NCBI GenBank assembly: GCA_029782355.1
Contig: JAKOUY010000023.1
Span: 248,001 to 312,000, forward strand
Direction: 5' to 3'
DNA from: Actinomycetes bacterium
Lineage (GTDB): Bacteria; Actinomycetota; Acidimicrobiia; Acidimicrobiales; Ilumatobacteraceae
DNA length: 64,000 nt
Part shown: one piece after another, positions 1 through 64,000 of the stretch
Numbering within the stretch: position 1 is the stretch's first letter
Layout of the letters: every line of letters starts with the position of its first letter
Translations under genes and position numbers: made by a program
Notes under the pieces: model-generated
The model's input: the letters and a program-made list of their open reading frames with translations, nothing else
Databases searched by the model: none
What the model was told of the DNA's origin: nothing

Positions 1-507
1 CTCCTCGATCACAGCGCCGATCTCGATGCCGCGGCGCTGTCGGGGACCACGGCGCTGGATCTCGTGGGTGCCGGCATCGACCCCTCCGCCGAGATGGACC
101 TGAGCATGTTCAACGCCGCCTTCACGCCGGCCCGCACCGACTACGACTGGCTGAGCCGCGACGAGGCCGAGGTCGACGCCTACGTCGCCGATCCGCGCTG
201 CGGCTTCGGGCTGAACCCCGCCGGGGTCGGCTCGATGGTCGCCAGGGCCGCCGACTTCGGCGATCCGGCGGCGCTGGCGGCGATCCGCCACGATCTGCCG
301 ATCTACGTGTGCTCCGGCGATGCCGACCCGCTGGCCGGCGGGGGCGATCTCGTCCAGCTCGTCGGCCAGCGGTACCGCGACGCGGGGGTGACCGACGTCG
401 AGGTCAAGCTGTACCCGGGCGGGCGCCACGAGGTGCTCAACGAGACCAACCGCGACGAGGTCACCGCCGACCTGATCGCCTGGCTGGACCGGGTGGTCGG
501 CAGCTGA
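1..507 (+). CDS. Alpha/beta hydrolase, C-terminal part (5' end outside window)
   Basis: The frame is open from base 1, so the gene starts upstream of the window; an internal GTG at 64 is not needed as a start. The visible 168 residues match the C-terminal half of monoacylglycerol-lipase/lysophospholipase-like serine hydrolases (Hydrolase_4 type). The segment with GDADPL supplies the acidic residue of the catalytic triad and the GGRHEVLNE segment supplies the histidine; the nucleophile serine lies outside the window. Probably a cytoplasmic esterase or lipase; substrate unknown. It converges on the sulfatase gene with a 25-bp gap that holds a small hairpin. Confidence 0.85.
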   Translation, partial: LLDHSADLDAAALSGTTALDLVGAGIDPSAEMDLSMFNAAFTPARTDYDWLSRDEAEVDAYVADPRCGFGLNPAGVGSMVARAADFGDPAALAAIRHDLPIYVCSGDADPLAGGGDLVQLVGQRYRDAGVTDVEVKLYPGGRHEVLNETNRDEVTADLIAWLDRVVGS

Positions 508-510
508 CGC

Positions 511-523
511 CGACCATCGGTCG
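511..523. terminator. Small hairpin between convergent genes
   Basis: CGACC-atc-GGTCG forms a 5-bp stem between the ends of the hydrolase and sulfatase genes. There is no T-run, so a role in termination is only suggested by position. Confidence 0.25.
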
Positions 524-532
524 ACGCGCCGT

Positions 533-2815
533 TCAGTCGCCGGCGAAGGCGGCGCGCACCGCGTCGGCGGCGTCGGGGCCGGCGGCCGGATTGCCGCTGC
601 GCATCTCGACGCGGTGCAACGTGCCGGCGAACGGGAACGGGCAGGTGTAGTCGGCGCTGACGCTCAGGCCCTGATCGCGGCCGACGAACATCCCCAGCCC
701 GGACGTCGACAGGTTCGGCAGGAACAGCACCGCCGGCTGGGGGGCCTCGGCGACGTCGGCGCCGTCCACCGACAGCACCACCCGGGCAGCCCGCCCAGGC
801 TCGTAGCGCAGGCCGAGGGTGTGCGCCCCGGCGCGCAGCGGCTCGCCGGCCACCCGGACGGTCGCGCCGAACAGGGCGAAGGTGGCCACCGGGGCGCCGT
901 CGAGGAGGTACCAGGCCCAGCCGCCGTGGTGGTCGCCGATCGCCGTGATCACGCCACCGGCACCCTCGCCGATCTCGACCTCGGCGGTCATCGAGAACCC
1001 GCCGAAGGTCACCGGCAGCTGGCTCTCGACCACGGCCGAGCCACCGGGGCGCAGCACCACGGAGTCGGGCGGGGCCAGCTCGCCGGGGTGCAGGTGGGCC
1101 AGCGAGGCGGGGAACTCGTAGAGCGGCAGGACCTGGTTGCGTCCGGCCTCGGCCCACCACAGCCGCTCCAGCTCGGCCACCTTCCCCGGCTGCTCGGCGG
1201 CCAGATCGTGGGCCTCGGAGAAGTCGGCGTCGAGGTCGTACAGCGACCACCGATCCGTGTCGAAGTCGTGGCTGCCGACGATGAACGACCGCTCGTCGAA
1301 CTGGTTGGCGACGTGATCGGTCACCGCCTTCCAGCCGTCGTGGTAGATGGCCCGCGACCCGCACATCTCGAAGTACTGGACATGGCGGTGAGCGCCGGCG
1401 TCGGGATCGGTGAAGCTGGTCAGCATGGAGCGCCCGTCGACGGGCTGCTGGGTGACCCCGTCGACCGAGTCCGGCGGAGCGATGCCCAGCGCGTCCAGCA
1501 CGGTCGGGTACAGGTCGATGGCGTGGCAGAACTGCTGGCGGATCGCACCGTGGTCGGTGATCCGCGCCGGCCAGCGGATCATCAGCGGGGTCCGCACCCC
1601 GCCCAGCCAGGCGTAGCGCTTCCACAGCTTGAACGGCGTGTTGCCGGCCCACGCCCAGCCGGAGGGGTAGTGGTTGTAGGAGTCGTGGGTGCCGATGACG
1701 TCGAGGCGCTGGACCATTTCGCTGACCGGCTGGCGCACGCCCATCCACGCCGCGGCCTCGTTGTTCGTCCCGTCCCGGCCGCCCTCGGCGCTGGCCCCGT
1801 TGTCCGACAGCACCATCACCAACGTGTCGTCGCTGAGGCCGCCCCGGTCGAGGTGGTCGAACAGCCGGCCGAGATGGTGGTCGGTGTGGGTGACGAACCC
1901 GGCGAACACCTCCATGTAGCGGGCGTAGAGGCGCCGTTCGTCGGTGGACAGCGACGACCACTCGGGCACCCATGGCGGACGCTCGGTGAGCTCGGTCCCA
2001 GCCGGCACGATGCCCTCGGCCAGCTGGCGATCGAAGGCCCGCTGCCGGAAGGCCTCCCATCCGTCGTCGAATGCCCCGTGGTAGGGCGCGACCCACTCCT
2101 CGGTGACGTGGTGTGGGGCATGGGCCGCTCCCGGAGCGAGGTAGCAGAAGAACGGCTTGCGCCCGGCGCTGGCCTGCTGCTGGTCCTGGATCATCCGGAT
2201 CGCCTCGTCGACGAGATCCTCGGTGAGGTGGTAGCCCTGCTGTGGGGTGCGCGGCGGGGCGACCGGCGTGTTGTCGCGGACCAGCTGCGGCGCCCACTGG
2301 CTGGTCTCGGCCCCGAGGAAGCCGTAGTAGCGCTCGAACCCCAACCCGAGCGGCCATCTGCGAAACGGCCCCGCCGCCGAGTACTCGCCGCGGGCGGTGA
2401 GGTGCCACTTGCCCACGGCCATGGTGTTGTAGCCGTGGTCGGTCAGCACCCGAGCCATGGTCGCCGCCGAGCGGGGGATCCGCCCGGTGTAGCCGGGGAA
2501 GCCCAGCACGGTCTCCTGGGTCACGCCCATGCCGACGGCGTGATGGTTGCGCCCGGTGAGCAGCGCGGCCCGGGTCGACGAGCAGATCGAGGTGACGTGG
2601 AAGCGCCGGTAGCGCAGCCCGCCGGCGGCGAGGCGGTCGATGTTCGGGGTGCGGATCAGCCCGCCGAAGGCACCGAGCTGGGCGAAGCCGACGTCGTCGA
2701 GCACCACGATCAGCACGTTGGGTGCACCCGCCGGCGGCGCCGGATACGGCACGAACCGGGCCTCGGAGTCGGCCAGTCGGGCGGCCAGTCGGGGGGCGGT
2801 GGGCGGCGGCGTCAT
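533..2815 (-). CDS. Arylsulfatase, type I sulfatase family
   Basis: A 760-aa sulfatase that hydrolyses sulfate esters. The N-terminal alkaline-phosphatase-like fold is shown by the metal-site motif VLDDVG near residue 40 and the signature around Cys78, followed by LLTGRNHH. The signature reads C-S-S-T-R; the family norm is C-x-P(or A)-x-R, where the Cys (or Ser) is oxidised to formylglycine. A second metal motif, SDNGAS, lies mid-protein, and the C-terminal ~150 residues look like a beta-sandwich of the kind found in this sulfatase group. No clear signal peptide, so export is unproven. The start at 2815 was chosen because TACCGT (2824-2829 on the opposite strand) ends 8 nt upstream and the domain begins soon after; a longer open frame to 2929 adds only low-complexity sequence. 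Confidence 0.93.
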   Translation of the reverse strand: MTPPPTAPRLAARLADSEARFVPYPAPPAGAPNVLIVVLDDVGFAQLGAFGGLIRTPNIDRLAAGGLRYRRFHVTSICSSTRAALLTGRNHHAVGMGVTQETVLGFPGYTGRIPRSAATMARVLTDHGYNTMAVGKWHLTARGEYSAAGPFRRWPLGLGFERYYGFLGAETSQWAPQLVRDNTPVAPPRTPQQGYHLTEDLVDEAIRMIQDQQQASAGRKPFFCYLAPGAAHAPHHVTEEWVAPYHGAFDDGWEAFRQRAFDRQLAEGIVPAGTELTERPPWVPEWSSLSTDERRLYARYMEVFAGFVTHTDHHLGRLFDHLDRGGLSDDTLVMVLSDNGASAEGGRDGTNNEAAAWMGVRQPVSEMVQRLDVIGTHDSYNHYPSGWAWAGNTPFKLWKRYAWLGGVRTPLMIRWPARITDHGAIRQQFCHAIDLYPTVLDALGIAPPDSVDGVTQQPVDGRSMLTSFTDPDAGAHRHVQYFEMCGSRAIYHDGWKAVTDHVANQFDERSFIVGSHDFDTDRWSLYDLDADFSEAHDLAAEQPGKVAELERLWWAEAGRNQVLPLYEFPASLAHLHPGELAPPDSVVLRPGGSAVVESQLPVTFGGFSMTAEVEIGEGAGGVITAIGDHHGGWAWYLLDGAPVATFALFGATVRVAGEPLRAGAHTLGLRYEPGRAARVVLSVDGADVAEAPQPAVLFLPNLSTSGLGMFVGRDQGLSVSADYTCPFPFAGTLHRVEMRSGNPAAGPDAADAVRAAFAGD

Positions 2816-2823
2816 GGGCGCCC

Positions 2824-2829
2824 ACGGTA
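2824..2829 (-). promoter_or_regulatory. -10 box of sulfatase gene
   Basis: TACCGT on the minus strand ends 8 nt before the ATG at 2815, implying a leaderless transcript. Confidence 0.5.
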
Positions 2830-2877
2830 TCCAGGGCGGCGCGGCGCGCCGGTAGCGGGGCGGTGACGCGAGCCCGG

Positions 2878-3663
2878 CTACATCGCCAGGCGGTCGAGCA
2901 GTCCGGGCGGGCCGGTGCGCACGTACCACTCATAGCCGTAGACCGCGGCGAAGGTGGCCGGGTCCAGCCCGAGGACGGCTGAGTCCGGCGGGATCTGGCT
3001 GGCGTGGGCGGCCATCGCCGCTCGCTTGGTGGCGAGGTGGGCGGTGACGTCGATGGTGGTGGTGAGCAACACCGTGGGCACACCGGTGGGGGCTGGCTCG
3101 GGCAGCGACAGGGCGGCGAGGCTGACCAGGTGGGTCTCGACGAAGTGCAGGTACTCGCGGTCGACGGTGGCCTCGTAGACGGTGGCGATCCCGGCGAGCT
3201 CGGCGGCGCGCCGTCCGATGCGGTGCACGGCGAGGTGGTCGGCGTGGCCGTAGATCCCACCCTCGTCGTCGTGCACCAGGGCGCCAGCTCGCTCGTCGGC
3301 CAGGATCGCCGCCAGCCGGCGCGCCGCGGTCTCGACGTCGGCCAGGGCGAAGCTGTCGACGGCCAGTGGCTCGCCCGGCGCGGCGATCCCCGAATCGCGG
3401 TACCCGAGGAACTCGACCCGGGCAACGCCGAGGTGGGCGCAGGCGGCGCGGGTCTCGGCGGCACGATGCCGGCCGAGCGAGGCGGTCCCGTCCACCGGTG
3501 TGCCACCTTCGCCGCCCGTTGCCACCACGACCACGACGTGGTGCCCCTGCGTGGCCAGCGCGGCGATGGTCCCGCCGGTGAAGATCGCCTCGTCGTCGGG
3601 GTGGGCGTGGAAGAACACGACCGACTCCCGGGTCGGTCGGTCGACGGACGCAGCCGCGGTCAC
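2878..3663 (-). CDS. PIG-L family deacetylase (LmbE-like, zinc-dependent)
   Basis: A 261-aa LmbE/PIG-L fold protein. The N-terminal AHPDDE motif (about residues 18-23) and the later HADHLAVH segment are the zinc-binding motifs of the family, which removes acetyl groups from N-acetylglucosaminyl conjugates or cleaves mycothiol conjugates (MshB and Mca are relatives). The exact substrate cannot be told from sequence, and this copy is not Mca (a better Mca lies at 34865). The GTG start at 3663 gives a normal N-terminus; it sits 20 nt behind the stop of the F420 oxidoreductase, so the gene is probably the third cistron of the SDR-oxidoreductase operon. Confidence 0.88.
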   Translation of the reverse strand: MTAAASVDRPTRESVVFFHAHPDDEAIFTGGTIAALATQGHHVVVVVATGGEGGTPVDGTASLGRHRAAETRAACAHLGVARVEFLGYRDSGIAAPGEPLAVDSFALADVETAARRLAAILADERAGALVHDDEGGIYGHADHLAVHRIGRRAAELAGIATVYEATVDREYLHFVETHLVSLAALSLPEPAPTGVPTVLLTTTIDVTAHLATKRAAMAAHASQIPPDSAVLGLDPATFAAVYGYEWYVRTGPPGLLDRLAM

Positions 3664-3683
3664 GTCCGCTCGTTCGCGATTGC

Positions 3684-4631
3684 TCAGGACAGCAGCGGGG
3701 CGACCCGCTCGGCGATCAGGTCGAGGTGGTCGAGGTCGTCGAGGTCGAGGATCTGCAGATAGATCCGCCGGGCACCGGCCTCGCTCCAGCGACGGAGGGT
3801 GGCGGCGACCTCGTCGACGGTCCCGGCCGCGCCGTTGGCCCGCAATTCGTCGGGTTGGCGGCCGATGGCCGCGGCCCGCCGCCCGACCTCGGCCTCGGTC
3901 TCGCCGGCACACACCACCAGCGCCGCACTGGGCAGCGGCGGGTCGGATCGGCCGATGGCCGCGCAGGCTGCGTCGACGCGCTCCACGGCGGTGACGAACT
4001 CCTCCACACCGGCGAACGGGAGGTTGAACTCGGCGGCGTAGGTGGCGGCCAGCTGCGGGGTGCGCCGCTGGCCGCGCCCGCCGAGCACGATAGGCAGCGG
4101 CTGCTGAACGGGCTTGGGCAGGCCCGGCGAGTCGACCACGCCGTGGGCCCGGCCGCGGTAGGTGAACGTCTCGCCGGGCGGGGTCGACCACAGCCCGCGC
4201 AGGATCGCCAGCTGGTCGGTCAGCATGTCGAAGCGTTCACCCGTCGACGGGAAGGCGAAGCCGTAGGCCAGGTGCTCGGCCTCGAACCAGCCGGCACCGA
4301 GGCCCAGTTCGACCCGCCCCCCACTCATCTGATCGACCTGGGCGGCGCTGATGGCCAGCAGGCCCGGGCTGCGGAAGGTGACCGGCGAGACGAGGGTGCC
4401 GAGGCGGATCGTCGAGGTGTCCCGGGCCAGGCCGGCCAGGGTGATCCAGGCGTCGGTCGGCCCGGGCAGACCGTCGTGGTCGCCCATCACCAGGTAGTGG
4501 TCGCTGCGGAAGAAGGCTCCGAACCCCAGCGACTCGGCCCGCCGAGCCACCGCCAGCAAGGTGTCGTAGGTGGCACCCTGCTGGGGCTCGGTGAAGATCC
4601 GCAGGTCGGTGAGGGAGATCAACGGTTGCAC
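3684..4631 (-). CDS. LLM class F420-dependent oxidoreductase
   Basis: A 315-aa luciferase-like (bacterial TIM-barrel) oxidoreductase. The pattern from the N-terminus through FRSDHY, the LGTLVSPVTFRSPGLLA segment and the ELGLGAGWFEAEH segment is typical of actinobacterial enzymes that use reduced F420 rather than FMN. The substrate is unknown. The GTG start at 4631 overlaps the end of the upstream SDR gene by 13 nt, indicating translational coupling; the pairing of an F420 enzyme with a mycofactocin-type SDR suggests stepwise redox of one organic substrate. Confidence 0.92.
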   Translation of the reverse strand: MQPLISLTDLRIFTEPQQGATYDTLLAVARRAESLGFGAFFRSDHYLVMGDHDGLPGPTDAWITLAGLARDTSTIRLGTLVSPVTFRSPGLLAISAAQVDQMSGGRVELGLGAGWFEAEHLAYGFAFPSTGERFDMLTDQLAILRGLWSTPPGETFTYRGRAHGVVDSPGLPKPVQQPLPIVLGGRGQRRTPQLAATYAAEFNLPFAGVEEFVTAVERVDAACAAIGRSDPPLPSAALVVCAGETEAEVGRRAAAIGRQPDELRANGAAGTVDEVAATLRRWSEAGARRIYLQILDLDDLDHLDLIAERVAPLLS

Positions 4632-5431
4632 GTCCCGGCGTCGACCTTCATCTGCAGGCCGGTGACGCAGCGCGACTCGTCGCTGGCCAGGTAGATGATC
4701 GCGTTCGACGTCTCGTCGGGGACCATCATCTCGTAGGGCAGGGTGTTCATGAACACCGGGCCCATCGTGGCGGCGTGCTTGCCGATGATGGTCATCAGCC
4801 CGGGTGCCTCGCCCATCGGCGTGAGGATGCCGGCCGGGTGCAGGGTGTTGACCCGGATGCGGTGCTGACCGAGTTCGTTGGCCAAGCCGTTGGCCAGGCC
4901 GACCACGCCGTGCTTGGCGGCGGTGTAGCCGGGGGTGAACGGTTGTCCCTTGAGCCCGGCCGAGGAGCTGACCAGGATGACCGAGCCCCCGTTGCCGGCC
5001 CGGATCATGTGCGGGATCGTCGCCTTGCAGGTGTTGAAGACGCCGGTGAGGCAGACGTCGATGCAGGCCTGGAACTGCTCGAGGGTGTAGTCCTCGAACT
5101 CGGCGTAGTTGAGGATCCCGGCGTTGGCCACGACCACGTCGAGCTTGCCCAGTTCGGCGACGGCCTCGTCGGCCAGCTCGCCGAGCGCGCCCGGATCGCG
5201 CACGTCGGCCGGGCGGGCGATGATCCGGGTGTCGCTGCGCACCGCCTTGACCGCGGCCAGGGTGTCCTGCAGGTCCTCCGGCGTCGAGGGCCGGATCATG
5301 TTCTCCGGCACCGCCGCGCAGATGTCGGAGAGCACCAGGTCGGCGCCTTCCTGCGCCAGGCGCACGGCGTGATTGCGGCCCTGGCCGCGTGCCGCACCGG
5401 TGATGAAGGCCACCTTGCCCTGCAGTCGCAT
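4619..5431 (-). CDS. Mycofactocin-type SDR family oxidoreductase
   Basis: A 270-aa short-chain dehydrogenase. TGAARGQG near residues 11-18 is the NAD-binding glycine motif and Y-T-A-A-K the catalytic Tyr/Lys. The insertion after the second strand (DICAAVPENM...TPEDLQDTL) is the hallmark of the SDR group that holds its NAD and depends on mycofactocin for reoxidation. First gene of an operon with the F420 oxidoreductase and PIG-L deacetylase. Start at 5431 is fixed by an AAGGAG ribosome site (5438-5443) 6 nt away. The leader contains seven copies of a 4-bp repeat directly upstream of that site, which could influence expression. Confidence 0.93.
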   Translation of the reverse strand: MRLQGKVAFITGAARGQGRNHAVRLAQEGADLVLSDICAAVPENMIRPSTPEDLQDTLAAVKAVRSDTRIIARPADVRDPGALGELADEAVAELGKLDVVVANAGILNYAEFEDYTLEQFQACIDVCLTGVFNTCKATIPHMIRAGNGGSVILVSSSAGLKGQPFTPGYTAAKHGVVGLANGLANELGQHRIRVNTLHPAGILTPMGEAPGLMTIIGKHAATMGPVFMNTLPYEMMVPDETSNAIIYLASDESRCVTGLQMKVDAGTCNR

Positions 5432-5444
5432 GGAACGCTCCTTG

Positions 5445-5472
5445 TCGGTCGGTCGGTCGGTCGGTCGGTCGG
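5445..5472. repeat. (TCGG)7 tetranucleotide repeat in SDR leader
   Basis: Seven perfect TCGG units (CCGA in the mRNA) lie between the putative -10 box at 5498-5503 and the AAGGAG ribosome site at 5438-5443. Such repeats change length by slipped-strand mispairing; here a change would alter the 5' UTR, not a reading frame. Confidence 0.95.
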
Positions 5473-5497
5473 TGGTTCGGCCGTGATCGTCGCGCCG

Positions 5498-5503
5498 AGA
5501 CTA
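5498..5503 (-). promoter_or_regulatory. -10 box upstream of SDR operon
   Basis: TAGTCT on the minus strand, about 66 nt before the SDR start. Unlike most genes here this transcript would have a real leader, consistent with its clear Shine-Dalgarno site. Confidence 0.4.
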
Positions 5504-5529
5504 CGCAGCGACGCTGGGGAGCGGGCGAG

Positions 5530-7332
5530 TCAGCGGCGTGGTCCCCGCCCGCTGGGGCCGGCCGGGCGCGCCGGCCGTTCCGGGCGATGCTCGACGTACC
5601 GGCGCACCGTGGCCTTGCGGCCGCGGATCACGGTCTGACGCAGGGCGGCGAGGACCTCGTCCACCGCCGCCGGGGGCACCCCGACGATGGCGAACTTCGG
5701 GCCGATCTTGATCGGGCCGATCTGCTTGCCGGACAGGCCGGTCTCGTTGGCGATGGCGCCGACCAGATCGCCCGGGGAGATGCCGGCGTCACGGCCCAGT
5801 CCGACGAACACCCGGGCCCGCTCGCCGTCGTCGCGCCCGGTGTGCCGACCGGCGTCGCGGGCGTGGTCGCCGCCGCGCCGGTCCCGCCCCGTGCCGCGGC
5901 GGTCGTCGCGGTCGCGCTCGGGACGCGGCGGTCGAGCGGCATCGGGGATCTCCACCTCGTCGGACACGTTGCCGGCGGCGCGGTGGTACAGCGCCACGGC
6001 GGCGCGGGCCACGTCGGCGAGGTCGAACTCGCCGGCCAACTCGTCGATCAGGTCACCGAAGGACTCGTCGTCGCCGGCGGTCAGCGCCTCGCGCAGCGCG
6101 TCGGCGGTCAGCTCTTGCTGGCGGGCGCGCAGCTGGGCCACCGAGGGGACGGTGCCGGGGGCGATGGTCAGCCGGGCGATCCGCTCGATGTTGGCCAGCA
6201 GTCGCTGCTCGCGGGGTTCTGCGAGGGTGATGGCCGTCCCCGAACGTCCGGCGCGCCCCACCCGACCGACGCGGTGGACGTAGATCTCCGGCGACGACGG
6301 GGTGTCGAAGTTGACGACATGGGTGAGCTGGTCGAGGTCGAGGCCACGGGCGGCGACATCGGTGGCGATCAGCAACTCGGCCGTGCCGGCGCGCATCCGG
6401 CCCATCACCCGGTCGCGCTGCTCCTGGTCCATCCCGCCGTGCAGCGCCTCGGCGCGGTAGCCGCGACCGTTGAGCGTCTCGGTGAGCTGGTCGACCTCGG
6501 TGCGCGTCCGGCAGAAGACGATGGTGGCCGCCGGGGCCTCGACGTCGAGGATCCGCCCGAGGGCCGCGGCCTTGTGCGGGCGGGCGACGACGTAGGCGGT
6601 GTGGGTCACCTGCGCCGACTCGGCGGTGGCCGCCGGGCGCTGGATGCGGATGTGCTCGGGGTCGCGCAGGTGGGCGTTGGCGATCGAGGCGATCCGCGGC
6701 GGCATCGTCGCCGAGAACAGCACGGTCTGGTGCGGTTGGGGGACCGCATCGAGCAACGTCTCGATGTCCTCGGCGAAGCCCATGTCGAGCATCTCGTCGG
6801 CCTCGTCGAGCACGACGTGGCGGACCCCGGTGAGGTCGATCGAGCCGCGCTGCAGGTGGTCGATGGCTCGCCCCGGGGTGGCCACGACGACGTCCACGCC
6901 ACGCTCCAGCGCCTTCAGCTGGCGGTAGATCGGCTGGCCGCCGTACACCGGCACGACCTGGGCGCCGACGCCGCGGCCGTAGCGGTACATCGCCTCGCAC
7001 ACCTGCATGGCCAGCTCGCGGGTGGGCACCAGCACCAGGGCCATCGGCCCGCCATGACGGCCGCCGCGCTCGCCGCCCGCACTGCCGGCCAGTCCGGCGA
7101 CGATGGGCAGGGCGAAGGCCGCCGTCTTCCCCGTCCCGGTGGCGGCCTGGCCGAGGACGTCGCGCCCGGCCAGCATCGCCGGGATGGCCGCCTCCTGGAT
7201 GGGCGTCGGTTCCTCGTAGCCGAGCTCGGCCAGCGTGGTGATCACCGCCGCCGGAAGCCCGAGGTCGGCGAACCCGGCCGGATCGGTCGAGGCACGGTCG
7301 GCGGGCGGGTCGGCGGACGAGGCGGCGGTCAT
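5530..7332 (-). CDS. deaD: DEAD-box ATP-dependent RNA helicase with DbpA-type RNA-binding domain
   Basis: A 600-aa RNA helicase that unwinds structured RNA, probably in ribosome assembly and cold adaptation. Visible motifs in order: Q-motif PTPIQ (~43-47), motif I AATGTGKT (63-70), DEAD in VLDEADEMLDMG, SAT, and motif VI HRVGRVGRAGRSG. After a basic, Arg/Asp/Gly-rich linker the last ~80 residues form the RRM-like fold of the DbpA/CsdA C-terminus (RVFVGLGRDAGISPGDLVG...). Start ATG at 7332 is where the helicase homology begins; TACCCT lies 11 nt upstream. Divergent from the membrane-protein gene at 7390. Confidence 0.95.
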   Translation of the reverse strand: MTAASSADPPADRASTDPAGFADLGLPAAVITTLAELGYEEPTPIQEAAIPAMLAGRDVLGQAATGTGKTAAFALPIVAGLAGSAGGERGGRHGGPMALVLVPTRELAMQVCEAMYRYGRGVGAQVVPVYGGQPIYRQLKALERGVDVVVATPGRAIDHLQRGSIDLTGVRHVVLDEADEMLDMGFAEDIETLLDAVPQPHQTVLFSATMPPRIASIANAHLRDPEHIRIQRPAATAESAQVTHTAYVVARPHKAAALGRILDVEAPAATIVFCRTRTEVDQLTETLNGRGYRAEALHGGMDQEQRDRVMGRMRAGTAELLIATDVAARGLDLDQLTHVVNFDTPSSPEIYVHRVGRVGRAGRSGTAITLAEPREQRLLANIERIARLTIAPGTVPSVAQLRARQQELTADALREALTAGDDESFGDLIDELAGEFDLADVARAAVALYHRAAGNVSDEVEIPDAARPPRPERDRDDRRGTGRDRRGGDHARDAGRHTGRDDGERARVFVGLGRDAGISPGDLVGAIANETGLSGKQIGPIKIGPKFAIVGVPPAAVDEVLAALRQTVIRGRKATVRRYVEHRPERPARPAGPSGRGPRR

Positions 7333-7375
7333 AGCGACGTTCCAGGGTATCCCCGGCAACGGCCGCCCGGCTGGG

Positions 7376-7381
7376 TAGCGT
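7376..7381 (+). promoter_or_regulatory. -10 box, leaderless start at 7390
   Basis: TAGCGT ends 8 nt before the GTG at 7390; there is no Shine-Dalgarno sequence, so this box decides the start. Confidence 0.5.
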
Positions 7382-7389
7382 GCCGCGCC

Positions 7390-8574
7390 GTGCACGACCC
7401 CGCCGACCGGCCCGACACCGGGCCCGACCCGGGGACGGACAGCGGGTTCGGCGGCGCGACGGGCGGAGACGGCCCGGCCGAGCACGACGGGCCGTTGACG
7501 ACGGCCGACGAGCGGGCGGCGATGCGCGCCTTCCTGCAGCGATGCGAGGTCCGCCTGTCCACCATGCACCGCACCGCCACGGCCCTCCTGTCCGGCGCCG
7601 GCATCCTCGTGCTCCTGCCGGCGGTCGAGCGCGACTCGGTGCTGTCGGTGCTGCGCGCCCTGCTGGTCGGACCGCTGCGCTGGTCCCGGGTGCTGCTGGC
7701 CCTCGGCGTGATCACGTCGATCGTCCTGGCGCTGGTCGTGCTGTGGTACGTGCTCGTCGAGCTGACCCGCTTCTACTTCCACGCCAACCACGTCGAGCAT
7801 GCCGAGGGCACGTCGTTCACCCCGCGGTTCACGCTCACCAGCCTGCGATTGCCGAGCGACGAGCTCGGCGCGCCGGCCGGCGCCGACTACGACCAGGCCC
7901 ACACCGCGGCGCACAACGTCCGCCTGCTGGTCCCGGCCAACCCCCGCGCCCGCCAGCGGATCGACCGCCAACTCGCGGCCTATCCCACGTTGCTGGAAGC
8001 CGGACGGGCCAACAGCGATCTGGCCCGCGCCGAGGGCCTGTTCGAGCTGGCCGCGGCCCGCCGGCGGACGCTCATCGACGAGGTCGCCAAGGTCGAGTAC
8101 GGCATGGCCCGGCACATGCTCCGCCTGCAGGTCATCGTCCTGCGCTACGTCAAGGCGCTGCTCGTGGTCATCACCACGGCGCTGTCCACCTTCGCCTGCG
8201 CCGCGGCGATCAACAGCGCCACGGTGGCCTCGGCCCCCGACCAGCGCTGGATCGCCGGGGCCCTGTTGGCCTGGGCCCCGCTGGCGATGTTCACCGTGTC
8301 GGCGCCGGTGCTGTGGCTGGAGACCCTGCTGCGCAGCGAGGGCGCCGGGCACACCGCCCTGCGCCGTGACCGCGAGCTGGTCCGCCTGGAGGACACCACG
8401 GCCAAGATCGCCACGGTCACGTGGGGTGGGGCGGTGGTGGCCATGATCGTGCTGCTCGTGCACCATCCGGTGACCACCGCCGGGCGGGTGGCCTGCCTGG
8501 TCACGCTGTCGGTGTCGGCGCTGAGCTGCGGGCTGCTGGCGGTGCGCCGCTGGCGGGCGACCCGCCTCGACTGA
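7390..8574 (+). CDS. Predicted six-helix membrane protein of unknown function
   Basis: A 394-aa protein I cannot assign to a named family. The first ~40 residues are Asp/Gly/Pro-rich and probably cytoplasmic. Hydrophobic segments lie at about 62-80, 102-127, 255-278, 288-310, 345-358 and 365-385, giving a 2+4 arrangement around a ~125-residue hydrophilic domain (130-255) rich in Arg, Glu and Ala that looks helical. The loop after helix 2 carries a His cluster (HANHVEH). Start GTG at 7390 follows from the TAGCGT box; the frame is open far upstream but that part overlaps the helicase antisense. It stands alone and converges on prfC. It could be a membrane sensor or effector, but nothing in the sequence proves this. 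Confidence 0.75.
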   Translation: MHDPADRPDTGPDPGTDSGFGGATGGDGPAEHDGPLTTADERAAMRAFLQRCEVRLSTMHRTATALLSGAGILVLLPAVERDSVLSVLRALLVGPLRWSRVLLALGVITSIVLALVVLWYVLVELTRFYFHANHVEHAEGTSFTPRFTLTSLRLPSDELGAPAGADYDQAHTAAHNVRLLVPANPRARQRIDRQLAAYPTLLEAGRANSDLARAEGLFELAAARRRTLIDEVAKVEYGMARHMLRLQVIVLRYVKALLVVITTALSTFACAAAINSATVASAPDQRWIAGALLAWAPLAMFTVSAPVLWLETLLRSEGAGHTALRRDRELVRLEDTTAKIATVTWGGAVVAMIVLLVHHPVTTAGRVACLVTLSVSALSCGLLAVRRWRATRLD

Positions 8575-8587
8575 GCGCCCGGCGGCC

Positions 8588-8650
8588 TCGGCGATCAGCC
8601 GAGTGGCTGCGCGTCGGCGATCAGCCGAGTGGCTGCGCGTCGGCGATCAG
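8588..8650. repeat. 26-bp tandem duplication spanning the prfC stop codon
   Basis: A 26-bp unit beginning TCGGCGATCAGCCGAG occurs at 8588-8613 and 8614-8639, followed by an 11-bp partial copy to 8650. Each full unit contains TCGGC-gatca-GCCGA, a 5-bp-stem hairpin. The stop codon of prfC lies inside the second unit, so the first unit is a non-coding copy of the gene's 3' end. Confidence 0.95.
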
Positions 8651-10222
8651 CGGCTCGAGGGTCAGCTCCGGCTCGTCGCTCAGCAGGCGGGCCAACCGGT
8701 AGCGGTTCTCGAACAGGGCGACCAGCTCGCCGTCGGCCCGGCTGAGGATGCGGATCCCGCCGATCTCGCGCAGCCGCCCCGCCGAGCGTGGGTCGGTGCG
8801 ACGGATCGCCTGGTACGGCGTGGACACGATCTCCGTCGGGGCGCCGAACTCGCTGCCGAGGCGGTGGGCGAAGACCTCGAACTGCAGCTGGCCGACGGCG
8901 GCGAGGACGTTCTCCGTCTCGCCGAGGTCGGGGTCGCGCAGCACCTGGACGACGCCCTCCTCGTCGAGCTGGGCCAGTCCCTTGCGGAACTGCTTGAACT
9001 TGCCGTTGTCCAGCGGGCGGGCCCGGGCGAAGACCTCCGGGGCGAAGCGCGGGATGGGTGGGAACGCCACCGCCCCGCCGTCGTGCAGGGTGTCCCCGAG
9101 CTGTACGCCGGTGGCGTTGACCAGGCCGACGACATCGCCGGGGAAGGCTTCCTCCACGGTCTCCCGGTCGGGGCCGAAGGCGGTGGTGGCGTACTTGGTG
9201 GTCATGTCCCGACCGGTGCGGGTGTTGGTCACCGACATGCCGCGCTCGAACCGACCCGAGCAGATCCGGGCGAAGGCGATGCGGTCGCGGTGCGCCGGGT
9301 CCATGTTGGCCTGGACCTTGAAGACGAAGGCGGAGAACGGACCGTGGAGCGGATGCGGGTCGCCGTCGACATCGAGACGTGGCGACGGCGACGGGGCCAG
9401 CTCGACGACGGCGTCGAGCAGCATGCCCACGCCGAAGTTGGTCAGCGCCGACCCGACGAACAGTGGGGTCGAGGTCCCGGCCAGGAACGAAGGCGGGTCG
9501 ACGTCGGCACCGACGGCATCGAGCAGGCTGCACTCGTCGAGGGCCGTCTGCCACGCCCGCCCGCCCTCGGCGCGAGCTTCGGCCACGGGGAGCCGCTCCT
9601 CGCCGGCCAGCGAGGCGCCGCGAGCGGTGCGGGTGAAGCGGACGTAGGTGTCCGTGCGCCGGTCGATCAGGCCGCGGAAGTCCTCGCCGTTGCCCACCGG
9701 CCAGGTCACGGGCGTCGGCCGGAGGTCGATCTGGGCCTCGATCTCGTCGAGCAGCTCCAACGGCTCGCGCCCCGGCCGGTCGTACTTGTTCAGGAAGGTG
9801 ATCACCGGCAGGTTGCGGTTGCGGCACACCTGGAACAGCTTCAACGTCTGGCTCTCGATGCCCTTGGCGGCGTCGAGCACCATGACCACGGCGTCCACCG
9901 CGGCCAGCACCCGGTAGGTGTCCTCGCTGAAGTCGCGGTGACCCGGCGTGTCGAGCAGGTTCATCACGTGATCGCCGTAGGGGAACTGCATCACCGTGGA
10001 GGAGATGGAGATGCCGCGCTGCTGCTCGAGCTCCATCCAGTCGCTGCGCGCGCTGCGCCGGCCCTCGCGGGCGTGGACCGCGCCGGCCACCTGGACCGCC
10101 CCGCTGTACAGCAGGAACTTCTCGGTGAGGGTGGTCTTGCCCGCGTCGGGGTGGCTGATGATCGCAAACGTCCGCCGGCGCTGGGCTTGCATGACGGGAT
10201 CGGCGTTGGCTACCTCGGCCAT
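8621..10222 (-). CDS. prfC: Peptide chain release factor 3
   Basis: A 533-aa translational GTPase (E. coli RF3 is 529 aa) that recycles RF1/RF2 after peptide release. G1 is SHPDAGKT (about 23-30), the KGRRSARSDWMELEQQRGISISS-type switch I region is present although here it reads with EGRRSARSDW, G3 is DTPGH and G4 is FLNKYD. The C-terminal RF3 domain runs to the end. Start ATG 10222 gives the normal N-terminus; TACCCT lies 9 nt upstream. The 3' end has been duplicated in tandem (26-bp unit), leaving the protein intact. Confidence 0.96.
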   Translation of the reverse strand: MAEVANADPVMQAQRRRTFAIISHPDAGKTTLTEKFLLYSGAVQVAGAVHAREGRRSARSDWMELEQQRGISISSTVMQFPYGDHVMNLLDTPGHRDFSEDTYRVLAAVDAVVMVLDAAKGIESQTLKLFQVCRNRNLPVITFLNKYDRPGREPLELLDEIEAQIDLRPTPVTWPVGNGEDFRGLIDRRTDTYVRFTRTARGASLAGEERLPVAEARAEGGRAWQTALDECSLLDAVGADVDPPSFLAGTSTPLFVGSALTNFGVGMLLDAVVELAPSPSPRLDVDGDPHPLHGPFSAFVFKVQANMDPAHRDRIAFARICSGRFERGMSVTNTRTGRDMTTKYATTAFGPDRETVEEAFPGDVVGLVNATGVQLGDTLHDGGAVAFPPIPRFAPEVFARARPLDNGKFKQFRKGLAQLDEEGVVQVLRDPDLGETENVLAAVGQLQFEVFAHRLGSEFGAPTEIVSTPYQAIRRTDPRSAGRLREIGGIRILSRADGELVALFENRYRLARLLSDEPELTLEPLIADAQPLG

Positions 10223-10231
10223 GGTCCGACC

Positions 10232-10237
10232 AGGGTA
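10232..10237 (-). promoter_or_regulatory. -10 box of prfC
   Basis: TACCCT on the minus strand ends 9 nt before the prfC ATG. Confidence 0.4.
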
Positions 10238-10310
10238 CGGCTGGTCCGGCCGATCTACGCTCGTCCGGTCCGACGCGAGGGCCGGACCCGAACCGACGAG
10301 GGGATTCGAG

Positions 10311-11141
10311 ATGGGGATGCTGGACGGCAAGGTGGCCTTGATCACCGGGGCGGGTCATGGTCAGGGACGGGCCCACGCGGTCCGCCTGGCGAAGGAAGGC
10401 GCCGACATCATCGCCGTCGACGTGTGCGCCGACATCGCCGGCATCGACTACCCGATGGCCACCGAGGCGGAGCTGGACGAGACGGTCGAGCTGGTCAAGC
10501 AAGCCGGCACGCGTGCCGTGAAGGTGGTGGCCGACGTGCGCAGCCTGGCGGCGATGCGTGCCGCGGTGGCCACGGGCGTCGGTCAGCTCGGCCGGCTGGA
10601 CATCGTCGTGGCCAACGCCGGCGTCACCGGCCTCGGCCTCGGGCACCTGGACGACGAGCAGATCGAGCGGAGCTGGGACGCGGTGGTCGACACCAACCTG
10701 AAGGGCGTGTGGAACACCGTGCTGGCCGCCGGGCCGGTGCTGATCGAGGGTGGCCAGGGCGGCTCGATCATCCTGACGTCGTCGTCGGCCGGGCTGAAGG
10801 GACTCACCGCGCCCGGCGCCTTCGGCAACGAGGCCTACGGTGCGTCCAAGCACGGGGTGGTCGGGCTGATGCGCCAGTTCGCCGTCGAGTTCTCGCCGCA
10901 CAGCATCCGGGTCAACAGCGTCCACCCCACCGGGGTCAACACGATGATGATCAACAACCCGGCGATGGCCGCGTTCTTCGCCGAGTTCCCGGACGCGGCC
11001 AACTCGATCAGCAACCTTCTTCCCATCCAGGTGTTGGAACCGGAGGACGTGTCCGACTCGGTGCTGTACCTGGCGTCGGACATGTCCCGCTACGTGACCG
11101 GCGTGACCCTGTCGGTCGACGCCGGCTTCAACGTCAAGTAG
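10311..11141 (+). CDS. Mycofactocin-type SDR family oxidoreductase
   Basis: A 276-aa short-chain dehydrogenase of the same type as the one ending at 5431: TGAGHGQGRAHA glycine motif (about 13-24), the VDVCADIAGIDYPMATEAEL insertion, SSS and Y-G-A-S-K catalytic residues. It probably oxidises an alcohol and passes electrons to mycofactocin. The start at 10311 has a GAGGGG stretch just upstream; ATG at 10317 is a near alternative. A TACGCT at 10256-10261 could be its -10 box, giving a ~45-nt leader. Divergent from prfC, convergent with the DUF1992 gene. Confidence 0.93.
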   Translation: MGMLDGKVALITGAGHGQGRAHAVRLAKEGADIIAVDVCADIAGIDYPMATEAELDETVELVKQAGTRAVKVVADVRSLAAMRAAVATGVGQLGRLDIVVANAGVTGLGLGHLDDEQIERSWDAVVDTNLKGVWNTVLAAGPVLIEGGQGGSIILTSSSAGLKGLTAPGAFGNEAYGASKHGVVGLMRQFAVEFSPHSIRVNSVHPTGVNTMMINNPAMAAFFAEFPDAANSISNLLPIQVLEPEDVSDSVLYLASDMSRYVTGVTLSVDAGFNVK

Positions 11142-11158
11142 CGCCACTCACCGCGGGC

Positions 11159-11557
11159 TCATGGAGCCCGGCTGGTCCGCCACTGCTCGACCGCGGCGTC
11201 GATGTCGACCGGCATCATCGACGACGGCGGCCCGGACGCCCCGTACTTGTTCAGCTTGCGGATCTTGGCGTTGAGGTCGTCCAGGAGCTGGCGGACGCGC
11301 TGCTCGCTGCGTGCCGCGGCCACCGCCTCCAGCACCAGCTCACGCTCGCGGCGCAGGCGCAGCGCCGGTGGGAGCGCGTCGACCTGCTCCTCGGCCAGCT
11401 TCTTGCGCACCCACCACAGCTCGTCGTGGGGGCGATCGAGACCCTCGATGGGCCGGCCGTGTCCGGGCAGCCCGTCGAACTCGCCGCGCTCCAGGCTCTG
11501 GCGGATGGCGGCCTCGGTGGCCGCCTCCCAGTTCGACGTCGGGCGGGGGACGTTCAC
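11159..11557 (-). CDS. DUF1992 (DnaJ-C28-like domain) protein
   Basis: A 132-aa protein whose N-terminal half (EAAIRQSLERGEFDGLPGHGRPI... then DELWWVRKKL) is the DUF1992 domain, shared with the eukaryotic DnaJ homologue DNAJC28. The C-terminal half is charged and helical, ending with a short tail. Biochemical role unknown in the family. Start GTG 11557; the gene begins 17 nt after the XRE regulator ends and is likely co-transcribed with it. Confidence 0.88.
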   Translation of the reverse strand: MNVPRPTSNWEAATEAAIRQSLERGEFDGLPGHGRPIEGLDRPHDELWWVRKKLAEEQVDALPPALRLRRERELVLEAVAAARSEQRVRQLLDDLNAKIRKLNKYGASGPPSSMMPVDIDAAVEQWRTSRAP

Positions 11558-11574
11558 CGGGTCAGCCTGGCAGC

Positions 11575-12405
11575 TCAGGCGATCGGCCGCCAAGCAGCCA
11601 GACGAGCCGCGGAGTCGTCGCCGGGCACGGGCAGCTGGCAGACGACGCGCAGGCCGGGCCACTCGCTGGGAGTCAGCTGCTGGTACTCGAAGGCCAGCTC
11701 GCCCGCCCACGGGTGCGAGTAGCGGCGCAGGCGGGTCTGGAAGCTGGCGACGTCCTGCTGGGGCCACCAGGCAGCGAACTCCGGGCTGACGGTCTGCAGG
11801 CGGTCGACGAGATCGGCCACCTCGGGGTGGTGACCCAACCGGGCCGTGCCGGCGCGGAACTCGGCCAGGGTGCGCCGGGCGTGATCCTCCCAGTCGGTGA
11901 TCAACGAGCGCGTCGCCGGGTCGGCGAAGATCACCCACAGCAGGTTGCGGTCGGCGCCGTCGAGATGCTCGATGGCCGGGTAGAGCCGGCTCTCGGCACG
12001 GTTCCAGGCCAGGAAGCGCCACGTCGGGCCGAGCACGTAGGCCGGAGCCGGCTCCATCGCGGTGATCAGGCGCACCAGCGCGTCGGGCGCCTCGTCCAGC
12101 GCCTCGGCGACGGCGCCACCTCCGGCTGCGCTGCGGTCGGCGAGGGTGTGCAGGTGGCGGTGCCCGGCCTCGTCCAGGCGCAGGCCGCGGGCCAGCGCGC
12201 TGAGCACGTCGGCGGAGGCGTTGATCCGCCTGCCCTGCTCCAGCCAGGTGTACCAGGTGGTCGAGACGCCGGCCAGGAAGGCGACCTCCTCGCGGCGCAG
12301 CCCCGGGGTGCGCCGGCGGCGGTCCGCCGGCAGGCCGACGTCCTGGGGGCGCAGCGCCTCACGGCGGGCCCGCAGGAAGCGGGCCAGTTCGTCGCGCTGG
12401 TCCAT
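11575..12405 (-). CDS. XRE-family transcriptional regulator with MmyB-like ligand domain
   Basis: A 276-aa regulator. Residues ~8-75 form an N-terminal helix-turn-helix (LRREEVAFLAGVSTTWYTWLEQGR is the recognisable HTH region), and residues ~100-270 match the MmyB-like PAS-type ligand-binding domain (WRFLAWNRAESRLYP... then NLLWVIFADPATRSLI). Members bind small, often fatty-acid-like ligands and commonly control a neighbouring enzyme gene; the best local candidate is the divergent or adjacent hydrolase gene at 12469, but no operator was identified. Confidence 0.92.
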   Translation of the reverse strand: MDQRDELARFLRARREALRPQDVGLPADRRRRTPGLRREEVAFLAGVSTTWYTWLEQGRRINASADVLSALARGLRLDEAGHRHLHTLADRSAAGGGAVAEALDEAPDALVRLITAMEPAPAYVLGPTWRFLAWNRAESRLYPAIEHLDGADRNLLWVIFADPATRSLITDWEDHARRTLAEFRAGTARLGHHPEVADLVDRLQTVSPEFAAWWPQQDVASFQTRLRRYSHPWAGELAFEYQQLTPSEWPGLRVVCQLPVPGDDSAARLAAWRPIA

Positions 12406-12468
12406 GCATCCAGTTCACCACGCCCGCCGGCGGGGGCGCAGCGGGAAGCCGGGTGCTCGTGGTACCGG

Positions 12469-14694
12469 TCAGCCGCCGTTGCCGGCCGGCTGGTACGGGC
12501 GGCACGGCTGCAGGCGCAGGCTGCCACACGCCGGCGGTGCTGGTGGCAGTGCCACACCGGGCACGACGGCCAGGACCAGCGCTGACGGGTGGGCGGCGTC
12601 GTGGGCGATCGTGACCGTCTCACCGCGGCTGAGCGTGTCGAAGGCCCACACGGCGCGGGCGTCGCCCGGGGCGTCGATCGTCAGGCGGATCCGGCTGCCG
12701 GCGCGGAACGGATGGACGACCGGATACAGCTCGACGCGCACGGGTGTCAGGGTGCCCGCCGGCAGCGGCGCGGCATCGGCCTGGCGGTGGGTCTGCACCG
12801 GCCGCAGCTCGGTGGAGGCCGCCGGGTCCAGCGCCCGCTGGCTGGCGCGCAGCCAGCCGCTCTGGACGTAGATCTCCGTGCCGTCGGGGCGGATCTCGCT
12901 GATGGTCGCCTCCAGGTCGGTGTCGGTGGCGGTGCTGGAGATCCACAGGTCGACCGAGCCCGATCCGGCCACGACGGTGTCGGTGGGCAGCGGATCGGTT
13001 GCGTAGCCGGCGCCGTCGCCGGCGGGGATCGGCTTCCAATCGAAGTGCACGTCGTGGCGCCACACGCCGTTGCCGTCGCCCGAGTAGTACGTCGCCGGCA
13101 GTGCGGTCGGGTCGGCGACGTAGTTGCTCGACCCACTGGTGGACGACCCGTCGGTCACGAGCTTCCCGCCGGCGTCGAGCAGCCAGCGGGTGGTCACGGC
13201 GGTCGGCGGCGGCCACGACGGGAACGAGATCACCGTGTTCGGCAGCGGCGCTCCGGGTGTCGCGCCGGGCTTGCCGCCGCTCTCCACCAGCACTCGGACC
13301 CGTGGCTCGGACTCGAACGCCGCCCGTGCTTGGTCCAGGGTCTTGCCGGCGAAGCGGTTGGTGTACTCGGGCAGGTCGGTGGTGCCGTACAGCACCGGGT
13401 CGAGCGCCGCGCCGATCAGCTTCAGGGCGCCGAGATCGGGCACCCGATCGGCCACGTACAGGTTGAGGAACTCGGCGTAGCGGGCCATCGTCGTCGGGTT
13501 CAGCGAATCGGTGTGGCCCCCGTTGGTCAGGTCGACGAACAGCTTGGCGCCCGGTGCGAAGCGGTTCAGCATGGTGGCGAAGCGGGCGCCCGTCTGCTCG
13601 TCCTGCCAGGCCCCGGCGAGGAAGATCGGCACGGTGATGTCCTTGACGAACTCCGCTGGCACGAGCTTGGCGGCACTGCCCTGCGGGCCGGGGAAGAACG
13701 GCTCCGAGCGGTTCAGGGCGACGATGTCGTACTGCTGCAGGCGGGCGAGCTGGTTGAAGGCGCACACGAAGTCGCCGGCGTCGGCCCGGGTCTTGGTCCA
13801 TCCCTGACCGTACGGCTTGGACTGGTCGGAGCGATCCTTCAGCCACTGCTCGGTGAACCCCGTGTTGAGCAGGCCGCCCGGGTAGCTCAGCGAGCGGAAG
13901 GCGTCGTCGTACACCGACAGCGGCGTGATCGCCTTCAGCGACGGCGGTCGCCGGGCGGCGACGAACAGCTGGGAGATCCCCCCGTAGGAGATGCCGACCA
14001 ACCCGACACCGTGGTGGGCGACCCACGGCTGGGCGGCCACGGTCTCGACGACGTCGTAGCCGTCGAGGGCGTTGTTCGTGTCGAACAAGCCGTAGCTGCC
14101 GCCGCTGCAGCCGGTGCCACGCATGTTCACGCCGACGTAGGCGAACCCCTGGCTGGTGTACAGGCGGGCGAAGGCCGCGCCGCCCGGGTCGCTGGGGGAG
14201 TAGCCGTTGTATTCGATGACGGTCGGGTACGGCCCCTGATCGATCGGGCCGGGCAGGACGACGTTGGCGCTCAGCGTCGTTCCGTCGCGGGTGGTGATGT
14301 AGCCGAACCCCTCCCCGAGGCGCTGCCCGTCGTACAGGCTCTGGGGCGGATGGTCGTTCTCGCCCAGCACGGTGACCGTGAACTCCTGGTCGCCGACCCC
14401 GATCCCGTACGGACCACCTGGCGCCAGGTTGCGGAACAGGAACGCGCCCTGGGCGTCGGTCGTGCCGGTGCCGGAGGTGCCGTCCGGACCGTGGAAGCTG
14501 ACGGCGGTGGCCGGTGCGGCACCGATGATCTCGATCTGCTCGGTCCCGCCGCGCACGATCGCGCCGCCCGAGGCGCCTGGCGCCGTCCCGCCGGTGGACG
14601 TCGCCGGCGGTTGGGCAGGCGGGGCGGTGGCGGCCGCCGGGTGGGTCAGCAGCGGGGTGGACAGGACCGTCACCAGGAGCAACCAGCGTCGCAT
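12469..14694 (-). CDS. Secreted CocE/NonD family hydrolase (X-Pro dipeptidyl-peptidase-like)
   Basis: A 741-aa exported serine hydrolase. The first ~22 residues (positive start, LLLVTVLSTPLL core, A-A-A-T-A end) are a signal peptide, followed by a Thr/Ala/Gly linker and a small beta domain. The alpha/beta-hydrolase core has G-I-S-Y-G-G with Ser236 as nucleophile, the WQDEQTG acid and NGGHTDS histidine. The C-terminal third is the jelly-roll domain of the X-Pro dipeptidyl-peptidase C-terminal family. It cleaves esters or amides outside the cell; substrate unknown. CAGACT at 14701-14706 (minus strand) ends 6 nt before the ATG. Confidence 0.92.
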   Translation of the reverse strand: MRRWLLLVTVLSTPLLTHPAAATAPPAQPPATSTGGTAPGASGGAIVRGGTEQIEIIGAAPATAVSFHGPDGTSGTGTTDAQGAFLFRNLAPGGPYGIGVGDQEFTVTVLGENDHPPQSLYDGQRLGEGFGYITTRDGTTLSANVVLPGPIDQGPYPTVIEYNGYSPSDPGGAAFARLYTSQGFAYVGVNMRGTGCSGGSYGLFDTNNALDGYDVVETVAAQPWVAHHGVGLVGISYGGISQLFVAARRPPSLKAITPLSVYDDAFRSLSYPGGLLNTGFTEQWLKDRSDQSKPYGQGWTKTRADAGDFVCAFNQLARLQQYDIVALNRSEPFFPGPQGSAAKLVPAEFVKDITVPIFLAGAWQDEQTGARFATMLNRFAPGAKLFVDLTNGGHTDSLNPTTMARYAEFLNLYVADRVPDLGALKLIGAALDPVLYGTTDLPEYTNRFAGKTLDQARAAFESEPRVRVLVESGGKPGATPGAPLPNTVISFPSWPPPTAVTTRWLLDAGGKLVTDGSSTSGSSNYVADPTALPATYYSGDGNGVWRHDVHFDWKPIPAGDGAGYATDPLPTDTVVAGSGSVDLWISSTATDTDLEATISEIRPDGTEIYVQSGWLRASQRALDPAASTELRPVQTHRQADAAPLPAGTLTPVRVELYPVVHPFRAGSRIRLTIDAPGDARAVWAFDTLSRGETVTIAHDAAHPSALVLAVVPGVALPPAPPACGSLRLQPCRPYQPAGNGG

Positions 14695-14700
14695 CGTCCG

Positions 14701-14706
14701 AGTCTG
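14701..14706 (-). promoter_or_regulatory. -10 box of CocE-like gene
   Basis: CAGACT on the minus strand ends 6 nt before the ATG at 14694; it lies back to back with the CACAAT box of the divergent peptidase gene. Confidence 0.45.
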
Positions 14707-14723
14707 GCAGACGCCGCGCCGGG

Positions 14724-14729
14724 CACAAT
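14724..14729 (+). promoter_or_regulatory. -10 box, leaderless start of M20 peptidase
   Basis: CACAAT ends 6 nt before the GTG at 14736, favouring that codon over the GTG at 14730. Confidence 0.4.
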
Positions 14730-14735
14730 GTGCAG

Positions 14736-15875
14736 GTGACCCGTGACGAGATGACCGACCGAGGGGTGGCCCTCGACCAGATGCTGGCCGACCTGGAGGA
14801 GCTGGTGAACGTCGAGTCGCCGTCGCGTCAGGTCGAGCCGATCACCCGCAGCGCCCACGCAGTCGATGCCCTCTTGCGCCGGCGGACCGGGCACCACGCC
14901 ACGCTGATCGACGGGCCCAACGGTCCGCACGTGTCCTGGACGATGCCGGGCGTCGACCCGACGGTGCTCATCGTCGGCCATCACGACACGGTGTTCCCGC
15001 TCGGGACCCTGGACCAGCGGCCGTTCACCGTGGCCGACGGGAGAGCCACCGGCCCGGGCGTGTTCGACATGAAGTCGGGCATCGTCGTGGCCGTGCATGC
15101 CGTGGCCGAGCTGATCGGTGCCGGGATCCCACTCGGGGTCGAGATCCTGATGACGTCCGACGAGGAGGTCGGGTCGACCACCTCGCGAGCCTTGATCGAG
15201 GAACGCGCCCTGGCCTGCGGGACGGCGCTGGTGTTCGAGCCGGCCGGCGACGGCGGGGCGCTGAAGGTGGCCCGCAAGGGGATGGGGACCTTCGAGGTGG
15301 TGGTCCGCGGCCGGGCGGCCCACGCCGGCCTCGAGCCGGAGAAGGGGATCAACAGCCTGCTGGCGGCGGCCGAGCTGATCCAGGAGATCGCCACCTTCGG
15401 CGACCCGGCGCACGGCACGACGGTCACCCCGACGATGGCGTCGAGCGGGACCGCCGACAACGTCATCCCGGCGCTCACCCGAGTGGCCGTCGACGCCCGG
15501 GTGACGATGATGGACGAGCACCGCCGGGTCGAGGCGGCCATGCGCGCCCTGCGCTCGACCGTGCCGGGCGCCGTGGTCGAGGTCAACGGGGGGATCAACC
15601 GCCCGCCGATGCCGGCCGAGTCCTCGGCCACGCTGGTGCCCATCGCCCTGGCGGCGGCGGCGGCGGTGGGCTCACACCAGCTCGACACGGTGGCGGTGGG
15701 TGGGGGCAGCGACGGCAACCTCACCGCGGCGGTCGGGGTGCCGACCCTGGACGGGCTCGGCGCCCTCGGCGGCGGGGCCCACGCCGACCACGAGTTCGTC
15801 GAGGTCGACGCCCTGGTGCCGCGAGCCCGGCTGGTGGCCGAGCTGCTTCGCCGGCTGCTGGCCCGCCAGTCGTGA
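14736..15875 (+). CDS. M20 family metallopeptidase (glutamate carboxypeptidase-like)
   Basis: A ~379-aa zinc hydrolase of the CPG2/ArgE type. Metal ligands appear as GHHDTV (His), GVFDMKSG (bridging Asp), SDEEVG (catalytic Glu and ligand), FEPAGD and, near the C-terminus, GGGAHADHE (His). The lid/dimerisation domain lies between, beginning GTFEVVVRGRAAHAG. It probably removes an N-acyl or glutamyl group in the cytoplasm. GTG at 14730 is an alternative start two codons earlier. Confidence 0.92.
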   Translation: MTRDEMTDRGVALDQMLADLEELVNVESPSRQVEPITRSAHAVDALLRRRTGHHATLIDGPNGPHVSWTMPGVDPTVLIVGHHDTVFPLGTLDQRPFTVADGRATGPGVFDMKSGIVVAVHAVAELIGAGIPLGVEILMTSDEEVGSTTSRALIEERALACGTALVFEPAGDGGALKVARKGMGTFEVVVRGRAAHAGLEPEKGINSLLAAAELIQEIATFGDPAHGTTVTPTMASSGTADNVIPALTRVAVDARVTMMDEHRRVEAAMRALRSTVPGAVVEVNGGINRPPMPAESSATLVPIALAAAAAVGSHQLDTVAVGGGSDGNLTAAVGVPTLDGLGALGGGAHADHEFVEVDALVPRARLVAELLRRLLARQS

Positions 15876-15941
15876 GCGGTCCGCCGGCGCAGCGAGGGCC
15901 CGGACGACGGGTGGCCGGCTGACGTGCGGCCCGAGTTGTCC

Positions 15942-17865
<1,924 letters not shown>

Positions 17866-17874
17866 CGGCGTCGA

Positions 17875-17880
17875 ACGCTA
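17875..17880 (-). promoter_or_regulatory. -10 box of the Pro-rich membrane protein gene
   Basis: TAGCGT on the minus strand ends 9 nt before the ATG at 17865; the divergent glycosyltransferase uses an identical hexamer about 40 bp away. Confidence 0.45.
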
Positions 17881-17920
17881 CCGGCCGGTGTGCCGCGGGC
17901 GCCCGCGACCGGCCGGGCGG

Positions 17921-17926
17921 TAGCGT
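17921..17926 (+). promoter_or_regulatory. -10 box, leaderless start of glycosyltransferase
   Basis: TAGCGT ends 7 nt before the GTG at 17934. The in-frame GTG at 17925 overlaps the box, so 17934 is preferred. Confidence 0.5.
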
Positions 17927-17933
17927 GTGGCGG

Positions 17934-18710
17934 GTGCCAGCCCGGACGGCGCCGACGCTCAGCGTGTTCTTCCCGATGTGGAACGAGCAGGAGTACATCC
18001 ACCGCGCCGTCGAGACCGCCAAGACGGAGTGCGAGATCGCCGTGGCCAGGGGGACGATCGCCGACTACGAGCTGATCGTCGTCGACGACGCCTCCACCGA
18101 CGACACGCCCAAGCTGGCCGACGAGTTGGCGGCCGTCGACCCGCACGTGCGCGTCGTCCACCACCCGGTGAATCGCAAGCTGGGCGGGTCGATGAAGACC
18201 GGGTTCGCCACGGCGACCGGTGATCTGGTGCTGTACAGCGACGCCGATCTGCCCTGGGACATGGCCGAGATGCATCGAGCCCTGCGCCTCCTGGACTACT
18301 ACGACGCCGACGTGGTCAGCGCCTACCGCCTCGATCGGACCACCGAGGGAGCGACCCGAGCGGTCTACACGTTCTCCTACAACGTGCTGATCCGCCGGCT
18401 GTTCGGCGTGCGCATGCGGGACATCAACTTCGCCTTCAAGCTGTGCCGGCGGAGCATCTTCGAGCAGGTCGTCCTGCACAGCGAAGGCTCGTTCATCGAC
18501 GCCGAGCTGATCATCCGCGCCCGCAAGCTGGGGTACCAGGTCATCCAGTTCGGGGTCGACTACTTCCCACGCACCCGGGGCACCAGCACCCTGGCCTCGC
18601 TGGGGGTGATCCGCACGGTGGTCAGCGAGATGTTCCGGTTGCGCCACGATCTGCGCAACCTGGTGCCGGCGGACCGGCGCAGTGGCATCGGTCCTGCTCC
18701 GAGCGCCTGA
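17934..18710 (+). CDS. Family 2 glycosyltransferase (polyprenyl-phosphate sugar synthase-like)
   Basis: A 258-aa GT-A enzyme. TLSVFFPMWNEQEYI at the N-terminus, VVDDASTDDT (sugar-nucleotide binding) and YSDADLPWDM (the DxD metal motif) are family 2 hallmarks; the overall pattern resembles dolichyl/polyprenyl-phosphate mannose or glucose synthases. No C-terminal membrane helices are visible, so it is the short soluble form. Probably loads a sugar onto a lipid carrier for envelope glycans. It precedes the L,D-transpeptidase gene, another envelope gene, by 103 nt. Confidence 0.9.
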   Translation: MPARTAPTLSVFFPMWNEQEYIHRAVETAKTECEIAVARGTIADYELIVVDDASTDDTPKLADELAAVDPHVRVVHHPVNRKLGGSMKTGFATATGDLVLYSDADLPWDMAEMHRALRLLDYYDADVVSAYRLDRTTEGATRAVYTFSYNVLIRRLFGVRMRDINFAFKLCRRSIFEQVVLHSEGSFIDAELIIRARKLGYQVIQFGVDYFPRTRGTSTLASLGVIRTVVSEMFRLRHDLRNLVPADRRSGIGPAPSA

Positions 18711-18741
18711 GCGTGCCCGGCGCGCGCCCCTGCGACACGGG

Positions 18742-18747
18742 TAGAAT
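18742..18747 (+). promoter_or_regulatory. -10 box of L,D-transpeptidase gene
   Basis: TAGAAT lies 66 nt before the TTG start; this gene has a leader and an AGGAG ribosome site at 18804-18808, 5 nt from the start codon. Confidence 0.5.
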
Positions 18748-18813
18748 CGGCTCGTCCGCCGGCCGGGTGCCCGCTCCCCGAGCCTCGAACCAGCCACCTG
18801 ACCAGGAGCCACG

Positions 18814-20460
18814 TTGCCGTCCCAGCCTCCCGAATCGTTCGACCCGCTCGTCGGTCGCCGGTTCACTGCGGAGTCGCCGACAGGTGGGCAGCCTCGCCGT
18901 GGCCCCCGTCCGGCGGGTGACCGCACGGGTGGCACGACACGTGGGACCCCGCGGAGCACGGCGCGCCCTCGCCCGGACGGCACGGGCGGCACGCCTCGCC
19001 CACGCCGGGACACCACCGGCGGGACCCCTCGGGGCATCACCCGCGGGACGTCCCGACCGGGTCGGGACACCACCGGCGGAACCCCGCGGGGCATTCCCCG
19101 CGGGGCGGCGCGGCCGGTGCGGCGCACGCCGTACGACCGGACCGAGCCGATGGAACGCGACGAGTGGGACAACCCGGTGGCGCCGGCCTCGCGGTCGTCG
19201 CGCGACGGCACCTCTCGGGGGATGGCCCGACCGGTGGCGCGTTCCGGTGGGCGGCCGCCGATGCGGCCGTTCGCCCGCCGGTGGCTGCCTGCCGGGGCGG
19301 CCGCGGCGGTGCTGGTCGCCGCCGTCGCCGCCAGCACCTCCAGCGGGGCGGGCGGAAACAGCGGGGATGCCACCCCGAAGGCCACCTCGCCGGCCACGGT
19401 GGTCGACGACACCTTCGATCCCGGTGTCGACGACCTCCCGGTGACCCAACCCCCGGCCGTCATCGTCACCACCCCCGCCAAAGAGAAGACCCGGTTGACG
19501 CGCACGCTGCGGGTCGGCTCGAAGGGTCCGCAGGTCTCGGCGCTGCAGAACCGCCTGCACGAGATGGGCTTCTGGCCCACCCCGGACGGCAAGCCCACCG
19601 GGCAGTTCGGTCCGCTGACCCGGATGGCCGTGTGGGCCTACGAGAAGCTGGTGCTGGGGACCCCGTCGACCAAGGTCAAAGGTGTCGTCACCAATGCCAT
19701 CTGGCAGGAGATGCAGAACGACACCACCATCCGGCCGCGCCGCCCGAACAGCACGCCCACCCATCTGGAGATCTACCTCGATCTGCAGGTGGCCATCGTC
19801 TTCCAGGGCCAGACCCCGGCGTTCATCAGTCACATCTCCTCCGGCAAGCTCAACCCGGACGGCACCCCGGCCACCTACCACGAGACCGAGGTCATCGACA
19901 CCAACGACAACGGCGACGCCCTGGCCGCGCCCATCGTCCGCTACGTCGTCGGGGTGTCGAAGACCCCGATCGGCGTGTTCAAAGTCAGCCGCAAGATCGC
20001 CGGGCACCGCAAGAGCCGCCTCGGCGGCATGCTCAACCCGGTCTACTTCAACGGCGGCATCGCCATCCATGGCGGGTTCAACGTGCCCATCGCCCCGGCC
20101 TCGCACGGCTGCGTCCGGGTGCCCAACGCGATCAGCCAGATCCCCAACAGCCTGCTCAACGTCGGCGATCGGGTCTACGTGTTCAACGGCATCAAGCCAC
20201 CGGAGAAGGCCACGCCGTTCGAGAAGGCAATGGCCTACGACCGGGCCGACCCGGCGATGAACTCGACGGTGCCGCCCACCACCCGGGCCCCGAAGCCGCC
20301 GACCACAACCAAGCCACCCGCCCCCAAGCCCCCGGTCAGCACCACCAAGCCGCGGGCGACCACCACGACCACCAAGCCGCGCCCGACCACCACCACCAAG
20401 CCGCGCTCGACGAGCACGTCGAAGCCACCGACGACCACCGCCCCGCCGGCCGGGACGTAG
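18814..20460 (+). CDS. Membrane-anchored L,D-transpeptidase with PG-binding domain
   Basis: A 548-aa cell-wall enzyme forming 3-3 peptidoglycan cross-links. Order: a ~150-residue cytoplasmic region rich in Arg, Gly, Thr and Pro with repeated RDTTGGTPRG units; one transmembrane helix (~157-175); a peptidoglycan-binding-like domain (~225-275, LRVGSKGPQVSALQNRL); the YkuD catalytic domain with HGG and S-H-G-C-V-R, Cys433 being the nucleophile; and a ~65-residue Thr/Pro/Lys tail. The TTG start is chosen because AGGAG precedes it by 5 nt. The long basic cytoplasmic extension is not a normal part of this family. Confidence 0.93.
   Translation: MPSQPPESFDPLVGRRFTAESPTGGQPRRGPRPAGDRTGGTTRGTPRSTARPRPDGTGGTPRPRRDTTGGTPRGITRGTSRPGRDTTGGTPRGIPRGAARPVRRTPYDRTEPMERDEWDNPVAPASRSSRDGTSRGMARPVARSGGRPPMRPFARRWLPAGAAAAVLVAAVAASTSSGAGGNSGDATPKATSPATVVDDTFDPGVDDLPVTQPPAVIVTTPAKEKTRLTRTLRVGSKGPQVSALQNRLHEMGFWPTPDGKPTGQFGPLTRMAVWAYEKLVLGTPSTKVKGVVTNAIWQEMQNDTTIRPRRPNSTPTHLEIYLDLQVAIVFQGQTPAFISHISSGKLNPDGTPATYHETEVIDTNDNGDALAAPIVRYVVGVSKTPIGVFKVSRKIAGHRKSRLGGMLNPVYFNGGIAIHGGFNVPIAPASHGCVRVPNAISQIPNSLLNVGDRVYVFNGIKPPEKATPFEKAMAYDRADPAMNSTVPPTTRAPKPPTTTKPPAPKPPVSTTKPRATTTTTKPRPTTTTKPRSTSTSKPPTTTAPPAGT
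19006..19119 (+). repeat. 57-bp tandem repeat coding a 19-aa Arg/Gly/Thr unit
   Basis: Two adjacent copies, 19006-19062 and 19063-19119, each encode RDTTGGTPRGI followed by R-G and R-P pairs. Degenerate copies precede them in the same protein region. Confidence 0.9.
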
Positions 20461-20467
20461 ACCAGCT

Positions 20468-20483
20468 GCGGCGCGGTCGCCGC
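20468..20483. terminator. GC hairpin between convergent genes
   Basis: GCGGCG-cggt-CGCCGC, a 6-bp stem between the ends of the L,D-transpeptidase and metallopeptidase genes. No T-run follows. Confidence 0.35.
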
Positions 20484-20508
20484 CGCGTGGCGGGCCGTCG
20501 CCGGCCGC

Positions 20509-22140
20509 TTACTGCAGGACGCTGCAGGCCGCCGCCCCGTTCAGCACGCCGCTGCGGAACGAGGCGATCTTCTCGAAGGCGCTGCCCCGGACGTTGGTGC
20601 CCGTGGAGGCATCGCTGCGCTGGATGGCCATGATGACCGCCTCGTCGAGGTCGCCGGCAGCGAGGCTGATGACCGGCGTGCCGTCCGGGTTGGTGGTCGG
20701 GGTGGCGCTGCTCTGGTCGGGGATCATCGCCTGGGTCCACACACCCGTCAGGCAGTCGTTCATCAGCGCTCGCGGCTCACCCTTCAGCGGGCTCTTCAGG
20801 GCCCGCTGGACCGATTCGCTGAAGCCCTGGGAGATCAGGTAGCCGATGGCCATGTCACCGATGTTGTTGATCAACTGGCTGCCGAACGTCTCGTCGACCA
20901 TCACCGTGTTGGTGGCCGCGCAGTAGAAGACGTTGCGCCGGAAGGTGCCCGGCTTGGCGCCGGGGCAGTCGGGGAACGGCCCGGACGTCGGGTACAGCCG
21001 GATCGTCGGCGGGGTGAAGTCGACGCCCTTGGCCGTCAGCAGGGCGACCCAGAACTGGTCGAGGTTCTTCGGGATCGCCGTGGCCACGTCGCTGCCACCG
21101 CCGCTGGGGTCGTGCATCGGGAAGTTGCCGTTGTTGTCCGAGGCGATGAACGGCACGTTCACCAGCTGACGGTGCTCGGTGAAGAACGGCTTGCACCGTT
21201 CGACCCCCCCGGTGAAGCCGTCCTGGAAGGCGCCGACGCGGTCGAAGCCGGTGCCGTGGGCGTCGCCGTCGTTGCTGCCGGCGAGCTGGATCGGGTCGGC
21301 CACCTGGATCATGGCGATCAACCCGGAGCGGACGTCGGTGTCGTCGAACTGGAAGGCGTCGCTCTCGCCGCGCACGATGTGGGCCGTCCACGCCCCGGCG
21401 AAGCAGTCGGCCTGCTGCTCTTTCAGCACGGTGGGCTGGTCGATGTTGCCGGTGCGCTGCTGGATGGCGTGGCCGAACTCGTGGGCCAGGACGATGCCGA
21501 TGGCCGAGCGGCCCAGCTCCTGGACCAGGTTGGGTACCAGCTCGTCGTCGTCGTAGACCATGAAGTCGCCGTCGGCGCAGTAGAACGCGTTGCCCTGGAC
21601 GTCGCGGTAGCGGGTGGTCCGGTTGCCGCAGCCGGGGATCCGGCTGGTGCGGTCGCGGTAGGCGGCGTGGACCCCGCCGGCCAAGGGCTCGAAGGACGTG
21701 CCGTACACCGCCGGCAGGTTGGCGGCCCAGAAGGTCTCCAGATCCTTGACCACGGCAACGAGGAACCCGTCGTAGTCCCGCGCCGTCTTGTCGTTGCCGA
21801 AGTCGACCACGCCGTCCTCCACGGGGATGGCCCGGTTGGGGTCGCGGTTCGCCGGCACGCTGGCGACGGATGGGGTGGAGTCCGCCGGGGCGATCGACGA
21901 GCCGCCCACCGGCTCCTCGGTGGCCGGCGGGGGCACCGGCTCGGTCGGGGCTCCCGGCCCCGTCGGGGCTGGCGGCGACGTGATGGGCGCATCGACGGTC
22001 ACCGGGGTGGTGGACGAGCCGGCCGGTCGTGGGGCGCCCTCGGGTCGGGCGTCGACGGCCCGCAGACCCGGATCGGTCGAGACGCAGGCGGCGACGAGCA
22101 GTCCTGCGGCAGTGACGACGGCCAGCAGTCGGGGGCGCAC
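20509..22140 (-). CDS. Lipoprotein neutral zinc metallopeptidase
   Basis: A 543-aa lipoprotein. The signal peptide ends in L-V-A-A-C (lipobox, Cys19), then a Pro/Thr/Ser linker to ~105. The YpfJ-like 'putative neutral zinc metallopeptidase' domain has HEFGH at 220-224 and the downstream E in LKEQQADCFAGAW as third ligand. The C-terminal half (from ~330) looks like a second, degenerate copy of the fold without the zinc motif. Anchored on the outer face of the membrane; substrate unknown. GTG start at 22140 with TAGAGT ending 6 nt upstream. Confidence 0.9.
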   Translation of the reverse strand: MRPRLLAVVTAAGLLVAACVSTDPGLRAVDARPEGAPRPAGSSTTPVTVDAPITSPPAPTGPGAPTEPVPPPATEEPVGGSSIAPADSTPSVASVPANRDPNRAIPVEDGVVDFGNDKTARDYDGFLVAVVKDLETFWAANLPAVYGTSFEPLAGGVHAAYRDRTSRIPGCGNRTTRYRDVQGNAFYCADGDFMVYDDDELVPNLVQELGRSAIGIVLAHEFGHAIQQRTGNIDQPTVLKEQQADCFAGAWTAHIVRGESDAFQFDDTDVRSGLIAMIQVADPIQLAGSNDGDAHGTGFDRVGAFQDGFTGGVERCKPFFTEHRQLVNVPFIASDNNGNFPMHDPSGGGSDVATAIPKNLDQFWVALLTAKGVDFTPPTIRLYPTSGPFPDCPGAKPGTFRRNVFYCAATNTVMVDETFGSQLINNIGDMAIGYLISQGFSESVQRALKSPLKGEPRALMNDCLTGVWTQAMIPDQSSATPTTNPDGTPVISLAAGDLDEAVIMAIQRSDASTGTNVRGSAFEKIASFRSGVLNGAAACSVLQ

Positions 22141-22146
22141 GCTCCG

Positions 22147-22152
22147 ACTCTA
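22147..22152 (-). promoter_or_regulatory. -10 box of metallopeptidase gene
   Basis: TAGAGT on the minus strand ends 6 nt before the GTG start at 22140. Confidence 0.45.
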
Positions 22153-22239
22153 CGATCTCCGGCGCCGGTGGGTTCGCCGGGCGCGGGTGAGAAGTCGGCG
22201 AGAATCGCCGGTCGCCGGTCGCCGGTCGGCGATGTCCGG

Positions 22240-22944
22240 TCAGGTCGAGCGCTGGAGCAGCGCGGCCATCTCGGCGATTTCTTCGCGCTGACCACCGGCC
22301 ATCTGGCGCGCCAGGTCACCGACCTCGGCGATGTCGGCGCGAGCGGCGGCGGCCTCGGCCATGTGGATGCCGCCCTGGTGGTGGGCGGTCATCAGCGTGA
22401 CGAAGATCGTGTCGGCGTCGTGCCCGGTCGACGCGGCCAACTTGGCCAGGTCGGCATCCGTCGCCAGGCCCGGCATGCGCGCCAGCGCCACTGGCTCGCC
22501 CATCCACCCCATGGCCACGTCGGTCTCGTTGATCTCCGGGCGCCCCCAGCTGCGCAGCAGCTGGACCATCATCCCGATCTCCTGGCTCTGCCCGACGACG
22601 ATCTCGGTGGCGATGGTCCGCAGCTCGGGCTGGATGCCCGGACGCGACAGGTAGGTCAGGGCGATCTCCACCGCCTGGTCGTGGTGCCAGTGCATGTCCT
22701 GCAGGAAGCCGATGTCGGCCGGGTTGGGATCGGGGATGTTGGTGTTGTTGCCGTTGACGAAGCCGAGCATCCCGGAGACCACCGCCAGCAGGATCCCGAG
22801 CACCGCGAGGTTCAGCTTGCTGTGCCACCACGGCAGCACGGTCACGTCGTCGGTGACGCCGGCGGGGGTGGCGTTCTCGGCGCGCTCGCCGGGTTCGGTC
22901 CCGGGTGGCTGGCCCGATGCGGTGGTCTCGGCGTCGCGGGTCAC
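22240..22944 (-). CDS. DUF305 domain membrane-anchored protein
   Basis: A 234-aa protein with one N-terminal membrane helix (LNLAVLGILLAVVSGMLGFV) and an extracytoplasmic four-helix DUF305 domain. The domain is ferritin-like; the paired motifs MHWHHDQAVEIA and MTAHHQGGIHMAE hold the conserved Met and His residues. The family is often linked to copper handling, but the function is unproven. GTG at 22944 is preferred because AACACT (22951-22956, minus strand) ends 6 nt upstream and upstream sequence is unrelated in character. Confidence 0.9.
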   Translation of the reverse strand: MTRDAETTASGQPPGTEPGERAENATPAGVTDDVTVLPWWHSKLNLAVLGILLAVVSGMLGFVNGNNTNIPDPNPADIGFLQDMHWHHDQAVEIALTYLSRPGIQPELRTIATEIVVGQSQEIGMMVQLLRSWGRPEINETDVAMGWMGEPVALARMPGLATDADLAKLAASTGHDADTIFVTLMTAHHQGGIHMAEAAAARADIAEVGDLARQMAGGQREEIAEMAALLQRST

Positions 22945-22978
22945 CTCGCCAGTGTTCCAGACCCCGCCCGGAAAACGG

Positions 22979-22984
22979 CAGACT
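22979..22984 (+). promoter_or_regulatory. -10 box of M24 peptidase gene
   Basis: CAGACT ends 6 nt before the ATG at 22991. Confidence 0.45.
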
Positions 22985-22990
22985 GGCTCG

Positions 22991-24103
22991 ATGCACGCCC
23001 CGCCGTCCACCGCTGTCCTCGCCGCGCGCCTCGAGCGAGCCCGGGCGGCAATGGCCGAGCACGGCACCGATGTCCTGGCGGTGTCGGTGGGCAGTGACCT
23101 GCCCTACCTGACCGGGTACGAGGCCATGCCGCTGGAGCGCCTGACCATGCTGGTGGTGCCGTCCGGCGGCGAGGCCACGCTGGTGGTGCCCCGGCTGGAA
23201 GCGCCCCGGGTGACCACGGCCGAGGGCCTGGTGACCGTCCGGCCGTGGGACGAGCTGGAGGATCCGGTGGCGATCGTCGCCGATCTGGTCCGCCGCCCTG
23301 GACGCGCCGCGGTGGGTGACACGATGTGGGCCCGGTTCCTGGTGGACCTGCTCGACCACTGGCCGACGACCCGCTTCCAGCGCGCCAGCGAGGTGCTCGG
23401 GCCGTTGCGGATGCGCAAGGACCCGGCCGAGGTCGCCGCGCTGCGCGCCGCCGCCGCCGCCGTCGACCGGATCGCCGCCGCCCTGCAGGCCGGCGAGATC
23501 GCCCTGGTCGGACGGACCGAGGCGCAGGTCTCGGCGGACATCGGCCGGCGGATCCTCGACGAGGGCCACGAGCGGGTCAACTTCGCCATCGTCGCCGCCG
23601 GGGCCAACGCCGCCTCGCCCCACCACGAGGCCGGGGAGCGGGTGATCGGCCCCGACGAGCTGGTGCTGTGCGACTTCGGGGGCACGATGGCCGGCTACTG
23701 CAGCGACATCACCCGCTGCGTGGTCACCGGCGACGTCCCGGCCGACATCGCCGAGGCCTACGACGTCCTCCAGGCCGCCCAGGCCGCCGGTGTCGCCGCC
23801 GGGCAGATCGGCGCGACCTGCCAGGAGGTCGACCGGGCCTGCCGGGCGATCATCGCCGACGCCGGGTACGGCGCGGCGTTCATCCATCGCACCGGGCACG
23901 GCATCGGCATGGAGGCCCACGAGGACCCCTACATCATCGAGGGCAACGCCGCGCCGATCGAGGCCGGCTTCGCCTACAGCGTCGAGCCGGGCATCTACCT
24001 GCCCGGTCGGTGGGGGATGCGCCTGGAGGACATCGTCGTGGCCGCCGCCGACGGGCCCGACGCGCTGAATCGCGCCGACCACGGTCTGGTGCCGGTGGGT
24101 TGA
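22991..24103 (+). CDS. M24 family Xaa-Pro peptidase
   Basis: A 370-aa metalloaminopeptidase. The N-terminal creatinase-like domain (~1-135) precedes the pita-bread catalytic domain. All five metal ligands can be seen: Asp in CDFGG, Asp in CSDITRC, His in HRTGHGIGME, Glu in VEPGIY and Glu in RLEDIV. It releases the N-terminal residue before proline from short peptides in the cytoplasm. Followed 43 nt later by the D-aminoacylase-like gene, which has its own -10 box. Confidence 0.94.
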   Translation: MHAPPSTAVLAARLERARAAMAEHGTDVLAVSVGSDLPYLTGYEAMPLERLTMLVVPSGGEATLVVPRLEAPRVTTAEGLVTVRPWDELEDPVAIVADLVRRPGRAAVGDTMWARFLVDLLDHWPTTRFQRASEVLGPLRMRKDPAEVAALRAAAAAVDRIAAALQAGEIALVGRTEAQVSADIGRRILDEGHERVNFAIVAAGANAASPHHEAGERVIGPDELVLCDFGGTMAGYCSDITRCVVTGDVPADIAEAYDVLQAAQAAGVAAGQIGATCQEVDRACRAIIADAGYGAAFIHRTGHGIGMEAHEDPYIIEGNAAPIEAGFAYSVEPGIYLPGRWGMRLEDIVVAAADGPDALNRADHGLVPVG

Positions 24104-24134
24104 GGCCGGGTCGCCGGCCAACTCGGCCGCTGCC

Positions 24135-24140
24135 TATGTT
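24135..24140 (+). promoter_or_regulatory. -10 box of amidohydrolase gene
   Basis: TATGTT ends 6 nt before the ATG at 24147. The GTG at 24144 is too close to the box to be the start. Confidence 0.5.
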
Positions 24141-24146
24141 GAGGTG

Positions 24147-25874
24147 ATGTTCGACCTGACGATCACCGGCGGCCTGGTGGTCGACGGCACGGGCAGCGCC
24201 CCTCGCCACGCCGACGTCGGCATCGTCGACGGGCGGGTGGCGGCCATCGGCCGGCTCGACGGCGCGGCGCGACGGACCATCGACGCGTCCGGGCAGGTGC
24301 TCAGCCCGGGGTGGGTCGACGTGCACACCCACTACGACGCCCAGGCCTTCTGGGATCCGACGCTCAGCCCGTCACCGCTGCACGGGGTGACCACGGTCTT
24401 CGGTGGCAACTGCGGGTTCACCATCGCCCCGCTGGGGATCGACCGGGTCGACCCGGCCGATGCCGACTACTTGATGCGCATGCTCGCCCGCGTCGAGGGC
24501 ATGCCGCTGGAGAGCTTGCGCGATGGCGTGCCGTGGGACTGGGTGTCCACCGCCGACTACCTCGACCGCTTGGACGGGACGTTGATGCCCAACGCCGGGT
24601 TCCTGGTGGGCCACTCGGCGTTGCGCCGGGTGGTCATGCACGACGATGCCACGTCCCGGCGGGCCACGCCGGCCGAGGTCGCCCAGATGGCGGCATTGTT
24701 GCGTGCCGGCCTGGCCGCCGGCGGGATGGGCTTCTCCAGCACCTGGTCGCCGTCGCACAACGATCACACCGGCACCCCGGTGCCGTCACGAGCCGCCGAT
24801 CGGGACGAGGTGCTGGCGCTGTGCGCCGTGGTCGGCGAGTTCCCCGGCACGACGCTGGAGTTCATTCCGCAGGTCGGCCCGTTCAGCGACGACACCGTCG
24901 AGCTGATGGCGGCCATGAGTCGGGCCGCCCGCCGGCCGCTGAACTGGAACGTCCTGGCGGTGCAGGGCCAGGCGTGGGAGCAGCTCGACGGGCAGCTGCG
25001 CGCCGGGGACGCCGCCGCGGCAACCGGTGCCAAGGTCGTCGCCCTGACCCTCCCGGACACCCTGCGAACCCGGCTCAACCTGCACAGCGGGTTCGTCCTC
25101 GATCTGCTGCACGGGTGGGACGCGCTGATGGCCCTCCCGGTCGACGAGAAGCTCCGCCAGTTGACCGATCCGGTGCAGCGGGCCCACTGGGACGAGCTGG
25201 CCCAGTCGACGCCGATGCCGATCCGCGGTCTGGCCAACTGGGCCGGGTACCGGCTGCTGGAGACCACCACGCCGCGGTGGCAGCCCCATGTCGGGCGGAC
25301 GTTGGGTGACATCGCCGCCGAGCTCGGCGCCGAGCCGTGGGATGTCCTGGCCGACATCGCCGTCGACGATCGGCTGCGCACGGTGATCTCCGCCGTCGAC
25401 CGCTTCCAGGACCGCGCCGCGTGGGAGCTGCGTGTCCGGGTCTGGCGCGACGGACGGACCCTGGTGGGCGCCAGCGACGCCGGGGCCCACCTGGACATGA
25501 TCGACAGCTTCGGCTACGCCACCACGCTGCTGGCCAAGGCGGTGCGCGAGCACGGCCTGCTGCCGATCGAGGAGGCCGTCGCCCTCCTGGCGGCGGCACC
25601 GGCCGACCTCTACGGGCTCGTCGACCGTGGTCGCCTGGTGGAGGGCGCTCGCGCCGACCTCGTCGTCTTCGACCCCGACACCGTGGGCCCGGCGCCGGTG
25701 GAGACCCGCTTCGACCTGCCGGGTGGGGCCGGGCGGGTGTACGGCGGTGCCGTCGGGGTCGGTCACGTGCTGGTCAACGGCGTCCCGGTCGTGGACGGCG
25801 GCCAGTTGCTGGATGCCCGGCCCGGAACCCTGTTGCGCAGCGGGGTCGACACCCGCACGGTGGCCGTGGCGTGA
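24147..25874 (+). CDS. N-acyl-D-amino-acid deacylase-like amidohydrolase
   Basis: A 575-aa metal-dependent hydrolase of the D-aminoacylase/dihydroorotase-like superfamily. Visible motifs: DVHTHYDAQAFWDP (metal His pair), NCGFTIAPL, GHSALRRVVM, an FSSTWSPSHND loop and GASDAGAHLDMIDSF (catalytic Asp); a small beta-sandwich is made of both termini. The family hydrolyses N-acyl-D-amino acids and related cyclic amides. With the neighbouring M24, M20 and S9 enzymes it fits scavenging of peptides, including D-residues from peptidoglycan, but that link is inference. Confidence 0.9.
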   Translation: MFDLTITGGLVVDGTGSAPRHADVGIVDGRVAAIGRLDGAARRTIDASGQVLSPGWVDVHTHYDAQAFWDPTLSPSPLHGVTTVFGGNCGFTIAPLGIDRVDPADADYLMRMLARVEGMPLESLRDGVPWDWVSTADYLDRLDGTLMPNAGFLVGHSALRRVVMHDDATSRRATPAEVAQMAALLRAGLAAGGMGFSSTWSPSHNDHTGTPVPSRAADRDEVLALCAVVGEFPGTTLEFIPQVGPFSDDTVELMAAMSRAARRPLNWNVLAVQGQAWEQLDGQLRAGDAAAATGAKVVALTLPDTLRTRLNLHSGFVLDLLHGWDALMALPVDEKLRQLTDPVQRAHWDELAQSTPMPIRGLANWAGYRLLETTTPRWQPHVGRTLGDIAAELGAEPWDVLADIAVDDRLRTVISAVDRFQDRAAWELRVRVWRDGRTLVGASDAGAHLDMIDSFGYATTLLAKAVREHGLLPIEEAVALLAAAPADLYGLVDRGRLVEGARADLVVFDPDTVGPAPVETRFDLPGGAGRVYGGAVGVGHVLVNGVPVVDGGQLLDARPGTLLRSGVDTRTVAVA

Positions 25875-25883
25875 CGCCGGTCG

Positions 25884-26552
25884 TCAGGCAGTGACCTGCG
25901 TGGCGTCGACCAGCACGTCGCCCTCGACGATGCGGACGACGACGCCGGAGTCGGCCACGCAGTAGATCGCCTGGCCGGTGCCGACGGGGATCTCGACGCA
26001 CGTCGCCGGCTGCCCGGCCACGGTGGCCGTGGAGGCCACGCCCGGCCCGATCTTCGACGTCGCGTCACGGCGGAGCCGGGCCGCGGCGCCGGCGCGGTAG
26101 AAGTCGACGGACACGCCGGTGTCGGAGATGGCCGACTGGTCGAGGCCGGGAGCGCACGACGTGCTGGTCCGGCAGGTGGTCGAGCCCTGTGCACCGGTCT
26201 CGAAGCGGACCTGGCCGATGCGAACGGTGCGCTGGACGGACGAGCCGCCCGTGGTCGACGGCCCGTCGTCGACCTCGGCGGTGGTCGTCACGTTGCCGAG
26301 CCGGCGAACGATCCGATAGGCGGCGTGGACGGGTCGGTCCAGTGGCGCGTCGAGCCGGGCGAGCACGGCGTCGATGGCCGGATCGCCCGTCGGCGGCTGC
26401 GAGCCCCCGACGGCGGCGTCGGACAGGTGCGGCCGCTGGCCGGTGGCGCCACCGACCAGGATCGCGCCGACGAGCACGGCGAGCGCCACCGCGGCGGTGA
26501 TGACCGCCGTCGTCGGCCAGCGTCGACGGGCGGCGCGGGGCGTGGCCGGCAT
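25884..26552 (-). CDS. Membrane-anchored secreted protein of unknown function
   Basis: A 222-aa protein with an N-terminal helix (~14-36, AVITAAVALAVLVGAILVGGAT) and a mainly beta extracytoplasmic part. Regularly spaced short strands and four Cys in two pairs (TTCRTSTSC; TCVEIPVGTGQAIYC) suggest disulphides. The layout resembles LolA-like carriers but I cannot assign it. TAGCCT (26561-26566, minus strand) ends 8 nt before the ATG. Confidence 0.7.
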   Translation of the reverse strand: MPATPRAARRRWPTTAVITAAVALAVLVGAILVGGATGQRPHLSDAAVGGSQPPTGDPAIDAVLARLDAPLDRPVHAAYRIVRRLGNVTTTAEVDDGPSTTGGSSVQRTVRIGQVRFETGAQGSTTCRTSTSCAPGLDQSAISDTGVSVDFYRAGAAARLRRDATSKIGPGVASTATVAGQPATCVEIPVGTGQAIYCVADSGVVVRIVEGDVLVDATQVTA

Positions 26553-26560
26553 GGGCTGCG

Positions 26561-26566
26561 AGGCTA
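26561..26566 (-). promoter_or_regulatory. -10 box of secreted unknown gene
   Basis: TAGCCT on the minus strand ends 8 nt before the ATG at 26552; the divergent gene at 26633 uses the same hexamer at the same distance. Confidence 0.5.
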
Positions 26567-26618
26567 CCGGCCCGACCCCAGCCGGCGGGCGGGTTGGGTG
26601 GTCGGCGGCTCCGCTCCG

Positions 26619-26624
26619 TAGCCT
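26619..26624 (+). promoter_or_regulatory. -10 box, leaderless start at 26633
   Basis: TAGCCT ends 8 nt before the GTG at 26633. The ATG at 26627 is only 2 nt from the box and so unlikely to be transcribed. Confidence 0.5.
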
Positions 26625-26632
26625 CGATGATC

Positions 26633-27523
26633 GTGTTCCGGCTCGACGCGGCGACGGTGCTGTTGCAGTGGGCCGCCGGCGGGTTGCTGTTCCTGTGGTT
26701 CACCACTCGCCGCCGCGAGGTCGGCCTGGGGTACGGATGGCTGCTGCGCGGCATCGGCGCGGCCTTCGCCCTGGCGGCCGCGGTGGTGGGCTTCCGCTAC
26801 GGCCGGGTGTGGGTGCGCGAGCTGGCCGCGTTGACCACCGCGGTGGTCACCCTCGGCGTGCTGACCGTGTCGATCGTGCGCCGCGCCGCCGGGGTCCGTG
26901 GACACGACGACGAGTTCGATCGCCGCAGCGCCCGGGTGGCGGCGATGACCGGGATCGAGCGCACCACTGCGGCCCGGCGATCCACCGGAGCGGACGCTCC
27001 CGGTCGGGAGTTCCCGCCGGTGCTCGACCTGCTGGCCCCGATCGTGGCCGTGCCCGGCCTGGTGGCCGCGGCGGTCGACGCCGCCGGTGGGTCGCGGGGG
27101 AGCGGGTGGGATGTGGCCGTGTCGATCCTGCGGGTGCTGGCCGGGGCGGCGTTCCTCGGTGCGGTCACCGACGCCATGCTGCTCGGCCACTGGTACCTGA
27201 CCCAGCCCGGGCTGCCTCGCCGCCACCTGAACGACCTGGTCCGGGCGCTGGGCTGGGTGTGGCCGGTCGAGGTCGGGGCGCTCCTGCTGCCCACGGGGAT
27301 GGTGTCGGTGTTGAACGGCTCGATCGACGACCAGTGGAACGGCACGCTGGGGTGGATGTGGCTGGCCTGCGCGCTGACCACCATCGTCCTCGTGGTCGTC
27401 ACCCGCCGGGCGCTGCGCGAGCGCTACTACTCGGCGGTGATGTCGGCCACCGGCCTGCTCTACCTGGCCATCCTCACCGCCTTCGGCACCGACTTGGTGG
27501 CCCGCGCCGTGCTTGCCGCCTGA
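26633..27523 (+). CDS. Polytopic membrane protein of unknown function
   Basis: A 296-aa integral membrane protein with about eight hydrophobic segments, two or three in the first 90 residues, then a charged cytoplasmic loop (about 90-140: Arg/Asp/Glu-rich, RGHDDEFDRRSARV) and five more to the end. No family recognised. It lies 26 nt upstream of ku on the same strand; ku has its own CAGACT box, so linkage is loose, but read-through is possible. Confidence 0.75.
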   Translation: MFRLDAATVLLQWAAGGLLFLWFTTRRREVGLGYGWLLRGIGAAFALAAAVVGFRYGRVWVRELAALTTAVVTLGVLTVSIVRRAAGVRGHDDEFDRRSARVAAMTGIERTTAARRSTGADAPGREFPPVLDLLAPIVAVPGLVAAAVDAAGGSRGSGWDVAVSILRVLAGAAFLGAVTDAMLLGHWYLTQPGLPRRHLNDLVRALGWVWPVEVGALLLPTGMVSVLNGSIDDQWNGTLGWMWLACALTTIVLVVVTRRALRERYYSAVMSATGLLYLAILTAFGTDLVARAVLAA

Positions 27524-27535
27524 GCGGACCCGGGG

Positions 27536-27541
27536 CAGACT
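27536..27541 (+). promoter_or_regulatory. -10 box of ku operon
   Basis: CAGACT ends 8 nt before the ATG of ku at 27550. Confidence 0.45.
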
Positions 27542-27549
27542 GTCGCCCT

Positions 27550-28398
27550 ATGCCCCGTCCGATCTGGAGCGGAACGATCAGCTTCGGCCTGGTCGCCATC
27601 CCCGTCAAGCTGTTCAACGGCGTCAGCAAGAAGTCGGTGTCGTTCAACCAGCTCGACGAGCGGACGATGAGCCGGATCAAGCTGAAGAAGGTCTCCGCCG
27701 AGACCGGTGACGAGGTTCCCGACGAGCACATCGTCAAGGGCTACGAGGTCAGCAAGGGCCGCTACGTCGTGGTCGAGCCCGACGAGTTGGAGCCGTTCAT
27801 CCCGGCGGCGACCCGCAGCATCGACCTGGAGGAGTTCGTCGACCTGGACGAGATCGACCCGGTGTACTTCGACTCGCCGTACATCGCCGCCCCGGACGGC
27901 GCGCTGAAGCCGTACAAGCTGCTGGCCAGCGCGATGGAGGAGGCCGGGAAGGTGGGCATCGCCCGATTCGTGATGCGCAACAAGCAGTACGTCGCCGCCC
28001 TGCGACCGGTCGACGGCACCTTGATGATCAGCACGATGGTCTACGCCGACGAGGTCGTCGACCCGCAGACGATCGACGAGCTCGACGGGCTCGCCGGGGT
28101 CGAGGTGTCCTCCAAGGAGGTCGCCATGGCCGAGGCCCTCGTCGCCTCGCTGTCCGGGCCGTTCGAGCCGGAGCGGTATCACGACAGCTACCGCCAGCAG
28201 GTCGTCGAGCTGATCGAGCGCAAGGCGGCCGGTGAGGTGTTCGAGGCGCCGGAGCCGGCGGCGGCCGCGCCGCAGGTCGTCGACCTGATGGCCGCGCTGG
28301 AGGCCAGCGTCCAGGCGGCCAAGGCGGCGCGGGCCCGCCATCCGGCCGGCGCCGCCGATGATCCGCCGGCTCCGCGCAAGGCGCGCAGGTCGGCGTGA
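27550..28398 (+). CDS. ku: Non-homologous end-joining protein Ku
   Basis: A 282-aa bacterial Ku that binds broken DNA ends as a ring homodimer and recruits LigD. It begins at the family norm (PRPIWSGTISFGLVAIPVKLF) and spans the Ku core to about residue 230 (YHDSYRQQVVELIERKAAGE). The tail is Ala/Pro-rich with a basic end (PRKARRSA), shorter than the Lys-rich tails of some species. The last 4 nt overlap the start of the polymerase gene, so the two are translationally coupled. Confidence 0.97.
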   Translation: MPRPIWSGTISFGLVAIPVKLFNGVSKKSVSFNQLDERTMSRIKLKKVSAETGDEVPDEHIVKGYEVSKGRYVVVEPDELEPFIPAATRSIDLEEFVDLDEIDPVYFDSPYIAAPDGALKPYKLLASAMEEAGKVGIARFVMRNKQYVAALRPVDGTLMISTMVYADEVVDPQTIDELDGLAGVEVSSKEVAMAEALVASLSGPFEPERYHDSYRQQVVELIERKAAGEVFEAPEPAAAAPQVVDLMAALEASVQAAKAARARHPAGAADDPPAPRKARRSA

Positions 28399-29297
28399 GC
28401 CAATCGACCACCGTCCGGGTGGGTGAGCACGACCTGGCGCTCTCCAACCTGGACAAGGTGCTGTACCCCGTGACCGGGACGACCAAGGGCGAGGTGATCC
28501 GCTACTACGCGGCGATCGCCGAGGTGATGCTGCCCCACCTCGCCGGCCGGTGCATCACCCTCAAGCGCTTCCCCGACGGTGTCACCACACCGGGGTTCTT
28601 CGAGAAGCGCTGCCCGACGCACCGCCCGGCCTTCGTCGACACCTATCTCGGGCCGGGCGACCGCCGCGGCGAGGTGCAGTACTGCGCCATCGAGTCACCC
28701 GCTGCGCTGGTGTGGGCGGCCAACATGGCCGCCCTCGAGCTGCACGTTCCGATGGCTCTGGCGGCCGACCTGGAGTCGCCGCGAGCGCTGGTCTTCGACT
28801 TCGACCCCGGCGAGCCGGCCACGATCGTGCAGTGCTGCGAGGTGGCCGGGTGGGTCCGTGACCTCCTCGACGGGGTCGGGCTGCGGTGCCTCCCCAAGAC
28901 GTCGGGCTCCAAGGGGCTGCAGGTCTACGTGCCGCTCAACACCCCGACCACCCACCAGCACGCCGCCGATGTCGCCCTGGCGATCGGCCAGATGCTGGAG
29001 CGCCGCCACCCGGACCGGGTGACCACGACGATGGCCAAGGCCGTCCGGCCCGGCAAGGTCTTCGTCGACTGGAGCCAGAACGCCCGGCACAAGACCACGA
29101 TCGGGGTCTACTCGCTGCGCGCCCGCCCGGAGCCCACCGTCTCCACGCCGGTGACCTGGGACGAGGTCGAGGCCTGCGCCGCCGGCGCCGCGCCGCTGCG
29201 GTTCACCGCCGAGGAGGTGGTGGCCCGCGTCGCCGCCGACGGTGACCGATGGGCCGAACTGCTCACCCTGCGCCAGGTGCTGCCGGGCGGCTCCTGA
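28395..29297 (+). CDS. LigD-type primase-polymerase (stand-alone NHEJ polymerase)
   Basis: A 300-aa protein matching the polymerase domain of LigD, an archaeo-eukaryotic primase fold that fills gaps at broken ends with NTPs or dNTPs. The catalytic FDFDPGE (two Asp), the 5'-phosphate binding lysines in the N-terminal half, and TSGSKGLQVYVPL are visible, followed by FVDWSQN. No ligase or phosphoesterase domain is attached, so the ligase must be encoded elsewhere. GTG start inside the ku stop (GTGA overlap). Confidence 0.94.
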   Translation: MSQSTTVRVGEHDLALSNLDKVLYPVTGTTKGEVIRYYAAIAEVMLPHLAGRCITLKRFPDGVTTPGFFEKRCPTHRPAFVDTYLGPGDRRGEVQYCAIESPAALVWAANMAALELHVPMALAADLESPRALVFDFDPGEPATIVQCCEVAGWVRDLLDGVGLRCLPKTSGSKGLQVYVPLNTPTTHQHAADVALAIGQMLERRHPDRVTTTMAKAVRPGKVFVDWSQNARHKTTIGVYSLRARPEPTVSTPVTWDEVEACAAGAAPLRFTAEEVVARVAADGDRWAELLTLRQVLPGGS

Positions 29298-30648
29298 CCC
29301 GCCGGCCGATCGTCGCCCCGGCCATGGCGATCGCCGCGGCGAGGGCGAAGCTGGACAGCAGCGCCGTGCCGAGGGACAGCGCGGTGTGATCGGCGATCGA
29401 CACCAACCCGCCGCTGACCCCGCCCAGCACGGAGAACCCGATGGAGTCGGCCAAGCTGATCTGCCCGCCGACCCGGCCCTCCTCGCCGGCGGTGGCGTAG
29501 CTGATCCCGGCCACCGAGGTCGGGTTGAACAGCAAGCCCATGCCGACGCCGCCCAGCACCCACCCGGCGAAGACCGCCCACAGCGGCCAGGCCGGGCGGA
29601 CCACCGGCGCCACCGCCGCGGCCCCGACGGCCAGGATGGCGAAGCCGGCCGGGATCTGCCAGCGGGCCAGCCGTGCCGCCCGGCGGGCGCTCCACCACTG
29701 GGCCACCGTCCAGCTCAGCGCGGCACCGATGATCACCGTCCCCTGGATGGTCGGGGAGGCGCCGTGCAGGCGCCCGGCCGCCAACGGGAGCAGCCCGTCG
29801 ACCGCGCCGAACGCCGCCGTCGCCAGGATCCGGCAGGCCAGCACGGCGGGCAACCCGGTGGCCGCCCGAGCCGTGCCGGGGGGCAGGAGGCGGCCAAGGG
29901 TGGGCAGGGCCAGGGCCAGGCCGGCGGCGCCGACCAGCAGCGCTGCCGCCAGGTTGGTCATCTGCAGGGCGCCGACGACGGCCCCGACGCCGGTTGCGGC
30001 GATCAGTGCCGCGCCGATGGTCGAGCGCCTGCCCGGCGCATCGCTCGGGCCGTCACGGTCGCCCGGATCACCGACCGGGCCGAACCGGCCCATCGGCCCG
30101 ACGTTCAACACGCCCACCAGCACCGCGGCCGGCACGATCAACCAGAACACCCAGCGCCAACCGATGTGGTCGGTGATCAGCCCGGCGGCAAACGGGGCGA
30201 GCAGGCTGGGCAGCACCCACCCGGCCGACAGCAGGGCCAGCACCATCGGCTGGCGCGGCGTCGGGAACGCCCGCTTGACCAGCACGTAGGCGATGGGGGC
30301 GTAGCCGCCGGTGCCCGCTCCCTGCAGCGTCCGACCGAGGACGACCACGGCCATGCTCGGCGCGCTGGCGGCGACGACCAGCCCGGCGACGAACACCGCG
30401 GTGCCCACCAGGAACGGCCGGGCCGGGCCGAAGCGGTCGCTGGCCTGACCGGCGATCACCAGGCCGGCCATGTTGGCCAGGGTGTAGGTCGACAGGGCCA
30501 GTCCGTACCAACCGTCGCCGCGCAGGTCGGCGCTGATCGTCGGCAGGGCGGTGGCCACGCTGGTCACCTCGAAGGCCACGAGGGTCACCGCCAGGACCAG
30601 CCCGACCGCCAGCCGGCGTTGCCCGGCGGTGAGCGCGCCCTGGTGCAT
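29263..30648 (-). CDS. MFS transporter
   Basis: A 461-aa major facilitator permease, 12-14 helices. The first cytoplasmic loop has GQASDRFGPARPF, the MFS motif A region; other helices follow the drug:H+ antiporter pattern (EVTSVATALPTISADL in helix 1). Probably exports a small hydrophobic compound. Its 3' end overlaps the polymerase gene tail to tail by 35 bp. Start ATG 30648 with TATCGT ending 8 nt upstream. Confidence 0.92.
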   Translation of the reverse strand: MHQGALTAGQRRLAVGLVLAVTLVAFEVTSVATALPTISADLRGDGWYGLALSTYTLANMAGLVIAGQASDRFGPARPFLVGTAVFVAGLVVAASAPSMAVVVLGRTLQGAGTGGYAPIAYVLVKRAFPTPRQPMVLALLSAGWVLPSLLAPFAAGLITDHIGWRWVFWLIVPAAVLVGVLNVGPMGRFGPVGDPGDRDGPSDAPGRRSTIGAALIAATGVGAVVGALQMTNLAAALLVGAAGLALALPTLGRLLPPGTARAATGLPAVLACRILATAAFGAVDGLLPLAAGRLHGASPTIQGTVIIGAALSWTVAQWWSARRAARLARWQIPAGFAILAVGAAAVAPVVRPAWPLWAVFAGWVLGGVGMGLLFNPTSVAGISYATAGEEGRVGGQISLADSIGFSVLGGVSGGLVSIADHTALSLGTALLSSFALAAAIAMAGATIGRRVRSRPAAPGAG

Positions 30649-30656
30649 GGCCGGCC

Positions 30657-30662
30657 ACGATA
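30657..30662 (-). promoter_or_regulatory. -10 box of MFS gene
   Basis: TATCGT on the minus strand ends 8 nt before the ATG at 30648. Confidence 0.45.
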
Positions 30663-30755
30663 GGGGCGCCCGCCGCCGGCGCACGGCGCACGCCGAAGCG
30701 CAGGCGAGGCGGATCCGGGCCGCGTCGGGCCCCACCCGGCGGCGGGCCTGGCCGG

Positions 30756-30761
30756 TACCAT
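30756..30761 (+). promoter_or_regulatory. -10 box of thioesterase operon
   Basis: TACCAT ends 8 nt before the ATG at 30770. Confidence 0.45.
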
Positions 30762-30769
30762 CGCCCCCG

Positions 30770-31612
30770 ATGGACAGCCGAGCGTTCCTCGGGCTCCGGT
30801 CGAGCCACAACCCGTTCCGCTGGTCGATGCCGGTCACGCCCGAGCTGTCGACCCATGGTGGGTTCCTGTTCGGCGGCTGCGGGCTCGGTGCGGCAGTGGC
30901 CGCCATGGAGGACACCACCGGCCGCCAGTGCATCTGGGCCACCGCCCAGTACCTGTCCTACGCCAAGCCCGGCGACCACCTCGACGTCGACGTCCTCGTC
31001 GCCGTCGAGGGCCATCAGATGACCCAGGCCCGGGCGGTGTGCCACGTGGGCAACCGGGAGATCCTGACCGTCAACGCCGCCCTCGGATACCGGCCACTGG
31101 ACCTGCGCGGCCAGTTCGAGCAGATGCCCGAGGTGCCCGGCCCGTTGGACACCCCGGTGCGCCGCAGCTACGTGACCGCCGGTCCGACGATCGTCGCCCG
31201 GATGGAGCAGCGCCTGGTGATGGGGCGCAACGTCGACGAGCTCGACGGCACGCCGTCGGACGGCCGGACCTTGATGTGGAACCGTCTGCCGGACGTGATC
31301 GAGGGGGTCGATGCGACCACCCTGGCGATCATGGGCGACTTCGTGCCGATGGGCGTCGGGCAGTCGCTCGGGTTCCTCGGCAGCGGCAACAGCCTGGACA
31401 ACACCCTGCGGGTGGTCAACCTGGTCCCCACCGATTGGGTGCTGCTCGACATCCGCGTCCACGGGGTCGACCGCGGCTTCGGCCATGGGCTGGTGCACAT
31501 GTTCGCCGAGGACGGCACGCTCCTGGCCACGGCCAGCCAGAGCTGCATCGTCCGGCGTTGGACGGGCGAGGTCGGCAGCCGCCCGTCGTCGTTTGCCAAG
31601 GAGCCGTCATGA
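30770..31612 (+). CDS. Acyl-CoA thioesterase, TesB-like double hotdog
   Basis: A 280-aa protein with two hotdog halves. The first has STHGGFLFGGCGLGAAVAAME and the YLSYAKPGDHLDVDV strand; the second has GNSLDNTLRVV with the Asp/Gln-region catalytic residues of the TesB group, then the central strand ending TASQSCIVRRW. It hydrolyses an acyl-CoA; chain specificity unknown. Coupled (ATGA overlap) to the F420 oxidoreductase that follows. Confidence 0.88.
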   Translation: MDSRAFLGLRSSHNPFRWSMPVTPELSTHGGFLFGGCGLGAAVAAMEDTTGRQCIWATAQYLSYAKPGDHLDVDVLVAVEGHQMTQARAVCHVGNREILTVNAALGYRPLDLRGQFEQMPEVPGPLDTPVRRSYVTAGPTIVARMEQRLVMGRNVDELDGTPSDGRTLMWNRLPDVIEGVDATTLAIMGDFVPMGVGQSLGFLGSGNSLDNTLRVVNLVPTDWVLLDIRVHGVDRGFGHGLVHMFAEDGTLLATASQSCIVRRWTGEVGSRPSSFAKEPS

Positions 31613-32631
31613 CCGAGATCGCCAACCAGCCCACCGAGACGGCCGGGCCCCGCCCGGCGTCCCGCCCCGGGGTGACCGTGCCCCTGCCCGGGCCGCTGCA
31701 CAGCCATCGGGAGTGGCTGGCCGAGCTGGCCGACCTCGGCTACACGGACGTCTGGTCGGCGGAGTCCGATGGCGCCGACGGGTTCACCCCCCTGACCCTG
31801 GCCGCCGCCTGGGAGCCACGCCTGCGCCTCGGCACGGCGATCATCCCGGCGTACACCCGCTCGCCGGCGTGCCTGGCCCAGAGCGTGGCGTCCCTGGCCG
31901 ACGCCGCGCCCGGCCGAGTCGCCATCGGCATCGGATCGAGCAGCAACGTGATCGTCGAGCGATGGAACGGCCTGGTGTTCGAGCGGCCCTATCAGCGGGT
32001 GCGCGACGTGGTCCGCTTCCTGCGCGATGCGCTGAGCGGCGAGAAGGTGGCTCGCCGGTACGAGACGTTCACCGTCGACGGCTTTCGGCTGGGCGTCCGC
32101 CCGGAGGTGGCGCCGCCGATCCTCATCGCCGCGCTGCGTGAGGGCATGCTGCGCCTCGCCGGCCGTGAGGGCGACGGGGTGATCATCAACTGGCTCTCGC
32201 CCGAGGACGTCGCCCAGGTGGTCAGGGTGGTCGACGACGCTGCCGGCGGCGAGCCGCGCGAGGTGGTCGCCCGGATCTTCTGCTGCCCGAGCGAGCAGAC
32301 CGAGATCGTGCGGACCGCGGCCCGGTTCGCCATCGCCGCCTACCTCAGCGTGCCGGTGTACGCCGAGTTCCACCGCTGGCTGGGACGCGGCGAGGTGCTC
32401 GGGCCGATGTGGGAGGCCTGGGCGTCCGGCGATCGCAAGGCGGCGCTGGCGGCGATCCCCGACGAGGTCGTCGACGCGCTGGTGGTCCACGGCTCGCCGG
32501 CGGCGTGCCGGGCCCGCCTGGCCGAGTACGCCGCCAACGGGGTGACGACCAGTTCGCTGATGATCCTGCCGCTGGACCCGGCGCTGGACGTCCGCCAGGC
32601 CCTGCGCGACCTGGCGCCCGCCGCCGGCTGA
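31609..32631 (+). CDS. LLM class F420-dependent oxidoreductase
   Basis: A 340-aa luciferase-like enzyme. The ELADLGYTDVWSAES segment, LRLGTAIIPAYTRSPACLAQSVASL and the GRVAIGIGSSSNVIVERWNG motif are characteristic of F420-using members. The ATG overlaps the thioesterase stop, so both products are made together and may act on one acyl substrate. A second such enzyme lies at 3684-4631 but the two are not close copies. Confidence 0.92.
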   Translation: MTEIANQPTETAGPRPASRPGVTVPLPGPLHSHREWLAELADLGYTDVWSAESDGADGFTPLTLAAAWEPRLRLGTAIIPAYTRSPACLAQSVASLADAAPGRVAIGIGSSSNVIVERWNGLVFERPYQRVRDVVRFLRDALSGEKVARRYETFTVDGFRLGVRPEVAPPILIAALREGMLRLAGREGDGVIINWLSPEDVAQVVRVVDDAAGGEPREVVARIFCCPSEQTEIVRTAARFAIAAYLSVPVYAEFHRWLGRGEVLGPMWEAWASGDRKAALAAIPDEVVDALVVHGSPAACRARLAEYAANGVTTSSLMILPLDPALDVRQALRDLAPAAG

Positions 32632-32641
32632 CCGGCCGTGG

Positions 32642-32657
32642 TCGGCCCCCCGGCCGA
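32642..32657. terminator. GC hairpin between convergent genes
   Basis: TCGGCC-cccc-GGCCGA, a 6-bp stem just after the F420 oxidoreductase gene and facing the small gene at 32689. No T-run. Confidence 0.4.
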
Positions 32658-32688
32658 AGGTGGCGTGCCGGCCGAGGACAGACGTGGA

Positions 32689-32892
32689 TCAGGCAGCTCG
32701 GGTGCCGCGGGTGGCGGGATCAGCCCCACGTCGGGCTTGGCGGGCAGCGGCCTGGCGGCGGATCTCGGCGATGTGCGCCAGGCCGCGGCGGCGCGTGGCG
32801 GCGTCGAGGCGGAACTGCAGCGGGCGGGTCGACTCGGGCAGGGCGACGTCGAGCACCAGCTGGTCCGGAGAGGTGCGTCGGGCGGTGGTCAT
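32689..32892 (-). CDS. Small hypothetical protein (67 aa)
   Basis: A 67-aa basic protein with no known family that I can name. The middle (PLQFRLDAATRRRGLAHIAEIRRQ) looks like one or two amphipathic helices; the tail is Arg/Ala-rich. CACACT (32899-32904, minus strand) ends 6 nt before the ATG at 32892, the same spacing as in well-supported genes nearby, which supports this as a real gene and this start over ATG 32907. Confidence 0.6.
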   Translation of the reverse strand: MTTARRTSPDQLVLDVALPESTRPLQFRLDAATRRRGLAHIAEIRRQAAARQARRGADPATRGTRAA

Positions 32893-32898
32893 GCCCGC

Positions 32899-32904
32899 AG
32901 TGTG
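32899..32904 (-). promoter_or_regulatory. -10 box of the 67-aa gene
   Basis: CACACT on the minus strand ends 6 nt before the ATG at 32892. Confidence 0.35.
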
Positions 32905-32944
32905 CACGAGGGGTGTGACACGGTTCCCCGGCGACCGGGGTGGG

Positions 32945-33835
32945 TCAGCGCAGCGGGATGGCGGGGATCGCCGTGTGCTGGACGATCACCACGCTGACGA
33001 TCACGGCGATGACGGCCACGGCGACGGGCGTGGCGTAGGCCGCCCACGCCCGGCTCGGCCGCCACTGCGGGGCCAGCATCACCCACCCGCAGATCGCCCC
33101 GGCAGCGACCCCGCCGAGGTGCCCGCCGATGGCGATGCCGGGGATCGTGAAGGTCAGCACGAGGTTGAGCAGCAGGACGGTGCCGATGCCGGTGCTGAAC
33201 ACGTTGACCCCCCGCCGGTGCAGGCCGATGGCTGCCGCGCCGAGCAGCCCGAACACCGCGCCGGAGGCCCCGCCGGTGATCGAGAAGTCGCCCCGCTGGA
33301 GCAGCAGGGATCCGGCCGAGCCGGCCAGCAGTGCGGCGGTGTAGAGCAAGGTGAACTTGGTGCGGCCGAGGGCTCGCTCGAGGAGCTGGCCGAGCTGGTA
33401 GAGCAGGATCATGTTCATGGCGATGTGGAACACGCCGAAGTGGATGAACCCGTTGGTGATCAGCCGATACCAGTGGTGGTCGAGCTTCAGGGCCAGCCGA
33501 TTGAGCCCGAGCTCGGCCTGGGTGCTGGTCACCGAGTCGCCGAGCGCATGGGTGTCGCCAACCAGCAGGTAGACGAACACGGCCAGGTTGACGAGGATGA
33601 GCACCGTCGTCACCAGCGTCGCCTGGCCGGCGTTCCAGGTCCGCAGGCGGGTCGCCGCCGGCGCCCGGCCGGCACGCACGCAGTCACGGCACTGCGAGCC
33701 GACGGATGCCTGGACCAGGCACTCGTTGCACGCCGGTCGACCGCAGCGGGTGCACTGCCGCCAGCCCTCGCGGTCCGGGTGGCGGGCGCACCGTGGCACC
33801 CCGGTGGCCGGAGCAGGAGGCTGGGGGAGCGACAT
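32945..33835 (-). CDS. Rhomboid family intramembrane serine protease with N-terminal zinc finger
   Basis: A 296-aa membrane protease. Residues ~14-52 carry C-x2-H, C-x2-C, C-x2-C and C-x2-C (CARHPDREGW... CTRCGRPACNECL... CRDC), a B-box-like zinc finger. Six or seven helices follow, with the rhomboid features HFGVFHIAMNMILLYQLG, GASGAVFG (catalytic Ser) and GGHLGGVAAG (catalytic His). It cleaves other membrane proteins within the bilayer; target unknown. TAGCCT (33844-33849, minus strand) ends 8 nt before the start. Confidence 0.95.
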   Translation of the reverse strand: MSLPQPPAPATGVPRCARHPDREGWRQCTRCGRPACNECLVQASVGSQCRDCVRAGRAPAATRLRTWNAGQATLVTTVLILVNLAVFVYLLVGDTHALGDSVTSTQAELGLNRLALKLDHHWYRLITNGFIHFGVFHIAMNMILLYQLGQLLERALGRTKFTLLYTAALLAGSAGSLLLQRGDFSITGGASGAVFGLLGAAAIGLHRRGVNVFSTGIGTVLLLNLVLTFTIPGIAIGGHLGGVAAGAICGWVMLAPQWRPSRAWAAYATPVAVAVIAVIVSVVIVQHTAIPAIPLR

Positions 33836-33843
33836 CGGGGGTG

Positions 33844-33849
33844 AGGCTA
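33844..33849 (-). promoter_or_regulatory. -10 box of rhomboid gene
   Basis: TAGCCT on the minus strand ends 8 nt before the ATG at 33835. Confidence 0.5.
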
Positions 33850-33941
33850 TCGAGGCGACCGGGACGGCGCGGGCGGCGATCCGGCTGGGTGCTAACCGAC
33901 CGGAGCGCGACCAGAGCCCGACGCGGGTTGCGGTGTCCCGC

Positions 33942-34694
33942 TCAGTCGCCCGTTCCGATGGAGGCCAGGTCGAGCGAGCTGACCGTGTCCGAGCCACCCC
34001 GGGCGCCGGCCGGGCGGGTGTAGGTGCCGACCAGTTCGGCGGAGTCGAGTTCGAGGTCGGTGATCGACCCGAGCAGGGTGATGTTGTCCTGCCCGGCGGT
34101 GATCGGCAGCTTCTGGCCGAGGAAGTGGATCGTGTAGTGGTACGTGTGGGTCTGGCCGGCGGGCGGGCACGGGCCGCGGTAGCCGGCCACGCCGCTGGCG
34201 GTGATGCCCTGGATGGCTCCGGCCGGGACGGCATGCTCGTTGATCGAGCGGGCGGCGGCCGGGATCCGTCCGACCACCCAGTGGACGAACTCGGGAGCCT
34301 GCTCGTCGGTCACGGTGATGGCGATCTCGACCGTCCCGGCGGGGGCATCGGTCCAGGTCAGCGCCGGTGAGGTGTCGGCACCGTCGCAGGTGTAGGTCGC
34401 CGGGATCGGTCCGTTGGCCGCCCACGGTCCGATCACGGTTGCCGCCGGGATGTCGGTGCCGCCGAGGTCCACCGTGGCGCCGGCGTCGGCGTTGGCGGCA
34501 TCCAGCGACGGATCGGCCGTGCCGGGATCGGCGGGTACGGTCGGCGTGGTCGGCACGCTGATCGACGCCGTCTGGCGCGGTCCGGCGGGGCGCAGGGTTC
34601 GACCGTCGCTGCGGCACCCACCGAGGACGGGGACGACCGCCGTCCCCAGGACCAGGCCGAGGCAGGCGGTCAGGCGGGTGGACGGACGGCGCAC
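33942..34694 (-). CDS. YbhB/YbcL-family (PEBP-like) lipoprotein
   Basis: A 250-aa lipoprotein. The signal peptide ends V-L-G-G-C (Cys27), followed by a Thr/Pro/Asp linker. The PEBP fold starts near residue 85: YTCDGADTSPALTW is the D-G-x-D-x-S-P ligand pocket motif, then FVHWVVGRIP and GYRGPCPP. Bacterial members bind small anionic or lipid ligands; role unclear. GTG start at 34694 with TAGGCT ending 8 nt upstream. Confidence 0.92.
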   Translation of the reverse strand: MRRPSTRLTACLGLVLGTAVVPVLGGCRSDGRTLRPAGPRQTASISVPTTPTVPADPGTADPSLDAANADAGATVDLGGTDIPAATVIGPWAANGPIPATYTCDGADTSPALTWTDAPAGTVEIAITVTDEQAPEFVHWVVGRIPAAARSINEHAVPAGAIQGITASGVAGYRGPCPPAGQTHTYHYTIHFLGQKLPITAGQDNITLLGSITDLELDSAELVGTYTRPAGARGGSDTVSSLDLASIGTGD

Positions 34695-34702
34695 GGTCCC
34701 TG

Positions 34703-34708
34703 AGCCTA
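34703..34708 (-). promoter_or_regulatory. -10 box of YbhB-like lipoprotein gene
   Basis: TAGGCT on the minus strand ends 8 nt before the GTG start at 34694. Confidence 0.5.
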
Positions 34709-34851
34709 GGACCGGCGATCCTCCGATGTTGTGCAGCCGGCGCGTCCAGCCAGCGTCCGTCCAGCCCGCGTCGCACCGGGGGGGCGCACGGCGGGCGCCC
34801 GGCCTCGTTCGCGTTCCCGGCGAGACGTTCCCGCCGAGATGTTCCTGACGA

Positions 34852-34857
34852 TATGGT
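34852..34857 (+). promoter_or_regulatory. -10 box, leaderless start of mca
   Basis: TATGGT ends 7 nt before the GTG at 34865. The upstream in-frame ATG at 34853 falls inside this box. Confidence 0.45.
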
Positions 34858-34864
34858 GCAGCGG

Positions 34865-35797
34865 GTGCCTCGCTCGACCGACGATTCCCCGTGGTGCCTG
34901 CTCACGGTGCATGCCCACCCGGACGACGAGGCGTCCAAGGGAGCCCCGACGGTGGCCATGTACCACGCCGCCGGCGTCCGCACGGTCCTGGTCTGCGCCA
35001 CCGGTGGTGAGGAGGGGGAACTGCAGAATCCGTCCCTCCGCGAGCCCGGCCAGCCGTTCCACGGCCTCGACGAGGCGGCCACGCGCGCCAAGCTGGCCGA
35101 GCTGCGGCCGGTCGAGCTGGAGGCTGCGGCCAGGATCATCGGCTTCGATCGGGTGGTCATGCTCGGCTACCGCGACTCCGGCATGCTCGACCACGAGGCC
35201 AACGGGCACCCCGACTCGTTCCACCAGGCGCCGGTCGACGAGGCCGTCGGCCGGTTGGTGGCCGTGCTGCGCGCCGAGCGACCGCAGGTGGTGATCACCT
35301 ATGGCGACGACCAGCGTGGCTACCCGCATCCCGATCACGTCAAGGTCCACGACATCTCCGTGCTGGCCTGGGAGCGGGTCGGCGATCCGGCCTGGTATCC
35401 GGATGCCGGGCCGGCGTTCCAGCCGGCCAAGCTGTACTACTCGGTGTGGTCGAGGCGTCGGATGGTGGCCGTCCACCAGGCGATGATCGAGCGGCGCGGC
35501 TCGTCGCCCTTCGACATCGAGCGGTGGTTGGAACGGCCGGACCACGACCACCTGATCACCACCACGCTCGACATCCGCCACCACCTCGGGGCGCGCAGCG
35601 GTGCACTCCTGGCCCATGCCACCCAGATCGATCCGGCGGAGCCGTGGTGGTTCGGGCTGACCGACGAGGAGTTGGCCGAGGTCTACCCCTACGAGGACTG
35701 GATCCTGGCCCGCTCGACGGTGGGAGCGATCCCGCCCGAGCGCATCGAGTCCGATCTGTTCGAGGGCATCGCCCCGGTGTTGGAGGTGCAGCGGTGA
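34865..35797 (+). CDS. mca: Mycothiol S-conjugate amidase
   Basis: A ~310-aa LmbE-fold zinc amidase. It splits mycothiol conjugates of toxins into a mercapturate and GlcN-Ins, the detoxification arm of mycothiol chemistry. Evidence: LTVHAHPDDEASKG (zinc motif), CATGGEEGELQNP, MLGYRDSGM, YPHPDHVKVHD (zinc His and neighbours), LYYSVWSRRRM and HATQIDP, all in the order of actinobacterial Mca. Coupled by a GTGA overlap to a 76-aa protein. Together with the mycothiol-dependent enzyme at 41729 it indicates a mycothiol-producing host. Confidence 0.95.
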   Translation: MPRSTDDSPWCLLTVHAHPDDEASKGAPTVAMYHAAGVRTVLVCATGGEEGELQNPSLREPGQPFHGLDEAATRAKLAELRPVELEAAARIIGFDRVVMLGYRDSGMLDHEANGHPDSFHQAPVDEAVGRLVAVLRAERPQVVITYGDDQRGYPHPDHVKVHDISVLAWERVGDPAWYPDAGPAFQPAKLYYSVWSRRRMVAVHQAMIERRGSSPFDIERWLERPDHDHLITTTLDIRHHLGARSGALLAHATQIDPAEPWWFGLTDEELAEVYPYEDWILARSTVGAIPPERIESDLFEGIAPVLEVQR

Positions 35798-36024
35798 TCC
35801 AGTACCGGGTGGTGGTCGGCAAGGCCCACGAGCGTGTCGCCGGACCGGACGATGCGCCGGTGGTGGTCACGGTGGCGGCCGCTGACGCCGCCGACGCCGC
35901 CGCCGACCCCACCGTGGCGTTCATGCGCGGCCGGCTGAAGAGCACCGGACCCACCGGCCCGTTGCTGGCCGCGCTGCGCGACGGCTCGGTCGCCGCGGCA
36001 CTGTCCGGCCTGCTGGCCGACTGA
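35794..36024 (+). CDS. Small protein coupled to mca (SCP2-tail-like)
   Basis: A 76-aa protein starting at a GTG that overlaps the mca stop. It contains a V-T-V-A-A-A-D-A-A-D stretch then PTVAFMRGRLKSTGPTGPLLAAL, which resembles the last helix region of SCP2 sterol-carrier domains (AYMxGRLKxxGD). It is too short for a whole SCP2 domain, so it may be a reduced relative or something else. The tight coupling suggests a job linked to mca. Confidence 0.65.
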   Translation: MIQYRVVVGKAHERVAGPDDAPVVVTVAAADAADAAADPTVAFMRGRLKSTGPTGPLLAALRDGSVAAALSGLLAD

Positions 36025-36037
36025 GACCGGCCGGGCG

Positions 36038-36883
36038 TCAGGCGCCGCGCATCGCCTGGCGCAGCGCCCGGTACCCGATGACGATCGCCTCGCTGGCGTG
36101 GAGCGCCTCGACCAAGGTGCGGTCGGCGGTGATCAGCCGGTAGTCGTCGATCCACGCCGGCGCGGCGCTGGACAGGGCGCGCACCTCGGGGGTGTCGATT
36201 GCCGGCTGGATGTGGATCTCGGTCACCCCGGGCTGCAGGTCGGCGAGCGCCTCGAGCATCCGCTCGCGGCTGCCGGCGCGCCAGTCGTGGTCGAAGTGGT
36301 CGGGGAACAGCACGCCTTCGTCGGCGGCCAGGCGGCGGAACGGGAAGCCGGCCTGCTCGGTGGTGACGGTGGACGGGAGGCGGATCGGCAGGGCGAACTC
36401 GACGGCCAGCTCGACGTAGACGTCGAAGAACTCCGGGCGCAGGGTGATGGCGGTCAGGTGCGGGGCGAGGTGGGTCACGTCGAGTCCCCAGGCCACGGCG
36501 CGCTCGATCTGCGCCCGGCACTCGCGCAGCACCTCGGCGGGGTCGGCGTGCTCCCACAGGTCGTCGAGGGTCCGGGGGAACCCGCCGTCGCCGGAGAGCA
36601 GTGACGGGGCGTGGGTGATCGGGCCGAAGCGATAGCTGTCGTACTCGCAGTTCAGGGTGAGGTGCACGCCGATGTCGTCGCCCGGCCGGCAGCCGATGGC
36701 GGCGTGGCGGGCCCACGGCGCCGGGACCATCAGCGAGGCACAGCTCGCCAGGCCGTGGTGCAGCGCGCCGAGCACACCCTCGTTGGCGGCATGCGACGCA
36801 CCGAGGTCGTCGCAGCTGATGATCACCAGCCGAGCGTTCTCGTCGTGCCCCAGTCGATGGGCCAGCGTGCGCTCGGCGGTCAC
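36038..36883 (-). CDS. ChbG/YdjC-like carbohydrate deacetylase
   Basis: A 281-aa polysaccharide-deacetylase-like protein. IISCDDLGASHAANEGV supplies the metal Asp pair, GVHLTLN and HLAPHLTAI the metal His residues of the YdjC/ChbG group, which deacetylates chito-oligosaccharides or related sugars. Cytoplasmic. Start GTG 36883 is chosen because TAGCGT (36891-36896, minus strand) ends 7 nt upstream; a longer frame reaches 36952. Confidence 0.88.
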   Translation of the reverse strand: MTAERTLAHRLGHDENARLVIISCDDLGASHAANEGVLGALHHGLASCASLMVPAPWARHAAIGCRPGDDIGVHLTLNCEYDSYRFGPITHAPSLLSGDGGFPRTLDDLWEHADPAEVLRECRAQIERAVAWGLDVTHLAPHLTAITLRPEFFDVYVELAVEFALPIRLPSTVTTEQAGFPFRRLAADEGVLFPDHFDHDWRAGSRERMLEALADLQPGVTEIHIQPAIDTPEVRALSSAAPAWIDDYRLITADRTLVEALHASEAIVIGYRALRQAMRGA

Positions 36884-36890
36884 GGCCGTC

Positions 36891-36896
36891 ACGCTA
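36891..36896 (-). promoter_or_regulatory. -10 box, leaderless start of ChbG-like gene
   Basis: TAGCGT on the minus strand ends 7 nt before the GTG at 36883. Confidence 0.5.
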
Positions 36897-36906
36897 TCCG
36901 GGACGC

Positions 36907-37485
36907 TCAGCCACGTCCCGAGGTCGGCGCCGGCGCGTTGCAGGCTGCCCACAGGCCCAACCCGGCGTGCTGCGCCTGGCGGGCTGCCTCGGCGAACTCG
37001 GCGGCGTGGGCCAGGTTCGGCTCGATCGACAGCGGGCGGGCATAGCCCTGGCGGAGGAGGGCATCGTTGACGAACACCCGGTCCGGCAGGCGGTACACGT
37101 AGGCCAGGAGGCGCCCGTAGTCGTCACGCCCGACCACGTCGCGCTCCAGGTACAGCTCGGTGCCTCGGGGGAGCAGTGCCGCGGTGTACCGCGACGCCTC
37201 CGGCCCGTAGCACTGGACGGGCACGTTCTCCTTCTTCGTCTCGGGCGTGTCGACGCCGATCAGCCGGACCCGCTGGCGCTGTCCGGCGATGTCCACGTCG
37301 ATGGTGTCCCCGTCGACGTCATGGATCATCGTCGCGTTGGCCTGGAACGGCTGGTCACCCGGTTGCAGCGGCGCGGCCGCCGGCCGGCGCAGGAGGCCGA
37401 CGATCACCATCGCGGCTGCGCCCGCCGCCAGGAGGGCGAGGACGGTGGCCAGCCGTGACCGGGACCGTCGATGCACGGAGCCCAC
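36907..37485 (-). CDS. Thermonuclease (SNase-like) family protein
   Basis: A 192-aa nuclease with one N-terminal signal-anchor helix (~13-33) and a staphylococcal-nuclease OB-fold domain. HDVDGDTIDVDIAGQRQRVRLIGVDTPET shows the Ca-binding Asp and first Arg of the active site; GRDDYGRLLAYVY supplies the second Arg. It likely degrades extracellular DNA/RNA or processes it at the cell surface. GTG 37485 is used; GTG 37476 three codons later is equally possible because of a -10-like AACCGT upstream. Confidence 0.9.
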   Translation of the reverse strand: MGSVHRRSRSRLATVLALLAAGAAAMVIVGLLRRPAAAPLQPGDQPFQANATMIHDVDGDTIDVDIAGQRQRVRLIGVDTPETKKENVPVQCYGPEASRYTAALLPRGTELYLERDVVGRDDYGRLLAYVYRLPDRVFVNDALLRQGYARPLSIEPNLAHAAEFAEAARQAQHAGLGLWAACNAPAPTSGRG

Positions 37486-37521
37486 GGTTATCGGTCCCTG
37501 CCGCGAACTGCTACCCGGCGG

Positions 37522-38727
37522 TCACAGCCGCTCGATCAGCGTCCCGGTCCCCAACCCGCCGCCGCAGCACATGCTGACCAGGCCGTAGCGGCCACCGGTG
37601 CGGAGCAGCTCGTGGACTGCCTTCGCCAGCAGCATCGTTCCGGTGGCGCCCAGCGGGTGGCCGATGGCGATCGCCCCGCCGTTGGGGTTGGTCCGTTCTG
37701 GGTCGGCGCCGAGCTGGCGCTGCCAGGCCAGCACCACCGAGGCGAACGCCTCGTTGATCTCGGCGGTGTCGATCTGGTCGATGGTCAGCCCGTTGCGCGC
37801 CAGCAGCCGCTCGGTGGCGTCGATCGGGCCGGTCAGCATGAGCACCGGGTCGACGCCCACCAGGCAGGTGTCGACGATCCGGGCGATCGGCGTCAGGCCG
37901 AGCTCGGCGGCTCGCCGCTCGCTGGCCAGCAGCACACCCGAGGCGCCGTCACTGATCTGCGAGGAGTTCCCGGCGGTGTGCACGCCGTCCTCGCGGGCCA
38001 CCGGCTTCAGCGCGCCGAGCTGGTCGAGGGAGGTGTCGCGCAGGCCTTCGTCACGGCCGACGTGATGGGTCGTCCCGGTCGGCTTGCCGTCCTCGCCGAG
38101 GTCCGGGGCGTCGATCGCCACGCACTGGGTGGCGAAGCGGTCCTCGTGCCACGCCCTGGCAGCGCGCTGCTGGCTGGCCAACCCGAAGCGGTCGGCGTCG
38201 TCGCGGGTCACGCCCCATCGCTCGGCGATCCGCTCGGCGCCCTCGAACTGCGAGGTGTACTCGTAGCGGGCGAAGTACGACTTCGGGATCGGCACCCCGA
38301 ATCCGAGCCGCTTGGAGGAGTTGGCCCCGATCGGAACGGTGCTCATCACCTCGACCCCGCAGGCCATGGCCACGTCGACCACGCCGGCGGCGACCATGGA
38401 CGCGGCCACGTTGGTGGCCTGGTGGCTGCTGCCGCACTGGGTGTCGACCGTGGTCGCCGCCGTCGTCAGCGGCAGCCCGGCCGCCAGCCAGGCGGTGCGG
38501 GTGATGTTGAAGCTCTGCGCCCCGATCGCGGTCACGCAGCCACCGATCACCTGACCGATGGCGGCCGGATCGATGCCGGTGCGCTCGACGAGGGACGTCT
38601 GCACCCGCCCGAGCAGGTCGGCGGGGTGCATGGTCGACAGTCCGCCGCCGCGGCGACCGATCGGGGTGCGGATCGCGTCGACGATCACGACGCCGGGGTT
38701 GCTCGGGCGGCTTGCGGTGGCGCTCAT
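37522..38727 (-). CDS. Thiolase (acetyl-CoA acyltransferase, steroid/fatty-acid type)
   Basis: A 401-aa thiolase. Nucleophile Cys98 in VDTQCGSSHQA, GGAIAIGHPLGATG with the catalytic His, and MCCGGGLGTGTLIE with the second Cys. The unusual CGSSHQA wording is closest to actinobacterial thiolases of the FadA5/FadA6 kind used for sterol side chains and rings, but a general beta-oxidation role is also possible. No other beta-oxidation gene is adjacent. TAGGCT (38734-38739, minus strand) ends 6 nt before the ATG. Confidence 0.94.
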   Translation of the reverse strand: MSATASRPSNPGVVIVDAIRTPIGRRGGGLSTMHPADLLGRVQTSLVERTGIDPAAIGQVIGGCVTAIGAQSFNITRTAWLAAGLPLTTAATTVDTQCGSSHQATNVAASMVAAGVVDVAMACGVEVMSTVPIGANSSKRLGFGVPIPKSYFARYEYTSQFEGAERIAERWGVTRDDADRFGLASQQRAARAWHEDRFATQCVAIDAPDLGEDGKPTGTTHHVGRDEGLRDTSLDQLGALKPVAREDGVHTAGNSSQISDGASGVLLASERRAAELGLTPIARIVDTCLVGVDPVLMLTGPIDATERLLARNGLTIDQIDTAEINEAFASVVLAWQRQLGADPERTNPNGGAIAIGHPLGATGTMLLAKAVHELLRTGGRYGLVSMCCGGGLGTGTLIERL

Positions 38728-38733
38728 GGGCGC

Positions 38734-38743
38734 AGCCTACGGT
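38734..38743. promoter_or_regulatory. Overlapping divergent -10 boxes (thiolase / nudC)
   Basis: Minus-strand TAGGCT (38734-38739) and plus-strand TACGGT (38738-38743) share the same TA step. They end 6 nt before the thiolase ATG and 7 nt before the nudC ATG, so one 10-bp element may open for both genes. The start codons are only 23 bp apart. Confidence 0.5.
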
Positions 38744-38750
38744 GAGGCCC

Positions 38751-39584
38751 ATGGACGACTTCCGACCCGGGCGGTTCGCTCCCGGACATCTCGCGCCGGA
38801 GCCGCACGACGGGCGCCGTCCGGACGGCGAGGACTCCGTCTTCGTCCACGTGATCGGGGCGACGGTGTGGCTCGACGAGCGATCGGCCGACGGGTCGTGG
38901 CCCCAGCACTTCCTCGGCCGGCTCGACGGTCGGCCGGTGTGGGCGGTCGACGTGCCCCACGGCGTCGACCCGGCCGACGGCGCGGCGAGCGACCTGTACG
39001 GCTTCTACGGGCGGGCCGACGAAGCCGAGTGGGCCATGGCCGGGCGGGCAGTACAGATCGTCGAGTGGGCCCGGACCCACCGCTTCTGCGGGCGGTGCGC
39101 CACGGCGAACGTCGCCCAGCGCGGCGAGCGAGCGATGCGCTGCCCGGCGTGCGGGCTGCTGGCCTTCCCCCGGCTGGCCCCGGCGATGATCACGCTGGTG
39201 ACCCGCCGAGTCGGGGATCAGGAGGAGGCGCTGCTGGCCCGCGGCGTGCAGTTCCGCGGCCCGATGTTCTCCTGCCTGGCCGGATTCGTCGAGCCCGGCG
39301 AGTCGCTGGAGCAGGCCGTGCGCCGGGAGGTGGCCGAGGAGGTCGGGGTGCGCGTCGGTGAGGTGCGCTACGTGGCCAGCCAACCGTGGCCGTTCCCGCA
39401 CAGCCTGATGGTCGGATTCCGCGCCCGCCTGGCCGACGACGATCCCGGCGAGCTGGCCTGCGATCCGGCCGAGATCGTCGAAGCCGGCTGGTTCACCCGC
39501 CAGGCCGTTCGAAACGGGACCCCGGCCATCCCCCCGCCCATTTCCATCGCCCGCCGGCTGATCGACGGTTGGCTGGACGAGTAA
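38751..39584 (+). CDS. nudC: NAD+/NADH diphosphatase (NudC type)
   Basis: A 277-aa Nudix hydrolase that splits NADH (and NAD caps on RNA in E. coli). It has the N-terminal domain, the zinc ribbon FCGRCA...RCPACG, the Nudix box beginning GFVEPGESLEQAVRREVAEEVG (G-x5-E-x7-REVxEExG, complete) and the NADH-specific SQPWPFPHS motif just after. All diagnostic residues are present. Divergent from the thiolase. Confidence 0.95.
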   Translation: MDDFRPGRFAPGHLAPEPHDGRRPDGEDSVFVHVIGATVWLDERSADGSWPQHFLGRLDGRPVWAVDVPHGVDPADGAASDLYGFYGRADEAEWAMAGRAVQIVEWARTHRFCGRCATANVAQRGERAMRCPACGLLAFPRLAPAMITLVTRRVGDQEEALLARGVQFRGPMFSCLAGFVEPGESLEQAVRREVAEEVGVRVGEVRYVASQPWPFPHSLMVGFRARLADDDPGELACDPAEIVEAGWFTRQAVRNGTPAIPPPISIARRLIDGWLDE

Positions 39585-39611
39585 CCGGCTCACCGCCGGG
39601 TCAGCGCCCCG

Positions 39612-41633
39612 TCAGCGTTTCGGGGCGGCCAACCGTTCGGCGAACCAGTCGAGGATGATCTCGGCGCGCTGGACGCGGTGCACGGGCGACCCGCTGCGCG
39701 ACAGCTCGTGGTTCTCGCCCGGGAACCGGTAGAAGGTGACGTCCTTGCCCAGGAGGCGCATGGCCACCCACAGCTCCTCGGCTTGGCTGATCGGGCAGCG
39801 CAGATCGCGCTCGCTGTGGATCAGCAGCATCGGGATCTGGATGTCGGCCACCCGGTGCACCGGCGACATGCGGACGTACTCGGAGGGATCGGCCACGTGG
39901 GAGGCCCCGATCTGGGTGCGGAACACCGTGGCGATGTCCGAGGTCCACTCCTCGGTCAGCATGTTGTTGACGGCGCGCTCCGAGCAGATCGCCCGGTACC
40001 GAGCTCCCGTCGTCGTTGCCAACCAGGTGGCCATGAACCCGCCGTAGCTGCCACCCAGCATGCCCACCCGTCTCGGATCGCAGAACTTGTAGCGGCGCAG
40101 GGCGGCGTCGACCACGGCGTTGACGTCGTCGGCATCGTGAGATCCCCATCCAGCTCCCGGTGCCACCGGGTGCTGCGGCCCGTTGATGCACTGTCCCCAG
40201 GCCTCGCTGCGCCCCGAGCCACCCCGCGGGTTGCACATCAGCACGACGAAGCCGGCGGCGGCCTGCATCTGGGCCTCGTCGAAGAAGCGCTCGCCGTACT
40301 GGGTGAACGGTCCGCCGTGGACGTTGAGCAGCACCGGGTAGCGGCGCTTGGGGTCGAAGCGGGCCGGGCGCATGATCCAGGCGTCGATCTCGTCCTCACC
40401 GTCGGCGGGCCGACCGCTGACCGCTCCGCCCGGGCACGCCACGGTGAAGTGCTCCCACGGCTGCGGCGGATGCGCCGACATCGCCTCGGCGACCCTCGTC
40501 GAGTAGTCGGTCAGCCGGCGCAGCGAGCCGTGCTCCAGCACGTACACGTCGCCGGTCTCGTCGACGCGTGACACGGTGACCACGGTGACCCCGCCGGCGT
40601 GGTCGAAGCCGGTCACGGTGAGCGGTCCGCTGGTCAGGGCCTCGGGCGGGCTGGCGTCGGTGTGGCAGCGGTACAGGTGAACGCGGCCGCGATCCTCCAC
40701 GGTGGCCAGCAGGCTGGTGGGGCTGTCCCACAGTGGCTGGCGCACCGACGGGTAGGGAGCGAAGGTCCGATCGAGGGCGGTGGTCACCCAACGCAGGTCC
40801 TTGCCGGTCCGGGTCATCACGGCGAGGTGCCCGTTGGTGGGCGAGACCTGCGGGCGATCGGTGCCGATGGCGGCGATGCTGCGCCCGTCCGGACTGGGTG
40901 AGGGCAGTGCCAGGGCGAGCGCCGAGCTGGTCAGCGCGGTGATCCGCCCGGTCAGCGTCAGGCGGTGCAGCTGGCAGCCGTAGTCGGTATCCCAGGTGTC
41001 ATGGCGCGAGGCGGCAACGATCAGCGCCGACCCGTCGGGCTGCCAGGCCAGGGCGTCGTGCTGGAACGGCCCGGGTGTCAGGTTGCGCGGCCCGGCGGTG
41101 CCGTCGGTGGGGACCACGTAGACGTGCCGCGGCCGGTCGACGACCCAGCCCTCGCCGTTCAACTGGCTGAGGAACCGCTCGATCTTGCGCGGGGCCTGCC
41201 AGCTCTCGTCCTTGGCGTCGTAGCGGGCGTCGCGGGTCCGGCTGATGAACGCCAGCCAGCGCCCGTCCGGACTGAAGCGGACGTTGTCGAGGCCGTCGGG
41301 CATGGTGGCCACGGTCAGCACCTCGCCGGGGACTCCGACGGGCAGGATGTGCAGCGTGCTGTCGCTGCGCTGCTCGGCTCGTCCGGCGACGAACGCCAGG
41401 CGCGTCCCGTCGGCGCTCCAGGTGGGCGAGGACGCCCGCTCGCCCGCCGAGACCGGTCGTGGGGCGTCGCGACCGTCGGTGCGCGCCAGCCAGATCTGGG
41501 AGCGGTAGGCATTGGCGGCCAGGTCGACCCGGCCGACGACGTAGGCGACGTAGACCCCGTCCGGGGACACCGCCGGGCTAGAGCAGGAGATCAGGGAGCC
41601 GATGGTCGATTCGGCGATGGAGCGGTGCGACAT
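39612..41633 (-). CDS. S9 family prolyl oligopeptidase (acylaminoacyl-peptidase-like)
   Basis: A 673-aa serine peptidase. The first ~390 residues form a beta-propeller with PD40/WD-like repeats (SPDGVYVAYV, SADGTRLAFVAG, SPDGRWLAFISR). The alpha/beta hydrolase domain has GGSYGGFM (Ser), ERDLRCP (Asp) and GENHELSRSG (His). It cleaves short peptides, often removing an acylated N-terminal residue. No signal peptide, so cytoplasmic. Start ATG 41633 with TACGGT ending 6 nt upstream. Confidence 0.94.
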   Translation of the reverse strand: MSHRSIAESTIGSLISCSSPAVSPDGVYVAYVVGRVDLAANAYRSQIWLARTDGRDAPRPVSAGERASSPTWSADGTRLAFVAGRAEQRSDSTLHILPVGVPGEVLTVATMPDGLDNVRFSPDGRWLAFISRTRDARYDAKDESWQAPRKIERFLSQLNGEGWVVDRPRHVYVVPTDGTAGPRNLTPGPFQHDALAWQPDGSALIVAASRHDTWDTDYGCQLHRLTLTGRITALTSSALALALPSPSPDGRSIAAIGTDRPQVSPTNGHLAVMTRTGKDLRWVTTALDRTFAPYPSVRQPLWDSPTSLLATVEDRGRVHLYRCHTDASPPEALTSGPLTVTGFDHAGGVTVVTVSRVDETGDVYVLEHGSLRRLTDYSTRVAEAMSAHPPQPWEHFTVACPGGAVSGRPADGEDEIDAWIMRPARFDPKRRYPVLLNVHGGPFTQYGERFFDEAQMQAAAGFVVLMCNPRGGSGRSEAWGQCINGPQHPVAPGAGWGSHDADDVNAVVDAALRRYKFCDPRRVGMLGGSYGGFMATWLATTTGARYRAICSERAVNNMLTEEWTSDIATVFRTQIGASHVADPSEYVRMSPVHRVADIQIPMLLIHSERDLRCPISQAEELWVAMRLLGKDVTFYRFPGENHELSRSGSPVHRVQRAEIILDWFAERLAAPKR

Positions 41634-41639
41634 GGTCCG

Positions 41640-41645
41640 ACCGTA
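41640..41645 (-). promoter_or_regulatory. -10 box of S9 peptidase gene
   Basis: TACGGT on the minus strand ends 6 nt before the ATG at 41633. Confidence 0.5.
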
Positions 41646-41715
41646 TCGGAACCCAGGGATACGCCAGCCGGGCGGTGCGGCGCGGCCACCCGGCGCAGCG
41701 GTCCGAGCAACGCGG

Positions 41716-41721
41716 TAGCGT
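41716..41721 (+). promoter_or_regulatory. -10 box, leaderless start at 41729
   Basis: TAGCGT ends 7 nt before the GTG at 41729, deciding the start within a longer open frame. Confidence 0.5.
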
Positions 41722-41728
41722 CGCCGCC

Positions 41729-42526
41729 GTGGACGGTTCCGGCGACCATCGCGACAGCCAACCCGGCGAGCGCGCCGGCACGCTCGAGCGCGAGGTCTAC
41801 CTGGCCGCCCTGCACCGTGAGGGCCTGGCGTTCGGCGAGTTGGTCTCCGGGGCCGACCTGACCACGCCGGTCCCGTCGTGCCCGGGGTGGACGCTCGCCG
41901 ACCTCGTCGCCCATCTGACCGAGGTCGACGTGTTCTGGGGTCGGGTGGTCCACGAGCGGATCGCCAATCCGAACGACATCCAGACCCTGCCACGGGCCCA
42001 GGACGAGGAGTTGGTCGACGCCTACTGGGCCGGTCTCGACCGCCTCGAGCTCGACCTGCGCTCGACGCCCGACGACACGCCGGTGTGGACCTGGTCCGAC
42101 CAGCCGGCCGACCACACCGCGGCGTTCGTCGTACGGCGCATGGCCCACGAGTCGGCCATCCATCGGTGGGACGCGGCGACGGCGCTCGGCCGGACGGACC
42201 CGATCGACGCGGTGCTCGCCAGTGACGGCATCGACGAGTTCCTCGTCCACTTCCAGTCGGGGTCGGTGATCGACGGCGATCCCTCGGTCCACGTCCATTG
42301 CACCGACGTGGCCGGGGAGTGGTTGCTGACCCCGCATGGCGAGGACTACGCGGTGTCCCGGGAGCATGCCAAAGGCACCATCGCCCTGCGCGGCCCGGCC
42401 AGCGATCTCCTGCTGGTCCTGTGGGGGCGCCGGGACGTGGCCGGCCCGAGCGGATCGGGCGCCGTCGAGCTGCTCGGCCCGACGGAGGCCGCGGCGCGGT
42501 TCCTGGCCCGGTTCGCCCGCACCTAA
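41729..42526 (+). CDS. Maleylpyruvate isomerase-family mycothiol-dependent enzyme (DinB fold)
   Basis: A 265-aa protein of the MDMPI/DinB-like superfamily. The helical bundle has the metal histidines in LVAHLTEVDVFWGRV and RRMAHESAIHRWDA, and the C-terminal ~80 residues are the SCP2-like MDMPI C-terminal domain (IALRGPASDLLLVLWGR). Family members use mycothiol as cofactor for isomerisation or thiol transfer; the substrate is unknown. Its stop overlaps the end of the convergent ABC gene by 4 bp. Confidence 0.9.
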   Translation: MDGSGDHRDSQPGERAGTLEREVYLAALHREGLAFGELVSGADLTTPVPSCPGWTLADLVAHLTEVDVFWGRVVHERIANPNDIQTLPRAQDEELVDAYWAGLDRLELDLRSTPDDTPVWTWSDQPADHTAAFVVRRMAHESAIHRWDAATALGRTDPIDAVLASDGIDEFLVHFQSGSVIDGDPSVHVHCTDVAGEWLLTPHGEDYAVSREHAKGTIALRGPASDLLLVLWGRRDVAGPSGSGAVELLGPTEAAARFLARFART

Positions 42527-44376
42527 CCCACCGCGCCGGTCTCCTCCACCGCGGCGGCGAACTGGGCGTTGTACAGCTCGAAGTAGGCGCCGCGCCGAGC
42601 GAGGAGCGCTCGGTGGCTGCCCTGCTCGACGATCGTCCCGGCGTCCATCACCAGGATCACGTCGGCGTCACGAATCGTCGACAGGCGGTGGGCGATGATG
42701 AAGCTGGTGCGGGTCGAGCGCAGGTTGGCCATCGCCCGCTGGATGAGCACCTCGGTGCGGGTGTCCACGGAGCTGGTCGCCTCGTCGAGGATCAGGATCG
42801 TCGGATCGGACAGGAAGGCCCGGGCGATCGTGATCAGCTGTCGTTCGCCGGCGCTCAGCGCCCCGGACTCGGCGTCGACGTGGGTGTCGTAGCCGTGGGG
42901 GAGGGCGTGGACGAAGCGGTCGACGTAGGCGGCGCGCGACGCCTCGAGGATCTCCGCCTCGGACGCACCGGCCCGCCCGTAGGCGATGTTCTCGCGGATC
43001 GTCCCGGAGAACAGCCAGGTGTCCTGGAGGACCATGCCGATGTGGCTGCGCAGGACGTGGCGGGGGACCTGGGTGATGTCGACCCCGTCGACGCGGATCG
43101 TCCCGCCGTCGAGCTCGTAGAACCGCATGATCAGGTTGACTAGGGTGGTCTTGCCGGCTCCGGTGTGGCCGACGATGGCCACGGTCCGGCCCGGTTCGGC
43201 CACCAGCGACAGGTCGGTGATCAGCGGCCGGGACGGGTCGTAGGAGAACGAGACGTGGTCGAACTCGACCCGGCCGCGGGGTTCGTCGGCCAGGACGGCG
43301 TCGGCCGCGTCGGGCCGTTGCTCGGTGGCGTCGAGCAGCTCGAAGACCCGCTCGGCCGAGGCCACGCCGGACTGGGCGATGTTGACCATCGCCGCCATCT
43401 GGGTGAGCGGCTGGGTGAACTGCCGGCTGTACTGGATGAAGGCCTGGACGTCGCCGATGGTCATCGCCCGGGAGGTGACCTGCAGCCCGCCGACCACGGC
43501 GATGGCGACGAAGTTGAGGTTGCCGAGGAACATCATCGCCGGCTGGATGGTGCCGGCCAGGAACTGTGCCCAGAAGCTGGCGTGGTACAGCCGATCGTTC
43601 TCCTCGGCGAAGCGGGCCTCGACCTCTCGCTGGCGGCCGAACACCTTGACCACGGTGTGCCCCGTGAAGGCCTCCTCGATCTGACCGTTCAGCGCCCCGG
43701 TGTGGCGCCACTGGGCGACGAACCGGCCCTGCGAACGCTTGGCCACCTGCTTGGTGATGACCAGCGACAGCGGGATGACCACGGCGGTGATGACCGCCAG
43801 CAGCACCGAGATGGACAGCATCATCCCGAGCACGCCCACCAGCATCAGCGCCGACAGCAGCAGTTGGCTGAGGGTCTGCTGCATGCTCTGGGCGATGTTG
43901 TCGATGTCGTTGGTCACCCGGCTGAGCAGGTCGCCGCGAGCCTGGCCGTCGACGTAGCCCAGCGGGAGGCGGTTGATCTTCGTCTCGACCTCGGCGCGCA
44001 GGCCGTACATGGTGCGGTGGACCACGCCGGCCAGCAGGTAGGCCTGCAGCCAGGCCAGCACGGCCGACGTGGCGTACACCGCCACGGCCAGCAGCACGAT
44101 GCGGCTCAGCCGAGTGGTGTCCAGCCGGCCACGCCGGAAGCTGTCGACGATGGTGTCGGTGGCCCGCCCGAGGATGCGCGGTCCGATGACGTTGAGGGTC
44201 ACGCTGGCCACCGCCAGGGCCGGGACGACGACGAAGGCGGGACCCGTCCGTCGCATCCGGGCGACCAGGCGCCGGACGGTGCCGCCGAAGTCGCGCAACT
44301 GCTCGGTGGGCATGCCGGCCGTGCCCATCCGGCTGCCGAACCCGGCACGCGACTGGTAGTGAGGTGGCCGATTCAT
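42523..44376 (-). CDS. ABC exporter half-transporter, catalytic-site subunit
   Basis: A 617-aa fusion of a six-helix type IV exporter domain (~45-345) and an ATPase. Walker A GHTGAGKT at 403-410, Walker B ILILDE with Glu532, H-loop His563 are standard. Its signature reads L-S-A-G-E (507-511) in place of LSGGQ. Overlaps the upstream ABC gene by 4 nt (ATGA), so the two are made as a pair. It supplies the catalytic Walker/His residues of the one active ATP site in the heterodimer. Confidence 0.95.
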   Translation of the reverse strand: MNRPPHYQSRAGFGSRMGTAGMPTEQLRDFGGTVRRLVARMRRTGPAFVVVPALAVASVTLNVIGPRILGRATDTIVDSFRRGRLDTTRLSRIVLLAVAVYATSAVLAWLQAYLLAGVVHRTMYGLRAEVETKINRLPLGYVDGQARGDLLSRVTNDIDNIAQSMQQTLSQLLLSALMLVGVLGMMLSISVLLAVITAVVIPLSLVITKQVAKRSQGRFVAQWRHTGALNGQIEEAFTGHTVVKVFGRQREVEARFAEENDRLYHASFWAQFLAGTIQPAMMFLGNLNFVAIAVVGGLQVTSRAMTIGDVQAFIQYSRQFTQPLTQMAAMVNIAQSGVASAERVFELLDATEQRPDAADAVLADEPRGRVEFDHVSFSYDPSRPLITDLSLVAEPGRTVAIVGHTGAGKTTLVNLIMRFYELDGGTIRVDGVDITQVPRHVLRSHIGMVLQDTWLFSGTIRENIAYGRAGASEAEILEASRAAYVDRFVHALPHGYDTHVDAESGALSAGERQLITIARAFLSDPTILILDEATSSVDTRTEVLIQRAMANLRSTRTSFIIAHRLSTIRDADVILVMDAGTIVEQGSHRALLARRGAYFELYNAQFAAAVEETGAVG

Positions 44377-46112
44377 CCGGCCTCCGCCGCGCTGAGCTGG
44401 GACTCGACGATCTCCCGATAGGTGGGGCAGGAGGTCAGCAACGTCTGGTGGGTCCCGGTGCCGACGATCTCGCCGTCGTCGAGGACCACGATCTGATCGG
44501 CATCGAGGACGGTGGCCACTCGCTGGGCGACCACCATCACCACGGCGTGGGCGACGACATCGGTCAGCGCGGCACGCAGCCGGGCATCGGTGGCCACATC
44601 GAGTGCCGAGAACGAGTCGTCGAACAGGTAGATGCGCGGCCGTCGGACGATGGCCCGGGCCATGGCCAGCCGCTGGCGCTGCCCACCGGACACGTTCGTG
44701 CCGCCCTGGGCGATCGCCGCATCGAGCTGGCCGGGCATCTGGCGGACGAACTCGCTGGCCTGGGCGACGTCGAGGGCGTCCCACAGCTCGGCGTCGGTGG
44801 CCTCCGGCTTGGCGGCGCGCAGATTGCTGGCCACCGTGCCGGAGAACAGGTACGGGCGCTGGGGGACCAGACCGATGCGCCGCCACAGGTCCTCCGGCTC
44901 CCGGTCGCGCACGTCGAGGCCGTCCAACAGCACCCGACCCCCGGTGGCGTCGAACAGTCGCGGGATCAGGTTGACCAGCGTCGTCTTCCCGGACCCGGTG
45001 CCGCCGATCACCGCAGTGGTCGTCCCGGCCGTTGCCGTGAAGCTGATGTCGTGGAGCACGGGGAGGTCGGCCCCCGGGTAGTGGAAGGAGACGTGCTCGA
45101 AGCGCACCGACGGTTCGGCGGCCGCGTCGTCGGTCCGCAGCGGCGTCTCCGGCGGCGGCACCGACGTGGCGGTGTCGAGGACCTCGACGACTCGCTCGGC
45201 GCTCACCGCCGAGCGCGGCCACAGCACGGCGATGAAGGTGGCGAACATCGCCGCCATGAGGATCTGCACGAGATAGCTCAGGAAGGCGACGAGGTTGCCG
45301 AGGGTCAGGCTGTGGCCGTCGATCCGCCGGGCGCCGAACCAGATCGCCGCTGCGCTGGACAGGTTGACGATGAGCATCACCATCGGGAACATGCTGGCCA
45401 TCAGCCGTCCGGCGGTCATCGACGTCGCCGTCAGCTGGCGGTTGACGGCATCGAAACGAGCCTCCTCGGCCGGCTCGCGCACGAAGGCACGGATGACCCG
45501 GATGCCCATCAGCTGCTCGCGCAGCACCTGGTTGACCTGGTCGATGCGCTCCTGCATCAGCCGGAACTGGGGGACCATCGAGCGCAGCACGACGGCGATC
45601 GCCAGCAGCATCAGCGGGAGGGCGACGAACAGCACCGTGGTCAGCTGGACGTCCTCGCTCAACGCCATGATGATCCCGCCCACGGCGGTGATCGGGGCGC
45701 TGATCAGCAGGGTGCAGATCATGAGCACCAGGAGCTGCACCTGCTGGACGTCGTTGGTGATCCGGGTGATCAGCGAGGGCGGGCCGAAGTGGTCGACCTC
45801 GCGCGTCGAGAACTCACCGACCCGGTGGAACAGCGCGCTGCGCAGGTCCCGACCGAGCCCCATCGCCACCCGGGCCCCGAAGTAGACCGCAGCGACGGCG
45901 CACCCGATCTGGACGACGCTGATCCCCAGCATCGCCGCGCCGGTCCTCCAGATGAAGGAGCGGTCGCCGTGGGCGACACCCCGGTCGATGATCTCCGAGT
46001 TCAGCCGCGGCAGGTACAGCGCGGCGATGGCCTGGACGAACTGCAGGACGACGACGAAGCCGAGCGCCCGGTGGTAGGGCCGAAGATGTTGGCGCAGCAG
46101 CCGGACCAGCAC
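44373..46112 (-). CDS. ABC exporter half-transporter, degenerate-site subunit
   Basis: A 579-aa exporter-type ABC protein, six helices then ATPase. Walker A GGTGSGKT (370-377) and signature VSGGQ (474-478) are intact, but the catalytic Glu is Asp499 (LFDDS) and the switch His is Gln530 (VAQRV). This is the known degenerate-site pattern of heterodimeric exporters such as TM287/288. Likely exports a lipid or drug. GTG start 46112, with TAGAAC ending 7 nt upstream; first gene of the pair. Confidence 0.95.
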   Translation of the reverse strand: MLVRLLRQHLRPYHRALGFVVVLQFVQAIAALYLPRLNSEIIDRGVAHGDRSFIWRTGAAMLGISVVQIGCAVAAVYFGARVAMGLGRDLRSALFHRVGEFSTREVDHFGPPSLITRITNDVQQVQLLVLMICTLLISAPITAVGGIIMALSEDVQLTTVLFVALPLMLLAIAVVLRSMVPQFRLMQERIDQVNQVLREQLMGIRVIRAFVREPAEEARFDAVNRQLTATSMTAGRLMASMFPMVMLIVNLSSAAAIWFGARRIDGHSLTLGNLVAFLSYLVQILMAAMFATFIAVLWPRSAVSAERVVEVLDTATSVPPPETPLRTDDAAAEPSVRFEHVSFHYPGADLPVLHDISFTATAGTTTAVIGGTGSGKTTLVNLIPRLFDATGGRVLLDGLDVRDREPEDLWRRIGLVPQRPYLFSGTVASNLRAAKPEATDAELWDALDVAQASEFVRQMPGQLDAAIAQGGTNVSGGQRQRLAMARAIVRRPRIYLFDDSFSALDVATDARLRAALTDVVAHAVVMVVAQRVATVLDADQIVVLDDGEIVGTGTHQTLLTSCPTYREIVESQLSAAEAG

Positions 46113-46159
46113 GCCGAGCGTTCTATCGCACCGCAGCGCCGATCAGCGCCGCCGAGCGC

Positions 46160-46954
46160 TCACCCACGGACGCCGGCCATGCCAGCCGCACTGCCCGTGT
46201 AGCCCACGCTGCCCAGGTTGGCCGCGGTGGCCGCGGTGGCCGTGTCGGCCGTGTTGGCCGTGTTGGCTGCGGTGGCCGTCTCGGCCACGTTGGCTGCGGT
46301 GGCCAGGGCGGCGAGACGCTCGGTGACGTCGGCGCACGCTTGGCACACATCGCTCGGGATCATCCCCCAGCGCATCAGCCGGGCGAACACGAGGCACCCG
46401 AGGCACAGCCCGGCCACCGCCTCGAGCGACGCAGCCAGGCCGAGCAACCCGACCACCGCCAGGGCGACGACGTGCCACCCGCCCCACCACGCCGCCGCGG
46501 CGCTCGCCGAGCAGACGACGCCGATCGCCTGGGCGAACCGCTTCGGCTGGCCGGGCACGAACCGTGGTGGGTCCACCCGCCGGGCATCGACCCGCGGCGT
46601 GATCACCGTGGTCACCAACCTCCCGAGCGGGCTGAGGCGCGGCCCGGCCAGCACCCGGGCGACGAACCCGTACACCAGCGGGACGAACAGCCATCCGCTG
46701 CGCACCGCCAGGAGCACCGCCACCTGGACGACGACGCCTGCCGCCACGAGCCGGGCCGACGTCTCGTTGACCGGATTGGGAAACCCACCGCGCAAGGCCG
46801 TTGGCCAGGCGGACGGCGCAGACGGCGACGAACCGAGCTGAGCGGATCGACCCGATCGACCTGGCGCCACCGAGCCACTCGGTCCGGCCGACCGGGCGGC
46901 GCCAGCGGGCGCGCCAGGGGGTGGGAGCGGGTCGGAGTCGGACGCGACGGCCAT
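46160..46954 (-). CDS. DUF4395 membrane protein with Ala-rich repeat tail
   Basis: A 264-aa protein. A Pro/Ser/Gly N-terminus (1-60) precedes the DUF4395 region (NETSARLVAAGVVVQVAVLLAV ... VPGQPKRFAQAIG ... LCLGCLVFARLM) with four or five hydrophobic segments and C-x2-C plus a later C-x2-C pair. DUF4395 proteins have no proven function. The last ~45 residues are a 3-residue repeat of Ala with Thr/Asn/Glu, encoded by a 9-bp tandem repeat at 46218-46307. Start 46954 with TACCGT ending 7 nt upstream. Confidence 0.88.
   Translation of the reverse strand: MAVASDSDPLPPPGAPAGAARSAGPSGSVAPGRSGRSAQLGSSPSAPSAWPTALRGGFPNPVNETSARLVAAGVVVQVAVLLAVRSGWLFVPLVYGFVARVLAGPRLSPLGRLVTTVITPRVDARRVDPPRFVPGQPKRFAQAIGVVCSASAAAAWWGGWHVVALAVVGLLGLAASLEAVAGLCLGCLVFARLMRWGMIPSDVCQACADVTERLAALATAANVAETATAANTANTADTATAATAANLGSVGYTGSAAGMAGVRG
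46218..46307. repeat. 9-bp tandem repeat (10 copies) in DUF4395 gene
   Basis: Ten imperfect 9-bp units of the form (G/T)(T/C)GGC(C/T)GCG on the plus strand, in frame in the minus-strand gene, where they encode Ala-Thr-Ala / Ala-Asn-Thr type triplets. Confidence 0.9.
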
Positions 46955-46961
46955 CGCCGAC

Positions 46962-46967
46962 ACGGTA
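46962..46967 (-). promoter_or_regulatory. -10 box of DUF4395 gene
   Basis: TACCGT on the minus strand ends 7 nt before the ATG at 46954. Confidence 0.5.
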
Positions 46968-47096
46968 GCGCAAAAGCCGACTAAACCGATCAAGATTTAC
47001 GAGTACTCGCCGGGTTGCCGCCAGTGCCCGGGGTGCGGTCGGTCCGACCGCTCGGCCGAGTGCCGGCCCGGTGACAGTTGGCGGAGATCGTTGGAC

Positions 47097-47102
47097 GACA
47101 AT
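47097..47102 (+). promoter_or_regulatory. -10 box of SDR gene
   Basis: GACAAT ends 6 nt before the ATG at 47109; favours that start over the TTG at 47091. Confidence 0.4.
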
Positions 47103-47108
47103 GAACGG

Positions 47109-48062
47109 ATGACCGAGCACCCTGCGCCGTCCACCGGCGAACACGACTCGCGCCAGCCCGGTGACGTCGGTGACGTTGGTGACGTTGGTGACCTTGGCCA
47201 GGTTGAGACGGCCGGCACCCGCATCAGCAAGGGCGTCGGTGTCGTGCTCACCGGGCTGGAGGGCAAGGTCGCCGTCGTCACCGGGGCCGGGCGGATGCGC
47301 TCGATCGGCCGACCGATCGCCGTGGCCTTGGCCCGCGCCGGATGCGACGTGGTGCTGACCGGCACCGGTCGCTCCCCGGATCGCTATCCGCCCGAGGAGC
47401 GCGAGGCCGGGTGGCGCGACATCGAGTCGGTCGCCGACGAGGTGCGCGCCGCGGGGCGGCGGGCGCTCGCGCTGGTGTCCGACGTGTCCGACCTGGCCGC
47501 CGTCCAGGCGCTCGCCGCCCAGGTCGTGAGCGAGTTCGGCCGGGTGGACGTCGTGGTCAACAACGCCGGCGCCGCTCGCGGCGACGACCGGGTCCCCGTC
47601 ACGCAGATCGACCCGTCGCAATGGCGGACGGTGATCGACGTCAACCTGACCGGCTCGTTCTACATGTGCCGGACCTTTGGTCAGGCGATGATCGATGCCG
47701 GGAACGGCGGATCGATCATCAACATCTCGTCCATCGCCGGGAAGATGTTCGGCCCGAACACAGGGGCCTACGCGGCCTCGAAGGCCGGCCTGCAGGCGCT
47801 CAGCGCCGTCATGGCCAAGGAAGTCGGCAAGTACGGCGTGCGGGTCAACACGATCTGCCCGGGTCTGATCGACACCGCCCGGCTCGACGACATGGGTCGA
47901 GGCGAGCGGTGGACCCAGACGATCCAGGCCATCATCCCGCTCGGCCGCGCCGGCGAAGGCGATGACATCGCCAACCTGGTCGTGTACCTGTGCTCCGACG
48001 CCGGCAGCTTCGTCACCGGCCAGGCCTGGAACGTCGACGGCGGGACGATGACCACGCACTGA
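47109..48062 (+). CDS. SDR family oxidoreductase with repeat-bearing N-terminal extension
   Basis: A 317-aa short-chain dehydrogenase. The SDR core starts near residue 48 (LEGKVAVVTGAGRMRSIGRPIA, an extended glycine motif), with NNAGAA, SSIAG and Y-A-A-S-K catalytic residues. The ~45-residue extension before it has four GDV/GDL triplets from a 9-bp repeat. An internal GTG at 47244 would give a normal-length SDR, but the -10 box fits 47109. Not of the mycofactocin insertion type. Substrate unknown. Confidence 0.9.
   Translation: MTEHPAPSTGEHDSRQPGDVGDVGDVGDLGQVETAGTRISKGVGVVLTGLEGKVAVVTGAGRMRSIGRPIAVALARAGCDVVLTGTGRSPDRYPPEEREAGWRDIESVADEVRAAGRRALALVSDVSDLAAVQALAAQVVSEFGRVDVVVNNAGAARGDDRVPVTQIDPSQWRTVIDVNLTGSFYMCRTFGQAMIDAGNGGSIINISSIAGKMFGPNTGAYAASKAGLQALSAVMAKEVGKYGVRVNTICPGLIDTARLDDMGRGERWTQTIQAIIPLGRAGEGDDIANLVVYLCSDAGSFVTGQAWNVDGGTMTTH
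47161..47196 (+). repeat. 9-bp tandem repeat (4 copies) in SDR gene
   Basis: GTGACGTTG-type units at 47161, 47170, 47179 and 47188, in frame, encoding repeated Gly-Asp-Val/Leu. Confidence 0.95.
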
Positions 48063-48071
48063 GCCAGCCGT

Positions 48072-48098
48072 GCCCCGCCGGCACGCCGGCAGCGGGGC
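48072..48098. terminator. Strong GC hairpin between convergent genes
   Basis: GCCCCG-CCGG-cacg-CCGG-(cag)-CGGGGC, a 10-bp stem with a 3-nt bulge between the SDR and VOC gene ends. No T-run, so termination by this hairpin is inferred from position. Confidence 0.45.
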
Positions 48099-48126
48099 CG
48101 GCGTCGCCGCGCCCGGGCGGCGGGTG

Positions 48127-48528
48127 CTACAGCACCTCGAACACGACCACCAGCAGACCGGACGGATCGCGCACGCCGAGGTTGCGGTGCCCCCATGGTT
48201 GCTCGGTCGGTTCCTGCTCCAACGTGATCCCGGCCGCGGCCAACCGCTGGGCGGCGCGCCGGACGTCGTCGACCTGCACCGCGACGAAGACATCCGACAC
48301 CGACACGGCGTCCTCCCCCGAACCACCTGCGGCCGAGGTCGTTGCGCCCGTGCCGCCGGCGTCCGGACCGACCTCGAGGATCTCGATGCGCGCCTCGCCG
48401 GCGGCGATGATCAGGCACCCGCGGCCGCCGTTGGTCCACGACCGCTCGACTGCCCAGCCGAGCGCGTCGGTGTAGAACCGCACGGTGTCGTCGTAGCGGA
48501 CGGTGCGGCGCACGACCCGGAGTTGCAT
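48127..48528 (-). CDS. VOC/glyoxalase superfamily protein
   Basis: A 133-aa single-chain vicinal-oxygen-chelate fold: beta-alpha-beta-beta-beta modules starting at VVRRTVRYDDTVRFYTDALGW and VFVAVQVDDVRRAAQRLAAAGI, ending WGHRNLGVRDPSGLLVVVFE, where the conserved Glu ligand is present. Could be a glyoxalase, dioxygenase or resistance protein; not resolvable. Start 48528 with TAGGTT (48537-48542, minus strand) ending 8 nt upstream. Confidence 0.88.
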   Translation of the reverse strand: MQLRVVRRTVRYDDTVRFYTDALGWAVERSWTNGGRGCLIIAAGEARIEILEVGPDAGGTGATTSAAGGSGEDAVSVSDVFVAVQVDDVRRAAQRLAAAGITLEQEPTEQPWGHRNLGVRDPSGLLVVVFEVL

Positions 48529-48536
48529 GTCCCGAG

Positions 48537-48542
48537 AACCTA
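48537..48542 (-). promoter_or_regulatory. -10 box of VOC gene
   Basis: TAGGTT on the minus strand ends 8 nt before the ATG at 48528. Confidence 0.45.
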
Positions 48543-48788
48543 CTGCGCCGCCCGTACCCGGCACGCCCCCGCACCGGCACGCCGGTCACGGACCGCGATC
48601 CGTCGGCAGATGCGTCAGTCGGTTCGGTCCGGCGTTTCCGAGCCGTGCATCGCTCACCTGCAACTCGCGGATCACCGACGATTCGGGGCGTCGGTTCGAC
48701 GCCGATCAGCTGGGGAAGGTGCGGGCACCCGACTAGATCGAACACCAGTACGCAAGCCGCCGGGCGACGATTTCGTGTCGCAGCGGAA
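48543..48788. other. Longest intergenic stretch (divergent, ~270 bp)
   Basis: Between the VOC and hydrolase genes. I see no coding frame with gene-like composition, no tRNA and no strong hairpin; the only signals are the two -10 boxes at its edges. It may hold upstream regulatory sites or an eroded gene. Confidence 0.5.
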
Positions 48789-48794
48789 TACGGT
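48789..48794 (+). promoter_or_regulatory. -10 box of hydrolase-nei operon
   Basis: TACGGT ends 8 nt before the ATG at 48803. Confidence 0.5.
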
Positions 48795-48802
48795 GGCCAT
48801 CG

Positions 48803-49684
48803 ATGTCCGACGCGCCCGCAACGAGGACCGTGGCCTTCGCCGGGTCGGGGGTCACCTTGGCTGCCGACCAGGCCGGACCGCTCGACGGCCCGGCGGTGCT
48901 GTTGTTCCACGGCGGGGGACAGACCCGCCACTCGTGGGGCACCACCCTGCGCAGCCTGGCCGGCGCTGGCTACCTCGTGTCCTCGGTCGACCTGCGCGGC
49001 CACGGCGAGAGTGCGTGGGCGCCCGGTGGTGACTACCGGTTGACGGCGTTCGCCGACGATGTCGCGGCCGTCGCCCGGTGCTTCGATCGTCCGGTGCTGG
49101 TCGGCGCCTCCCTCGGCGGGGTGGCGTCGCTGGCGGCCTGCGGGCGCCCGGGGAACACGGACCTGACCCGGGCACTGGTGCTGGTGGACGTGGGCCCGCA
49201 CATCGAGCGGGCCGGCGCCGACCGAATCGGGGCGTTCATGATGCGCAACATGGCCGAGGGGTTCGCCTCGCTCGACGAGGTCGCCGACGCCATCCAGAGC
49301 TACAACCCGCACCGGCCGCGCCCGACCAACCTCGACGGGCTGCGCAAGAACCTCCGCCAGCGCGATGGTCGCTGGTTCTGGCACTGGGATCCGGCGTTCA
49401 TCACCGGCGGCCTGGGCAGCCCGGACGAGACGCGGATCACCACCGACGCGCTGGGCGGCCATCGCGCCATGCTCGAGGCCGCCGCCCGGAGCTTGACCAT
49501 TCCCACCCTGCTGGTGCGCGGCCGGGAGAGCGACCTGCTGTCGGAGCGGGGCGCCCGGGACTTCCTCGAATTGGTGCCGAGCGCCCACTACGTCGACGTC
49601 GCCGGTGCCGGGCACATGGTGGCCGGCGACCGCAACGACGCGTTCAACGACGCCATCGTCGAGTTCATCGCCCGAGTCGGGTAG
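48803..49684 (+). CDS. Alpha/beta fold hydrolase
   Basis: A 293-aa hydrolase. LLFHGGGQTRHSW forms the oxyanion region, GASLGGVAS carries the nucleophile Ser, RGRESDLL the acid and AGAGHMVAGD the catalytic His. Similar to epoxide hydrolase / non-haem peroxidase-like members; substrate unknown. Followed after 5 nt by the DNA glycosylase gene, so the two form an operon. Confidence 0.92.
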   Translation: MSDAPATRTVAFAGSGVTLAADQAGPLDGPAVLLFHGGGQTRHSWGTTLRSLAGAGYLVSSVDLRGHGESAWAPGGDYRLTAFADDVAAVARCFDRPVLVGASLGGVASLAACGRPGNTDLTRALVLVDVGPHIERAGADRIGAFMMRNMAEGFASLDEVADAIQSYNPHRPRPTNLDGLRKNLRQRDGRWFWHWDPAFITGGLGSPDETRITTDALGGHRAMLEAAARSLTIPTLLVRGRESDLLSERGARDFLELVPSAHYVDVAGAGHMVAGDRNDAFNDAIVEFIARVG

Positions 49685-49689
49685 GCGGC

Positions 49690-50562
49690 GTGCCCGAGGG
49701 CGACACCATCCATCGCCTGGCCGGGCGAATCGTCCAACGCCTGGCCGGCCAGCGGTGCCGGGCATGCACCACGCGGGACCCTCGCCTGGTGGGCGTCGAC
49801 CTCGCCGGCACGACCTTGCTCGACGCCGTTGCCGTCGGCAAGCACCTCTTGCTGCGCTTCGACGACGGTCGGACCCTGCACGCCCACCTCGGGATGGACG
49901 GCTCGTTCACCGTCGGGCCGCGTTCCCGGCTGGCGGAGTGGCGCCGGCGGCTGGAGCTGCGCTTCGACGACGGCTGGCTGACGGGAGAGGACCTGGCCGA
50001 CGTCGGCGTGGTCGCCACCGCCGACGAGCCCAGCCTGGTCGGACATCTCGGGCCCGACCTGCTGGACGACGACCGGCCACTCGACCTGGGGGACGCCGCG
50101 GCGCGCCTTGGTCGGCTCCCGGACCGCCCGCTGGCCGCGGCGTTGCTCGACCAACGCAACGTCGCCGGCTTCGGCAACGTCTTCGCCGTCGAGCTGCCGT
50201 TCCTGGCCGGGCTGTCGCCGTTCCAGCCGGTCGGGCTGGTCGATGACCTGGCGGCGTTGGTCGGCACCGGTCAGGCGCTGATCCGCGACAGCGCGGACCG
50301 TGGGTTGCGCAACACCACCGGTCGCCGGCTGCACGTCGCCGAGCACTGGGTCTACGGCCGGGCCGGTCGTCCCTGCCCGCTGTGCGCGACGACCGTGGAG
50401 GGTCGTGACGAGCGGTCCTCACCGTGGCGGCGGATCACGGCGTGGTGCCCGACCTGTCAGCCGCTGGGCGACACCCGCATGACGGTCGACGTGGTCCGGA
50501 TCCGTCGGCTGCTGGCACTACACCCGGCTCGGCGCCATCCGGCGTTCCCGGCCGGGTCCTAG
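49690..50562 (+). CDS. Fpg/Nei family DNA glycosylase (endonuclease VIII-like)
   Basis: A 290-aa DNA glycosylase/AP lyase repairing oxidised bases. The mature N-terminus PEGDTIHRLA provides Pro (nucleophile) and Glu; VGKHLLLRF has the conserved Lys; FGNVFAVE is the helix-two-turn-helix; the C-terminal zinc finger has CPLC and CPTC. The PEGDT start and the zinc finger spacing point to the actinobacterial Nei2 branch rather than MutM. GTG start; convergent with kynA, with 1 bp between stops. Confidence 0.93.
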   Translation: MPEGDTIHRLAGRIVQRLAGQRCRACTTRDPRLVGVDLAGTTLLDAVAVGKHLLLRFDDGRTLHAHLGMDGSFTVGPRSRLAEWRRRLELRFDDGWLTGEDLADVGVVATADEPSLVGHLGPDLLDDDRPLDLGDAAARLGRLPDRPLAAALLDQRNVAGFGNVFAVELPFLAGLSPFQPVGLVDDLAALVGTGQALIRDSADRGLRNTTGRRLHVAEHWVYGRAGRPCPLCATTVEGRDERSSPWRRITAWCPTCQPLGDTRMTVDVVRIRRLLALHPARRHPAFPAGS

Positions 50563-50563
50563 C

Positions 50564-51343
50564 TCACAGCGCGGTGCGCGCCGACCACAGCTCGGGGAAC
50601 AGGACCACGGCGAGCATCGATCGCAGGTAGCCGACGCCGGACGTCCCGCCCGTGCCCTGCTTGAAGCCGATGATCCGCTCCACGGTGGTCACGTGACGGA
50701 AGCGCCACAGGCGAAAGGCGTCCTCCAGGTCGACGAGCTCCTCGGCCAACTGGTACAGGTCCCAGTGCGCCTCGGGCGCCCGGTACACCGTCAGCCACGC
50801 CGCCTCGACACCGGGATCGGGCTCGTAGCGCTGGGTGATGTCACGGTGCAGGACGTGCTCGGGCACGGCGACGCCGCGCCGGGCCAGCATGGCCAGGGTC
50901 ACGTCGTACAGCGAGGGGGCGTCGAAGGCGGCGCGCACGTCGGCCAGGCGGTTGGGCTGGCCGGCGTGCGGTTCCAGCATGGCCGGGTTCTTGTTGCCGC
51001 AGATGAACTCGATGCACCGGTACTGCCAGCTCTGGAACCCGCTGCTGTGACCGAGCGACGGGCGGATCGCGCTGTACTCCGGCGGGGTCATCGTGGCCAG
51101 CACGTCCCACGCGGCGACCAGCTGCTCCATGATCCGGCTGACCCGGCTGAGCATCTTGAACGCCGGGGCGACGTCGTCGGCACCAAGGCGATCCATGGCG
51201 GCGCGCAGCTCGTGGAGCATCAGCTTCATCCACAGCTCGCTGGTCTGGTGCTGGACGATGAACAGCAGTTCGTTGTGATCGCCGGACCGGGGATGCTGGG
51301 CGCCGAGCAAGGTGTCCAGGTCGAGGTAGTCGCCGTAGTCCAT
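50564..51343 (-). CDS. kynA: Tryptophan 2,3-dioxygenase
   Basis: A 259-aa haem dioxygenase converting tryptophan to N-formylkynurenine. [19 protein letters not shown] at the N-terminus (active-site His and Phe), [12 protein letters not shown] and the C-terminal [28 protein letters not shown] (haem-ligand His and GTGGT loop) are diagnostic. No other kynurenine-pathway gene is in the window. It starts 12 nt after the SnoaL-like gene and is co-transcribed with it. Confidence 0.96.
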
Positions 51344-51355
51344 GTCGGGTCTCCG

Positions 51356-51748
51356 TCAGGTTCCGAGCGCCCGCTGGACGGGCACCGGGTTGAAGTACTC
51401 GCGCTGGGCGCAGATCCGCCCGCCGGCGAAGTGCAGCACGATGACGTATCGATTGGCGAAGGTGGCGCCGGTCGGCAGGTGCTCACCGGTCCCGGTGGCT
51501 TCGACGATCGCCGTCGACCCGTCGACGTGGTAGAGGGTCTCGACCTCCAGCGCGACGCGGAACACGGTGAACGCGCCGGCCAGCCGATCGGCGATGGCCT
51601 GGCGGCCGTCCACGCGCACCGGCGGGTCTGCGTAGGGGAACTCCAGCACGGCGTCGTCGGTGTACCAAGCTGCCTGGGCTCGAGCATCACCGGCGTGCGC
51701 CGCCGCCAGGACCGCATCCAGCACGGCGCGCTGCTCGTCGGCCATCAT
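51356..51748 (-). CDS. SnoaL-like (NTF2-fold) protein
   Basis: A 130-aa cone-shaped alpha+beta barrel protein: VLDAVLAAAHAGDARAQAAWYTDDAVLEFPYADPPVRVDGRQAI is the typical start, ending FAGGRICAQREYFNP. Could be an isomerase, hydrolase or binding protein. Operon with kynA suggests an accessory role, without proof. TACACT (51756-51761, minus strand) ends 7 nt before the ATG. Confidence 0.88.
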   Translation of the reverse strand: MMADEQRAVLDAVLAAAHAGDARAQAAWYTDDAVLEFPYADPPVRVDGRQAIADRLAGAFTVFRVALEVETLYHVDGSTAIVEATGTGEHLPTGATFANRYVIVLHFAGGRICAQREYFNPVPVQRALGT

Positions 51749-51755
51749 GGTGCGG

Positions 51756-51761
51756 AGTGTA
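51756..51761 (-). promoter_or_regulatory. -10 box of SnoaL-kynA operon
   Basis: TACACT on the minus strand ends 7 nt before the ATG at 51748. Confidence 0.45.
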
Positions 51762-51800
51762 CGGCTCGGGCGTCGGTGGCTCGGGCGATGGAGGGTGACG

Positions 51801-52256
<456 letters not shown>

Positions 52257-52322
52257 TCGACACCAGCGTCGCTCCATCGCTAGCGCCGGTCCAGGTACCG
52301 CCCGGCTCGGAGGATCCAGCGG

Positions 52323-55016
52323 ATGATCGACTTGAAGGGTCGGGACCGGGAACAGCGGTTGATCGCCGATGCCCTGGACGGTGCGCTGCAGGGTCCCGCC
52401 ACCGGCTTGCTGCTGCACGGCCCGGCAGGCATCGGGAAGACGGCGCTCGTGCGCCAGGCCCGGCGCGCGGCGACGGACCGTGGGTTTGCCACCCTCGAGG
52501 CAATCGGGGTGGAGGGGGTTGCTGCCGCTCCGTACCGCGGGTTGATCGAGCTGTTCACGGGATTCTCGGTCGCCGGGCGGGTCGGTCCGCAGTCCGCGAC
52601 GATCGGTGACGACGTCCGACGCCTGCTCGCCGAGGCCGGTTCGTCCAACACCGTCCGGATGGCGCAGCTGTTCGTTCACGCAGTCACGGGCCTGGCCGAG
52701 CAGCGGCCGCTGCTGGTCGTCCTCGACGACCCGCAGTGGCTCGACGAACCGACGCAGCAACTCGTCCGCCTGCTGGCCCAACGGGCCGAGTCCGACCGGA
52801 TCGTCATCCTCGTCGCCTCGCGGGTCCCGCCGCCCTGGTGGCATGCCACGGGACTTCCGAGTCACGAGGTCACCGGCCTCGACGAGCGCAGCGGCGTGGA
52901 GCTGCTCGTCGGCCGCTTCGGCGTCGACGCAGCGTTGGCCGCGGACTGCTGGCGTGCCACGGGCGGCAACCCGTTGGCACTGCTCGAGCTCGGGCCGGCG
53001 TGGTCACCCGAGGTGGGCGGAGCTGGCGGCGTGTCGAACCGGCTCCGGCGGGCGTTGGACCAGCGTCTGCCGCCCTCCGGCGGCAAGGCCGGGAACACGC
53101 TGCTCGCCGTCGCCCTGAGTCGTCCGTTCTCGTCACTCGATTCGGAGCTGGACGGGGGGACCATCGACGTCGCCCTCGCCTCGGGCCTGCTGGAGCGGCA
53201 TGGCGGCACGCTGCGCTTCGCCCATCCGCTGCTGCGCTCACGGGTGGTGAGCCGGGCCGGCCCGGCCGCGATCCGCCGCGCCCACCGGACGCTGGCGGAG
53301 GCGGCCCGTCGCAACGGGGACGCCGACTCCTGGCTGTGGCATGCCGCGGCGGCCACGGACAGCCCCGACGAGACCGTGGCGGCAGCGCTCTTCGAGCTCG
53401 GACAAGCATGCCGGCGCCGCCGGGCGACGACCGAGTGGCGCCTGGCGGCGGAGGAGTCGGCCCGGTTGACCGCTGATCCCGATCTCGCCGCCTGGAGGCT
53501 GGCCGATGCGGTCGATGCGGCCTGGTTCTCCAGCGATCATCAGCGCGTCGAGGAACTGGCCGGACGAGTCCTGAGCCTGTCGAGCGCACCGGGTGTGGTG
53601 GGAAAGCTGGCAACCGCCTACGGCCAGGAGGTCATGTGGCGAGATGGTCCGCGAGCCGGCTATCAGTACCTCGTCGAGCGAGCCGAGTCGATCGCCGCTG
53701 CCGAACCGGCGTCGGCGGCGCGCTGCTTGGCCCATGCGTCGGCGGCTGCCGTGCTGACGCTGCGCATCGATCTGGCGCTGGAGGCCGCCCACCAGGGCAT
53801 GCGACTCGCCGAGCGCGACGGTGATCCGGTGGTCGTGGTCGTCGCCCGTCACGCGCTGGCAGTGGTCGGCCAGCTCGTCGGCCGACCGGGCGCCGAGGCC
53901 GAGCTCGCCGACGTCGAGGAAGTCGGGCTCCACGCCGTCGCAGCGGGGCTGACCGACGCCGAGCATCTCGTCAACGGGGCGGCACTGGCTCACGCCTACG
54001 CCGAGCGCACCGATCGGGCGATCGAGCTGCTGGGCGGCGTGCTCCGGCGCAGCTCGGCGGCGGGTGCCCTCGAGTGGGCGGCTCAGGCGCGTGCCGCGCT
54101 GGCCGAGCTCGCGGTTCGCACCGGCCGCTGGACCGAGGCCTACGGTCTGATCCGCGCCACGCTCGACGATCCCGACTGGGGGGTGCCGGGGGAGCGAGCG
54201 TTCGTCCATGCGATTCATGCCCGGGTGTGCGCCGGGCTCGGTCGGATCGACGAATGCCGGGCAGCCGCGGCCCGGGCCAAGGAGCTGGCGTTGCCGATCG
54301 ACCTGACGATCGCCGAGGCGTGGGCGGACTCGGCACTCGGCCTGCTCGAACTGGGCGTGGGAGATCCGCACGCCGCGCTCGTGCACCTGGAACGCGTCGC
54401 CCGCGTGTTCGACCAGTCGGGAATCGTCGAGACCGGGACGTTGTGGTGGCGGGGAGATCACCTCGACGCCCTCGTGGCCGTCGGGGACCGGCAGGGAGCC
54501 CAGCAGCGCATCGATCGGCTCGTCGGGCCGGGCGCGCCCCGACGCCGACATGCGGCGATGGTCGCCGCCCGGGCGCGGGCCGGGTTGGCCGACGACGACA
54601 CCGTTGCCGAGCGCGAGTTCGCCGACGCCGTGGAGCTCGCCCATGCGCTGGGCTCGCCGTTCGAGCTGGCCAGAACGCTGCTCGCCAGGGCCAGGCATCG
54701 AGCCACCCGGGGTGGGGAGGGTCACGACGATGCTCGCCGAGCCCGAGCGGTGTTCGAGGTGCTCGGTGCGGCTCCGTGGGTGGAGCAGATCGACGGTGCA
54801 CCGGGAACGAGACCACTGGCTCTCGATCGGCTGTCGAAGACGGAGTTGCGCGTTGCCATGGCGGTTGGCAGGGGATTGACCAACCGCGAGGCGGCACTGG
54901 AGCTGTGCCTCAGCCGCAAGACCGTGGACTTCTACCTGCAGAGCATCTATCGCAAGCTGGACGTGGGGAACCGGACGGAGATGAGCCGCGCCCTGTTCGG
55001 CGGGCCGGCCGCCTGA
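52323..55016 (+). CDS. Large ATP-binding LuxR-family (LAL) transcriptional regulator
   Basis: An 897-aa LAL-type activator. Residues 1-250 form an AAA-like NTPase: GPAGIGKT (33-40, Walker A) and LLVVLDDPQWLDE (Walker B). The middle ~500 residues are helical, TPR-like repeats. The last ~60 residues (LSKTELRVAMAVGRGLTNREAALELCLSRKTVDFYLQSIYRKLDV) are the LuxR HTH. Such proteins sense metabolites and activate neighbouring genes. GGAGGA lies 8 nt before the ATG. It faces, tail to tail with a 4-bp gap, the unknown secreted protein gene. Confidence 0.93.
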   Translation: MIDLKGRDREQRLIADALDGALQGPATGLLLHGPAGIGKTALVRQARRAATDRGFATLEAIGVEGVAAAPYRGLIELFTGFSVAGRVGPQSATIGDDVRRLLAEAGSSNTVRMAQLFVHAVTGLAEQRPLLVVLDDPQWLDEPTQQLVRLLAQRAESDRIVILVASRVPPPWWHATGLPSHEVTGLDERSGVELLVGRFGVDAALAADCWRATGGNPLALLELGPAWSPEVGGAGGVSNRLRRALDQRLPPSGGKAGNTLLAVALSRPFSSLDSELDGGTIDVALASGLLERHGGTLRFAHPLLRSRVVSRAGPAAIRRAHRTLAEAARRNGDADSWLWHAAAATDSPDETVAAALFELGQACRRRRATTEWRLAAEESARLTADPDLAAWRLADAVDAAWFSSDHQRVEELAGRVLSLSSAPGVVGKLATAYGQEVMWRDGPRAGYQYLVERAESIAAAEPASAARCLAHASAAAVLTLRIDLALEAAHQGMRLAERDGDPVVVVVARHALAVVGQLVGRPGAEAELADVEEVGLHAVAAGLTDAEHLVNGAALAHAYAERTDRAIELLGGVLRRSSAAGALEWAAQARAALAELAVRTGRWTEAYGLIRATLDDPDWGVPGERAFVHAIHARVCAGLGRIDECRAAAARAKELALPIDLTIAEAWADSALGLLELGVGDPHAALVHLERVARVFDQSGIVETGTLWWRGDHLDALVAVGDRQGAQQRIDRLVGPGAPRRRHAAMVAARARAGLADDDTVAEREFADAVELAHALGSPFELARTLLARARHRATRGGEGHDDARRARAVFEVLGAAPWVEQIDGAPGTRPLALDRLSKTELRVAMAVGRGLTNREAALELCLSRKTVDFYLQSIYRKLDVGNRTEMSRALFGGPAA

Positions 55017-55020
55017 TCGG

Positions 55021-56907
55021 TCAGCAGTCGGTGAGGGCGCTCATCGCCAGGGAGATCGACAGGTTGCCCGACGCCTGGCGTCCCGCCTGCACCGTCTGTT
55101 GCAGGTTGACTCGCAGCGTCCCGTCCTCGGCGAAGCCGTTGGGCATCTCGAACGAGTAGGTCCCGGTGGCGCTGAACGTCGCCCCACCGGTCGCTCCGTG
55201 GACGGTGACGGTCCCTCCGGTACCGCCGGGCGCCGCTGGGGCGAACTGCATCGTCATCACCGAGCCCTGCAGCTCGAACGGAACGGAGACGTCGCACACC
55301 ACCTGGTCGAAGGTCTCCTCGCCCTGCGAGCCGGTGATGCGGAACGATGGTGGACGCCAGTCGATCAGCGGTCCGAAGTGCTCGCCGAGGTCCCACTCGA
55401 TCGTCTTGGCGATGTCGATCGCCGGGGCGACGAACCCGACGGCGCCCGCGCTCTCCGCCGTCAGGCTGTCCCAGAAGGTGTTGAAGACCGAGTTCCCGGT
55501 GACCTCTTCGACCTGGGCCTGGATCTGGACGCCGTACTCCAGGTAGTCCTCGGCGGCGGCTTGCCCAACCGGCTTCTTCTGCCGCTTGCCGATGACCTTG
55601 AAGGTGACGCTCCCGGTCGAGTCGGTGGTGAACGTGCGTCCGCTCCACAGCGTGGCGCGCTCGGGCATGTTCGTGGCATCGGTGAGCGTGACGGAGACCC
55701 CGGTCAGCGGGCCGGCCGGTGGGAAGCTGAGCTGGACACCGGCGGCATTGGCGAGGTTGCTGAGCGCGCAGAGGGCCTTGACGTTCCCGTCGGGCAGCTT
55801 GCCCGGATCGATCGACAGGTCCAACCGGTTGGTGATCTCCGCCCCATCCTCACTCGTCGACTTGGTGCGTCTCACGGTGTCGAAGGATCCTCCGACGGTG
55901 ACCGTGGCGAGTTGCATCAGCAACGACGCGAGATAGGTCACCGCGTTGGCCTTGGTGAGGAACGCCACCGCCCGCTCGAACGGCACCTTGGCGATCACCT
56001 CCTGGTTGAGGTCGACGATCGTCTCGACCAGACCAGGGAGCTTGACGCCCTCCACGGCACCTCCGCCGAGCACCTTGGAGATCACCTGGTTGGTCACCAC
56101 CGTCAGGTCCTCGCTGCCCCAGAACTGGCTGCACGGGAGGTCTGCGTCGTTCCCCTGGAACATGCCCCTGATCTGCGGGGCGCGTCGCTGCCAGCCGGCG
56201 GGAGCCACCGCATTCTCCCGGGTGACGACCGCCGCGGTGATGGCGCGAACGACCACCCACTGGACGAACATCGCCGTCGGGAGGTCGACGACGACCGCCT
56301 GGGGATCGACCGTCGGGTCGAACAGGCTCGTGGCGGCCAGATGTCGCGAACGGTGGTCGAGAAACCCGGCCACGAAGGTGGCGAGCTGGTCACCTGCGGC
56401 ACGTGCCGTCGCCAGGTCGGCGAGGAACGCCGTGGCGGCGCGGGCGGCGTCGGCCTGGTTCCCGGGCGTGGCGCCGTCGACGATCGGCTTGAACGCATCG
56501 GCGAGGGACATCCCGGTGTCCGTCCCGGACACCATCCACACCGCCCACCACGGTGGTCCGACCGGGTCGTCCGCGATCGAGGCTGCTCGGAGGTCGGGGA
56601 GGATCGGGATCAGCGCTGCGGCGTAGGCCTGTCGCCAGGCGCGGTCGACCTCATCGGGTGTCCCGGCGCCCGGTTTGGTGGTCACCGCCAGCCAGGTGGC
56701 CAGCTGGTCGGCGGCCAGACCAGTCGAGTCGATCACGTCCGGAAGCGGGGGCACGGTCGGTGGATCGATCGGCGGCGCGGCGCTCGGTGGGCGAACGGCC
56801 GAGGCCGGCTGCGCCAGTGACACGGCGGCGAGCGGTGTGGTCAACGAGCACGCCGCGATCCAAGCCGTGACATGGCGAGCCAGACGGTGGGGGTGCCGGG
56901 TGGCCAT
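55021..56907 (-). CDS. Large secreted protein of unknown function
   Basis: A 628-aa protein I cannot assign. The first ~37 residues are a signal peptide (WIAACSLTTPLAAVSLAQPASA). A Pro-rich linker leads to a helical domain (~55-340) and a beta-rich C-terminal half (~365-628) with strand-turn patterns and few Cys. No catalytic motif is visible. The C-terminus ends ALTDC. Start 56907 fits CATACT (56914-56919, minus strand) 6 nt upstream and includes the whole signal peptide; a longer frame to 56943 adds a few residues. Confidence 0.7.
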   Translation of the reverse strand: MATRHPHRLARHVTAWIAACSLTTPLAAVSLAQPASAVRPPSAAPPIDPPTVPPLPDVIDSTGLAADQLATWLAVTTKPGAGTPDEVDRAWRQAYAAALIPILPDLRAASIADDPVGPPWWAVWMVSGTDTGMSLADAFKPIVDGATPGNQADAARAATAFLADLATARAAGDQLATFVAGFLDHRSRHLAATSLFDPTVDPQAVVVDLPTAMFVQWVVVRAITAAVVTRENAVAPAGWQRRAPQIRGMFQGNDADLPCSQFWGSEDLTVVTNQVISKVLGGGAVEGVKLPGLVETIVDLNQEVIAKVPFERAVAFLTKANAVTYLASLLMQLATVTVGGSFDTVRRTKSTSEDGAEITNRLDLSIDPGKLPDGNVKALCALSNLANAAGVQLSFPPAGPLTGVSVTLTDATNMPERATLWSGRTFTTDSTGSVTFKVIGKRQKKPVGQAAAEDYLEYGVQIQAQVEEVTGNSVFNTFWDSLTAESAGAVGFVAPAIDIAKTIEWDLGEHFGPLIDWRPPSFRITGSQGEETFDQVVCDVSVPFELQGSVMTMQFAPAAPGGTGGTVTVHGATGGATFSATGTYSFEMPNGFAEDGTLRVNLQQTVQAGRQASGNLSISLAMSALTDC

Positions 56908-56913
56908 CTGGCG

Positions 56914-56919
56914 AGTATG
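56914..56919 (-). promoter_or_regulatory. -10 box of secreted unknown gene
   Basis: CATACT on the minus strand ends 6 nt before the ATG at 56907. Confidence 0.35.
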
Positions 56920-56988
56920 AGCCTGGCGGGTCGTCCGGCGCACCGGGCAATTGCCAGGTCTTCGATCGCCAGGCGACCCTCTGGCGGG

Positions 56989-57867
56989 TCAGGGCTTGCC
57001 GGCGCCCGGAACGTCGACGTCGATGGTGGCGATCCGCGCTGTGCGCTGGTGGTCGATGGCGCTGCGCCGCCAGTCCGCTGCGGCGCAGACGAACAGTTTC
57101 GTGCGCTGGACGCCGCCGAGCGCACAGGCCACCGGCATCTCCGTGCCGAAGCCGACGACGTCGGTGACCGCGCCGCCCTCGAGCACCCGAAGCAGGCGCC
57201 GCCCGATCGGATCGGCGACCCACGAGGCGCCCTCGGCATCGAGGCAGATGCCGTCCGGCGGAGCGTGGCGCACTGCCGGGTCGCTGGGGGTCAACTCGGC
57301 GTAGACCCGCCGGTTCGTCAGCCGCCCGTCGGGCGACCGGTCGAAGGCGGTCAGGCACATGCCGGCGCTCTCGGCGACGATCAGCGTCGATTCGTCGGCG
57401 GTGAGGACATGTCCGTTCGGGGCGCGCATGCCGGCGGCGGCCACGCTGACCGAGCCGTCCGGATCGACTCGCAACGTCTGACCGTCCAGCGGGTTGCCCT
57501 CGCCGGTGTGCAGGCGATAGCCCATGTCGCCGACGTAGGCGGTGCCGTCGTCGGTGACGATCATGTCGTTGACCGTGCCGCGGGCGATCGGCGACAGGTC
57601 GGCGTGGACGGCCACGGTGCCGTCGGCCTCGACCCGGAGCAGCCGTTGATGTTCCATCGACACGACCAGCAGCCGGCCGTCGGGGAGCCATCCGAGCCCA
57701 CTGGGGTCGTCTCCGTCGATCTCGACGATGGTGGTCACCCTGCCGGCGAGGTCGACCGTCAGCACCCTGCGGTCGTGCATGTCGACGAACCACAGCCGCC
57801 CGTCGCGCCACCGGGGCGACTCGGTGAAGATGAACCCGTCAGCCAGTGTGGGAACGCGCAGCGCCAT
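56989..57867 (-). CDS. SMP-30/gluconolactonase family protein
   Basis: A 292-aa six-bladed beta-propeller lactonase. FTESPRWRDGRLWFVD (metal Glu), GRGTVNDMIV-like RGTVNDMIVTDDG (metal Asn), MRAPNGHVLTADE (metal Asn) and PDGICLDAEG (metal Asp) give the Ca-binding residues. It hydrolyses a sugar or cyclic lactone in the cytoplasm. Upstream TACACC (57874-57879, minus strand) ends 6 nt before the ATG. Confidence 0.93.
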   Translation of the reverse strand: MALRVPTLADGFIFTESPRWRDGRLWFVDMHDRRVLTVDLAGRVTTIVEIDGDDPSGLGWLPDGRLLVVSMEHQRLLRVEADGTVAVHADLSPIARGTVNDMIVTDDGTAYVGDMGYRLHTGEGNPLDGQTLRVDPDGSVSVAAAGMRAPNGHVLTADESTLIVAESAGMCLTAFDRSPDGRLTNRRVYAELTPSDPAVRHAPPDGICLDAEGASWVADPIGRRLLRVLEGGAVTDVVGFGTEMPVACALGGVQRTKLFVCAAADWRRSAIDHQRTARIATIDVDVPGAGKP

Positions 57868-57912
57868 GCCCCAGGTGTATCAGTCCGGCGGCCGGCGCCG
57901 TTGACCGGATCC

Positions 57913-59907
57913 TCAGCCGAACGTCGTGGTCGAGCCGTGGACGTGGTCGCAGAGATGCTCCTCGCCGGGCTTCACCTGGCCGGCGCCGACTCCCTCCAGG
58001 GCAGCGAACGGCCCGCAGGCGTTGGGGACGATCCACACGTGGATCATCGGCGCCGGCCGGAACTTCTGGAGCCCGGCCCGGCAGGTACCGGCCGAGTCGG
58101 TCAGCCCGGCGACGCGCGGCGCCGGATCGCTGGTGAAGCATAGGTTGTCGTGGATGTGCCACTGCATGAGTGCCCCGCCGATGTCGGGGATCTGATCGAG
58201 GGTCACCGTGTCGGGCAGCATGTACATCGCGCTGACGAGGGTCTTCGTGCCGTCCGGTCCGATCTGGTACACGAGGCTCTCCGGCCGGTCCGGATCGAGG
58301 GTGACGTCGTCGTTGATCCAGTCCCAGTGGATGTAGTGCTCGTAGCCGGTGACGCCGTCGCCGATGCTGCGGAACCCGGCGAACTCGGCGACGTGGGAGT
58401 CCGCCCATTTCGGCAACCGCACGAGGGTGACGGCGACGAGGTTCTCGGCGGCTGCCTGCTGCTGGGGCGTGACACCCGGCATCCCGCCGAGGTCGATCGG
58501 CTTGGTGGGGTCGTAGGGCACCCGGGCAGCGTTCGATGCCGGCGCCGGCACCGACGAGTCTGCGGCGGGTGCCGTGCCGCCGGTCGGCGGCGCGGGGTGA
58601 TCGTGGGCATGGTGGCAGACGTCGGTCCGTTGGGACTCGGCCACCGCGCTCTGTCCCTGACCGACGCCCTCCAGGGCGGCGAACACACCACAGGCGTTCG
58701 GCGTGATCCACACGTGGACCATCGGGTTGCTCCCGCCGGCCCTGACGCCCTTGGCGCAGGTCCCGTTGGCATCGGTCAGGCCGACCACCTGGAAGCTGCC
58801 ATTGACCCGTCCCCAGCACAGGTTGCCGTGGGTGTGCCAGGTCATCAGCGGGCCGGCAAAGCTGGTCAGCGTCGGGTCGTCGGCCGGCCTGGCGCTGGCG
58901 ATGAACATCGCCCCGGCCAACGTCCGCTGCTCGCCGTGGACCGTGTACACCAACGACTCCGGCTGGGTCGGGTCGAGGAGCACGTCGTCGTTGATCAGCG
59001 AGACCTTGATGAAGTGCTCCGAGCCGGTGGCCGCGTCCCCGATGCTGCGATAGCCGTCGGCGACGGCGGCTTGCGTGGTCGACCACCGCGGGAGATCGCG
59101 CAGCGTGCCCTCCACCAGGGTGCGGGCCCGGGACTCCTGGTCGGCGGACACGCCGGGCACGCCGGACAGGTCGAGCGGGTTGGCCGGGTCCCATGGCCGG
59201 GGCCAGGCAACGGCAGGCGTGGTGGCGGCGGTGGGGGCGCTGACCGGAGTGTGGGAGTGCTGGTGAACCGTGCTGGCCGTGGTTCCAGAGCTGGCCGCGG
59301 CGGGCGCCGAGTCGTGGGTGTGCGGGCTCGACTCGCTCGGGGCGGCGACGGTGTCGTGGGTGTGGCCGGTGGCCTCACCCGGGGCGACCACGGCGGCTTC
59401 GTGGGTGTGGTCGGCGGCCAGCGCGTCGTGGTGATGCGTCGTGGTGCCTCCCACCACCATGGCCGGGAGCGCCAGGGCGACCGCGCCCACCGAGTACCAC
59501 GCCAGTGGGGGCCGGGCGGCGGGACGTCGACCGATCGACGCCCCAGCCAGCGCCGCGCCGACCGCGATGGCGGCTGCGGTGGCGCACAGGGTGTCGGCAA
59601 AGCCGATCGACTCACGCACCTCCAGCCCACCGATCCACGACACGCCCACGAACCGGGTCACCAACCAGGCGCCGACGGCCACCGCGTTCACCGCCACGAG
59701 ACCGATCGCCGCGGTGCGGCTGGGGCGGGCCAGCGCGGCCAGGCCGGCCAGCAGTTGGGCGGCCGCGGCCGCGACGAACAGGCGGGCCAGGGTGGCGTGA
59801 TCAGCATGCACACCGGCGCAGGCCGCGTGGATGGCGCCGGCGGCGATCGACCCCAGCGCGGCGATCGCCAGGGCTGGGACTCGCTGGTCGGGCTCGGGTG
59901 TCGGCAT
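57913..59907 (-). CDS. His-rich membrane protein with two copies of an unnamed domain
   Basis: A 664-aa protein. N-terminal part: about five hydrophobic segments (~10-32, 40-60, 66-86, 104-124, 138-155). Linker 155-222: HHHD, DHTHE, GHTHD, PHTHD, HQHSH. Two ~195-residue copies follow (about 238-431 and 465-657) sharing W-H-x-H-x-N-L-C, G-T-C, M-x-H-V-W-I-x-P-N-A-C-G-x-F-A-A-L-E-G-V-G, G-x-E-H and an end of C-x-H-x-H. The conserved His/Cys sets suggest metal binding by each repeat, probably outside the membrane; I recognise no family and no metal is assigned. TAGACT (59916-59921, minus strand) ends 8 nt before the ATG. Confidence 0.8.
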   Translation of the reverse strand: MPTPEPDQRVPALAIAALGSIAAGAIHAACAGVHADHATLARLFVAAAAAQLLAGLAALARPSRTAAIGLVAVNAVAVGAWLVTRFVGVSWIGGLEVRESIGFADTLCATAAAIAVGAALAGASIGRRPAARPPLAWYSVGAVALALPAMVVGGTTTHHHDALAADHTHEAAVVAPGEATGHTHDTVAAPSESSPHTHDSAPAAASSGTTASTVHQHSHTPVSAPTAATTPAVAWPRPWDPANPLDLSGVPGVSADQESRARTLVEGTLRDLPRWSTTQAAVADGYRSIGDAATGSEHFIKVSLINDDVLLDPTQPESLVYTVHGEQRTLAGAMFIASARPADDPTLTSFAGPLMTWHTHGNLCWGRVNGSFQVVGLTDANGTCAKGVRAGGSNPMVHVWITPNACGVFAALEGVGQGQSAVAESQRTDVCHHAHDHPAPPTGGTAPAADSSVPAPASNAARVPYDPTKPIDLGGMPGVTPQQQAAAENLVAVTLVRLPKWADSHVAEFAGFRSIGDGVTGYEHYIHWDWINDDVTLDPDRPESLVYQIGPDGTKTLVSAMYMLPDTVTLDQIPDIGGALMQWHIHDNLCFTSDPAPRVAGLTDSAGTCRAGLQKFRPAPMIHVWIVPNACGPFAALEGVGAGQVKPGEEHLCDHVHGSTTTFG

Positions 59908-59915
59908 GAGCCGGC

Positions 59916-59921
59916 AGTCTA
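59916..59921 (-). promoter_or_regulatory. -10 box of His-rich membrane protein gene
   Basis: TAGACT on the minus strand ends 8 nt before the ATG at 59907. Confidence 0.45.
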
Positions 59922-59965
59922 CGGTCGGCCGCTGCGACCGCCTGGGCGAGCCGTCCCGCCGGAGA

Positions 59966-60751
59966 TCAGAAGCTGGCGCGCGAGAGGGCGTCGAGCGCCC
60001 GCCCGGCCAGCTCGCGGCGGCAGATCAGCAGATCCGGCAGCCACGGATCGCGCTCGTTGTACACCAGCGGGCTGCCGTCGATGCGGCTGACGTGCAACCC
60101 GGCCGCGGCGGCGACGGCGACGGGTGCGGCCGAGTCCCACTGGTACATGCCGCCGTCGTGGACGTAGATGTCGGCGTCGCCGACGAGCACCGCCATGGCC
60201 TTGGCACCCGCCGACCCGAGGCGTACGGCGTCGCAGTCCAGCGCCTGGGCGACGACCACGGCGGAATAGGGATTGCGAGTACGCGAGGTGATCAGCCGGG
60301 GCCGCTCACGCTGCACCTCGGCCAGCACCGGCTCCGGCTCGGTGGCGAACGTGACCGCCAGAGCCGGCAGGCTGACCGCCCCCGCCGACAGCCGTACCCC
60401 GTCCCACAGGGCGACGTGCACCGCCCAGTCGTGGCGGCCGGGCTCGCCGAACTCGTTGGTGCCGTCGAGCGGGTCGACGATCCACACCCGATCGCTGCCG
60501 AAGCGGCGCGGATCGTCGAGCCCCTCCTCGGACAGCACGGCGTCCTCCGGTCGGGCAGCATGCAGCTGCTCGACCAGGAAGTGGTGGCTGATCTGGTCGC
60601 CGTGGTCCATCACCTGCCAGCGGGCCGCGCCGCGATCGGTGAGATGGCTGCGGACCTCGACCAGGAGCTGGCCGGCCTGGGTGGCCAAGCGGGCGGCGAG
60701 TTGGGCGTCGGTCTCCTGGCCGGGATCTGGCGAGGTGGCGTCGGCGATCAT
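59966..60751 (-). CDS. Inositol monophosphatase-like / 3'(2'),5'-bisphosphate nucleotidase
   Basis: A 261-aa phosphatase. SEEG (metal), WIVDPLDGTNEF (Mg-binding DPLDGT) and WDSAAPVAVAAAAGL (WD-x-AAP motif) are present in the right order. This set fits the CysQ branch (3'-phosphoadenosine phosphate, sulfate assimilation) or inositol phosphatases; I lean to CysQ. ATG overlaps the stop of the small membrane gene by 4 nt. Confidence 0.88.
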   Translation of the reverse strand: MIADATSPDPGQETDAQLAARLATQAGQLLVEVRSHLTDRGAARWQVMDHGDQISHHFLVEQLHAARPEDAVLSEEGLDDPRRFGSDRVWIVDPLDGTNEFGEPGRHDWAVHVALWDGVRLSAGAVSLPALAVTFATEPEPVLAEVQRERPRLITSRTRNPYSAVVVAQALDCDAVRLGSAGAKAMAVLVGDADIYVHDGGMYQWDSAAPVAVAAAAGLHVSRIDGSPLVYNERDPWLPDLLICRRELAGRALDALSRASF

Positions 60752-61050
60752 CCGCCGCCCAGCCTGGCGGCGTCGCGCACCAACCCGCGCACCTCGGTCT
60801 CGTCCGCTCCGGCGGCGACCAACCGGGCGATGCGCGCCTCGACCTGCTCACCGGCGGCCTCCGTGAAGGCGTCGATGCGGCCCGGTGCCAGCGCTCCGTA
60901 CACCAGCAACGCCACCGCCGCCAGGACGATGACCCCACCGATGGACAGCACCACGCCGTTGTTGTTGCCGGCGACCGAGCTGATGATCAGCCCGGCGATG
61001 CCGGCCACGAACACGGTGGCGCACACTCGGGGGATCAGGCGGCGGGCCAC
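60748..61050 (-). CDS. Small membrane protein (100 aa)
   Basis: A 100-aa protein with two hydrophobic segments (~9-27, 34-53) and a charged C-terminal helix (VEARIARLVAAGADETEVRGLVRDAARLGG). No family recognised. GTG start with CAGACT (61057-61062, minus strand) ending 6 nt upstream, within the 20-bp gap after ettA, so it has its own promoter. Coupled to the CysQ-like gene that follows. Confidence 0.75.
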   Translation of the reverse strand: MARRLIPRVCATVFVAGIAGLIISSVAGNNNGVVLSIGGVIVLAAVALLVYGALAPGRIDAFTEAAGEQVEARIARLVAAGADETEVRGLVRDAARLGGG

Positions 61051-61056
61051 GGGTGC

Positions 61057-61062
61057 AGTCTG
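61057..61062 (-). promoter_or_regulatory. -10 box of small membrane protein operon
   Basis: CAGACT on the minus strand ends 6 nt before the GTG at 61050. Confidence 0.45.
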
Positions 61063-61070
61063 CCAGGCCC

Positions 61071-62747
<1,677 letters not shown>

Positions 62748-62821
62748 AGCGGCGCTCCAGGCTATCGGCGCGGCGGGTGAGCAGGGCGGGCTCGATCCGC
62801 GGTGGGTTTCCGGGGCAGTGC

Positions 62822-62827
62822 TACGTT
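62822..62827 (+). promoter_or_regulatory. -10 box of PuuD-like gene
   Basis: TACGTT precedes the ATG at 62864 by 36 nt; a GAAAGG ribosome site lies in the leader. Confidence 0.4.
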
Positions 62828-62863
62828 GACCGTCACTCGGACGGACGACAGAAAGGCACGACG

Positions 62864-63628
62864 ATGCTCGCGGAGTACTCGGGATTCTTCAGCCGGAACA
62901 GCCTGGGCACCTTCGGGTTCCGCTGGCTGCACATCCTCGCCGGGATCACCTGGATCGGCCTGCTGTACTACTTCAACTTCGTCCAGGTCCCGGCCTTCGC
63001 CGAGTACGGCGACGAGGCCAAGGCCCGCAACATCGCCCTCGACAAGGTCGCCCGCCGCGCCCTGTGGTGGTTCCGCTGGGCGGCGTTCTCCACCTTCGTC
63101 ACCGGGATCCTGATCACGGTGGTGACCGAGAAGTACTACTCGAACAACTTCGGCAAATCCGGGCGGGGTCTGGCCATCACGACCGGCATGATCCTCGGCA
63201 CGATCATGATGCTCAACGTGTGGGGCGTGATCTGGCGCAACCAGAAGGTCGTCCTGGCCAACGCGGCGAACCTGATCGCCGGCGGTCAGGCCGATCCGGC
63301 CGCAGCCGCGGCCGGCCGCAAGGCGCTGATGGCCAGCCGGCAGAACACGGTCTTCTCGGTCTCGATGCTGTTCTTCATGGTGTTCACCGCGCACAGCTTC
63401 TACCAGGGCAACGTCCTGAGCGGCGGGAAGGTCGGCACCTACTGGCTGATCGCCCTGATCATCATCGCCGTCCTCGAGCTCAACGCCCTGGGCCTGATGC
63501 CGTGGAAGACCGAGGTCAACAAGGGCCTCAACAAGCTCTACGACAACGGTGTGCGCGGCACGCTCATCGCCGCCTTCGGGCTGTGGGTGATCTTCCTGAT
63601 CCTGACGGAGATCTTCTTCAAGATCTGA
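62864..63628 (+). CDS. Membrane protein of the urate hydroxylase (PuuD N-terminal) family
   Basis: A 254-aa membrane protein with six or seven helices. [27 protein letters not shown] is the characteristic first helix of the family that in PuuD carries a haem-linked urate hydroxylase; the His in WLHILAG and further His in MVFTAHSF may ligate haem. This copy lacks the C-terminal cytochrome c domain of full PuuD, so whether it oxidises urate is uncertain. Ends 20 bp before a large palindrome. Confidence 0.8.
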
Positions 63629-63648
63629 CCCGCCCCGCTCGGCAACCC

Positions 63649-63686
63649 GTCGTGACATGTTCGCCACGTGGCGTTCATGTCACGAC
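63649..63686. terminator. 38-bp near-perfect palindrome between convergent genes
   Basis: Outer arms GTCGTGACATG / CATGTCACGAC (11 bp), TT/TT symmetric mismatch, inner arms CGCCAC / GTGGCG. It lies between two convergent genes and could serve as a terminator for both, but it lacks a T-run and the perfect symmetry also fits a protein-binding site. Confidence 0.5.
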
Positions 63687-63694
63687 ACGATGGC

Positions 63695-63722
63695 TCAGCT
63701 GACCGTCATCAGCTGACCGTCA
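63695..63722. repeat. 14-bp tandem duplication at the cupredoxin gene stop
   Basis: TCAGCTGACCGTCA at 63695-63708 is repeated at 63709-63722. The second copy contains the stop codon of the minus-strand gene, giving tandem TGA TGA. Confidence 0.95.
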
Positions 63723-64000
63723 GGGTGGCCTTCATGTTGCTGTGGCCGGGGACGGTGCAGATCAGCGTGTAGGTCCCGGGCTTCAACGTGAAGGTGCCCG
63801 TCTTCGTGGCGTTGGGGTTGGCGTCGATCACCGTGCCACTGTCGACGCCGTCGGCGCCGACCGCGTGCAGGTTGTGGTTGACCAGGTCGTCGTTCTGCAG
63901 GCGGACGACGACCTTGCCGTCGGTGGCGGTGGCCGTGTAGGCCGGCTTGTCCCAGGCGATGTGGTTGGCGACGACGACCAGATCGGCGGGTGGCTGGGTG
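63709..64000 (-). CDS. Cupredoxin (plastocyanin/azurin-like) domain protein, C-terminal part
   Basis: The frame runs off the right edge of the window; the last 96 residues are seen. VNHNLHAVG provides the first copper His and the end has C-T-V-P-G-H-S-N-M, the type 1 copper Cys, His and Met in the usual spacing. It therefore probably is a small secreted blue-copper electron carrier or binding protein. N-terminal signals are not visible. The stop codon lies inside a 14-bp tandem duplication. Confidence 0.88.
   Translation of the reverse strand, partial: TQPPADLVVVANHIAWDKPAYTATATDGKVVVRLQNDDLVNHNLHAVGADGVDSGTVIDANPNATKTGTFTLKPGTYTLICTVPGHSNMKATLTVS

What the first reader, a model, noticed from the sequence alone, without database searches (positions are those of the whole stretch)
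57913..59907. His-rich membrane protein with a duplicated unnamed domain
Two ~195-aa copies conserve W-H-x-H-x-N-L-C, M-x-H-V-W...N-A-C-G and C-x-H-x-H, joined to a five-helix membrane part by a linker with HHH, HTH and HQHSH clusters. I know no named family. The pattern suggests a metal (copper, zinc or nickel) buffer, sensor or transporter. The cupredoxin at 63709 and the DUF305 protein at 22240 hint that copper matters in this organism.
Basis: partly seen in the sequence, partly recalled or inferred. Interest (0 to 1): 0.62.

Follow-up and report, generated by a model that had tools for sequence, protein, structure and literature searches.

The report
Unnamed histidine-rich bacterial metal-handling membrane protein
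This actinobacterial protein anchors two copies of an unnamed histidine-bearing domain outside the cell through a five-helix membrane part and a histidine-rich linker, and relatives join both parts to known copper proteins, so it probably captures copper (or a similar metal) at the cell surface.

Summary
The 664-aa ORF at 57913-59907(-) has a five-helix membrane module, a 12-His linker and two domain copies (47% identical, E 3e-59). Neither part matches Pfam, NCBIfam or PDB sequences. AlphaFold models are confident (pLDDT 90 and 89). The domain model has no good PDB match; the membrane module's best matches are common helical bundles.

The domain belongs to a wide unnamed superfamily: 41 of 396 Actinomycetota genomes, plus proteobacterial and haloarchaeal relatives of its short secreted class. 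Two His (H63, H162 in copy-2 numbering) and Trp164 are near-universal. An HxH pair (H123/H125) is added in the long class. The Cys co-vary as two pairs (probable disulfides), so they are probably not metal ligands.

Architecture supports metal handling. The membrane module is fused to multicopper oxidases and DUF305 in other genomes. The domain is fused to a cupredoxin in same-family relatives. Short-class genes sit beside SCO4226-like nickel-protein genes in three genomes. Charge distribution puts the domains outside the cell.

Best reading: an extracytoplasmic copper-capture and buffering protein, analogous to but not homologous with CopC-CopD fusions. Metal binding, metal identity and transport are inferred.

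The parts
57913..59907 (-). whole gene, 664 aa, unnamed protein
59443..59877 (-). five-helix membrane module (residues 11-155); conserved H27, H34, H37, Q51, W81, G88, G94, E99, D105, mostly at the outer ends of helices or in outer loops
   Evidence: AF2 pLDDT 89.4; alignments A5/A6; charge bias
59197..59442 (-). His-rich linker (residues 156-237) with HHH, HTH x3, HQHSH
58603..59196 (-). domain copy 1 (residues 238-435): H298, H358, H360, H398; Cys C364/C384 and C406/C431
58519..58602 (-). inter-domain linker (residues 436-463)
57937..58518 (-). domain copy 2 (residues 464-657): H524, H584, H586, H623, W625; Cys C590/C609 and C631/C653
   Evidence: AF2 pLDDT 90.0, pTM 0.86

Best explanation
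A membrane-anchored, extracytoplasmic metal-capture protein, most probably for Cu(II). Shown by sequence: two ancient copies of one domain, an outside-facing orientation suggested by charge, and strict conservation of four His in both copies. Inferred: each domain holds a metal through the near-universal pair H63/H162, joined in this class by H123 and H125, with the Cys pairs as disulfides that stiffen the domain. The His-rich linker is a low-affinity relay or extra buffer. The membrane module, with conserved His/Trp/Glu/Asp at its outer face and HxH just after helix 5, receives the metal for uptake or for loading of membrane cuproproteins, or simply anchors the store. Functionally this would resemble CopC-CopD (YcnJ-type) fusions without homology to them.
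For: Membrane module is N-terminal to multicopper oxidases (L244, L229, L232 by Pfam; L230 and L231 by eye) and to DUF305 (L233). Domain is fused to a C-terminal cupredoxin in relatives (L168, L169). Four His invariant in 92 copies and both repeats. H63 in 70 of 72, H162 and W164 in 71 of 72 across the wider superfamily; one member that lost H63 to Met also lost H162 to Arg. His-rich linker conserved. Inner loops carry K+R and outer loops D+E. Cupredoxin gene 3.7-7.2 kb upstream in 10 of 80 loci. DUF305 family member CopM binds copper (PMC4335983).
Against: No metal binding is measured. The membrane module also occurs alone and fused to a likely beta-propeller and other non-copper parts (L234, L242, L243). 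Immediate neighbours (EttA, IMPase) are housekeeping genes, not copper genes. The short class lacks HxH and neighbours SCO4226-like nickel-family genes. Neighbourhoods of diverse relatives showed no recurring copper gene by eye.
Confidence: 0.5

Rival explanations
1. The domain is a metal-dependent enzyme: conserved His plus Glu82/Asp72/Tyr86/Trp164 make a catalytic site and the linker and membrane part only anchor and supply metal.
For: More conserved polar and aromatic residues than a simple buffer needs: E82 in 63 of 72, Y86 in 66, W164 in 71. Secreted single-domain forms exist without linker or membrane part.
Against: Candidate ligands H123/H125 are missing in the short class. No conserved metabolic neighbour for the long class beyond housekeeping genes. 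No enzyme fold matched.
Confidence: 0.2
2. It binds metal, but physiologically nickel, zinc or cobalt rather than copper.
For: Short-class relatives lie beside SCO4226-like genes on the same strand in L185, L187 and a Neorhizobium plasmid; SCO4226 binds nickel (PMC4186839). His-rich, Met-poor linkers also suit Ni(II)/Zn(II).
Against: The recognised metal domains found fused to either module are copper types. The nickel link is in the short class, which lacks HxH and the linker; the three neighbours pass the Pfam cut-off but score far below the NCBIfam equivalog cut-off.
Confidence: 0.15
3. Not a metal protein in vivo: an extracytoplasmic ligand-binding or structural domain whose His serve another role, with a His-rich linker that acts as a pH-responsive spacer.
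For: No direct metal evidence; short class has no copper neighbours in annotated plasmids.
Against: Independent fusions of both modules to copper proteins; strict His retention in both repeats after long divergence.
Confidence: 0.12

Closest known systems
CopC-CopD fusions such as Bacillus YcnJ (from general knowledge; YcnJ as proposed copper importer is in PMC13344008)
   Same: Extracytoplasmic putative metal-binding domain joined to a polytopic membrane module with conserved polar/His residues
   Different: No Pfam match of any kind to the protein; five helices, membrane part N-terminal; His-rich linker; two copies of an unrelated domain
DUF305 / CopM
   Same: Extracytoplasmic domain family with a copper-binding member; also found fused to the same membrane module (L233)
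   Different: Different sequence family; no DUF305 match in this protein
Membrane-anchored multicopper oxidases of Actinomycetota
   Same: Share the N-terminal membrane module
   Different: C-terminal part is an unrelated domain with no multicopper oxidase match
Csp copper storage proteins
   Same: Four-helix bundle resembling the first four helices of the membrane module (Z 11.5, 2.7 A over 105 residues)
   Different: Soluble and Cys-lined (general knowledge); the module has no conserved Cys; Z is within the range the tool gives for common helical bundles
Short secreted 'hypothetical proteins' (~180 aa) with GMGxHY and LHAWxW motifs
   Same: Same superfamily by profile; share H63, H162, W164
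   Different: No membrane module, no His linker, no HxH

Membership tests
CopC/CopD copper proteins | Pfam match to CopC or CopD | tested here: not met
   No Pfam family at E<=1 for the whole protein nor CopC/CopD among members of A2 or A5
CopC/CopD copper proteins | Copper binding or import | not testable with these tools
   needs purified protein or mutant
DUF305 (CopM-like) | Pfam PF03713 match | tested here: not met
   absent; present in L233 and window 22240-23067
Cupredoxin / multicopper oxidase | Pfam Copper-bind or Cu-oxidase match | tested here: not met
   only relatives of each module carry them
Csp copper storage protein | four-helix bundle fold | tested here: inconclusive
   VIA Z 11.5, 105 residues, 2.7 A, but unrelated helical bundles score 8-10; Foldseek E 1.9 or worse
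Csp copper storage protein | core lined with conserved Cys | tested here: not met
   no Cys among conserved positions of A5/A6
Cupin-type metal proteins | Pfam cupin match | tested here: not met
   no cupin among hits or 21
Cupin-type metal proteins | double-stranded beta barrel fold | tested here: inconclusive
   only six strands of 3 or more residues in the model; KduI rows at TM 0.09
SCO4226-like nickel proteins | PF14026 match | tested here: not met
   neighbours of the short class match, the protein itself does not

The most novel reading that the evidence does not exclude
A large unnamed superfamily, present in bacteria and haloarchaea, is a new extracytoplasmic metal-binding fold built on a near-universal His pair. 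Its membrane class uses a new five-helix module that Actinomycetota use as a general membrane partner for copper proteins, from DUF305 to giant multicopper oxidases.
Probability: 0.35. Interest if true: 0.75.

Novelty: new variant of a known kind. Interest (0 to 1): 0.52.

Why it matters
Copper handling outside the cell in Actinomycetota is known mainly through CopC/CopD, DUF305 and cupredoxins (general knowledge). If the reading holds, this adds an unrelated domain and an unnamed membrane module shared with multicopper oxidases, and gives a first functional lead and defined residues to test for a superfamily that is annotated only as hypothetical protein.

Tried and rejected
Named families: Pfam, NCBIfam and PDB sequence searches of the protein and of alignments gave nothing significant. 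Fold look-up of the domain: Foldseek PDB best E 0.27, VIA best Z 3.3 to cytochrome c' beta, BFVD nothing below E 0.3; a missing match does not prove a new fold. Heme protein: rests only on that weak row; no CxxCH motif; dropped. Cys as metal ligands: co-variation of C129/C148 and C170/C192 favours disulfides (related sequences inflate the p-values). Copper operon: immediate neighbours are housekeeping genes in conserved order. Viral contigs: none; plasmids: none for the window domain, five for a short-class member. Literature searches for motif strings and for Ilumatobacter with copper found nothing.

Full report
The observation. The ORF at 57913-59907 on the minus strand encodes 664 aa. No Pfam family (E<=1), no NCBIfam family (E<=1) and no credible PDB sequence matches it.

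The family. A profile of the two copies found relatives in 29 of 61 near genomes and 17 of 296 across the phylum; a wider profile of 46 members found 41 of 396. Named relatives are mostly Ilumatobacteraceae and other Acidimicrobiia, with Blastococcus and Frankiales. Scanning 46 diverse domain members against Pfam and NCBIfam gave nothing significant, and their profile hit nothing in PDB sequences. A short secreted class of about 180 aa belongs to the same superfamily by profile; one member finds proteobacterial, Gemmatirosa and haloarchaeal relatives, annotated as hypothetical protein where annotated, and members match no Pfam or NCBIfam family.

Evolution. In a tree of 124 domain rows the first copies form one clade (100/99 support, with one single-domain row from a broken gene inside it), while second copies lie among single-domain proteins. 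So the second copy resembles the ancestral single domain, and the duplication was probably one old event followed by losses. Both copies keep the whole His/Cys set.

Conserved site. In 72 superfamily rows H63 is kept in 70, H162 and W164 in 71; H123 and H125 are present in 59 rows each and gapped in 13, mostly the short class. One row with H63 replaced by Met also has H162 replaced by Arg. Cys pairs 129/148 and 170/192 co-vary, which suggests disulfides; the alignment of the short class at these columns is uncertain and related rows are not independent.

Structure. AlphaFold gave pLDDT 90, pTM 0.86 for copy 2. H63 and H162 lie in strands 61-65 and 160-164 and H123 in a bridge at 123-124, which is compatible with, but does not show, a common site, because coordinates are not returned. 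No solved or viral fold matched well.

Membrane module. Five helices at pLDDT 89. Inner loops average 1.8 and 2.6 K+R against 0.2 and 0.4 D+E; the large outer loop is acidic. This places the linker and domains outside. Conserved H27, H34, W81, E99, D105 and the HxH after helix 5 sit at the outer end. Foldseek and VIA found only helical bundles, Csp copper-storage proteins first at Z 11.5, within the range expected for common bundles.

Functional links. The module occurs in 40 of 198 Actinomycetota genomes. It is fused to a Tat-type multicopper oxidase (L244), to giant multicopper-oxidase proteins of about 1,900-2,100 aa (L229, L232 by Pfam; L230, L231 by eye) and to DUF305 (L233, E 1e-50). It is also found alone and with apparently unrelated parts. 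The domain itself is followed by a Pfam Copper-bind domain in relatives L168 and L169. Short-class genes in L185, L187 and a Neorhizobium plasmid lie beside SCO4226-like genes; SCO4226 binds nickel (PMC4186839). In 36 of 80 loci the gene follows the IMPase gene, often with EttA further upstream; a cupredoxin gene is found in 10.

Conclusion. Extracytoplasmic metal capture, copper first, is the best-supported reading at about 0.5. Metal binding, the metal, and any transport step are inference. The kind of function is known; the domain, membrane module and their family are undescribed in the libraries searched.

Noticed in passing
L229-L232: Giant 1,900-2,100-aa proteins with the same membrane module followed by several multicopper-oxidase-like stretches; L230-L232 also have a stand-alone copy of the module next to the gene.
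   Followed up: partly
L185, L187, L249: Short secreted relatives lie next to SCO4226-like (nickel protein family) genes on the same strand in Actinomycetota and Neorhizobium.
   Followed up: partly
window 59907-64000 and related loci: Conserved gene order in Ilumatobacteraceae-type genomes: cupredoxin, Urate_ox_N membrane protein, EttA, small membrane protein, IMPase, then this gene.
   Followed up: yes
L084, L116, L120: MAG records titled Bifidobacterium breve group with Acidimicrobiia-type copies in the tree, so they are probably mislabelled.
   Followed up: no
window 55021-56943: 640-aa protein with N-terminal signal-like segment and no Pfam or significant NCBIfam match; no counterpart in the 80 related loci.
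   Followed up: no
L238, L239: Membrane module followed by a second polytopic part with a CCGxP-like motif.
   Followed up: no
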